Shown in pieces: positions 1 to 33,077 of a stretch of 33,077 nucleotides of DNA; within the stretch, counting starts at the first letter, position 1, and every line of letters begins with the position of its first letter. This DNA comes from a virus: the IMG/VR virus record IMGVR_UViG_3300041955_000271, positions 1 to 33,077 of that record, one strand, 5' to 3'. The position numbers and the translations under genes were made by a program. The notes under the pieces were generated by a model, which had not been told where the DNA came from, did no database searches, and was given only the letters and a program-made list of their open reading frames with translations.

Positions 1-528
1 GCCACTGATTTGCTACAGCAAAAAGCTGCCATATCACAACCACAGTCACAGAAGGAAGAACCTAGACCAGAGATACAGGAAACTTCCCTAGAGGGACTGC
101 GCCAATCGAGGCCTGCGGCGCCTGTCTCGAATTCCAAGGCTCTCGCCGCGAATTCGGCGGCCGATGCGTTCAATCGGTTCTGGTCGGTTTGGCCGCACAA
201 GGTCGGCAAGCCCGACGCGGCCCGGTCGTTCCTGCGGGTGGCTGGCGAAGTCGACGCGATCATTTCCGGTGTCGAGCGCTACATCCGCGACAAGCCCCCG
301 GATCGCTCATGGCTCAACCCTGGGACGTTCCTCAATCAACGCCGCTGGGAAGATCAACCTGCGCCCGTCGCCGCTCATGTCCCATTCGAGCGCGCCGACA
401 ACGGAATGACGACGATTTTGAAGGAGATTTACGAAAATGAGCGACGCCAAAACGAAAGCCCTGGTCGGGATGTTCCACGGCTTTCCGTCGTATCGTCAAA
501 CCGCTTCGGACGCCCGGATAACGCTTGA
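1..528 (+). CDS. Phage replication-type protein, C-terminal part (5' truncated by window edge)
   Basis: The frame is open from base 1, so the gene most likely begins before the window; an in-frame TTG at 10 is the first possible start inside it. After a Gln/Glu/Pro-rich linker comes a compact domain containing FNRFWSVWPHKVGKPDAARS and later WLNPGTFLNQRRWEDQP. This Trp-rich pattern is typical of the C-terminal domain of phage replication initiators and DnaT/primosome-like proteins, which bind DNA or recruit the helicase. The N-terminal DNA-binding part is not visible. The last 92 bases overlap the next gene in another frame, which is unusually long for this window. Its place upstream of a loader-like gene fits a replication module. 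The family assignment is from motif recognition and is moderately sure. Confidence 0.7.
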   Translation, partial: ATDLLQQKAAISQPQSQKEEPRPEIQETSLEGLRQSRPAAPVSNSKALAANSAADAFNRFWSVWPHKVGKPDAARSFLRVAGEVDAIISGVERYIRDKPPDRSWLNPGTFLNQRRWEDQPAPVAAHVPFERADNGMTTILKEIYENERRQNESPGRDVPRLSVVSSNRFGRPDNA

Positions 529-946
529 GGCGTATCTCGCCGTGCTTGAGGGTTTCCCGTCTGAAACCGTCCAAGAGGGCGCGCGCCATGCTCTGAAAGC
601 GGGCGGCGCTTTTCCCCCGTCAAGCCCTGAGTTTTACGAAATCTGCTCTCGCGTCGCGGCCGAACGGCATGCGGAGCAGCGGCGGCTTTACGAGACCAAA
701 GCGCCCCGTCTGCCGCGTCCGGTCGAAGCGCTTTCCGAAGCGGAGCGCGAGGCGTCAAAGGCTCGGGTCCAAGCGATGGTCGATCGGCTCAAAGGCTCGA
801 ACTCGATGCAAAACGCCTCGAAAAGCCGTGCGGAGGTCCGCGAAGACGCCCAATCGTTTCTCGTCGAAAACGCCGGCGGACATGGCTGTCCGCCGTGTCG
901 TATCTCGGCCGAATTGGCCGCTCTGATTGAGGATCAACGGCGATGA
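437..946 (+). CDS. Possible helicase-loader-type replication protein
   Basis: A 169-residue protein. The start is supported by AAGGAG at 421-426, ten bases before the ATG. Residues 8-70 are helical, with ALVGMFHGFPSYRQ and FPPSSPEFYEICSRV flanking a stretch ending in an alanine-rich helix. This layout resembles the N-terminal domain of phage helicase loaders/inhibitors of the G39P kind, in which short helices precede a disordered tail. The rest is charged and probably disordered apart from a GCPPC pair near the C-terminus. It lies between a replication-type gene and a small Cys-rich gene and overlaps the latter by 4 nt, so the three are probably one transcript. It could equally be a phage protein of unknown role; the loader reading is an inference from shape and position. 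Confidence 0.6.
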   Translation: MSDAKTKALVGMFHGFPSYRQTASDARITLEAYLAVLEGFPSETVQEGARHALKAGGAFPPSSPEFYEICSRVAAERHAEQRRLYETKAPRLPRPVEALSEAEREASKARVQAMVDRLKGSNSMQNASKSRAEVREDAQSFLVENAGGHGCPPCRISAELAALIEDQRR

Positions 947-1146
947 TGACCGAAGCGGAAGCCCTCAAAAAATGGTGTCCTTACGCGGTTCCGTTCGGGA
1001 CTGAGGGGGGCAACCGGGCGAAGGATGGGGCGGTAACTTCTCCCACTTGCTGCGTCGGCTCGGATTGCATGGCTTGGCGGTGGTCGTCGAACAGTCTCAG
1101 CGAGATTGCGGGTTTTTGCGGAATGGCGGGCGAGCCGCGCCCCTAG
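943..1146 (+). CDS. Small cysteine-rich conserved phage protein
   Basis: A 67-residue protein whose ATG overlaps the previous stop (ATGA); a GAGGAT lies about ten bases upstream. It has five cysteines in a compact layout: KWCPYAV near residue 12, then CCVGSDCMAWRW and GFCGMAG. Small proteins with a WCP...CMAWRW...C pattern are common in phages of Proteobacteria, usually unnamed. The spacing suggests a bound metal or iron-sulfur cluster, but no function is established. It closes the replication-side cluster, and the next 128 bases are a non-coding leader. The pattern is distinctive enough to be sure the gene is real, not enough to name a role. Confidence 0.75.
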   Translation: MMTEAEALKKWCPYAVPFGTEGGNRAKDGAVTSPTCCVGSDCMAWRWSSNSLSEIAGFCGMAGEPRP

Positions 1147-1168
1147 CCTGCCACCACCGCGCGCATAG

Positions 1169-1262
1169 GCCCGTAATCTATCCGTATAAGGTATAATATC
1201 GACGAAGCTGGTGTGGGAGCTATGGGTGTAGCTCTACCTCATCAAAACAGCCCTACGGGGCT
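1169..1262 (+). promoter_or_regulatory. Possible promoter and structured leader before the NusG-like gene
   Basis: A perfect TATAAT lies at 1192-1197, with no convincing -35 box about 17 bases upstream. Two hairpins follow: GAGCTA (1217-1222) pairs with TAGCTC (1229-1234) around a 6-base loop, and AGCCC (1249-1253) pairs with GGGCT (1258-1262) around TACG. Neither is followed by a T-run, so they do not look like plain terminators. If the ORF at 1275 is not real, the gene-free stretch is 1147-1550. Position suggests a transcript start and leader for the NusG-like gene and the late genes; this is inference. Confidence 0.4.
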
Positions 1263-1274
1263 CCTGGGGCTTAA

Positions 1275-1487
1275 ATGCGAAATGTGGATTTAGACGCGGC
1301 TGAAAACGCGCTTGTGCTCGATCGCGGCGTGATCGGCGATCGTAAGGCGTGGCGTGCTGGTTTCTTGATGCCCAAGGGCTCGTTGCGGGCGGTGTTCCGG
1401 TCTGCGCGGGCGACGGCCGCGACCCGCAAGCGCCCGGTGACGCTCGCGGGCTCGCCGCTGTCGAATGTGGATAGCGAGCGCGAATAG
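1275..1487 (+). CDS. Hypothetical small protein (doubtful)
   Basis: A 70-residue open frame starting with ATG, with only a weak G-rich stretch (CTGGGG) upstream. The product is basic, with an Arg/Ala-rich middle and no motif I recognise. It fills most of the gap between the leader and the NusG-like gene. Other frames are also open here, which is expected by chance in GC-rich DNA. It could be a small phage protein or a chance ORF in a longer leader; the second is about as likely. Confidence 0.35.
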   Translation: MRNVDLDAAENALVLDRGVIGDRKAWRAGFLMPKGSLRAVFRSARATAATRKRPVTLAGSPLSNVDSERE

Positions 1488-1550
1488 CTTGCGCTCCGCT
1501 CGCGCTTGGTGTGGTTGCTTTATGAGCGAATCAGCAAATCGGGGGATTGC

Positions 1551-2195
1551 ATGGATGGCGTTTCTGGAAAGTCCTGGTATTGCGTCGAAGCCGTCGAAGG
1601 GCAGGACTCCAAAGCGTGTCTTGGACTGGCCGTCGCTGGCCTCGTTGTATGGCGGCCTTTTGACGTGCGCCGCGCTGCTGGCCGCCAAGGTGACGGGGCG
1701 CGGTTACGGCAGGGCAGGCCGCCTCGTCCGGCCTCTGCGCCACGCGCTGATAGGTCGCGCCCGCGCTTTGGCCGATATTTCTTCGTCTGCGTCGCGTTAT
1801 CCGAATGCATCTTTCAAGAAATCCAACACGCTCCAGGCGTGCGAGGATTCGTCTGCGCGACTGGCTCGCGCTTCCCGGTTCCAATCCCAAACGAGCAAAT
1901 AGAATTCCTCCGCGCGTCCAAGCCGCCCGTCCAGCGCTCGACGACATGGCGCGACTGGGGGACGCTCGGCGCGCAAGTCGAAATCACGCAAGGGCCGTTC
2001 CACGGTCACGCGGCGCGAATAAGAGGGATTGACCCGAAGGGCATATTCGAGCTAGAGCTTTTACTGTTCGGTCGATTTGTACGCGTGATTGCAGAAGCCT
2101 CCCACGTCTCGCAAGCGGTCCAGGCCAAGCCGGATAACTCCCGCAAGACGGTTCTAAATCCAGCCGGCCATTTGGCTTCGGCTGCCGCCGCATGA
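1551..2195 (+). CDS. NusG/RfaH-like transcription elongation or antitermination protein
   Basis: A 214-residue protein from the ATG at 1551, chosen because GGGGGA at 1541-1546 precedes it; an upstream in-frame TTG at 1506 would add 15 residues. Residues 8-120 read as an NGN domain: SWYCVEAVEGQ at the start, a hydrophobic strand, RPRFGRYFFVCV at 71-81, APGVRGFV at 94-101 and IPNEQIEFLRA at its end. Residues 139-185 are a clear KOW domain (GAQVEITQGPFHGH, then GRFVRVIAEASHV). A basic Arg/Pro-rich insertion occupies about 41-70 and an Ala-rich tail ends the protein. NusG-family proteins bind RNA polymerase through NGN and alter pausing and termination. The gene sits just upstream of the terminase and structural genes, so a role in reading through late terminators is likely but inferred. 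The host housekeeping NusG is an alternative only in the sense of ancestry; the context is phage. Confidence 0.85.
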   Translation: MDGVSGKSWYCVEAVEGQDSKACLGLAVAGLVVWRPFDVRRAAGRQGDGARLRQGRPPRPASAPRADRSRPRFGRYFFVCVALSECIFQEIQHAPGVRGFVCATGSRFPVPIPNEQIEFLRASKPPVQRSTTWRDWGTLGAQVEITQGPFHGHAARIRGIDPKGIFELELLLFGRFVRVIAEASHVSQAVQAKPDNSRKTVLNPAGHLASAAAA

Positions 2196-2407
2196 GCGGC
2201 AATCCCCATTCCAATTCGCCCGACGTATGGGCGTCTGGCCCCGGCGACGCCTTAGACCGGCGACGGCCGGGGCTCCCCCATTCCTATTCGCCCGGCTTCC
2301 TAAGCCGCTGTCGGTCGGATTCGCGGCCCCGCAAACCGTCCCCGCTTCCCCTGTCGCGGTGGCTGGGCGGGGCCGTGATAAACTTTAACAGGAGTTCTGA
2401 TGCCTAA
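2192..2407 (+). CDS. Hypothetical small ORF over the repeat/hairpin element (doubtful)
   Basis: A 71-codon frame that starts by ATGA overlap with the NusG-like gene and runs 8 bases into the KTSC gene. The predicted peptide is Pro/Ser/Arg-rich and contains PHSNSPD and PHSYSPG, which simply reflect the direct DNA repeat at 2204-2294 read in the same frame. No domain is recognisable. The overlap at the start favours a gene; the composition and the strong hairpin inside favour a non-coding element. I lean to non-coding. Confidence 0.25.
   Translation: MSGNPHSNSPDVWASGPGDALDRRRPGLPHSYSPGFLSRCRSDSRPRKPSPLPLSRWLGGAVINFNRSSDA
2204..2294 (+). repeat. Direct repeat flanking a GC-rich hairpin upstream of the terminase genes
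   Basis: The 19-base sequence at 2204-2222 recurs at 2276-2294 with one mismatch (CCCCATTCC, then A or T, then ATTCGCCCG). Between them GCCCCGG (2238-2244) can pair with CCGGGGC (2267-2273), and inside that GCC (2249-2251) can pair with GGC. CGGCGACG also occurs twice in the loop. There is no T-run after the stem. The element lies between the NusG-like gene and the packaging genes; possible roles are a packaging (cos/pac) site or an antitermination signal. Confidence 0.6.
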
Positions 2408-2621
2408 ACATTTTGAAATGCTGCCGGTCACGTCCTCGTCGATCTCGGCGCTTGGTCATGACGCCGGCGCCGACGAACTGCATGTGCAGTTCAAAAACGG
2501 GACGCGCTACGTCTACTCGGGTGTCTCGGCCGAAAAGCACGCCTCGCTGCTCGGCGCGGAGAGCATCAGCAAGCACTTCGGCGCGCATATCCGCACCAAA
2601 TATCCGGCGAGGAAGCTTTGA
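2400..2621 (+). CDS. KTSC-domain protein
   Basis: A 73-residue protein with AGGAG a few bases before its ATG. Almost the whole length matches the KTSC domain: VTSSSISALGHD, then LHVQFKNGTRYVYSGVSAE, then LLGAESISKHFGAHIRTKY. KTSC is a short domain of unknown biochemical role found alone or fused to lysyl-tRNA-synthetase-like or phage proteins. It heads the terminase gene cluster and its stop overlaps the start of the next micro-gene, so it is probably translated with the packaging genes. Confidence 0.85.
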   Translation: MPKHFEMLPVTSSSISALGHDAGADELHVQFKNGTRYVYSGVSAEKHASLLGAESISKHFGAHIRTKYPARKL

Positions 2622-2767
2622 TCGCGCTCTACGTGCTTTGCATCGCGGGTTATGGGATCGTCTGCGATGCGAGCTCACCTTACCCCTCGCTGGCGGCCTG
2701 TGAGTCCGCGCCGCAAATGGCTGGCTGGCACCCCGGCGCGAACCCGTTTTACTGCAAGGCGACTTGA
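2618..2767 (+). CDS. Micro-protein with hydrophobic N-terminus
   Basis: A 49-residue frame starting at TTG 2618, overlapping the KTSC stop, and ending in TGA that overlaps the next ATG (TGATG). The first 15 residues (LIALYVLCIAGYGIV) are hydrophobic, followed by three cysteines, among them SLAACESA and a near-terminal FYCK. It could be a small secreted or membrane-anchored peptide. Upstream and downstream overlaps with known genes are the main evidence that it is translated. GGCGAGGA lies just upstream. No function can be assigned. Confidence 0.5.
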   Translation: MIALYVLCIAGYGIVCDASSPYPSLAACESAPQMAGWHPGANPFYCKAT

Positions 2768-2877
2768 TGCTTACGTTCGTCGCCTTTTGGTTGGCCGGCA
2801 ATGCGCTTTTCGTGGCGCTGGCATATCGGGCGAATAGGCGGGGAGGATCGAGCCAACGATCTGGCGCGGGTAGCTGA
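2767..2877 (+). CDS. Micro-protein with one membrane helix
   Basis: A 36-residue frame with TGATG overlaps at both ends: its ATG shares the previous stop and its own stop shares the small terminase ATG. Residues 1-20 (MLTFVAFWLAGNALFVALAY) form one hydrophobic helix, followed by an Arg/Ser/Gly-rich tail. It looks like a tiny single-span membrane protein translated by coupling. Lysis proteins can look like this, but the lysis cassette is 24 kb downstream, so the role is unknown. Confidence 0.5.
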   Translation: MLTFVAFWLAGNALFVALAYRANRRGGSSQRSGAGS

Positions 2878-3332
2878 TGGCTGGCCGGGGGCGTCCTAAA
2901 TTCAAGCCCGAATATGTCGAGCAAGCGAAAAAGCTCTGCAAGCTCGGCGCGACCATCTTCGATATGGCGGACTTTTTCAGCGTCTCCGATGCTTCGATAA
3001 AGGATTGGATGGTCCGGTTCCCTGAGTTCGCGGCGGCCGTCAAGGTTGGCCGCGCGGCTCCCGATCAACGGGTTAAGCGAGCGCTTTACGAGCGCGCTGT
3101 TGGTTATTCGTTCATGTCGGAAAAGGTCTTCTGCTCCGAGGGGCAAATCGTGCGCGCGCCTTTTGTCGAGCATGTCCCGCCCGATGTTGGCGCGGCGCGG
3201 CTCTGGTTGATGAATCGGCTTCCTGATGAGTTCCGCGCCAAGGTGGAGCAAGAGTCGGGCGGCAATATCACAGTCGAGGTTGTCAATTTTGCGGGCGCCC
3301 TCGAAAGGCAAAAAGTCATCGACCACGGTTAG
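2877..3332 (+). CDS. terS: Terminase small subunit
   Basis: A 151-residue protein. The N-terminal half is a helix-turn-helix DNA-binding domain: KFKPEYVEQAKKLCKLGAT, then DMADFFSVSDASIKDWM, as in small terminases that recognise the packaging site. The C-terminal half (VGYSFMSEKVF, then HVPPDVGAARLWLMNRLPD) is typical of this phage terminase family, in which it helps the subunits form a ring and contacts the large subunit. It directly precedes the large subunit and overlaps it. Together they cut and pump phage DNA into the prohead. The assignment is from motif and gene order and is firm. Confidence 0.88.
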   Translation: MAGRGRPKFKPEYVEQAKKLCKLGATIFDMADFFSVSDASIKDWMVRFPEFAAAVKVGRAAPDQRVKRALYERAVGYSFMSEKVFCSEGQIVRAPFVEHVPPDVGAARLWLMNRLPDEFRAKVEQESGGNITVEVVNFAGALERQKVIDHG

Positions 3333-4695
3333 TCTGCCGCATAACTGGTGGCCGCGCGATTATCAGATTCCGCTGCTCGACTACATGGCGCGCGGCGGTA
3401 AACGCGCCCTCGGCGTGTGGCATAGGCGCTCGGGCAAGGACGAAGTCTGCCTCCATTGGGCCGCGATCTGCACGCAACAGCGCCCGGCGACCTACTGGCA
3501 CATGCTCCCCGAGTATGCCCAAGGGCGCAAAGCCATCTGGGCGGCGGTCAACCCGCACACGGGAAAACGGCGCATAGATGAGGCGTTTCCCAAGGAACTG
3601 AGGGCTAACACGAATGAGCAAGAGATGTTCATTCGGTTCAAAAACGGCGCGACTTGGCAAGTTGTCGGCTCTGATAATTTCAATTCTACGGTGGGCAGTC
3701 CTCCTGCCGGTGTGGTGTTTTCTGAATGGGCATTATCTAATCCAGCGGCTTACGGATACCTGGCCCCGATTCTCGTCGAAAACGACGGGTGGGCCATGTT
3801 CATCACGACTTCGCGCGGCCGCAATCATTGCAAGTCGATGCTCGATATGGCGCGGACTCGCGACGATTGGTTTGCGGAGGTTCTTTCGGCCGACGATACG
3901 GGCGCTATTTCAAAGACCGCTATCGAGGTTCAACGGGTTGAATACGCCGGCATTTTCGGCCAGGAGGCGGCCGACTCCCTAATCGAGCAAGAGTATTATT
4001 GCTCGTTCGACGCAGCTGTTCTCGGCTCCTATTGGGGCAAGGAAATGCGGATAGCGGAGGCGCAAGGGCGCATCTGCCGCGTCCCGGTAAATCCTGATTT
4101 GCCGGTTCAAACGGCCTGGGACATAGGCGTTTCGGACGCCATGTCGCTTTGGTGTTTCCAGGTCTATCCCGACCATATTGATGTGGTCGATTATTACGAG
4201 AATTCCGGGCTCGGGTTCGACCATTATGCCGCGTGGCTCGATGCGCGCGGCTATCACGGGGTCGACCACGTTCCCCACGACGCAAAGGTGCGCGAGGCGG
4301 GAGCGCCTGGCGCTCGAACGCGAATTGAAACGCTGTTCTCGCTTGGCCGCAAACCAGAATTGGTTCCCGACCAGGGCTTGATGGACGGCATTAACGCGGG
4401 GCGTCTTACGCTGCCCTTCGCCCGTTTCGATTCCGTCCGCTGCGCAAAGGGGCTCGATTGCCTGCGCGAATACAAGGTGAAATGGGACGCCAAGGCGCGG
4501 GTTTTTCTCAAGACGCCGGATCACTCCTGGGCCTCGCATGGCGCGGACGCTTGGCGTTATCTCTCGCTCTGCTGGCGCGCTCCGATGCGCCCCCGCGATG
4601 AGCCCGCGCCTGAGTTGTTCCGGCAAATAACCGATCTGACTTTCGACGAATGGCGCTCGTTTGGCGTCGAAGACGAAAAGGCGGCGCGCGCGTGA
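3226..4695 (+). CDS. terL: Terminase large subunit
   Basis: The packaging motor ATPase/nuclease, up to 489 residues. Numbered from the ATG at 3226: Walker A is WHRRSGKD at 65-72, Walker B is VVFSEW at 163-168, a coupling motif TTSRGR is at 194-199, and the nuclease acidic residues include D299 in TAWDIGVSD, HD at 351-352 and D441 in HGADAWRY. The start is uncertain: 3226 overlaps the small subunit by 107 bases with no clear ribosome site. A TTG at 3289, nine bases after GAGG at 3276-3279, would give a protein starting closer to the conserved PHNWWPRDYQ. The GKD form of Walker A is usual in this terminase group. The family is firm, the start is not. Confidence 0.93.
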   Translation: MSSAPRWSKSRAAISQSRLSILRAPSKGKKSSTTVSLPHNWWPRDYQIPLLDYMARGGKRALGVWHRRSGKDEVCLHWAAICTQQRPATYWHMLPEYAQGRKAIWAAVNPHTGKRRIDEAFPKELRANTNEQEMFIRFKNGATWQVVGSDNFNSTVGSPPAGVVFSEWALSNPAAYGYLAPILVENDGWAMFITTSRGRNHCKSMLDMARTRDDWFAEVLSADDTGAISKTAIEVQRVEYAGIFGQEAADSLIEQEYYCSFDAAVLGSYWGKEMRIAEAQGRICRVPVNPDLPVQTAWDIGVSDAMSLWCFQVYPDHIDVVDYYENSGLGFDHYAAWLDARGYHGVDHVPHDAKVREAGAPGARTRIETLFSLGRKPELVPDQGLMDGINAGRLTLPFARFDSVRCAKGLDCLREYKVKWDAKARVFLKTPDHSWASHGADAWRYLSLCWRAPMRPRDEPAPELFRQITDLTFDEWRSFGVEDEKAARA

Positions 4696-4982
4696 GCGAA
4701 GAATTTCCCGGCAACGGAACCTTTGACGCGGCCTACTGGCGCGGCCGTCTGGTTTCGACGTTTGAGCAACGCAAGGCTGAGTGGCGGACGCGGGCCTACG
4801 GCGACGATCTGTCCCGCTTCGATCTCGACCCGGTGGAACGCGACGCGCTCGTGGCGCGGCTTGTGAAGCTGTCGGACGCGAACAAGGGCGGCTCGTCCGC
4901 GAGCGCGACTGCGTGGCTCTGCGGCTTGGTGCGGGCGGTCGAATACGGCGAGACTCACGCAAACGGGAAGGTTTTCAAATGA
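4692..4982 (+). CDS. Conserved phage hypothetical protein
   Basis: A 96-residue protein from GTG 4692, which overlaps the terminase stop (GTGA); a longer frame from 4650 would overlap more and is less likely. It has AAYWRGRLVSTFEQRKAEW near the start and a hydrophobic patch TAWLCGLVRAVEYGE near the end, predicted mainly helical. I do not recognise a named family. Its place between terminase and portal, with coupling on both sides, suggests a small packaging or head-assembly accessory, which is inference. Confidence 0.65.
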   Translation: MSEEFPGNGTFDAAYWRGRLVSTFEQRKAEWRTRAYGDDLSRFDLDPVERDALVARLVKLSDANKGGSSASATAWLCGLVRAVEYGETHANGKVFK

Positions 4983-5236
4983 GCGGTCACGGTCACGTAA
5001 TCCCAAACGCGGACGGATCAAAGGCGCGCTGCGGCGGTCCCGGCTTCTGCCCCGATTGCGCGGCCGAGCACTTGCGCGGGCTCTCTGTCCGGCCGGTCGC
5101 GGCTGTTGGTGAATTTCTCTCGATCGGCGACGGGGGCGACCGCGCCCTTGATCTGTTGCGAAAGGCTTTCCTGATCTTGCCGCCTAGCATCACTCGCGAC
5201 GAAATTACCGCGTTCCTGGCGAGAGCTCCACGGTGA
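4979..5236 (+). CDS. Small zinc-finger-like phage protein
   Basis: An 85-residue protein starting by ATGA overlap with the previous gene and ending by GTGA overlap with the portal gene. The N-terminal third has His and Cys residues in MSGHGHVIPN and ARCGGPGFCPDCAAEHLRG, giving a C-x5-C-x2-C-x3-H ligand set that could bind zinc. The remainder is short helices ending SITRDEITAFLARAP. Function unknown. It belongs to the coupled terminase-portal gene string. Confidence 0.65.
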   Translation: MSGHGHVIPNADGSKARCGGPGFCPDCAAEHLRGLSVRPVAAVGEFLSIGDGGDRALDLLRKAFLILPPSITRDEITAFLARAPR

Positions 5237-7635
5237 GCAATCAAGCGGCTGACGTTGACGACAAGGCCACGAAAGACACTCCCGGCGAGGGCGCGCGCTG
5301 GCTCGCGGAAATTGAGCGCGCGCAAGAGGCGCCGGCCATGCGCGAGTGGCGGCGCCGGTGTGGCGTCATCCGCGAGAATTACCTCTACACGAAAAGCCAT
5401 GAGGCCAAGGCGCGACGCTATTCGATGCTTTGGTCGAATATCGAGACGCTTGAGCCGGCCGTCTATTCGCAGACTCCCAAGGCCGTCGTTCAACGGCGCT
5501 TTCGCGACGCGGACCCGATCGGGCGCGAGGCGTGCTCGGTGCTTGAGCGGGGGATCAATTTCCAGGTCGATCTAAACGATTTCAACGCGGGCTTTGAGCA
5601 AGTCCGCCACGACTATCTGCTGTATGCGCGCGGGCAGGCTCGCGCTTATTACGAGCCGGTCATGAAGGAAGCAGCCGAAGACACGGCGGACGAAGGCGCG
5701 GAGCTCGACGTTTCCGATATGCTCGGCCCGGACGTTGAGGCAATGGCGGGCGCTGGCGACGCGGCACCCGACGAAGGCGCGGAACCTTCCGCCCCCGACT
5801 CGGATGCGGCCAAGGCTCCCGGTGTCGTCGACTTCGAACACGTCAAAATGAAGTATGTCCACTCCGACGACTTCGCACATTCGACGGCCCGCATTTGGTC
5901 AGAGGTCGATTGGTGCGCCTTCCGGGCCTATCTATCGAAGGACGAATGGGACAAGCGCTTTCCAAAGCAAGCCGATGCCTTCTCCGCGAACGGCGCGACG
6001 GCGAAGACTGACAATCCCTCCGCGCAAGAGGCGCAAGAGGAAAAGGCCGCTGTTTGGGAGGTTTGGGACAAGTCCGGCAATCGCGTTTTGTGGGTTTCCA
6101 CGGGTGTTGACGGCGTGCTCGATGAATCCGAGCCGTATCTCAAGCTCGAAGGCTTTTTCCCCTGTCCAGAGCCCGCTTATGGGACGCGGACGAATGACTC
6201 GCTGGCCCCGGTGCCGGATTTCATCTTTTATCAAGATCAATGCGACGAAATAGACGCTCTGACGAAGCGCATCGCGGCTCTGACGGACTCGCTCAAGCTC
6301 GTCGGCTTCTACCCTGGCGGCCCGCAAGGCGAGGGCTTCCCGGAGCTTGAGCTTGCGATAAAGCCCGGCGTCGAAAATAAAATGATCGCTGTCAAGTCTT
6401 GGTCGGCCTTCGTCGAAGGCGGCAAGGGTGGTGCGCCGATTGTGTGGCTGCCTGTCGAGCAAGTCCTAAAGATCGTCGAAGGCTGCGTGACGCTCCGCAA
6501 GCAACTGATTGAGGACGTTTATCAAATCTTCGGCATTTCCGACATTATGCGCGGCGAGGGCGAGGCGAACGAAACGGCCAAGGCTCAAGGTATTAAAGCG
6601 CAGTTCGGCTCGATGCGAATTCGCACGCGGCAAAAGGAGCTCTCCCGTTTCTGCCGCGATATGGTCCGGCTGGTGGGCGAGATTATCGCAACGCAATTCC
6701 AGCAAGAGACGCTGGCGAAGATGACCAACGTATCCCTTCCGACGCGGCAGGAAGTGGAGCAACAGTTTCAGCAAGCGATGGTCGAATACGCCAACGCTAT
6801 GCAGCAATTCCAGCAAGCGGCCCAAGCCGCTGCGATGGCCCCTCCAGCGGCCCCCGGCGCTCCTGGTGCCGGCGGGCCTCCCCACGCGCTAAAGCCACCA
6901 CAGCCACCGCCGCAGCCGCAACCCGGCCAGCCCGTGACGTGGGACGATGTGCTTGAGCTATTCAAGGACGGCGTGACGCGGCGCTTCCGGCTCGATGTTG
7001 AAGCCGACTCGACCATTTCTGGAGACGAAAGCCAAGAGCGCAGCGATCGGGCGCAATTTGTTGAAGCGGTGACGAACTTCGTCAAGGAATGGGCGCCGAT
7101 ACTCCAGGCGCAACCCGCGCTCCTGCCGGTGGCGAAGCAAATGCTGCTTTTCCTCGTTCGGGGCTTCCGTGGCGGGCGCGAGCTTGAGGAAACGCTCGAA
7201 GAGGCGTTTGATAAGCTCGAAGACATTGCCGGCCAGCCCCCGACGCCGCCCCCGGTTCCTCCTGTCGAGCAAGCGAAGCTGGCGGGGATCCAGGCCAAGG
7301 CCCAAGCCGAAGGGCAAAAGGCGCAGGTCGACCTGCAAGCCTCGCAAGTCGACGCGCAAGCCAAGGTCGCCGCGACACAAGCACAAGTCCAGTTGAAGCA
7401 GGCCGAAGCCGCCGCGCAAATGCAGCGGGACGAAACCGCGCATCAGCTCGAAACCGCGCGCCTCATGACGCAAATGCAACATGACCGCGAGCGGCACGGC
7501 ATGGAGCAAGAGAAGCATCGGGCCGAAATGGCGCGGGCGGATCAATCTCACAAGCACGCAATGGAAGCCTCTGCGGCCGCCGCGAAGGCAAAAGCCTCAG
7601 CTCCGGCCGCCTCTAACCAATCGGACGCACGATGA
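5233..7635 (+). CDS. Portal protein (podovirus type)
   Basis: An 800-residue protein from GTG 5233. The N-terminal core holds portal-family features: EWRRRCGVIRENYLYTKS, WSNIETLEPAVYSQTPK, an acidic loop near 140-200, then DFIFYQDQCDEIDALTKRI and IFGISDIMRGEGEANETAKA. A Pro/Ala-rich linker lies at about 534-570. A second conserved block follows (RFRLDVEADSTISGDESQ), and the last 125 residues (about 677-790) are a long Gln/Ala-rich coiled coil. In P22-like portals a helical barrel extends from the C-terminus into the head; the coiled coil here is consistent with that, by inference. The portal forms the dodecameric DNA channel at one vertex. The size suits podoviruses. Confidence 0.9.
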   Translation: MSNQAADVDDKATKDTPGEGARWLAEIERAQEAPAMREWRRRCGVIRENYLYTKSHEAKARRYSMLWSNIETLEPAVYSQTPKAVVQRRFRDADPIGREACSVLERGINFQVDLNDFNAGFEQVRHDYLLYARGQARAYYEPVMKEAAEDTADEGAELDVSDMLGPDVEAMAGAGDAAPDEGAEPSAPDSDAAKAPGVVDFEHVKMKYVHSDDFAHSTARIWSEVDWCAFRAYLSKDEWDKRFPKQADAFSANGATAKTDNPSAQEAQEEKAAVWEVWDKSGNRVLWVSTGVDGVLDESEPYLKLEGFFPCPEPAYGTRTNDSLAPVPDFIFYQDQCDEIDALTKRIAALTDSLKLVGFYPGGPQGEGFPELELAIKPGVENKMIAVKSWSAFVEGGKGGAPIVWLPVEQVLKIVEGCVTLRKQLIEDVYQIFGISDIMRGEGEANETAKAQGIKAQFGSMRIRTRQKELSRFCRDMVRLVGEIIATQFQQETLAKMTNVSLPTRQEVEQQFQQAMVEYANAMQQFQQAAQAAAMAPPAAPGAPGAGGPPHALKPPQPPPQPQPGQPVTWDDVLELFKDGVTRRFRLDVEADSTISGDESQERSDRAQFVEAVTNFVKEWAPILQAQPALLPVAKQMLLFLVRGFRGGRELEETLEEAFDKLEDIAGQPPTPPPVPPVEQAKLAGIQAKAQAEGQKAQVDLQASQVDAQAKVAATQAQVQLKQAEAAAQMQRDETAHQLETARLMTQMQHDRERHGMEQEKHRAEMARADQSHKHAMEASAAAAKAKASAPAASNQSDAR

Positions 7636-8249
7636 AACGTATCGCTAGCGCGCTCGCGCTGCTTCTCGCCCTCGCCGTCCCGGCGTCGGCGGCGACGACT
7701 GTCTGTCTTGTCGACTTCAACAACCCAAGCCCTTATTGCCTGGGGGCGTCGGCGTCATCTCCGCTCTTTGCGGCGCTGGCGGACGGGTCGGGCCATGCTC
7801 TATCCAGCGATCTCTATGGCAGCGCCTATTATTTGCATGTTGATCCGTCAACCGCCGCGTCGGACGGCGCGACCTATGGCTCGGCCGCCGTTCCGCAAGT
7901 CAATGTCGGCGCCGGGAAGGGGTCGGATGGGCTTGTGCATCCTATCGCGATGGACGCGGGCGGGAACCAGTTTGTCAAATCTGGCATTTTCGCTTCCACG
8001 GGAGCTTCTCAGTTTGGCTTATCCGTCGCGACAGCAACCTCTCTCACCGTCCCCGGTGGTTCGCTTTTCGCGGAAATCTGTGTCGAGACGGCCAGCGTGC
8101 GTTATCGCGATGACGGGACGGCTCCGACCGCAACCGTTGGAATCCCGGTCGCGGTGTCCACCTGTTTCCAGTACGCCGGCCCCTTGGCTGCGGTCCAATT
8201 CATCGCGCAATCCGGCTCGCCAACGATTGACGTAAGCTATTACAAGTAA
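7632..8249 (+). CDS. Secreted protein with a phage decoration-like C-terminal domain
   Basis: A 205-residue protein starting by ATGA overlap with the portal gene. The first 21 residues (MKRIASALALLLALAVPASA) are a textbook Sec signal peptide, with cleavage after ASA. The mature part has a close Cys pair (VCLVDFNNPSPYC) and another pair farther on. The C-terminal region, VRYRDDGTAPTATVGIPV to VQFIAQSGSPTIDVSYY, resembles a beta-sandwich seen in small phage head or tail decoration proteins. A cytoplasmic virion part would not need a signal peptide, so either it coats the host envelope or reaches particles late. The next gene also encodes a signal peptide. The domain likeness is from memory and moderate. 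Confidence 0.7.
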   Translation: MKRIASALALLLALAVPASAATTVCLVDFNNPSPYCLGASASSPLFAALADGSGHALSSDLYGSAYYLHVDPSTAASDGATYGSAAVPQVNVGAGKGSDGLVHPIAMDAGGNQFVKSGIFASTGASQFGLSVATATSLTVPGGSLFAEICVETASVRYRDDGTAPTATVGIPVAVSTCFQYAGPLAAVQFIAQSGSPTIDVSYYK

Positions 8250-8770
8250 TGGTGAACCACATGAAGCTCGCTCGGATAGCCCTCGCCGCCGCCCTGTTGT
8301 GCATCGGATCGTTTGCCTTTGCCCAACAGGCTCCCATTGCGCTCGGTCCAGTAGGCGCTGGCGCTCCCGCCATTTACGGCAATGTGCCAACAACCGTGCA
8401 GTTTATCGCCGGCTACGGCGCTATCACGACGGCGAGCACGGCCGCCAATTATTATTTCGGCTCGATGTTTATTTCCTCCAGCGAGGGACTCGCTACTCTG
8501 CTCTCTCCGCGACCGGGAACTTTCAAAAACTTCTACGCGGTCGTCAACTCGGCTCCGGGTGGCACGGCGACATTCGTTTTCACGCTGCGCGTTAATGGCG
8601 CAAGCCCGTCGAGCGGTCCGACTTGCACAATCACGGGCTCGGCCACGACGTGCAGCGATACGACTCACACGGCGACAATCACAGCCGGGCAAACATATGA
8701 CGTGTTGCTCGCCACTTCGGCGGCGGCGGCCTCGACGATCCCGCTCGCATCCGTTGAATTCGACCAGTAA
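8249..8770 (+). CDS. Secreted protein of unknown function
   Basis: A 173-residue protein. The ATG at 8249 overlaps the previous stop (TAATG); a second in-frame ATG at 8261 gives a cleaner signal peptide, MKLARIALAAALLCIGSFAF, with cleavage near AFA-QQ. The mature part is rich in Ala, Thr, Ser and Gly and looks all-beta, with one tight Cys pair (TCTITGSATTC). Both this and its upstream neighbour are paired secreted proteins inside the head-gene cluster. I recognise no family; a virion surface or periplasmic role is possible. Confidence 0.6.
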   Translation: MVNHMKLARIALAAALLCIGSFAFAQQAPIALGPVGAGAPAIYGNVPTTVQFIAGYGAITTASTAANYYFGSMFISSSEGLATLLSPRPGTFKNFYAVVNSAPGGTATFVFTLRVNGASPSSGPTCTITGSATTCSDTTHTATITAGQTYDVLLATSAAAASTIPLASVEFDQ

Positions 8771-8801
8771 CGCAAGAAAAACATCAAAATAGGGGGGGCG
8801 C

Positions 8802-9197
8802 TTGGCGCAATTACGTTCCTGCCGCGTCTGCGGCGATTGGCATGACACATTTGACCCGTGGCCTTCGGCCTGTCGCGGTCACTGGCGCGAGACGACGCGC
8901 TCCGGCTCGGACCTTCCGGCCCCGGCAATTATCCGCGACGAAATGGCCCCGGTTAGGGGCATGGCGGACGGCAAGACTTACGACTCGAAAAGCTCGCTGC
9001 GCGCCTCGTATCGGGCGCACGGGATGCGCGAGATGGGGAATGACGCGCCCTCGGCGCCGACGGGTCCGGCGCGAGAGAAGATCACTTGCGACGAAATCGG
9101 CGAGGCAATCGCCAAGGTGAAGCAGGGATACAAGCCGCAAGTCCCGATCGAGCAAGACACGGGCGACGATCTCGCCTGGGCGGACGCCGCCGCGTAA
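8802..9197 (+). CDS. Zinc-finger-like conserved phage protein
   Basis: A 131-residue protein from TTG 8802, preceded by a strong G-rich ribosome site (AGGGGGG). The N-terminus holds Cys7, Cys10, His14, Cys24 and His27, which could bind zinc. A middle segment (LRASYRAHGMREMGND) is a recurrent element in proteins encoded next to scaffold and capsid genes. The C-terminal third is acidic. It lies between the secreted pair and the scaffold candidate, so a head-assembly role is possible. No firm family name. Confidence 0.6.
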   Translation: MAQLRSCRVCGDWHDTFDPWPSACRGHWRETTRSGSDLPAPAIIRDEMAPVRGMADGKTYDSKSSLRASYRAHGMREMGNDAPSAPTGPAREKITCDEIGEAIAKVKQGYKPQVPIEQDTGDDLAWADAAA

Positions 9198-9264
9198 AGC
9201 CGAAATGTAGAGGACCGCCCTTTTTAGCCAGCGCCCGAATCTGCATTTGCTTCAATTCCCCTCC

Positions 9265-9284
9265 GCGCCCGATCAGAAGGGCGC
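9265..9284 (+). other. Short hairpin in the gap before the scaffold gene
   Basis: GCGCCC at 9265-9270 pairs with GGGCGC at 9279-9284 around an 8-base loop. No T-run follows, so it is not a standard terminator. It lies 19 bases before the next start and may affect translation or mRNA stability. Nothing else is seen in the 105-base gap apart from a T5 tract at 9221-9225 without a stem. Confidence 0.35.
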
Positions 9285-9302
9285 ACAACCTCCCGAGAAA
9301 AC

Positions 9303-10412
9303 ATGACTGTCGAACTCGACGGCGTTTCCGCCGACGCTACCGCTTTGCCTGATGCCGGCCCCGCTGCGGCTCCCGCCGCTCCCGAGGCGGCGCCGCAATC
9401 CGAGCTCACGACGCGCGATATCATCCGCGCGGCGGTCGAAAGGCAGAAAGCCGGCGAGGATAGCCCTGCGGAACCCGCCCCAAGGTCGGACGGGCGCGCC
9501 GCTGATGGGCGTTTTGCGCCGGCTGCTACGCATGGGGCGGACGGGAAGCCTTTGGCGCCTGGCGCGGCCCCCGCCGTCGATCCCAACGCGCCCCCGGTCG
9601 ACGCGGCTCCTGGCGTTGGTCGCAACGGCGGACCTCCGCTCAATGCGCCCGGCTATCTCTCGCCGGAAAGTAAAGCCGTTTGGGCCGCGCTGCCTCCGCA
9701 TGTGCAAGCCGATCTGGTCAAGCGCGAGCAAGCCGTGTCGGACGGTTTTAGACAATACGAGGGCCTCGGCTCCTACGCCAAGATGGCGAAGGAGAGCGGG
9801 ACGAATCTCGCGACCGCTTTCAAGAATTACGCCGAAATGGACGCCGGCCTGGGCCGAGATTTCAACACGGGCGTCGAGTCCATCTGCAAATGGTATGGCA
9901 AGGACCCGCGCGAGCTTGCGGTCGCCATCGCCACGAAATACGGGCTTATCAAGGGGCAGGCCCCGGCGCTCGCGCCGCTCCCGAAGACGATCGACGAAGA
10001 CGCGCTGGTCGAACGCGCCGCGCAACGAATTCGCGATGAGCACGCTTCGCGACAAGTCGACGAGTCGCTTTCGAGCTTCAAGGCGGACGCGGCAAATCGC
10101 TATTACGAAAACGTCCGCGAGCATATGGCTTCCCTCATAGAAGCCGGCCACGCGGAAACGCTCAAGGACGCGTACGATATGGCGTGCTGGGCTCGCCCCG
10201 ATATTCGCGCGCTGTTGCTCAAACAACAGGCCGCGCCCGCTCCCTCTCCTAATGCAGCCCCGGCCCTCAAAGCCGCAGCCGCCGCGAAACACGTCCTCGG
10301 GGCTCCCCGCGCTGGTCTCACGCCTGCCGCTAAGCCGCACGACGAAAACGCCACCCTTCGCGACACGATCCGCAACGCTGTCGTAGCGCAACGCGCAGTC
10401 GGTCGCGCCTAA
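9303..10412 (+). CDS. Putative scaffolding protein
   Basis: A 369-residue protein placed between portal and major capsid genes, where scaffolds usually lie. It has an Ala/Pro-rich, probably disordered first third. A helical middle follows (PGYLSPESKAVWAALPPHVQ, EQAVSDGFRQYEGL, KWYGKDPRELAVAIATKYG), then an Ala-rich stretch and a basic C-terminus. The motif RDIIRAAVERQKA (38-50) reappears as RDTIRNAVVAQRA (353-365). Scaffold proteins are mostly helical with short coat-binding ends, which fits. The call rests on position, composition and these features, not on a recognised domain; a minor head protein is the alternative. Confidence 0.65.
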   Translation: MTVELDGVSADATALPDAGPAAAPAAPEAAPQSELTTRDIIRAAVERQKAGEDSPAEPAPRSDGRAADGRFAPAATHGADGKPLAPGAAPAVDPNAPPVDAAPGVGRNGGPPLNAPGYLSPESKAVWAALPPHVQADLVKREQAVSDGFRQYEGLGSYAKMAKESGTNLATAFKNYAEMDAGLGRDFNTGVESICKWYGKDPRELAVAIATKYGLIKGQAPALAPLPKTIDEDALVERAAQRIRDEHASRQVDESLSSFKADAANRYYENVREHMASLIEAGHAETLKDAYDMACWARPDIRALLLKQQAAPAPSPNAAPALKAAAAAKHVLGAPRAGLTPAAKPHDENATLRDTIRNAVVAQRAVGRA

Positions 10413-10439
10413 TCCCTCATTCCGCAAGGATCAATCATC

Positions 10440-11441
10440 ATGGCTTCCCCTCTCGTCGTATCCGTGGATTGGGGCGATGTGGTTACTACCACGCTCGAAA
10501 ATCGCTCCAAGAAGCTCGCGGACAATATCTCGAACAACAATGCGCTGCTCTATCGCCTTCGCACCAAGGGAAAACAGAAGTTTTTCGACGGCGGGCGCGA
10601 GATTATGCAAGAGCTCCGCTACGCGCAAAACCAGACATTCATGTGGTATTCGGGCTATGAATTCCTGAACGTGTCGCTCAACGACACGATGACGGCGGCC
10701 CGCTTCCCGCTCAAGCAGGCGTCGATCGCGGTCACGCTGTCCGGCCTGGAAGAGCTTCAGAACGCCAGCGAAGAAGCGATGATCGACCTTATCGAGGCGC
10801 GGGTCGATACGGCCGAAGACACGTTCTGGAACGCGATGAGCGCGGGCGTCTACTCGGACGGCACGGGCTACGGCGGGAAGCAGATTGGCGGCCTGTCGCT
10901 GCTGGTGTCCAAGGTTCCGACCTCGGGCGTTGTCGGCGGCATTGACCGTTCGGCGCAAGTCTGGTGGCGCAACGTCGCCAACAACGCCAACACCGACTCG
11001 CGCGGCGTCGTCACGTCGGCGAATATTCAGTCCTACATGAACTCGAACACCATCGCGCTCAAGCGCAACAGCGACGGCGTCAACTTGATCGTGGCGGACT
11101 CGAATTATTACACGGCCTATCTGACTTCGCTCCAGGCGATTCAGCGCATCACGTCCGACGACAAGATGGCTGGGGCAGGCTTCACGGCTCTGGAGTATTT
11201 CGGCGCGGGCAAGCGCTGCCCGGTGGTGCTCGACGGCGGCAAAAACGGCCAGATTTCGGCGAACACCATGTATTTCCTTAACGAAGATTATTTGCAGTAT
11301 CGGCCGCACGCGCGCCGGAACTTTAAGGTCATCGGCAAGGATCGGTCGAACGTCAATCAGGATGCCATCGTTAGGATTATGGCCTGGGCGGGCAACCTCA
11401 CGTGCTTGAATTCCTCGCTGCAAGGTGTCCTCTGGCAGTAA
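10440..11441 (+). CDS. Major capsid protein
   Basis: A 333-residue protein with AAGGA nine bases before the ATG. Sequence features match a podovirus coat-protein group with the HK97-type fold: an N-terminal helix region (TTTLENRSKKLADNISNNNA), LRYAQNQTFMWYSGYEFLN, FPLKQASIAVTLSGLEELQN, an E-rich helix, then GGLSLLVSKVPTSGVVGGID and SAQVWWRNVA. The C-terminal part contains FFGAGK-like and YLQYRPHARRNFKVIGKDR segments. The length is normal for the group, and a separate decoration-like gene follows. It forms the icosahedral shell around the scaffold core. The identification is firm from both sequence style and gene order; the fold is from family knowledge. Confidence 0.9.
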   Translation: MASPLVVSVDWGDVVTTTLENRSKKLADNISNNNALLYRLRTKGKQKFFDGGREIMQELRYAQNQTFMWYSGYEFLNVSLNDTMTAARFPLKQASIAVTLSGLEELQNASEEAMIDLIEARVDTAEDTFWNAMSAGVYSDGTGYGGKQIGGLSLLVSKVPTSGVVGGIDRSAQVWWRNVANNANTDSRGVVTSANIQSYMNSNTIALKRNSDGVNLIVADSNYYTAYLTSLQAIQRITSDDKMAGAGFTALEYFGAGKRCPVVLDGGKNGQISANTMYFLNEDYLQYRPHARRNFKVIGKDRSNVNQDAIVRIMAWAGNLTCLNSSLQGVLWQ

Positions 11442-11455
11442 TCGCGAAGTAACCG

Positions 11456-11485
11456 GGCGCGCCTCGTCTTTCGACCTGGTGCGCC
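11456..11485 (+). other. Inverted repeat after the capsid gene
   Basis: GGCGCGCC (11456-11463) can pair with GGTGCGCC (11478-11485) with one G-T pair and a 14-base loop. No T-run follows. It lies in the 88-base gap between the capsid gene and the next gene. It might slow ribonucleases or attenuate transcription so that capsid mRNA is made in excess; this is a guess. Confidence 0.4.
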
Positions 11486-11529
11486 TGGCGCGGCGTCTTC
11501 GCTTCCTCAATTCTTGAAGGTCAACAATC

Positions 11530-12510
11530 ATGACTATCGCAACCAAACAATACGAAGGCATTGGCGCGCGCCTTTACCTTCCCGAAGGCCCCTACGGCAC
11601 GGCGGGGCAGACTCCACTCCCTGGCTTTCTTCCCGGCACGGAGGTCAGCGGCGACCGCGAGTCGGAATTCGTCTTTCTGTTCCTGACGGTCGTTGGCGCC
11701 CTTACGCTCAATCAGGGCGACGTGCTGGTGTGGGACAACTCTTTTCAGGCTGTCCAGTCTCAAACCGGCTCGGGGGTTCACCCGTTCGGCGCCAGCGTCG
11801 GCACGTTCTTCCTGGGTGGCCAGTTGGACACGATCGAGGAATTCGCCTCTGGCGGCCTGTGGTCTTACACCTTCCCGACGCCAGGCGTTTATGGAATCTG
11901 GGTCCAGCGCGCGGGCGTGTCGCTCATGAATATTGCGACCGTCAACGCTCAGACGAAGCCCATCAACACGACGGCCGTTAATTCTCAGGTCAACGCGCCT
12001 TCCTCGGCGCTGTCGGGCTCGATGGGAATCACGGGCGCCTTCCCCGCGCCGACGTCTTGGACCTTCACTGGAACAACCGCTATCGGCTCCGTGAACCTAA
12101 CGGCGGTGTCTCAGGCGAAGGGCCTCGTGATCGGCCAGACGCTTTCCGGCACGGGAATTCCGAACGGCTCCTACGTCAAGGATATTCAGGGCTCGGTTAT
12201 CGTGTCGTCGCTCCCGGCGACGGCGGCCGGCACGGTGACAATCACGGCGGCGAACAATTCGACCTGGGGCGCCACGACGAACGGCTCCCCGGCGTTGACC
12301 AACGTCCCGAATATCCCCGGAATTTACCCGAACCAGACGCTGTCCGGAACGGGTATCTCCGGAACGATCCTTTCAATCACGGGCGCGCCCGGCAATTACA
12401 CGCTCAATATGAGCGCGAACGCCTCGGCCACGGCGGCGAGCATCAACTTCACCACGACGATCTATGTCGAGGCGTTGCTTCGCTGGCCGCAAATCACCGT
12501 CCAGAACTAA
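11530..12510 (+). CDS. Virion structural protein with tandem beta modules
   Basis: A 326-residue protein with GAAGG about ten bases before the ATG. Residues 1-150 form one unknown domain (YLPEGPYGTAGQTPLPGF near the start). Residues about 179-240 and 251-310 are two related beta-rich modules, marked by IGQTLSGTGIPNGSY and NQTLSGTGISGTILSI. Such GTGI modules are frequent in phage decoration and tail proteins and often bind surfaces or stabilise the shell. The same kind of module sits inside the tail-hub protein at 14023. Position directly after the capsid gene suggests a capsid decoration or stabilising protein. That role is inferred; the modules are seen directly. Confidence 0.65.
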   Translation: MTIATKQYEGIGARLYLPEGPYGTAGQTPLPGFLPGTEVSGDRESEFVFLFLTVVGALTLNQGDVLVWDNSFQAVQSQTGSGVHPFGASVGTFFLGGQLDTIEEFASGGLWSYTFPTPGVYGIWVQRAGVSLMNIATVNAQTKPINTTAVNSQVNAPSSALSGSMGITGAFPAPTSWTFTGTTAIGSVNLTAVSQAKGLVIGQTLSGTGIPNGSYVKDIQGSVIVSSLPATAAGTVTITAANNSTWGATTNGSPALTNVPNIPGIYPNQTLSGTGISGTILSITGAPGNYTLNMSANASATAASINFTTTIYVEALLRWPQITVQN

Positions 12511-12558
12511 TCCGGATTGGCGGGCCTGTCCCTCGCCTCTTAGCGGCTCGCGCTGCTC

Positions 12559-12597
12559 CCGCCCGGACCCGTGAAACGGCCCGGGCGGCCCTTTTCT
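12559..12597 (+). terminator. Rho-independent terminator within the structural operon
   Basis: CCGCCCGG (12559-12566) pairs with CCGGGCGG (12581-12588), with an inner CCG/CGG pairing and a TGAAA loop, followed by CCCTTTTCTC. The stem is strong and the T-tract short. It lies after the beta-module protein, about 20 bases before the next start. In a single late operon it would give partial termination unless read through, perhaps with help from the NusG-like protein. Confidence 0.72.
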
Positions 12598-12616
12598 CAC
12601 GCGCAAGGCGCTTAAA

Positions 12617-13234
12617 ATGGATGATATTTCTCAGATTGCGGTCGGTGATCCCACGGCGAGCGTCGATGAATGGGGAACGGTTGATTACGGCCAGATGAAC
12701 AAGGGCGTAACCCCGATCTTCTCGGCGATCCCGGTCAAGGACGAAAAGGCGACGGAGGAAACCGGGAAGGCGACATATCGCGAATTTGAGATTGTCCAGA
12801 TTCGCGTCGCCGGCGATATGAACAGCGTCGCGGCGCATCCGGTCGATGCCGCGATTAAAGAGCGCTTCGCAGCGCAGTATGAAAAGTGGAAAAACGGCCG
12901 CGTCGCGCGCACGATCGACGGGACGCCGTTGAAGCAGTGGCCGCTTCTATCCCCGATCCAGATTGCCGAATTCGACTCGCTCGGGATTTACTCGGTCGAA
13001 CACGTCGCCGGCCTCTCAGACCATCTCGTGACAAAAATCCAAGACGGTCGCGTGTGGCGCTCCAAAGCGGAGGCGTGGCTTGCCTCGGCCAAGGATAACT
13101 CGGCGGCGGCCAAGTTCGGGGCCGAAAACGAGCGGTTACGCGAAAGCAACGCGGAACTGAAAGCCGAAATGGCGTCGCTGGCTCTCCGGCTGAAAAGCCT
13201 GGAAGGCGACGGCAAGCGCTCGCGCGGGGCTTGA
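12617..13234 (+). CDS. Conserved phage structural protein with C-terminal coiled coil
   Basis: A 205-residue protein. The middle contains a conserved core: REFEIVQIRVAGDMNSVAAH, then ERFAAQYEKWKNGR, then PLKQWPLLSPIQIAEFDSLG and SVEHVAGLSDHLV. The last 45 residues are a heptad-like coiled coil (FGAENERLRESNAELKAEM). It is the first gene after the terminator and precedes the head-tail adaptor. Proteins of this kind are recurrent in podophage head regions without a settled name; a head-completion or minor-capsid role is possible. Family recognition is from memory and only moderate. Confidence 0.6.
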   Translation: MDDISQIAVGDPTASVDEWGTVDYGQMNKGVTPIFSAIPVKDEKATEETGKATYREFEIVQIRVAGDMNSVAAHPVDAAIKERFAAQYEKWKNGRVARTIDGTPLKQWPLLSPIQIAEFDSLGIYSVEHVAGLSDHLVTKIQDGRVWRSKAEAWLASAKDNSAAAKFGAENERLRESNAELKAEMASLALRLKSLEGDGKRSRGA

Positions 13235-13285
13235 TCTGACGCGCTCGGCCCCGGCCGGGCGTCCTCTCTCAATTTGGGGCCCTAA

Positions 13286-14026
13286 ATGTCGCTGCTCTCG
13301 ATCGTCAACAACGCTTTTCTTGAACTGTCGGGGCAGGCGAATTTTTACGGCTCCGTTTATTCAAGCGGCAATTCCGACGCGCTCCTACTGATGCAGCTTG
13401 CACAGCGCACGGGCGACGATGTGGCGCGGCGCTGGGGATGGAAAAACCTCAAGGTTCCTGGCGCGCTCACCGGCGACGGCGTGACCACGCTATGGGTGCT
13501 CCCGACCGATTGGGCGTCGATGGGTGAGGCGTCGCTTCTCGTCTCCAACCTTTACCCGCTGCTCCCGCTGGCTGGCCCGATCCTGCCGGAAAAGCTGCTT
13601 TTGATGAAAGCGCTGCCGGCCATGCCTATTCGTCCGGTGTGGCGCATGATCGGCGGCAATATCGAGATATGGCCCGCTCTCGCGGCCGGCGAGCTCGTGA
13701 CGCTCGAATATCGGTCCTCCTGCTGGGTACTCGAGATTGACGGCGTGACGCGCCGCCCGCGATGGACGGCGGACCTAAACACGTCGCTGATTGACGAAAG
13801 CCTTATCGAGCTTGGCGTCATATGGCGGTGGAAAGAAGCCAAGGGGCTGCAATATGCGGAGCGCTTCGCGGAGTATGAGCGGCGCTTTGACGCGACAGCG
13901 GGCCAGGAAGATACGGGGCGCATGGTGTCGATGACGAACAAGGGCGGCGTCTATGACCCGTCGCAATTCTTCCCCGGCGTCATTGCTGACGACTCCGTGG
14001 CCGGCATAACCAATCAATTTTCGTGA
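13286..14026 (+). CDS. Putative head-tail adaptor (tail tubular A / gp4-type)
   Basis: A 246-residue protein. The N-terminal half is helical (SLLSIVNNAFLELSGQ, then LLMQLAQRTGDDVARRWGWK). It is followed by a beta part with LWVLPTDWASMG, NLYPLLPLAGPILPEKLL, IRPVWRMIGGNIEIWPA and LVTLEYRSSCW, and ends with a helical tail (EAKGLQYAERFAEYERRF). This layout matches the adaptor that docks under the portal in short-tailed phages (T7 gp11 or P22 gp4 analogues). Its GTGA overlap with the large hub gene downstream supports a neck role. Sequence style and order agree; no domain search was possible. Confidence 0.75.
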   Translation: MSLLSIVNNAFLELSGQANFYGSVYSSGNSDALLLMQLAQRTGDDVARRWGWKNLKVPGALTGDGVTTLWVLPTDWASMGEASLLVSNLYPLLPLAGPILPEKLLLMKALPAMPIRPVWRMIGGNIEIWPALAAGELVTLEYRSSCWVLEIDGVTRRPRWTADLNTSLIDESLIELGVIWRWKEAKGLQYAERFAEYERRFDATAGQEDTGRMVSMTNKGGVYDPSQFFPGVIADDSVAGITNQFS

Positions 14027-16023
14027 GACTGAAACCCGTCGCCTCAAAGCCCCGCGGCGTCGAAGTCGCCCAGACGTTCACGCTACCAGCCCCCACGAAG
14101 GGCTGGTGGGTCGGCGGCAATATGTCACAAGCGCCGGCCGGGACGGCATACGTCCTTCAGAACGCCTTCCCGCGCCTGGACTACGTGCGGGCGCGCTATG
14201 GATCGTTCAATTACGCTACGGGGATGCCGGCGACTTCGGTAACGTCGCTGTGGGTTTGGACGAACGGCGTTCTTTCAAAAATGATCGCCGCTTGCGGGAA
14301 CAACGTCTATGACGTGTCGGCTCCCGGCGCGGTGGGCGCTCCGTTGCTGTCGGGGCTCGGCGCGACGAATATCGAGGCGGCGAACTTCACGAATTTTGCC
14401 GGCAACACGGTTCTGTCGATCGTCGATGGCGTCGATTTGCCTATGACCTACAACGGCACGGGCTTCGCTCAGACCTTCGCGTCAACCGGGACGGCGGGCG
14501 TCTATACCGTCACGGGAACCCCGGCGAGCGGTTCCCCGACAATTACCGCCGTCGTATGCTCGGACTGGACGCAACTGGCCGCGAACTCGCCAATTTCCGG
14601 CGTCGGGATTCCTACGGGCGCGCTCATTCTGTCGTGGAACTCGGCGGCCTTCACAATCACGATAAGCCTTCCGGCGACGGGCGGCGCAACGGCCGAAACC
14701 ATCACAATCAACGGGTTTCGCATTACCGGCGTGGCTTCGTTTACCGGCCTCTCGGTCGGGCAGGCGATAACCACTGGAAACCCGACAAGCGGGGCGATCC
14801 CTGACGGCTCCTACATCGCGTCGCTAGCGCCGAGCTTGAACTACCTGACGATAACGCAGCCCCTGGCGGCGGCGGGCGCCGTGGCGTTTACGGCCTATTC
14901 GACGCCTCCGATATGGGGGCTCGGCGGCGTCGGGATGTCGAACGTCTGGACGTTCAAGGATCGGCTCTATTTCATCCAAGCGAACTCGCTTAACGCCTTC
15001 TATCTGCCGGTCGGCGCGATCGGCGGCGTTGCGACGGTGGTCCCTCTCGCCGGCATATTCCACAAGGGCGGCCAGCTTGTCGCGGGCGGCTCGTGGTCCG
15101 TAACCGCCGTTTCCGGCCCTTATGAGGCTTGCTGCTTCGTCACGTCAGAAGGCGAGGTCGCGATCTATTCCGGGGCGTGGCCCGGCGACACGGCTTGGTC
15201 ATTGCAGGGGACGTTCCAAATCTCGCGCCCGCTGGGGATTCGCTGCCTGTTCAAGAGCGGCGGCGATCTGCTGGTGATGACCGAGGATGGTATCGTCGCT
15301 ATGTCCAAGGTGATGCAGCTCGATCAGTTGAGCTTGCAAAACGAAGCCCTTACCGCTCCAATCGCTCCCGCTTGGCACGACGCCGTATTGGCTCGCCAGG
15401 GCTTGACCGGCTGGCAAGTCTGCACGTGGCCGCGCGAGTCCTTCGCGATTATCAACCTCCCGCAAGCGTCCCCCTCCGATCGAACGCAATTCGTTTCTAA
15501 CACGCGCTCGGGGGCGTGGGCGTCATATGTCGGGTGGGACTCGCAATGTTACGCCCTGCTCGCCAATCAGCTTTATTTCGGCACATCGGCCGGGGTGGTG
15601 ATGGCGGGAGAAAGCGGCGGCTCCGACAATGGCTCGGCCTATTCGGTGGTCATCTTCCCCTCCTTCACGACGCTTGGCGCCGACGACTCGCATGGAAAAA
15701 TCGTGCGGATGGTGCGGCCGAATATCTTGGCGAATTTCAACGCCCAACTGCAAATAAACGTCAACGTAAATTACGACATAACGATGCCACCAGTCGCCGG
15801 GGTGCTCGGGACCGGGTTCGCTGGCGTGCTGTGGGATTCGGCTATTTGGGACTCGGCGACGTGGCCCGCATTGCTCGCGACGTATAGCCTTTGGTTCCCC
15901 TGCTATGGGCTCGGCTTCTCGGTCGCGCCGATTTTGTCGGGCTCGATCTCTTCCCCGGTCCAGCCCGATGTTCGGCTGTTATCGACAACTATCGTTTTCG
16001 AGCCTGGGAGCTTGATGGCGTGA
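14023..16023 (+). CDS. Large tail-hub protein (gp10/gp12-like) with inserted beta modules
   Basis: A 666-residue protein from GTG 14023. Conserved parts are KGWWVGGNMSQAPAGTAYVL and PRLDYVRARYGSFNYATG near the start, GGVGMSNVWTFKDRLYFIQA at 301-320, and LFKSGGDLLVMTEDGIVAMS. Repeated short beta segments suggest a propeller, as in P22 gp10 or T7 gp12, which plug and form the tail tube end. Residues about 168-229 and 233-292 carry two beta modules with SGVGIPTGALIL and VGQAITTGNPTSG-type motifs, apparently inserted between propeller parts. It is coupled to the adaptor upstream and the GNAT-like gene downstream. The tail-hub role is inferred from position and style; the insertion is read from the sequence. 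Confidence 0.75.
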   Translation: MRLKPVASKPRGVEVAQTFTLPAPTKGWWVGGNMSQAPAGTAYVLQNAFPRLDYVRARYGSFNYATGMPATSVTSLWVWTNGVLSKMIAACGNNVYDVSAPGAVGAPLLSGLGATNIEAANFTNFAGNTVLSIVDGVDLPMTYNGTGFAQTFASTGTAGVYTVTGTPASGSPTITAVVCSDWTQLAANSPISGVGIPTGALILSWNSAAFTITISLPATGGATAETITINGFRITGVASFTGLSVGQAITTGNPTSGAIPDGSYIASLAPSLNYLTITQPLAAAGAVAFTAYSTPPIWGLGGVGMSNVWTFKDRLYFIQANSLNAFYLPVGAIGGVATVVPLAGIFHKGGQLVAGGSWSVTAVSGPYEACCFVTSEGEVAIYSGAWPGDTAWSLQGTFQISRPLGIRCLFKSGGDLLVMTEDGIVAMSKVMQLDQLSLQNEALTAPIAPAWHDAVLARQGLTGWQVCTWPRESFAIINLPQASPSDRTQFVSNTRSGAWASYVGWDSQCYALLANQLYFGTSAGVVMAGESGGSDNGSAYSVVIFPSFTTLGADDSHGKIVRMVRPNILANFNAQLQINVNVNYDITMPPVAGVLGTGFAGVLWDSAIWDSATWPALLATYSLWFPCYGLGFSVAPILSGSISSPVQPDVRLLSTTIVFEPGSLMA

Positions 16024-16427
16024 TCGTTCACGATAACGCGCGCGCCAAGGCATATCTGGACGCGCGGCTGGGGATTCGCCTCGTCCCTCCCTTCGTCGGC
16101 TATGTGATCGTCGCCAAAGGCGAGACAACGGGTGCCGTGGTGTTCAACTCGTGGACCCTCTCCGACGTGCAAATGACGGCGGCTCTCGGCTCGGCTGTGT
16201 CGCGCCGCGATCTGCGCTCGATCTTCGGCAAGGCGTTCGGCGCGCCGCTCGACGTGTGCAGGGTGTCCTGCGTGACGCGCCACGACAATCATGCGGCCAT
16301 TCGCCGGATGCGGCTGCTCGGCTTCGTGAGCGAGGGCGTCGCAATCGACTATTTCGGCCACGACAACCACGGCGCGCGTTACGTGCTGCTTCGCCGCTCC
16401 CAAACCATCGTTAAGGACGCCCCATGA
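16020..16427 (+). CDS. GNAT-like acyltransferase-fold protein
   Basis: A 135-residue protein from GTG 16020, which overlaps the hub stop (GTGA) and has GGGAG upstream; a longer frame from 15891 exists but would overlap the hub by 130 bases. Features resemble GNAT proteins: VGYVIVAKGETTGAVVFNSW strands, a central helix RRDLRSIFGKAF, then VSCVTRHDNHAAIRRMRLLG and GFVSEGVAIDYFG, where N-x-A-x-R...LGF..EG is the usual C-terminal signature. In podophages such proteins lie next to tail genes, and whether they acetylate anything is unknown. Acceptor and activity cannot be read from the sequence. Confidence 0.75.
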   Translation: MIVHDNARAKAYLDARLGIRLVPPFVGYVIVAKGETTGAVVFNSWTLSDVQMTAALGSAVSRRDLRSIFGKAFGAPLDVCRVSCVTRHDNHAAIRRMRLLGFVSEGVAIDYFGHDNHGARYVLLRRSQTIVKDAP

Positions 16428-17413
16428 ACGCGCCGCAAGCCCCGAATGTCGCCCAAGAAACGATGATGCAAAGCGCGCTAAATACGCAGGCCGCGCAACA
16501 GCAGCAACAAATGAACATGGTGGGCCAGAATAACGCCTATGGAAGCCTGACCTACGCGGCAACTCCGGGCAGTCCGAGCGGATGGACGGCGAACACGACG
16601 CTATCTGCTCCCGAGCAAACCATCTTCAACAATTCGACTAACGCGGCCGGAACGGAAAGCGGCGTCGCGGCCAAACTCGCGGCGTCGGGCGCGGGCGCGC
16701 TTGGTGGGGCAGGCCCCGATCTTGGTTTCAACGGCATTAACGCGCAGGTCAACGCGGACGAAAAAAACACCCTGGACCCACAATGGGCGGCGGCGGGCAA
16801 CAGCGAGGCGGCGACGCTGGCGGGCGAAGGCGTGATGCCGGGCTCCGAGTCCTACAACACGCAAATGCAGCAATTCAACAACTCGAAAAACACGGCTTAC
16901 GATCAAATGTTCATCGGCGATCAGGCGCAAGCTCAAAACGAGGCTTTGACCGCCTATAACGCCCCGGTGAACGCTCTCACGGCGCTGCAAAGCGGCTCGC
17001 AAGTCACCAACCCTAACTCGTCGTTTGTCGCCACGCCGCAACAGTCAATCACGGCGCCGAATTACATGGGCGCGCAACAGCAAAATTATCAAAACGCCAC
17101 GTCGCAATATGATGCGATGCTTGGCGGCGTCGCCAGCCTCGGCGGCACGCTCGGCGGCGCGGGGATAAGGGCGTTCGGGCAATCTTCCGACCGCAATGAC
17201 AAAACCGACATTTCCGAACTCGGGAAAGACCCGAAAACCGGGCTCGAAATGTATGCCTATCGCTACAAGGGCGATCCGAAAACCTACCCGAAAACCGTTG
17301 GGCCGATGGCGCAAGATATTGAGAAAAAGGCCCCTGGCGCCGTGCGGTCGATCGGGGGGCATAAGGTCGTCAAGGCTGGCCTGGGGCTTATCGCGCGACG
17401 GAAGGTTGCCTAA
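16424..17413 (+). CDS. Virion protein with C-terminal S74-type chaperone domain
   Basis: A 329-residue protein. The N-terminus is Gln/Asn-rich (TQAAQQQQQMNMVGQNNAYG, then a SLTYAATPG segment), typical of a podovirus ejection or tail-associated family. Residues about 254-307 form an S74 domain: SSDRNDKTDISELG, LEMYAYRYKGD, then VGPMAQDIEKKAPGAV. In S74 (endosialidase chaperone) domains the Ser and Lys of the SD...K motif perform self-cleavage after trimerisation; here Ser254/255 and Lys260 are candidates. Cleavage is inferred, not shown. It overlaps neighbours by 4 and 1 nt and lies between the GNAT-like gene and the internal proteins. Confidence 0.8.
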   Translation: MNAPQAPNVAQETMMQSALNTQAAQQQQQMNMVGQNNAYGSLTYAATPGSPSGWTANTTLSAPEQTIFNNSTNAAGTESGVAAKLAASGAGALGGAGPDLGFNGINAQVNADEKNTLDPQWAAAGNSEAATLAGEGVMPGSESYNTQMQQFNNSKNTAYDQMFIGDQAQAQNEALTAYNAPVNALTALQSGSQVTNPNSSFVATPQQSITAPNYMGAQQQNYQNATSQYDAMLGGVASLGGTLGGAGIRAFGQSSDRNDKTDISELGKDPKTGLEMYAYRYKGDPKTYPKTVGPMAQDIEKKAPGAVRSIGGHKVVKAGLGLIARRKVA

Positions 17414-19968
17414 TGGGCCTCTTTGACACTCTTTCGGCTGCGGCTCCGCAATCTCTCGACCCGAACAACCCGCAAACGGTTTTGACTCCCGACGCGGTGA
17501 AGCGCCGGCAACTATTGGCCGATGCGCTGATGAGGCAAGGGCAGGATTACACGCCTATTCGCTCCGGGTGGCAGGCGGCGGCGCGCGTCGCTCAAGGGCT
17601 GCTCGGCGGCTATGACGCGGGGCAGGCGGACAAAGCGGAGGCGGCCGGCGCGGCGCAATCGGCGAAGACGCAAGCGGCCGTTTTGGCTGCGGCGCTCGGG
17701 AACGACAACAGCGCCGCTCCTGTTGCTCCTGGGGCGGCCACTGTGGCTCCATCGGGTGATGGCGCGGCCCCTGCCGCTCCCGTCGCGGCGGGGGCGGCTG
17801 CGGCTGGCTCTCCCGCTGTCCTCAGTGCTATCCAAACGGCTGCGGCTGAAAACGGCGTCCCCCTCCCGGTCGCGCACGCGATGGCGACGCAAGAGTCCGC
17901 GCTTAATCCGAGCGCCCCCACGGGCGGCCTGTTCCAAATCACGCAAGAAACGGCGGCTGATCCCGGCTATGGGCTCGCGCCCTTCGATATGTCGAAGGTC
18001 AATGACCCGCTCGCGAACGCCCGATTCGGGATGAAATATCTCGCGGCACGCAATCCGGGGATTGACTGGAACGACCCGGCGCAACTGACGAAGGCGCTTA
18101 ATTCCTACAACGGCGGCGGCGATCCCAACTATGTCGCGAACGTGCTGCGCCACTATGATCCAAAGGGCGTCGCGGCGCTCTATGGCGGCGCTGCGCCCGC
18201 TGGCGGCCCGCAAGTCGCGTCGGCCCCTCTCGCCGCTCCCGCGCCCGTCGCAGCGGCTCCTGCCGCTCCCGCGCCGCTGCCACCTATTCAAACGGACGGC
18301 TTCTCGCCTCCCGCGCTCGGCGCGACCATGCCGCCTGCTCTGGCAACAGCCGCTCCTGCCGCTGCAGGCGGCGGCTGGTCGCCTCCTGCCGAAATAGCCC
18401 CCGCTGTCGCAGCGCAACAGGCGGCGCAACGTGCGGCCCTCGCTGCGAGCCTGCGGGCTCCTGGCGCTTGGACGCCTCCGGCCGAAATTGGCGGCGTTGC
18501 CGCAGCTCAAGCGGCATCGCCTGCTCCCGGCCCGCAAGATTTCGCTGGCGTTGGAGTTGGCGCGCTCCCGCCGTCGATGACGGCGCCGCCGCAAGCCCCG
18601 CCCGTGGCTGTCGCAGCTGCTCCCGCTGCTGTCGCGGCCCCGATTGCCCAAGGCGACGAAGGAGACGACGCTCCCGCTAATCCGGTCCCGGTCGGCAAGG
18701 GGTTGAATATCCCGGCAAGTGCGGGCGTCCCTGTCGCGGGCGCGACCTCTCAGCCTACGGCCCCCGCTTATGCGCCGGCCGCTGCGCCGCCCGCGCCCGT
18801 CGCGTCCGCCCCGGCTCTCGCGGCGGCGCTACGCAAGCCGCAAGATCAGAAGCAAATCGCGGCGCTGGCCGAAGCCATGTCGGACCCGTGGGCCGATGCC
18901 GGCACGAAACAACTTGCCGCGACGCTGCTCGCCGCGAAGCTCAAAGACCAGAAAACCTTTTCGTCGATCTACAAAGACCCGACGACGGGGCAATTCGGCC
19001 AGTTGGGCGCGGATGGCGAGTTTCACACGATCGCCAGCGCGGACAAGGAAACGCAAACGGCGGAAGCGAAAAACTTTGAATATGCAGCGACCCACCCTGG
19101 CTTTACGGACTACCAGAAAAGCCACGGCGCTGAGTCCACCAAAACGCACGTCTTGAGCCCCGATCAAATACAAACGGATAACGCTGGAAATGTGCTTTTC
19201 AGAGCCCCCGCTAAGACCGGCTCGGTTCAACAGGTCGATGAAAACGGACAGCCCGTCTATTCGCGCGCTGATTACGTCAACGCGAACCTCGAACGTCAGG
19301 GAAATTACGCCTGGCGCTCCGGGCTCTCGCGGGCTCCTGGCGGCCCGGAGGCGATCATGCGGGCGCAAACGCTCGCGGCGCAGCTCGGCGAAGACGACGC
19401 GGGCTCGGAAGCTCAAAGCCGCATTTCAAACCACGCGAACATCGCGGGCCAAATCGCAGAGCAACAGACGCTCGGCCATTCAAACGCGAATATGTCGCAA
19501 GCGGCCCTGGAAGCGGAAGGCGCGATGAAGCTCGCCCGCGCGGCGTCGGACGCCATGCCGCGAGGGGATTGGGTTCCCGCAAATCAGGTCAAGCAGTTCT
19601 ACCAGAACGCCACAAGTGACCCGAAATTGGGAGCGCTCCAAGCCGCGAACCTGACTTTTGGCAACACTTACGCCCGCGCCATCAATCCGAAGGGGATTGG
19701 AACGGATGCGGACAGGGAACACGTCGCGAATCTGCTCAACACGGCGACGGGCTCCGCGTCATACAACGCGAAACTCGATCAACTTCACTCCGAAATCAAT
19801 CTCGCCAAGGAGTCGCCGGCCGCCGCGATGGCGCTCCTGGCTCGCAATCGGCGCGAGGCTTTCGAGGCGCAAAGGGGCAAGACGCCCGGCGCTCCTTACG
19901 CCCCCGCCGCGCCCCCTAGCGGCCCGGTTCATTACAATTACAATGAGAAGGGGGAGCTCGTGCAATGA
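17413..19968 (+). CDS. Internal virion protein with lytic transglycosylase domain
   Basis: An 851-residue protein. Residues about 133-250 form a lysozyme-like lytic transglycosylase domain: AENGVPLPVAHAMATQESAL with Glu161 as likely catalytic acid, GGLFQITQETAADPG, and LTKALNSYNGGGDPNYVANV. Very long Ala/Pro-rich linkers surround it (about 100-132 and 255-460), followed by helical segments to the end. It is one of two large proteins placed where podoviruses encode core/ejection proteins; on infection such proteins leave the head and open peptidoglycan for the DNA. TAATG and ATGA overlaps join it to its neighbours. The enzymatic domain is clear; the ejection role follows from position and family practice. 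Confidence 0.85.
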   Translation: MGLFDTLSAAAPQSLDPNNPQTVLTPDAVKRRQLLADALMRQGQDYTPIRSGWQAAARVAQGLLGGYDAGQADKAEAAGAAQSAKTQAAVLAAALGNDNSAAPVAPGAATVAPSGDGAAPAAPVAAGAAAAGSPAVLSAIQTAAAENGVPLPVAHAMATQESALNPSAPTGGLFQITQETAADPGYGLAPFDMSKVNDPLANARFGMKYLAARNPGIDWNDPAQLTKALNSYNGGGDPNYVANVLRHYDPKGVAALYGGAAPAGGPQVASAPLAAPAPVAAAPAAPAPLPPIQTDGFSPPALGATMPPALATAAPAAAGGGWSPPAEIAPAVAAQQAAQRAALAASLRAPGAWTPPAEIGGVAAAQAASPAPGPQDFAGVGVGALPPSMTAPPQAPPVAVAAAPAAVAAPIAQGDEGDDAPANPVPVGKGLNIPASAGVPVAGATSQPTAPAYAPAAAPPAPVASAPALAAALRKPQDQKQIAALAEAMSDPWADAGTKQLAATLLAAKLKDQKTFSSIYKDPTTGQFGQLGADGEFHTIASADKETQTAEAKNFEYAATHPGFTDYQKSHGAESTKTHVLSPDQIQTDNAGNVLFRAPAKTGSVQQVDENGQPVYSRADYVNANLERQGNYAWRSGLSRAPGGPEAIMRAQTLAAQLGEDDAGSEAQSRISNHANIAGQIAEQQTLGHSNANMSQAALEAEGAMKLARAASDAMPRGDWVPANQVKQFYQNATSDPKLGALQAANLTFGNTYARAINPKGIGTDADREHVANLLNTATGSASYNAKLDQLHSEINLAKESPAAAMALLARNRREAFEAQRGKTPGAPYAPAAPPSGPVHYNYNEKGELVQ

Positions 19969-22433
19969 GCGTCACAGCGAACGGGCCGGACGGCTCGACG
20001 TTTTCCTTCCCTGACGGAACCTCCCAGGAGGTAGTGCGGGGCGTTCTCGCCAAGCATTACGGTTGGTCGGACGGCTCGACGCCTCGCGGCGGCCCGGCGT
20101 CGGCCCCGGTCGAAGACAAGGGCGCGCTGTCGGTCGATAACGTCATTCGCTCGCTGGCGAACGGAATCACCTTCGGCGGCGCGGACCGCCTCGCGGCGTT
20201 CATGGGCTCGAAAACCGGCGTCGGCGGCGAGGCGGGCGACTATGAGGGCAACCTCGCGAAACAGCGCGAATTGACGAACGCCTACGCGACGGAGCATCCG
20301 ATCGCCAACGCGGCCGGCAACATCGTCGGCAACGTCGGCGGCCTCGCGGCTGCGACGGCAATCCCCGGCGTCGCGGCTGCTCTCCCCGAAGCGGCCCCCA
20401 CCATGCTCGGGAAGATCGGGCAGGGAATCGGCGCGGGCGGCGCTATGGGCTTTGCTCAAGGCGTAAACGACGCCCCGGATTGGTCGGACCACGGCGCGAC
20501 GCTGACTAAAGGGCTTGAGGGGGGGGGAATGGGCGCTGCCCTGGGCGGGGTTGTCGCTCCTGTGGGGGCGGCTGTCGGCAAAGGATATTCCGCGCTTGTT
20601 GACGCGCTCCGCAATCCCTATCAGGGCGGAATCTCCCGCACGGCCGGGAATATCGTTTCAGAAGGGCTCAAGGCCTCGATGCCGGGCGAAGTCGATGCCA
20701 ATTTGGCGAAGCTCGGCCCGGAGGGGATGCTCGCCGACGCCTCGGATCCGCTGCAAGGGAAAGCCTCGGGCGCGGTGAGCAACAGTCTTGACGCGCGCGC
20801 GCAAATGGTCGCCGCGCTCCAAGCTCGCGAAGCTGGGACGGCCGGGCGTCTCAATGCCAGCGCAACGGATAATTTTGGCCAGCTTGAGCCGGCGCGCATG
20901 GCGACGGCTCGAGTCCTTGCCGATCGCGCGGCGCTCGACAAGTCGCATTACGGCCCGGCTCTTGACCAGGGCGCGCCGCCCGTCGATGCCCAACCCGTGA
21001 TTGACCTAATCGACGATCATTTGAAAACGGCGGTCGGCGAGCAAAAGAAAGCGCTCAAGAATCTGCGCGCGGAAATCATGGAGCCAAACCCGGACCTTCC
21101 CGAAAATATGCCGGTTTCCGCCGCGCCTCCGATGCCGGGCAAGCCGCAAACGCTGGTGGATTTTCTCAAGAACGCGGGCGGCGTGCGGGACGATGGCGGC
21201 GATTTGTCGTCGCTCGGGCTTAACCGATTCCCCGGATTGGTCACAGAGAAGGGGCTCGCCCCGGACGCGGCGCGCGAAATGGCTCACGAAGCCGGATACC
21301 TTGGCGACGGCTCCTCGGACTCGATCAACGAGACATATATTCACGATCTAATCGACAAGCTGCAAAGTCATCCGACATATTCGGCTCACGACTCCGACAT
21401 GCTCGAAGCGTGGAACGCGGCGAACGATGCGCGAACTGACCCTTACGGCAACCGCATGACGGCGGCGCAATATCGGGCGCGTTTCACCGGCCCAAGCGAA
21501 GCGGAGGCGGCGCTTCCGTCGCACGTTCCGACGACGAACGCGCGCAAGCTGCACGGGGTCAAGGTCGAACTTGATAACGTGATTGAGCACGATCAACCGG
21601 GCCTCGGCGTCCAGCCCGGCGCGCTCAAGAGCCAAAATCGCTCTCTGACGATGGCGCGCGGCGCGATCAATGACGCGCTCGAAGCGCAAGTTCCCGGATA
21701 TGCAAGGGCGAACGCGATAAGCGCCCCCCTGGCGCGCAAAGCCGAAGCGATTGAGTTTGGAACCAAGCTGCTCAATACGGGGCCAGAAGGTCTTTTCCCC
21801 GATGAGGTCGCGGCCCGGCTGCGCGTCTTCGACGCAAACGGCCCGGAGGAAAGAGTCGGCGCGCGAATCGGGGTGCGCTCCGACATAGGGCGCCGCTTTG
21901 GGCAAAAGGCGAATCCTCTCACGCCTGGAAAAGCGATTGCTGGCGGCCTCGAAAGTTTCAATCCGGCGAATATCGGGCATGTGTTCGACCCGGCGAGCGC
22001 TGACAACTTCGTGGGCGCGGTCGGCAAGGAGCGCATGATGGCGCTAACCCATGATCGGCTGTTGAAAAACTCGTTCACAGAGCCACGGCAGGCGGCGGCG
22101 GCGGCTATGTCTCCCGATAAGGTAGGGACTGCCGCTCTCATAAAAGGGCTCATCGCCAGCCCGATCAAGGCGGCGACGAGCCCGCTCATCAAGGCTGTTC
22201 TGCCTGACACGACGGCGGCCTATCCAGAAGTCGCCCGCATCTTGTCGGCGCAAGGGTCGCAACGCGACGCCTATCTGCGGGCGCTCCGCAATCGCTCGGC
22301 GACAAGCCAAGCGAACGCGGTCAAAGGTCAATCGTTCGGGAATAGGGCGGCTCTGGCGGCTGCTCTGCTTGCGAACGGCGCGCTGCACTCCGGTCCCAAA
22401 GCCAGCCCCAGGCGAGCAAGGCAAGGCAACTGA
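19965..22433 (+). CDS. Internal virion (ejection) protein
   Basis: An 822-residue protein starting by ATGA overlap. It opens with a short domain common at the N-terminus of ejection proteins (DGSTFSFPDGTSQEVVRGVL, then AKHYGW). Residues about 115-210 hold three Gly/Ala-rich hydrophobic stretches, including ANAAGNIVGNVGGLAAATAI and GGGMGAALGGVVAPVGAAVG, which could insert into the membrane. The rest is long and mostly helical (for example ANAISAPLARKAEAIEFGTK). It probably works with the transglycosylase protein in DNA ejection; that is inferred. The last 113 bases overlap a gene on the other strand. Confidence 0.75.
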   Translation: MSVTANGPDGSTFSFPDGTSQEVVRGVLAKHYGWSDGSTPRGGPASAPVEDKGALSVDNVIRSLANGITFGGADRLAAFMGSKTGVGGEAGDYEGNLAKQRELTNAYATEHPIANAAGNIVGNVGGLAAATAIPGVAAALPEAAPTMLGKIGQGIGAGGAMGFAQGVNDAPDWSDHGATLTKGLEGGGMGAALGGVVAPVGAAVGKGYSALVDALRNPYQGGISRTAGNIVSEGLKASMPGEVDANLAKLGPEGMLADASDPLQGKASGAVSNSLDARAQMVAALQAREAGTAGRLNASATDNFGQLEPARMATARVLADRAALDKSHYGPALDQGAPPVDAQPVIDLIDDHLKTAVGEQKKALKNLRAEIMEPNPDLPENMPVSAAPPMPGKPQTLVDFLKNAGGVRDDGGDLSSLGLNRFPGLVTEKGLAPDAAREMAHEAGYLGDGSSDSINETYIHDLIDKLQSHPTYSAHDSDMLEAWNAANDARTDPYGNRMTAAQYRARFTGPSEAEAALPSHVPTTNARKLHGVKVELDNVIEHDQPGLGVQPGALKSQNRSLTMARGAINDALEAQVPGYARANAISAPLARKAEAIEFGTKLLNTGPEGLFPDEVAARLRVFDANGPEERVGARIGVRSDIGRRFGQKANPLTPGKAIAGGLESFNPANIGHVFDPASADNFVGAVGKERMMALTHDRLLKNSFTEPRQAAAAAMSPDKVGTAALIKGLIASPIKAATSPLIKAVLPDTTAAYPEVARILSAQGSQRDAYLRALRNRSATSQANAVKGQSFGNRAALAAALLANGALHSGPKASPRRARQGN

Positions 22434-22551
22434 TGGCGCAAACGGCTAGGCCTACCGCAAGCCCATAATCCGCGAAAACGCCGTTCAAGCAGGCCGCCAT
22501 CAACTTCAAGATGGCGATAAGCACCGCCATGCAAACGATCCCCTTTAACAT
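22321..22551 (-). CDS. Two-span membrane protein on the opposite strand (holin-like shape)
   Basis: A 76-residue frame read leftwards from ATG 22551, with GGGAGG directly upstream (spacer CCTT). Two strong hydrophobic helices, MLKGIVCMAVLIAILKLMAA and YGLAVGLAVCAISCLALLAW, are followed by WDRSAARR and a polar Pro-rich tail. The helices fill 22434-22550, where no forward gene exists; only the polar tail overlaps the forward gene's end. That fit, the ribosome site and the membrane pattern argue for a real gene. It is the only reverse gene among forward late genes. Small two-helix proteins include holins, antiholins and superinfection-exclusion proteins; which applies is unknown. Confidence 0.6.
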   Translation of the reverse strand: MLKGIVCMAVLIAILKLMAACLNGVFADYGLAVGLAVCAISCLALLAWGWLWDRSAARRSQAEQPPEPPYSRTIDL

Positions 22552-22563
22552 AAGGCCTCCCAA

Positions 22564-23682
22564 ATGCCCCGTAACAGTTCAGGGACTTACGTGAGCCCCG
22601 CCGGCGACGCGGCCGTGACCGGCACGCCGATTTCCAGCGTGGCATACAACGGCCAAAATAGCGACATTGCGGCCGAGCTTACAAATTCAGTCGATCGCCT
22701 CGGGCGCGGCGGGATGCTGGCGAACCTCCCTATGGGGTCGAACCGCATCACGGGACTTGGAAACCCGGTCGGCGCGCAAGACGCCGTGACGCTTGCCACA
22801 CTGGAAAGCTATGCGGCGTCGCCGGGGCAAATGGCGCCACAGCCAAACAATACCGTATTGGCCAACATTTCCGGTGGGGCGTCGGCCCCCGCTGCCGTCA
22901 CGCTCGCGGCGCTTGCGGCGGCTGCCGCTCCAACCTTCGCATCGCTGCCGGGCGCGATCGGGCTCACGGTCTCAAACCAAACGGTGGCCTCTCCTTCAAG
23001 CCAGGTCAGCATCGCGGCGCTGAGTGCGGTAGTGGTCAACGCGGCGGGTCTTGGGGTTCAACTCACTTTTGTTTTAGAGACCGCCTCGCTCTCCGTTTCC
23101 GGCCTCGGCGGCCTCGATGTGGGAGCAGTCGCCGCGAATACTTGGTACAATGTTTATCTCATTTATAATCCAACAGGCGGCACGGCGGGCGCGCTCTTAT
23201 CGCTGTCGGAGTGGTCCCCCACGCTGCCGTCCGGGTTTACTTTCTTTGCCAGGCTTGGCAGTTGTCGGACAGACGGATCGAACAACCTTTATCGGTTCGT
23301 GCAGCGGGGAAACCGATTCCAGTGGGCGCTAACGGCCGGAACGAACACGACAAGCATGATGCTGCTTTCTGGAACAACAGGGAGCGTCACAACTCCGACA
23401 TGGACGCAGATCGCACTTTACTTTGTCGGGCCGACCGCGACCGCTGTGGATTGCGTGATGGTCAATAGTGGGACAACCAATTACATCGGGATAGCGGCCC
23501 CCAACGCCAATTACGGGGCGGCCGACTCCGCGTCCAACCCGCCGCCGATGCAGACGAATTCGACTTATTATACGGTCGTATCGAAGATTATCGTGCTTGA
23601 GACTTTCAACTTATACGCCGCTCTACAAAGCAACGTGGTCCTTTATGTTGCCGGGTTCGTCGATAGCGTCAACGCCTGCTGA
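22564..23682 (+). CDS. Tail fibre protein
   Basis: A 372-residue protein. Its N-terminus is the conserved virion-attachment segment of short-tailed-phage fibres: PRNSSGTYVSPAGD, TPISSVAYNGQNSDIAAELT, GRGGMLANLPMGSNRITGLG and DAVTLATLESYA. The C-terminal two-thirds are beta-rich with many Thr/Ser/Asn (ANTWYNVYLIYNPTGG, LYRFVQRGNRFQWAL), typical of a receptor-binding part, and no enzymatic domain is seen. It is the first gene after the ejection proteins and lies next to a small gene that may help it assemble. The fibre call is firm; the receptor is not known. Confidence 0.85.
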   Translation: MPRNSSGTYVSPAGDAAVTGTPISSVAYNGQNSDIAAELTNSVDRLGRGGMLANLPMGSNRITGLGNPVGAQDAVTLATLESYAASPGQMAPQPNNTVLANISGGASAPAAVTLAALAAAAAPTFASLPGAIGLTVSNQTVASPSSQVSIAALSAVVVNAAGLGVQLTFVLETASLSVSGLGGLDVGAVAANTWYNVYLIYNPTGGTAGALLSLSEWSPTLPSGFTFFARLGSCRTDGSNNLYRFVQRGNRFQWALTAGTNTTSMMLLSGTTGSVTTPTWTQIALYFVGPTATAVDCVMVNSGTTNYIGIAAPNANYGAADSASNPPPMQTNSTYYTVVSKIIVLETFNLYAALQSNVVLYVAGFVDSVNAC

Positions 23683-23697
23683 CCAACGGGGACCACG

Positions 23698-23973
23698 ATG
23701 ACTTACACACCCTTAACCGTATTTCTTCAGCCAGTCGGGGCCACGTCCTTCGTGACGCGCGACCAGATGCGCCAAGCGCTTTTGGCTCAAGGCGTCATAG
23801 AAGCCATTGATGAGGCGACGCCTGCCGGCAACAACAGCGCGGCGGCGGCCTATATGAACGGCCCTGTACTATCGTCCGTTGGTCCGGCCGCTGCGTTTAT
23901 CAAAACGACCCTTGGATACACACAAGCGCAAATGAACACGCTTTTCGCGCTGGCCGCGACCTTCACCTACTGA
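23698..23973 (+). CDS. Small protein downstream of the tail fibre
   Basis: A 91-residue protein with GGGGACC upstream of its ATG. It contains VTRDQMRQALLAQGVIEAID in the first half and ends TLGYTQAQMNTLFALAATFT, with two helical regions. I recognise no family. Its place directly after the fibre gene, 15 bases downstream, suggests a fibre partner or assembly factor, which is a guess from position. It is followed within 10 bases by the next fibre-like gene. Confidence 0.6.
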   Translation: MTYTPLTVFLQPVGATSFVTRDQMRQALLAQGVIEAIDEATPAGNNSAAAAYMNGPVLSSVGPAAAFIKTTLGYTQAQMNTLFALAATFTY

Positions 23974-23982
23974 GGCTATCCC

Positions 23983-25299
23983 ATGAAAATCGGAACACTC
24001 CTGCGGCTGCTGGTCGCGGGCGCTCTCTTGCTCGCCCCGGTCAAGGCGTCGGCCCAACCCTTAACCGAGACGACTTGGGGCGTCGATCGTTCGACTCCCA
24101 CGGCAGCGCCAATTTGCCTGATGCAAGGTGGGAGTTGTCTCGTCCAGATAGGTGTCGCGAATCTTTCGACGGGGGCTTGGGCGCTGCCCGGCGCGTTGCC
24201 GATAGCCAATCTTCCGGCATTTTCCGGTGGAGATTGCACGAGTTCGGCGGGGTCAATTATTCTTTCCTGCACGAAACTGAATGGCATTTCTCCCGGCGCG
24301 CTATTCTCTCTCTCGCCCGGGACGGGCGTTGCTACGGCGCTTGCCAATCCTGTTAACGACCTTACTCCCGGCCAATATGGCGTGTTGACGGGGGCGCTCA
24401 TTGGGACGGTCGGGGCGACAATCCCCCTGCTTAATGCCCCGGCAACTTGGGTTTATTCGCCCCCCGCGAATACGACCGCTTGGGTTTTCCAGCGCACATC
24501 TGCTTTCACCGGCGGAATCTCTGGTTATGAGACAGCCTCGGTTACCGCGATCACTCAAACGAGCGCTAGCGATGCGAACTATGAGGATGCTTTTCTTGCC
24601 ATCCTCAACAACTACTCGACCGCCAGTACGCTGTCTGAAAATACGGCGGGGCATTTCCAGGCCAACTCCTACGCGGATGGGGGTATTTGGGCTTTGGCGC
24701 TGGAAAATGACGATCGGACTGGAAACGCAAACCCGACCGCGCCGCATATCGGGATTGAAAACACGTTTCGAGTCAACGGCACGGACGCGAACGGCGAGCG
24801 CGTTATCTACGACGCCGTTTGCACTCGCTGGGGTGGCACGGGAGCGGGCGCCGTTTGTTCATACGGACTTCGCATCGCGACGCTTTCCCCCGATTACGCT
24901 GCTGGCGGCAGTATATCGACGGGCATTTCCTTTGGCGCCCCCTATGAACCGACACAGTTTGTCAATGGCATTGATTTTACATACGGATACTATTCCTCGT
25001 CTGCAATACAACTACCGCAAGGGGCGCAGATAAATTTTGGTGGGGGTGCCACCCGGAGCATTACTTATTCGACCAGTTACTTGCGTTACTCCAACGGATC
25101 GATAAATCTATTTGAAATAGACGATAGCGGTAATGGAACACTATACGGTAATGTTGTCGCGGCGCAACTTAAAACAACATCAGTTGCTTCGTGGGCCGCC
25201 CCGTCAAATTGTGGGTCGCTCACATCGTCAACGGAATGCTTTGTCGTGTTAGACCCGAATGGGAACAAAATGTATATTCCGGCATACGGGACTTACTAA
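23983..25299 (+). CDS. Fibre-like protein with Sec signal peptide and four cysteine pairs
   Basis: A 438-residue protein. The first 24 residues (MKIGTLLRLLVAGALLLAP, then VKASA) form a Sec signal peptide. The mature part is beta-rich, with Gly/Ser/Thr and fibre-like motifs (NLPAFSGGDC, GTLYGNVVAAQLKTTS at the end). Eight cysteines fall into four close pairs: CLMQGGSC, CTSSAGSIILSC, CTRWGGTGAGAVC and CGSLTSSTEC, as expected for disulfides made in the periplasm. Fibres are normally cytoplasmic until assembly, so a signal peptide is odd. It may be a fibre-related protein exposed on the infected cell, or a secreted decoy. The fibre likeness is a moderate call from style. Confidence 0.65.
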   Translation: MKIGTLLRLLVAGALLLAPVKASAQPLTETTWGVDRSTPTAAPICLMQGGSCLVQIGVANLSTGAWALPGALPIANLPAFSGGDCTSSAGSIILSCTKLNGISPGALFSLSPGTGVATALANPVNDLTPGQYGVLTGALIGTVGATIPLLNAPATWVYSPPANTTAWVFQRTSAFTGGISGYETASVTAITQTSASDANYEDAFLAILNNYSTASTLSENTAGHFQANSYADGGIWALALENDDRTGNANPTAPHIGIENTFRVNGTDANGERVIYDAVCTRWGGTGAGAVCSYGLRIATLSPDYAAGGSISTGISFGAPYEPTQFVNGIDFTYGYYSSSAIQLPQGAQINFGGGATRSITYSTSYLRYSNGSINLFEIDDSGNGTLYGNVVAAQLKTTSVASWAAPSNCGSLTSSTECFVVLDPNGNKMYIPAYGTY

Positions 25300-25324
25300 T
25301 CGGCAACAAAAGGAAAACGGAAAT

Positions 25325-25714
25325 ATGAAACGCATCGCACTCATCCTCATATCTCTTGCCGTATCCACTTCGGTATTAGCCGCCGATGCGCGCAAGATCG
25401 ACTTTACGCGGCCAATTCTGGACGGCGCGGGGATGCCAATGCACGAAACCGACGATAAGTCGCCCACGGCAACTGTCGGATTCGTCGCCTCGTTCGCGTT
25501 GTACAGGGCGGCAGTCGCCTCGGACCCGCGCGCGCCAGCCCCCGATGCGGTCAAGGTCGCCAAGCGCGCTATTTTGGCGCTCAAGATCGCTACCGCGACC
25601 GATGCGGAATTGACGGCCGAGGAAGTCAGCGAAATCAAGTCAGTCATAGGCATATTCCCGCCGCTTTATGTGCTGCGGACTCTCCAAGCCATAGACCCGG
25701 CGGCGGTGAAATAA
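25325..25714 (+). CDS. Small secreted phage protein
   Basis: A 129-residue protein from ATG 25325, chosen because AAGGAAAACGGAAAT precedes it and a signal peptide begins there (MKRIALILISLAVSTSVLAA); the longer upstream frame overlaps the previous gene. The mature part, DARKIDFTRPILDGAGMPM, then TVGFVASFALYRA, VKRAILALKIATA-type and LTAEEVSEIKSVIG segments, resembles a recurrent small phage family (KIDF...ILDxDG) that normally lacks a signal peptide. Function unknown. It precedes the outer-membrane protein and is probably translated with the fibre genes. Confidence 0.6.
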   Translation: MKRIALILISLAVSTSVLAADARKIDFTRPILDGAGMPMHETDDKSPTATVGFVASFALYRAAVASDPRAPAPDAVKVAKRAILALKIATATDAELTAEEVSEIKSVIGIFPPLYVLRTLQAIDPAAVK

Positions 25715-25734
25715 GTCGCGGTGCGCTGGTCGCG

Positions 25735-25752
25735 TGTTGTATTTTTACAACA
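25735..25752 (+). other. AT-rich perfect hairpin upstream of the Omp gene
   Basis: TGTTGTA (25735-25741) and TACAACA (25746-25752) form a perfect 7-bp inverted repeat with a TTTT loop, in the gap after the small secreted gene. Its AT-rich composition stands out in this GC-rich window. It may be an operator or a weak transcript end. No clear promoter could be located around it. Confidence 0.45.
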
Positions 25753-25767
25753 GTCGAAGGTAACCCG

Positions 25768-25836
25768 ATGTGGATAGCCGAGAAACTGCGCCGCGAGGCG
25801 CGATCTTGGCTGCATAGTGGCGCGCTCTCAGCATAA
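25768..25836 (+). CDS. Possible 22-residue leader peptide before the Omp gene
   Basis: A short frame from ATG 25768 with GAAGG about seven bases upstream, encoding MWIAEKLRREARSWLHSGAL and two further residues. Its TAA overlaps an ATG at 25836 (TAATG) that is in frame with the outer-membrane protein. Start-stop overlap and a good ribosome site suggest translation; the product may only serve coupling. It could be chance. Confidence 0.3.
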   Translation: MWIAEKLRREARSWLHSGALSA

Positions 25837-25851
25837 TGACTCGCTCTCAGC
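25823..25851 (+). repeat. Short direct repeat before the Omp gene
   Basis: CGCTCTCAGC occurs at 25823-25832 and again at 25842-25851, a 19-base period (about two DNA turns). A CATAAT (25832-25837) lies between the copies. Such spacing is common for operators, but it may be chance. Confidence 0.35.
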
Positions 25852-25877
25852 TTCCCCAAAAAACCCGAGGAAAAATC

Positions 25878-26852
25878 ATGAAAACTCGTCTGTTTATCGC
25901 GGCGGCGCTGTTCGCGTCGCTGGTCGGTGTCGGCTATTGCGTCCAGGCCAACGCGGCGGACATTCCGTCGAAGGCCGCGCCCTCTCCCGTCATCGTCGCG
26001 ACTCCCGTTGATTTGTGGGGCGGCGCTTATGGCGGCGTCATCGCTGGCGTCGGTTTCTCGACTGGTCATGCCACGTTGGACGCCTTCTCGAATGGCGTCT
26101 ACCAGTCCGGCGTCAACGGCCCCGTCCCGGTTTATACGGCCTATTCCTGGGCGTTCCCGGGCGTCGTCAAGCCGAATACTGACGGGTTCCTGACGGGGGG
26201 AACGCTTGGCTATAACCTGCGCTCGGGCTCGTTCGTTTATGGTTTCGAGGCGGACGCGGTGGTTAACGCGACGCCTTCGGGAACGTCGACCTTTCTAACT
26301 CCCGCCCTGGGTGTGGCTCCCGCCGTGGCTCAGATTGGCCGCGCCTGGAATTATGCGGGAACGGCCGACGCGCGTGTCGGCTATCTCGCGACTCCGAACG
26401 TGCTTGTCTATGGCAAGGGCGGCCTCGCCTGGGCCAATGAAAACGTCGGGGTCCAGTCGTTTGGCTCGGCTATGGGCGCGACCTACGGCAGTAAGGCGTC
26501 TTCTTCGCTCGTCGCCGGTTGGAACGTCGGCGCTGGCGTCGAGGCGCTGATTGGCTCCGGCTTCTCGATCAAGGCCGAATACAAGTTCGTATCGCTCGCC
26601 AAACAGACTGCCTCATTCGGCGGGTTCAATTACGGCGAGGCCCCGATCGGCACGCTCTCGACCTATCTTGGCTCGTATCGCCCCCAAGAGCACGTCATCA
26701 CGGTTGGCCTCAACTATCACTTTAACGCCTTCGCCGCGCCGGCTTTCACGGGGTCGCTCTATGCGCCCGTCACGGCGGCGCAGTTGCAAACCTACGCGAA
26801 CGGCCTGCCGCTGCCGGTGAACCTTTCGACCCTCCCCGTCCCGATCAAGTAA
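25878..26852 (+). CDS. Omp25/Omp31-like outer-membrane beta-barrel protein
   Basis: A 324-residue protein from ATG 25878, chosen because GAGGA precedes it and a signal peptide (MKTRLFIAAALFASLVG, cleaved near ANA-ADIP) starts there; an in-frame ATG at 25836 would add 14 residues. The mature part shows the pattern of alphaproteobacterial 8-strand barrels: WGGAYGGVIAGVGF (47-60), GGTLGYNLRSGSFVYGFEAD, DARVGYLATPNVLVYGKGGL, VGAGVEALIGSGFSIKAEYK and a closing strand EHVITVGLNYHF (271-282). Unusually, about 42 residues (rich in Ala, Pro, Leu) continue after the strand that normally ends such proteins. In hosts these barrels are abundant surface proteins. In the phage it may change the surface or replace a receptor. 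A terminator follows and a gap with repeats precedes it, so it resembles a cargo (moron) gene. Confidence 0.85.
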   Translation: MKTRLFIAAALFASLVGVGYCVQANAADIPSKAAPSPVIVATPVDLWGGAYGGVIAGVGFSTGHATLDAFSNGVYQSGVNGPVPVYTAYSWAFPGVVKPNTDGFLTGGTLGYNLRSGSFVYGFEADAVVNATPSGTSTFLTPALGVAPAVAQIGRAWNYAGTADARVGYLATPNVLVYGKGGLAWANENVGVQSFGSAMGATYGSKASSSLVAGWNVGAGVEALIGSGFSIKAEYKFVSLAKQTASFGGFNYGEAPIGTLSTYLGSYRPQEHVITVGLNYHFNAFAAPAFTGSLYAPVTAAQLQTYANGLPLPVNLSTLPVPIK

Positions 26853-26873
26853 CCTCTTCTTGGTCGACCCTTG

Positions 26874-26908
26874 CGCCGCGTGAGCCAAAAACTCGCGCGG
26901 CGTTTTTT
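26874..26908 (+). terminator. Strong Rho-independent terminator after the Omp gene
   Basis: An 11-bp stem, CGCCGCGTGAG (26874-26884) with CTCGCGCGGCG (26892-26902), has one G-U pair and a 7-base loop rich in A, followed by six T residues (26903-26908). It is the clearest terminator in the window. It ends the Omp transcript 20 bases before the endolysin start, so the lysis genes need their own promoter or readthrough. Confidence 0.88.
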
Positions 26909-26928
26909 GTAACTTTCGGGGGTTAAAA

Positions 26929-27387
26929 ATGTCTGAATTCGACGTGAAAAGCCCGCGCATCATGCGCGTTTTGAATGACCATTTCGGGCTCAAGGATTTC
27001 CAGTCGGCTGGCGCGCTCGGCAACCTCGGGCGCGAGTCGGCCGGTCTTGTGATTCTGCATGAAATTGGCAAGCCGGCGAACGAAGGCGGCGACGGCTGGG
27101 CGATGTGGACCGGCCCGCGCCGTCTGGCGTTTCATGCGTGGTGCGGACAGCACGGCGTTTTTTGGGAGTCCGACGAAGCCAACCTCGGCTTTCTGATTCT
27201 CGAGCTCTCGACCAATTTCAAGCCGACTGTCCTCCATCTGCGCGCGGCAAAAACCGTGGAAGATGCAACGGCGGCTTTCGAGAAAAGCTACGAAATGGCG
27301 GGCGTTGTCGCGCTGTCGGACCGCATCAAATACGCGCGCTCGGCGCTCGCCGCGTTCCGCGTTTCTCCGTTTGCGAAGGCGGCCTGA
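26929..27387 (+). CDS. Endolysin (phage-tail-lysozyme type)
   Basis: A 152-residue protein with GGGGG upstream of the ATG. It matches the phage lysozyme domain seen in tail lysozymes and some endolysins: SAGALGNLGRESAGLVI with Glu36 as likely catalytic residue, GGDGWAMWTGPRRLAFHAW and LGFLILELSTNF. The domain spans nearly the whole protein and there is no signal peptide, so release through a holin is expected. It is the first gene of a cassette of small membrane proteins, and its stop overlaps the next ATG (TGATG). It would cut peptidoglycan to release progeny. Chemistry (glycosidase) is by family knowledge. Confidence 0.85.
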   Translation: MSEFDVKSPRIMRVLNDHFGLKDFQSAGALGNLGRESAGLVILHEIGKPANEGGDGWAMWTGPRRLAFHAWCGQHGVFWESDEANLGFLILELSTNFKPTVLHLRAAKTVEDATAAFEKSYEMAGVVALSDRIKYARSALAAFRVSPFAKAA

Positions 27388-27509
27388 TGCTGGTGCTCTC
27401 CTGCCTCGGCTGTGTCCTGATGGGTGAGCCGGCCCTTACCTCCGTCGTCGCCCTGTTCGTGCTCGTGGTCGGGCTCCCGCCCGGCGCGCGCTATCTCGAA
27501 TCGCTGTGA
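27387..27509 (+). CDS. Small membrane protein of the lysis cassette
   Basis: A 40-residue frame with TGATG overlap to the endolysin and GTGA overlap to the next gene. It has two hydrophobic stretches, MLVLSCLGCVLM and SVVALFVLVVGL, separated by a short polar GEPAL turn, and ends with PPGARYLESL. Two-helix hairpin proteins of this kind in a lysis cassette often act as holins or antiholins. Which role applies cannot be decided from sequence. Confidence 0.6.
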   Translation: MLVLSCLGCVLMGEPALTSVVALFVLVVGLPPGARYLESL

Positions 27510-27739
27510 AAGGCTCAAAAATGCTCTCTATCAATCCGAACATGTCGGCCGCGCTCAATGTGGGCGTCGCCACGGCTGGGGCTCTCGCCGGCGCCACGGC
27601 GGAATTTACGACGCTCTTTGGGCAGGGTCCGGGCGCGAAGGCGGCGGCGGTCGCTGGCCTCGCGGCGCTCGTCCTCGGCGCGATCAACTCCGCGCTGCAT
27701 GGCCTGTCGAGCGACAAGGCCGGCGTCCTGGCGTCCTAA
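27506..27739 (+). CDS. Putative holin-like membrane protein
   Basis: A 77-residue protein from GTG 27506, or 72 residues from ATG 27521, where a ribosome site is not clearer. Two helices of moderate hydrophobicity, ALNVGVATAGALAGATAEF and AAAVAGLAALVLGAINSALH, flank a Gly-rich LFGQGPG turn, with a short polar tail. This pattern recurs in small membrane proteins next to endolysins of alphaproteobacterial phages. A pore (holin) role is inferred from place and shape. Confidence 0.65.
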   Translation: MKGSKMLSINPNMSAALNVGVATAGALAGATAEFTTLFGQGPGAKAAAVAGLAALVLGAINSALHGLSSDKAGVLAS

Positions 27740-27763
27740 TTCTCAAATGATGGGGCTGCGGCT

Positions 27764-28030
27764 ATGCCGGGCGAAAACGATAGAGACGAGGCGGGATGCT
27801 GCCTCGATAATTTCCTCCGCGAAGCTGACGGCGCGGGGCTCGATTTCCGTACGATCAAAGGCCGCGCCGACGCCTATCAGTCCATCATGTGGGCGATGAT
27901 ATGGCGCCGGCGCTGGGACGCGCTGGCCTATAAGCTCGGGAACGCCTTTTTAACGGCGCTCGCGCTCGGGGTGCTGCTGATTGCCGGCTGGGGGGCCTCG
28001 CTTTGGGGTAGTCACTTTAAGGGCGGTTGA
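27764..28030 (+). CDS. Membrane-anchored protein ending the lysis cassette
   Basis: An 88-residue protein. Residues 1-50 are polar (MPGENDRDEAGCCLDNFLRE, then RADAYQSIMWAMIWRRRWD), and residues about 60-82 form one helix (LTALALGVLLIAGWGASLW) near the C-terminus, preceded by RRR and a Lys. A cytoplasmic N-terminus is likely. It follows the holin-like gene after 24 bases. It could be a pinholin-type or accessory lysis protein. No lipobox or long periplasmic coil of a spanin is seen. Confidence 0.6.
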   Translation: MPGENDRDEAGCCLDNFLREADGAGLDFRTIKGRADAYQSIMWAMIWRRRWDALAYKLGNAFLTALALGVLLIAGWGASLWGSHFKGG

Positions 28031-28037
28031 CCCGGAA

Positions 28038-28100
28038 AAGGTGCGGGCGCTGATTTAGAACCCCGTTTCGAATCAACGGGACTGATTTCGCCCGCACCTT
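28038..28100. other. Nested inverted repeats between lysis genes and integrase (candidate attP core/terminator)
   Basis: A perfect 12-bp outer repeat (AAGGTGCGGGCG at 28038-28049, its complement at 28089-28100) encloses CTGATTT twice in direct orientation (28050-28056 and 28082-28088) and an inner CCCGTT/AACGGG pair (28062-28067 and 28075-28080) with TCGAATC as loop. On the reverse strand the outer stem is followed by TTTT, so it can also terminate integrase-side transcripts. Place and symmetry suggest the attachment site; the host target is unknown. Confidence 0.5.
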
Positions 28101-28231
28101 CGCCCATGTTGTTGATCGGGGAAAATTACGCCACTCCCTCCCGGCCTACCAGGGCGGCTTTTTCTCATCACAAGTCTTTGTTTTTTATTGTGTGCAAAAT
28201 GGGTGCGGGCGCGTGGGGTTCTGGTGCGGGC
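28040..28231. repeat. Four copies of GGTGCGGGC around the integrase end
   Basis: GGTGCGGGC occurs at 28040-28048, inverted at 28090-28098, and directly at 28202-28210 and 28223-28231; the first three extend to GGTGCGGGCG. The last two fall in the 3' end of the integrase gene. Repeated sites near an integrase are often arm-binding sites. The Pro/Ala codons there could also explain two of the copies. Confidence 0.45.
28141..28163 (+). terminator. Weak terminator after the lysis cassette
   Basis: CCGGCC (28141-28146) can pair with GGGCGG (28152-28157) with one mismatch and a TACCA loop, followed by CTTTTT. It lies between the nested repeats and the integrase stop, facing the forward operon. The stem is short, so efficiency is doubtful. 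Confidence 0.45.
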
Positions 28232-29277
28232 TTAGGTTTGTTCTCGCTATCGTCCCGCGACAACTTCCTCATAGCCTGCCGCGCCAGCCTCTCTCGATCG
28301 GCGGCGCGGGTGTAAAGCGCGGCCATCTTGCCGCCGCTCCAACCGTAAATCGCCTCCAACTGTGCCACCGTGGCGCCGTTGTTCGCCGCGCGCGTTGCGC
28401 CCGCCTTGCGAAGCCCGTGCGCTGATCCTGGAACGGCCGCCGCTTTACAGGCGTCGCGAAACCAGTTCCCAAAGCCCTCTTTCGCCATTCCCGCGCCGTC
28501 TGCCTTGGCGATAAAAGCCAAGTCTCCGGTTTTTGTCGCCTCAATGACGGCGGCGAGTTCGGGCAAGAGCGGAACCACGATTTTCGCGCCGGTCTTTTCC
28601 GTGGTGAGCATAATTACGCCATTGCGGACGTGCTGACGGCCAAGGCGCGCCGCGTCGCCGCGTCTTAGCCCGGTGTAAAGCAGGATCGTCAGCGCCAGTC
28701 GCTCGCGCGTCCCGATAGGCCAGCAGGCTTCGAAGCGGTCTATTTCTTCCTCGGTCCAAGTGTGGAAGCCTTCGGTTTTTGGCGCGCGGCCCTGAATGCC
28801 GTCTGTAGGGTCGCTCTCGATCAATCCCGCCTCGGTTGCCCAGCGGAAAAGCCCTCGCATTGATTTGAGGAAGTTCCCGGCCGCGAACGGGGTAGCCTTG
28901 CGGTCCTCGATGCCCTGGCGGATGTGGCGCTTTTCGATCTCGCCGGCCGGCGTGGATCCAGCCTTCTCGATGACGTGAAGGAAGATATTTTCGCGCTGGC
29001 GCTTTGTCGCGGGGGATAGCGCCGCCCATGCGCCTGAATCGCGATAGCGGGCGATAAGCCATGACAGCGTTCCGGCGCTTTCCTTGGGCTTCCTGGGGGC
29101 TGCGGCGTCTCCCGTGACGGCGGCATGATAGGCCGCCATGAATTCCGGCGTTCCGAAGGGCTCTCGGATGCGGATGCGCGGGCCTTTGCCGACTCTCACA
29201 TACCAGACGCCCGCGCCGTGGCGCGTGGTTTCGCGGTGGAGATAGGGCGGTCGCGGGCGGCTCATGGCGTCCATCAA
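28168..29277 (-). CDS. int: Tyrosine-type site-specific integrase
   Basis: A 369-residue protein read leftwards. The catalytic residues are visible: Arg205 in TGLRRGDAARLG, Lys228 in TTEKTGAK, His287/Arg290 in AHGLRKAG, Trp313 in IYGWSGGKM and Tyr322 in ALYTRAADRE. The N-terminal half has the core-binding segment (LSWLIARYRDSGAWAALSP, then FLKSMRGLFRWATEAGL). The C-terminal tail past the Tyr is Pro/Ala/Lys-rich and codes through extra copies of a short repeat. Start could also be Met2 or Met5. It catalyses phage integration and excision. It is the last gene of the reverse operon and overlaps the 61-residue gene by 4 nt. Confidence 0.95.
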   Translation of the reverse strand: MMDAMSRPRPPYLHRETTRHGAGVWYVRVGKGPRIRIREPFGTPEFMAAYHAAVTGDAAAPRKPKESAGTLSWLIARYRDSGAWAALSPATKRQRENIFLHVIEKAGSTPAGEIEKRHIRQGIEDRKATPFAAGNFLKSMRGLFRWATEAGLIESDPTDGIQGRAPKTEGFHTWTEEEIDRFEACWPIGTRERLALTILLYTGLRRGDAARLGRQHVRNGVIMLTTEKTGAKIVVPLLPELAAVIEATKTGDLAFIAKADGAGMAKEGFGNWFRDACKAAAVPGSAHGLRKAGATRAANNGATVAQLEAIYGWSGGKMAALYTRAADRERLARQAMRKLSRDDSENKPKPAPEPHAPAPILHTIKNKDL

Positions 29278-29459
29278 AGCCGAATTTCCCGCTTCCGCGC
29301 AAGTTTGCTCGGGTTCGCGCGTTCCGGATCGGGCGCTTTTGTGATCCGGATGGTTCCGTCTGGCGCGATTTCGACGGCCATTCTCTCGCCCATTTGCGCC
29401 GCCGCGCGCAACGCTCGGGCAATGTCGGCCTGGGTTACGCGGGCGGCGCGGCGTGTCAT
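29274..29459 (-). CDS. Small protein coupled to the integrase gene
   Basis: A 61-residue basic protein whose stop overlaps the integrase start by 4 nt. The first half (TRRAARVTQADIARALRAAA) is a helix rich in Arg, followed by a strand segment VEIAPDGTIRITKA. Similar small proteins are found beside integrases in alphaproteobacterial prophages. It could help control integrase or bind DNA like an excisionase, but this is inference; no classic Xis winged helix can be confirmed by eye. Confidence 0.55.
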   Translation of the reverse strand: MTRRAARVTQADIARALRAAAQMGERMAVEIAPDGTIRITKAPDPERANPSKLARKREIRL

Positions 29460-29725
29460 GGGAAGTCCTCGGGGTCTAGCTTTTCGCCCGGCGCAAGGGA
29501 TGCCTCTGCCCCGGTGCGCGTCAGTCTGAAAACCGAATAGCTCGCTCTCAGTTTTGTTTCTTCCGCGAGCCCCTTTGACACAAGTCCGCGCCAGATTCGC
29601 CCGGCGAGGTAATCCGGATCGCAGTGATAGCGGTTGCGGTAGGATATTCTGTTGCCATGAAGCCCTAGCGCATGTCGCGCTAAGGCGAGTTCTTCGGGGT
29701 ACAAGGTGGGCGCGGCCTGGGTCAT
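29456..29725 (-). CDS. Conserved phage hypothetical protein (winged-helix-like)
   Basis: An 89-residue protein with 4-nt overlaps on both sides. Conserved-looking parts are LALARHALGLHGNRISYRN, then WRGLVSKGLAEE, YSVFRLTRTGAEAS and GEKLDPEDFP. Helix-turn-helix-like spacing with a beta wing is possible. The family is frequent in phages as a small early protein of unknown role. It is part of the reverse operon. Confidence 0.6.
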   Translation of the reverse strand: MTQAAPTLYPEELALARHALGLHGNRISYRNRYHCDPDYLAGRIWRGLVSKGLAEETKLRASYSVFRLTRTGAEASLAPGEKLDPEDFP

Positions 29726-29901
29726 TCTTCGTCTCCTTCGTCTGTCGCCCCTGTCTCGCCCCGCCCGTTACAGTCCTGGCATTTGAGGGCGACCCACCCT
29801 CTTGCGTCGTCGGGAACAGGGCCTGGGGTTTCTCGCGTCCCGCGCATCCGCTTCCCTATCTCGCCCGAGCCGTTGCAGCGCTGGCACGGTTCGTCGGCCA
29901 T
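29722..29901 (-). CDS. DnaJ-type zinc-finger micro-protein
   Basis: A 59-residue protein from ATG 29901, which overlaps the previous stop (TGATG); a longer frame from 29931 is less likely. It holds two CxxCxGxG motifs, CQRCNGSGEIG near the start and CQDCNGRGETG near the end, separated by a charged loop. Such motifs bind zinc in DnaJ, but here the J and substrate domains are absent. Single small proteins of this kind are known in phages; the role is unknown. Its place among recombination genes is the only context. Confidence 0.65.
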   Translation of the reverse strand: MADEPCQRCNGSGEIGKRMRGTRETPGPVPDDARGWVALKCQDCNGRGETGATDEGDEE

Positions 29902-30278
29902 CAAACAAGCTCCTTCTCGATCGCCAGCCATTCCGGCATGGTCACGGTGATTTCACAGCCCAAGGGCTCGTCGGTCGTTTCGCATTGCGATAGGGGAAGC
30001 TTCGATGCCTCGGCTATGGCGATATCTATAGCGCGGTCGAGATCGCCTTCATTTAAGACTATGTTTTGAGACATTCCCGCGAAAACGCCGCCCTTCTCGA
30101 TAGAGTCAAGGTCGCGCGCCCGGAGGAAACGATAGCGGGCGGCGTCAGCGTCGCGCGCGGCCATGTCGAACGCATAGGCAACGCGAAGCATGTCCTTAAC
30201 GTCTCCGATACATTGCGGGAGGCCAAGCGCAATGGCGGCTTGAGTGGCTGCCTCGCTCGGTTCGGGTAGTGGCTTCAT
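29901..30278 (-). CDS. Hypothetical early protein
   Basis: A 125-residue protein from ATG 30278, which overlaps the RecT stop (TAATG); the longer frame to 30362 is less likely. It reads helical in the first two-thirds (VKDMLRVAYAFDMAARDADA, then YRFLRARDLDSIEKGG) and ends with ITVTMPEWLAIEKELV. I recognise no family. It is the gene after RecT in the reverse operon, so it may share the recombination context. Confidence 0.55.
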   Translation of the reverse strand: MKPLPEPSEAATQAAIALGLPQCIGDVKDMLRVAYAFDMAARDADAARYRFLRARDLDSIEKGGVFAGMSQNIVLNEGDLDRAIDIAIAEASKLPLSQCETTDEPLGCEITVTMPEWLAIEKELV

Positions 30279-31660
30279 TAAACCGCCCCTCCGTCTGCCT
30301 TCTTCGCGACGGCGATAAGCTGCCGCATAACCGGGTTGATGAGGTCGAGGTCTTTCACACAAAGCCCGTTATACCAACGGTCCAGACCGTCTACCGCCTT
30401 GCGGCCATTCTTGGCGTGGGCGGTGCCTTCCTCGATGAGCGCCTTTAGGGCAGGGTTTGGGGCCTCTCTCGCGGCGGCCTCGGCCTGATATTTTGCCATG
30501 AGTTCGTCGGTGAGAAGCAACCCCCCTTCATCGGGGTTCGGCGGCGCGCGCTTCGCCGCGATGGCTTGCTCCTGGGCGAGGTTCGTAAAGTTTTCCTCGG
30601 CCGCGATCGCGCGTTGCTGCGCCTCGACGGCGGCGAGCGCGGCTTCTTCCTCGGCCTCGCGGCGCTCTTCTTCGCGCTTTGCTTTCTCGGCTTTGCGCTT
30701 CTGTTCGGCAATCACAGCGTCGACGCGGGCGGTTTCCTCGGCGCGCATCTTCGCGAAGGCGATGGCGCGTTCCTTGGCGTCCATTTCTTCCGCGAATTCC
30801 TCGGGCGGCTTCGCGGCGGCGGTTTGTCGCTTTTTCTCCATAACGCCGGCCGCGCGCTTTTCCGCGTCCTCGGCTGCGTGAGTCTTCTCCAACTTCGCGA
30901 GCTCGTCCTGGAAGCTCTCGGGCTCGGGCTTGTAATCCTGATTCGGGGCGCCGTCCGTATCGGGGCCAAGCCCGTGGATATTGGCGCCGGCGCGAGCGAT
31001 CTTCGCCGGCTCGTCCTGCGGAATCGCAGGCGGTTCCTTGCGCGTCACGTCCTTCGCGCGCGTCGCCTTCATGTTGTCCGTGAGGTCTTCCAACTCGTCC
31101 GGGGAATAGACGCCCAGCATTATGTCGGCGGCGTGCAACCGGCCCCACTCGCGCGAGCCGCGATACGCGAGCATGTTGCGCGGATTTTTCCGCCACTGCT
31201 CGTTATCGGTTTTCCACTGCCCGACCGTCCCGTTGATGGCGCGGGGCTCGCTCTCGCTGGGGATGACGCCAGAAACCACGATCCCGAAAGCGTCGCCGGT
31301 CTCGTCGTTCCAATCGAAGCGGAGGCGCACGCCCAACTTGGCGGCGATAATCGCGGCAATGAGCTTGCCCTCGTAGCAAATCTTCCCCCGCACAACCGAG
31401 ACACACTGCGCCACGGCGAACGGGTCGGCGTTCCACCGCGCCGCTTGATTGACCACAAGAAAGCAGTTCCCGAGAACCGCGTCGAAATCGAGTTTCTGCT
31501 TGTCCTTGATGGTGAGAGAGTCTGGTATAAGACTTGAGCAAGCCATGACTTTGGCAATGCGCATAAAATGTTCAAATTTCGCGGTGTCGAGGACTGCAAC
31601 CGGGTCGTAAACTTGGATGTGGGCGCGCGGTGCGGGCGGTTGGGTTACGATGGCGTTCAT
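30278..31660 (-). CDS. recT: RecT-family single-strand annealing protein with long C-terminal tail
   Basis: A 460-residue protein from ATG 31660, chosen because it overlaps the upstream stop (ATGA); the frame is open further to 31780 without support. Residues about 28-190 carry RecT signatures: FEHFMRIAKVMACSSLIPDS, CFLVVNQAARWNADPFAVAQ, RGKICYEGKLIAAIIAAKLG, TGDAFGIVVSG and GSREWGRLHAADIMLGVY. RecT anneals complementary strands during phage recombination. After 200 the tail is unusually long: a disordered part, a Glu/Lys/Ala-rich coiled coil at about 288-372, and a C-terminal helical piece with GLDRWYNGL and NPVMRQLIAVAKKAD. Usual RecT proteins are near 270-330 residues. No exonuclease partner is seen in the window. 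Confidence 0.88.
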   Translation of the reverse strand: MNAIVTQPPAPRAHIQVYDPVAVLDTAKFEHFMRIAKVMACSSLIPDSLTIKDKQKLDFDAVLGNCFLVVNQAARWNADPFAVAQCVSVVRGKICYEGKLIAAIIAAKLGVRLRFDWNDETGDAFGIVVSGVIPSESEPRAINGTVGQWKTDNEQWRKNPRNMLAYRGSREWGRLHAADIMLGVYSPDELEDLTDNMKATRAKDVTRKEPPAIPQDEPAKIARAGANIHGLGPDTDGAPNQDYKPEPESFQDELAKLEKTHAAEDAEKRAAGVMEKKRQTAAAKPPEEFAEEMDAKERAIAFAKMRAEETARVDAVIAEQKRKAEKAKREEERREAEEEAALAAVEAQQRAIAAEENFTNLAQEQAIAAKRAPPNPDEGGLLLTDELMAKYQAEAAAREAPNPALKALIEEGTAHAKNGRKAVDGLDRWYNGLCVKDLDLINPVMRQLIAVAKKADGGAV

Positions 31661-32640
31661 GCTTCGACCTTTCTGACTCCGGGAACGGTGATCCCTGCGG
31701 CGCCGGCGCGCTTGGCGAGGGTGGCGATTGTCTTCACGAGCTCGTCTGCCACTTCGTCTTGCGTGGCGAAAAACGCGCAAGCGGCTGGCAAATCGTCAAC
31801 TTCGTAAGTCGTGACCTTGCGGGCCTTGTGGGTGACTCGGACCGTTCCGACCGTGGCGGGGGCGGCCTTCGTCTCCTGGAACGGCTCGGGGGCGGGCGGC
31901 GGCGCGTTGAACACAACGGCCTCGTGCGCTGCTGATGCTTGCGCCTTCTCGTGCTCGATGCGGGCCAGACGGTTCGCCTCGTATGCGGCCTGCTCGCGGC
32001 GCTTGTTCTCGGCTCTGAGCCAATCCAAACCGATGGCGCGGATTTTCACTTTCAGCGCGGCGGCTTTGTCTCGCACTGGCCCGAACCATCGGGCGTCGAT
32101 CTGCCGGCAAGTCTCAAGATGCGGGGCCTTTTCCTCCTTGTGCAGCGCCGTCGCTTTGTTTTCGAGTCGGCCGAATTCGAGCGCGTAATTCTCGCACTTG
32201 TCGGCCTCGGCCTGCGTCACTGGCTTGCGATCGGGTAGCGTTTCCAGCCATTCGACGACGGCCTTCGCGTGAGCCTCGATCTCGGCGAGCAGCGCGGCGT
32301 CGGGTGTCGCGGGCTGCTCGTCCTCGGGCGGGTTGTTGTGGCCCTGGATGGCGATGGTTGCGACTTGTTCCGGCCAGGGCTCGCCGCGCTGCTTGGCGAG
32401 GTAGACGTCGCGGGTGATCGGCGAGCGGCAAACGAATCCGAAAAGCCCGTCGATTTCGTCAAGGTGGCGCGGCGTATATCCGCTCGTCACCTGGCAAACG
32501 TATTCGCCATCCTCGCGCCATATCGCGACGGCGCGCTTGTTGCTGTCGCGGTAGAAGCCGCAATGCGGCGTTCCCGGAGTCGTCTCGGGGCGGTCGCCTC
32601 GTATTGAGGCTTTCCAAAAATCATAATCCGTCTGGCTCAT
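31657..32640 (-). CDS. Coiled-coil protein upstream of RecT
   Basis: A 327-residue protein from ATG 32640, which overlaps the preceding stop (ATGA). The first 80 residues form a separate region (MSQTDYDFWKASIRGDRPET; CGFYRDSNKRAVAIWREDGE). The middle is helical with LEEIEAHAKAV-like and FGRLENKATALHKEEKAPHL segments and a KIRAIGLDWLRAENKRREQA coil, and the end has a conserved-looking patch with VTTYEVDDLPAACAFFAT. Proteins like it often precede recT in phages and may help the recombinase, but no activity is known. Four-nt overlap with recT supports shared expression. Confidence 0.6.
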   Translation of the reverse strand: MSQTDYDFWKASIRGDRPETTPGTPHCGFYRDSNKRAVAIWREDGEYVCQVTSGYTPRHLDEIDGLFGFVCRSPITRDVYLAKQRGEPWPEQVATIAIQGHNNPPEDEQPATPDAALLAEIEAHAKAVVEWLETLPDRKPVTQAEADKCENYALEFGRLENKATALHKEEKAPHLETCRQIDARWFGPVRDKAAALKVKIRAIGLDWLRAENKRREQAAYEANRLARIEHEKAQASAAHEAVVFNAPPPAPEPFQETKAAPATVGTVRVTHKARKVTTYEVDDLPAACAFFATQDEVADELVKTIATLAKRAGAAGITVPGVRKVEA

Positions 32641-32858
32641 GCCGCTACTTCCTCTAATTCGTTGGCGAAGGCCGCGCCAAGCCATCCGTCATCTGCGCGG
32701 ACGTAAAACGCGGTCGTGGCGCGCTCGCCCCTCGGCATGTCGTAGGCGCGCTCGATGGTCACGACCTGCCCATCATGGCGGCCGTAGTCGTCGAAGCTCC
32801 CGGCGAGCGCTGGCGTGAGGCGGAATAGGCGGCGTTCGCCTTCGTAGGGCTCGCTCAT
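32637..32858 (-). CDS. Small hypothetical early protein
   Basis: A 73-residue protein from ATG 32858, overlapping the preceding micro-gene stop (ATGA). It reads as mixed beta: RRLFRLTPALAGSFDDY, then GQVVTIERAYDMPRGE and FYVRADDGWLGAAFANELEE. The pattern is like a small SH3-type or ssDNA-associated fold, but I cannot name it. It belongs to the reverse early operon. Confidence 0.55.
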   Translation of the reverse strand: MSEPYEGERRLFRLTPALAGSFDDYGRHDGQVVTIERAYDMPRGERATTAFYVRADDGWLGAAFANELEEVAA

Positions 32859-32980
32859 GGCGTGAACCCTCCAAATGAGAACAGGATCGCGCACGCCATG
32901 ACGGCGCCGCTGATGAAAGCCATCGCGATGATGGCGACGCCATCGGCGAGCGTGGCGAGATATGGGGGTGATGGTTGCAT
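32855..32980 (-). CDS. Micro-protein with one membrane helix, first complete gene of the reverse operon
   Basis: A 41-residue protein from ATG 32980 with GAAGGAG seven bases upstream, ending by ATGA overlap with the next gene. Residues about 13-37 (DGVAIIAMAFISGAVMACAI, then LFSFGG) form a membrane helix. Single-span early micro-proteins can act on the host membrane or exclusion. Function unknown, but start, overlap and ribosome site are good. Confidence 0.55.
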   Translation of the reverse strand: MQPSPPYLATLADGVAIIAMAFISGAVMACAILFSFGGFTP

Positions 32981-33004
32981 GGCGGGGCTCCTTCGGGGTT
33001 GGAT

Positions 33005-33031
33005 GGCGCGCTTCGCGCGCGCCGGTTTTTT
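33005..33031 (+). terminator. Forward-facing terminator between reverse genes
   Basis: GGCGCGC (33005-33011) pairs with GCGCGCC (33017-33023) around TTCGC, followed by GG and six T residues (33026-33031). It faces forward, while both neighbouring genes read in reverse, so it would stop antisense transcripts coming from the left. Its strand relative to nearby genes is odd. Confidence 0.6.
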
Positions 33032-33077
33032 CTAACTGTCGCCGCAGCCGTAGCCGTAGCCGTAGCCGTAGCCGTAG
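33032..33077 (-). CDS. C-terminal end of a gene with Tyr-Gly repeats (cut by window edge)
   Basis: Read leftwards from the window edge, the frame gives five Tyr-Gly pairs, then CGDS and a stop at 33034-33032. Only about 15 residues are visible, so the gene's identity is unknown. Tyr-Gly tails occur in some small structural or secreted proteins. The frame could be chance, because the repeat is short. Confidence 0.4.
   Translation of the reverse strand, partial: YGYGYGYGYGCGDS
33041..33077 (+). repeat. Tandem hexanucleotide repeat GCCGTA
   Basis: Five perfect GCCGTA units at 33047-33076, preceded by one degenerate unit (GCCGCA, 33041-33046). The array runs into the window edge, so its length is unknown. 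It encodes the Tyr-Gly tail on the reverse strand. Such short tandem repeats can change copy number by slippage. Confidence 0.85.

Follow-up and report, generated by a model that had tools for sequence, protein, structure and literature searches.

The phage genome analysed here, the whole of IMG/VR record IMGVR_UViG_3300041955_000271 (33,077 bases; hereafter the window), encodes a protein of the PF13505 superfamily whose sequence and model predict a barrel of the Omp25/31 type, with eight strands, an OmpA-type fold and export by Sec. Phage outer-membrane barrels are a known kind of protein; this one belongs to a clade of phage barrels that bear a loop-2 signature, mostly have long tails and are linked to endolysin genes. 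The export signal, family, fold, clade, tail, location and conservation of the barrel were computed. The favoured ranking of possible roles places an effect on adsorption or superinfection first, a phage-independent benefit to the lysogen second and a part in lysis third.

Sequence, family and predicted fold

The barrel frame was open over exactly the interval given in Table 1, and its product was matched by two Pfam profiles, PF13505 (OMP_b-brl; E 8.8e-9, 36.2 bits against a cut-off of 28.7) and PF01389 (OmpA_membrane; E 5.9e-7, 29.9 bits against a cut-off of 21). The signal, as read from the sequence (MKTRLFIAAALFASLVGVGYCVQANA, with AD following the cleavage site), is of the Sec type, with a charged n-region, a hydrophobic core and an AxA-type site. 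An AlphaFold (AF2) model built from nine sequences (mean pLDDT 61) placed 8 strands within residues 47-282, most of them in blocks with pLDDT 82-92, with pLDDT < 50 in the long loops and over the last 42 residues. The solved structures nearest in fold were OmpA, OmpW and NspA, OmpA being a near match (VIA-align Z 17.6, rmsd 2.8, 171 aligned), and fold matches (E down to 3e-7) were also obtained to BFVD ‘outer membrane protein beta-barrel’ entries from uncultured Caudovirales. The complete Omp25/Omp31-like barrel reported in a preliminary description of this DNA was thus borne out by the open frame, the Sec signal, the PF13505 score and the model.

Other searches with the barrel found no PHROGs family, no tblastn match among 50,697 GenBank phages, and just two phmmer matches among PDB sequences, both at chance level (E 0.09 and 0.14). 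An NCBIfam assignment as ‘CLIBASIA_05150 virulence factor’ was dropped, having scored 23.6 bits against a cut-off of 220.

Genome context and flanking elements

The window encodes a terminase, a portal protein, a transglycosylase-bearing protein, fibre-like genes, a Phage_lysozyme2 endolysin and a tyrosine integrase, the last of which indicates that the phage is temperate. The closest terminases were those of Acetobacter and Rhizobium phages (49-51% identity). Pfam and PHROG searches gave no match for the second fibre-like protein, no counterpart of the small secreted protein was found in two close relatives of the phage (contigs G001 and G002), the holin candidate had no Pfam or PHROG family above cut-off, and inspection by eye showed no spanin pair in the window.

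Table 1. Location of the barrel gene, its parts and its neighbours in the window
Feature	Position	Strand	Basis or remarks
Tail-fibre-like protein	22564-23682	+	PHROG matches including tail fibre; conserved over about the first 85 residues only
Fibre-like protein	23983-25299	+	Conserved over about the first 66 residues only
Small secreted protein, role unassigned	25325-25714	+	ORF reading; atypical codon use
Weak terminator-like hairpin past the preceding ORF	25718-25740	+	Such sites in the region no commoner than chance
AT-rich inverted repeat TGTTGTA-TTTT-TACAACA, upstream of barrel	25735-25752	+	Sequence
SD-like GAGG	25867-25870	+	Sequence; GAGG kept in alignment of relatives
Outer-membrane beta-barrel gene (324 aa)	25878-26852	+	ORF; PF13505 and PF01389; AF2 model; relatives
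Sec signal peptide (residues 1-27)	25878-25958	+	Sequence reading; kept in relatives
Phage signature TSTFxTPxLGxxP[AS]VAQIGRA (residues 136-156)	26283-26345	+	Predicted loop 2 and start of strand 4 (model)
C-terminal tail, 42 residues past the last strand, predicted periplasmic	26724-26849	+	Model; length kept in G001 and G002
Strong intrinsic terminator 3' of barrel	26873-26909	+	26873-26903 with 12 pairs, 9 of them GC, then T6
Endolysin, Phage_lysozyme2 family	26929-27387	+	PF18013, E 1.1e-18
Holin candidate, small hydrophobic protein	27521-27739	+	Sequence reading
Tyrosine integrase	28168-29277	-	PF00589, E 2.9e-15; phrog_1, E 8.5e-43

The barrel gene had been described as lying between tail-fibre and lysis genes, which holds for its location, save that the small secreted ORF intervenes after the fibre gene. 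The terminator that follows the barrel, previously called the strongest in the window, ranked first both in pairs and in GC pairs among the 50 terminator-like sites listed for the window; it was kept in three phages, with G001 and G002 differing by one base at the innermost pair. The AT-rich hairpin noted earlier in the gap before the gene was recovered as an inverted repeat, the core of which (TGTATTTTT.CAACA) was retained in G001 and G002. As a repeated operator this palindrome was rejected, being present in a single copy within the window, and a structured RNA upstream of the barrel was likewise discarded (folding z-score -0.74, no Rfam match). A search for sigma-70-like promoters recognised none before the barrel.

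The window also encodes a NusG-like transcription antiterminator (1506-2195; PF02357, E 1.6e-5; phrog_6386, E 1.4e-11), which could allow read-through of terminators near the barrel.

Conservation in close relatives and accessory status

Contigs G001 and G002 were syntenic with the window over most of the genome (approximately 67-84% identity in long DNA segments), and their barrels shared 80% protein identity with that of the window over the full length, tail included. Between the window and G001, the barrel had a dN/dS of 0.20, which indicates that the protein is under purifying selection; the corresponding values were 0.10 (lysozyme) and 0.045 (terminase). The barrel gene's codon use (0.998) fell inside the core-gene range of 0.89-1.08, unlike that of the two fibres (1.28 and 1.30) and the small secreted ORF (1.20), and for this reason the barrel looks like an old resident of the phage. 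The stretch holding the fibres and the small secreted ORF (22564-25714) has codon use unlike that of the remaining phage and variable C-terminal parts, and on these grounds looks recently exchanged. The C-terminal parts of the fibres diverge between the window and G001 while the barrel remains 80% identical, and such a pattern of changing fibre tips beside a constant barrel offers no support for a match between the barrel and a single receptor.

These data bear on the suggestion that the barrel is a passenger, that is, a host gene recently captured near the attachment site and having no phage function. The integrase gene does lie 1.3 kb downstream of the barrel gene and the protein family is host-like, but synteny and 80% identity in two further phages, the dN/dS of 0.2, phage-like codon use, a separate phage clade (below) and an identity of no more than about 40% to any protein of the host-family genomes sampled largely refute this explanation, which we regard as very improbable.

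Among the other terminase relatives of the window, the barrel was found in none of 36 by protein search and in none of the 32 of these searched by Pfam profile, the latter search having detected all three known carriers; several of the 36 were short fragmentary records, some of them of the same kind as the window, and are uninformative on absence. The informative relatives were three prophage records of 34-39 kb (G007, G008 and G009; 75% terminase identity), which have structural genes in common with the window as far as the first fibre. G007 and G009 continue with their own fibre-type genes and then their own lysis genes, with no surface-related gene in the barrel slot. In G008 the slot between fibre and lysis genes holds an antisense hexapeptide acyltransferase-like gene (L062:11410-11976; PF00132 and PF14602), a gene type often serving surface modification, and this occupant would count towards a surface-modification reading of the barrel. 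From these comparisons the barrel appears to be accessory, present in some phages and absent from relatives at the same place.

A phage-specific clade among host paralogues

Host paralogues were sampled from 397 genomes belonging to a single Rhizobiales family. In this sample the window barrel had its best match in a gene of G256 (40% identity, E 4e-41), which proved to lie in a prophage, beside Phage_lysozyme2, Amidase_2-like and fibre-like genes; the best host paralogues reached 33-41% identity. A second prophage gene, that of G377, is located beside an M15 endolysin and joined the window type, together with G256, in the first tree. Additional members on viral contigs, which may be incomplete, were recruited by a tail-tip search (L155), a DNA signature scan (L183 and L184) and an alignment search (L189), bringing the membership to nine: the window, G001, G002, the two prophages and the four viral contigs. 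When the G256 barrel was the sole query against viral contigs, it brought up no relative.

A tree run without the signature and tail columns resolved eight phage barrels, L189 having come later, as one clade (support 97/98) that was nested among host paralogues yet separate from them, with long branches on the phage lines (1.2-1.5) and, of the nine phage sequences in all, two near copies (G001 and G002). Such a tree with host Omp25/31 proteins had been put forward in the preliminary description as a check of a host source; it placed the window barrel in the phage clade, apart from the host rows. The related idea that the barrel is a copy of a host receptor was not supported, since the best match in the sampled host family reached only 40% and itself lay in a prophage, the phage clade is separate and old, and codon use is phage-like. 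Recent acquisition from the host was rejected on the grounds of this codon use, the separate clade and the low host identity.

The barrel was the single protein common to the window and the examined G256 and G377 prophage regions, no other window protein having matched. We propose from these sequences that the phage barrels form an old lineage, derived from a host paralogue and moving between unrelated phages.

Barrels of related type without the tail were also encountered on further, unrelated viral contigs (L195, L202 and L210), some adjoining clear phage genes, and a wider set of phage barrels thus appears to exist beyond the tailed clade. These untailed Omp25-like barrels share about 25-39% identity with clade members and, on the IMG/VR contigs examined, have neither the loop-2 signature nor a long tail, unlike the clade; many such contigs (L191, L193-L221) were left outside it, and several may be host flank.

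The C-terminal tail and the loop-2 signature

Rhizobiales Omp25/31-like porin-family proteins resemble the window barrel in belonging to the PF13505 superfamily and in having a signal followed by AAD(L/I)PS...AP, but differ from it in their mostly aromatic end, their short C-terminus and their want of the loop-2 signature. The window barrel ends in the non-aromatic LPVPIK, whereas 71 of the 72 host paralogues carry a terminal Y, F or W, and with one exception among 137 the host paralogues have 0-14 residues after the last strand. The atypical tail of about 42 residues described previously is therefore real, and long tails are typical of the phage clade: 42 residues in the window type, 57-59 in G377, L155, L183 and L184, and 17 in G256. 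A helix was predicted, with low confidence, in the G377-type tail, and the resemblance between the window-type tail and those of the siphophages was weak.

The signature, in the form TP.LG..P[AS][VL]AQ, was present in all eight phage barrels (as a variant in G256) and in none of 72 host paralogues; two of the eight had been recruited by the motif itself, so that the unbiased count is six of six. One further signature match, L181, was a false positive. Loop 2 would face outward and the tail would lie in the periplasm, as we infer from the model.

Linkage to endolysin genes

In every clade member measured, the barrel lay 51-696 bases from an endolysin gene, upstream or downstream of it. The neighbouring endolysins were of several types, namely Phage_lysozyme2, M15 peptidase and GH19-like (the last below the Pfam cut-off), with or without Amidase_2. 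The window and G256 lysozymes, both PF18013, had no pairwise BLASTP similarity, and the linkage is therefore probably not one inherited cassette. A moron layout had been suggested for the barrel gene; its accessory status and its own terminator agree with this, but linkage to the lysis cassette describes the layout better than a generic moron slot.

The L183 barrel likewise has a strong terminator on its 3' side (seen as L190), and a class 3 lipase gene (L183:1511-2161; PF01764, E 8e-12) lies between that barrel and a holin-like gene. Elsewhere, an apparently decayed start of a Phage_lysozyme2 gene (L147:15010-15090) lies between an M15 endolysin and the barrel.

A part in lysis is kept under consideration mainly on account of this linkage to endolysin genes. 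The barrel would then be made late, with endolysin and holin, and its periplasmic tail would weaken the outer membrane or couple it to the degraded wall in a partly spanin-like manner. With the barrel no more than 0.7 kb from an endolysin gene in each member examined, late expression and a role at the lysis stage are at least as good a fit as a role in adsorption. An endolysin gene adjoins the barrel in all nine members though its type varies, long tails (helical by prediction in the G377 type) characterise the clade, and the window revealed no spanin pair by eye. Set against this are the strong conserved terminator between barrel and lysozyme in the window clade, the G256 tail of only 17 residues and the dissimilarity of the tail sequences between window and siphophage types; moreover, we know of no small barrel that breaks membranes. 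On balance a part in lysis seems improbable. A bolder version, which makes the tailed phage barrels an outer-membrane component dedicated to the lysis stage, with the barrel as anchor and a periplasmic arm, working with any endolysin that the phage happens to encode as a breaching or coupling device unlike known spanins, is more improbable still.

Putative hosts

Genes for methane/ammonia-monooxygenase subunits (PF02461, E 1e-104 or better) were detected in five of the six host-group genomes tested, including G256 and G377, and both prophages therefore live in what look like methanotrophs. By kinship only, the host of the window phage is probably a member of the Rhizobiales, and probably a methanotroph. 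Contigs of the window type and of the G377 type have two metagenome numbers in common (3300050119 and 3300031251), which is circumstantial.

The prophage ends of G256 and G377 both lie near an ispE gene (L139:5011-5883 and L144:12978-13853), which suggests a shared integration site. Host genomes of the G256 genus have an unusual expansion of Omp25/31-like paralogues, with up to about 60 candidates in G256.

Putative function and comparison with known systems

To our knowledge, phage-encoded outer-membrane proteins have seldom been studied outside the lambdoid phages. The Lc porin of phage PA-2 and Llp of T5 are phage-encoded envelope proteins that alter receptor availability; Lc is a large porin and Llp a lipoprotein, and any likeness to the window barrel would be one of role. 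The best precedent for a surface role, by analogy, is Lom, the gene for which adjoins tail-fibre genes of a temperate phage. Like the product predicted for the window gene, lambda Lom (Ail/OmpX/Lom family) is a phage-encoded, exported, 8-stranded outer-membrane barrel (PMC3342100, PMC4198210), and the Lom orthologue of phage Phi24B had similar expression levels in lysogens and during induction (PMC3342100). Lom nonetheless belongs to another barrel family, the Ail_Lom/OmpX Pfam family giving no match to the window barrel at E up to 0.1, and has hosts among the Enterobacteriaceae; the window barrel further differs in its longer loops, C-terminal tail and endolysin neighbour.

We favour, tentatively and at slightly less than an even chance, the reading that the barrel is a Lom-like accessory surface protein lowering adsorption or superinfection. 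In the proposed mechanism, a host Omp25/31-like paralogue would have been captured long ago, the resulting phage lineage then crossing between unrelated phages and settling beside an endolysin gene with its own terminator at the end. The product would be exported by Sec, lose its signal peptide and form an 8-stranded barrel in the outer membrane with four outward loops, including the phage-specific loop 2, and the tail in the periplasm. The altered barrel set on the infected or lysogenic cell may then reduce adsorption by the same or competing phages, as superinfection exclusion or by preventing re-adsorption of released virions. Arrival in the outer membrane, surface exposure, time of expression and the effect on adsorption are what we infer. 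The combination of variable fibre tips with a constant barrel offers no visible receptor match and may be counted against the adsorption reading, as the negative promoter search would be against independent expression in the lysogen.

The second-ranked explanation, which we consider unlikely, is that the barrel benefits the lysogen by changing permeability, nutrient uptake, adhesion or envelope stability in ways unrelated to phage adsorption. An OmpA/OmpW-like fold would suit such a role, the many paralogues of the host genus (up to about 60 candidates in a single genome) make barrel content seem to matter there, and Lom has been linked to adhesion (PMC4198210); the gene is, however, linked to lysis genes and not to an immunity region, and no promoter for lysogen expression was recognised.

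It is hardly probable at all that the barrel belongs to the virion and is displayed on particles instead of on the cell surface. The gene does adjoin fibre genes, and Pap31/HbpA of Bartonella, which like the window barrel is of the Omp31 type, was once reported in phage preparations, as a bacterial protein co-precipitating with the particles and not phage-encoded (PMC2697382); the signal peptide and barrel fold of the window protein speak against it.

Within a bacterial barrel family, this barrel marks out a phage-specific branch in which the exposed-loop motif is common to the members, a periplasmic tail is probable and the neighbourhood of lysis genes is stable in unrelated phages. The presence of a phage-specific barrel beside the lysis genes of unrelated viruses suggests that these viruses alter the surface of their own host cell, and with this branch one can test directly whether phage barrels shield cells against phages or assist in opening them. 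With two clade members residing in prophages of PF02461-bearing bacteria, the finding may also bear on how phages shape the surfaces of methanotrophs.
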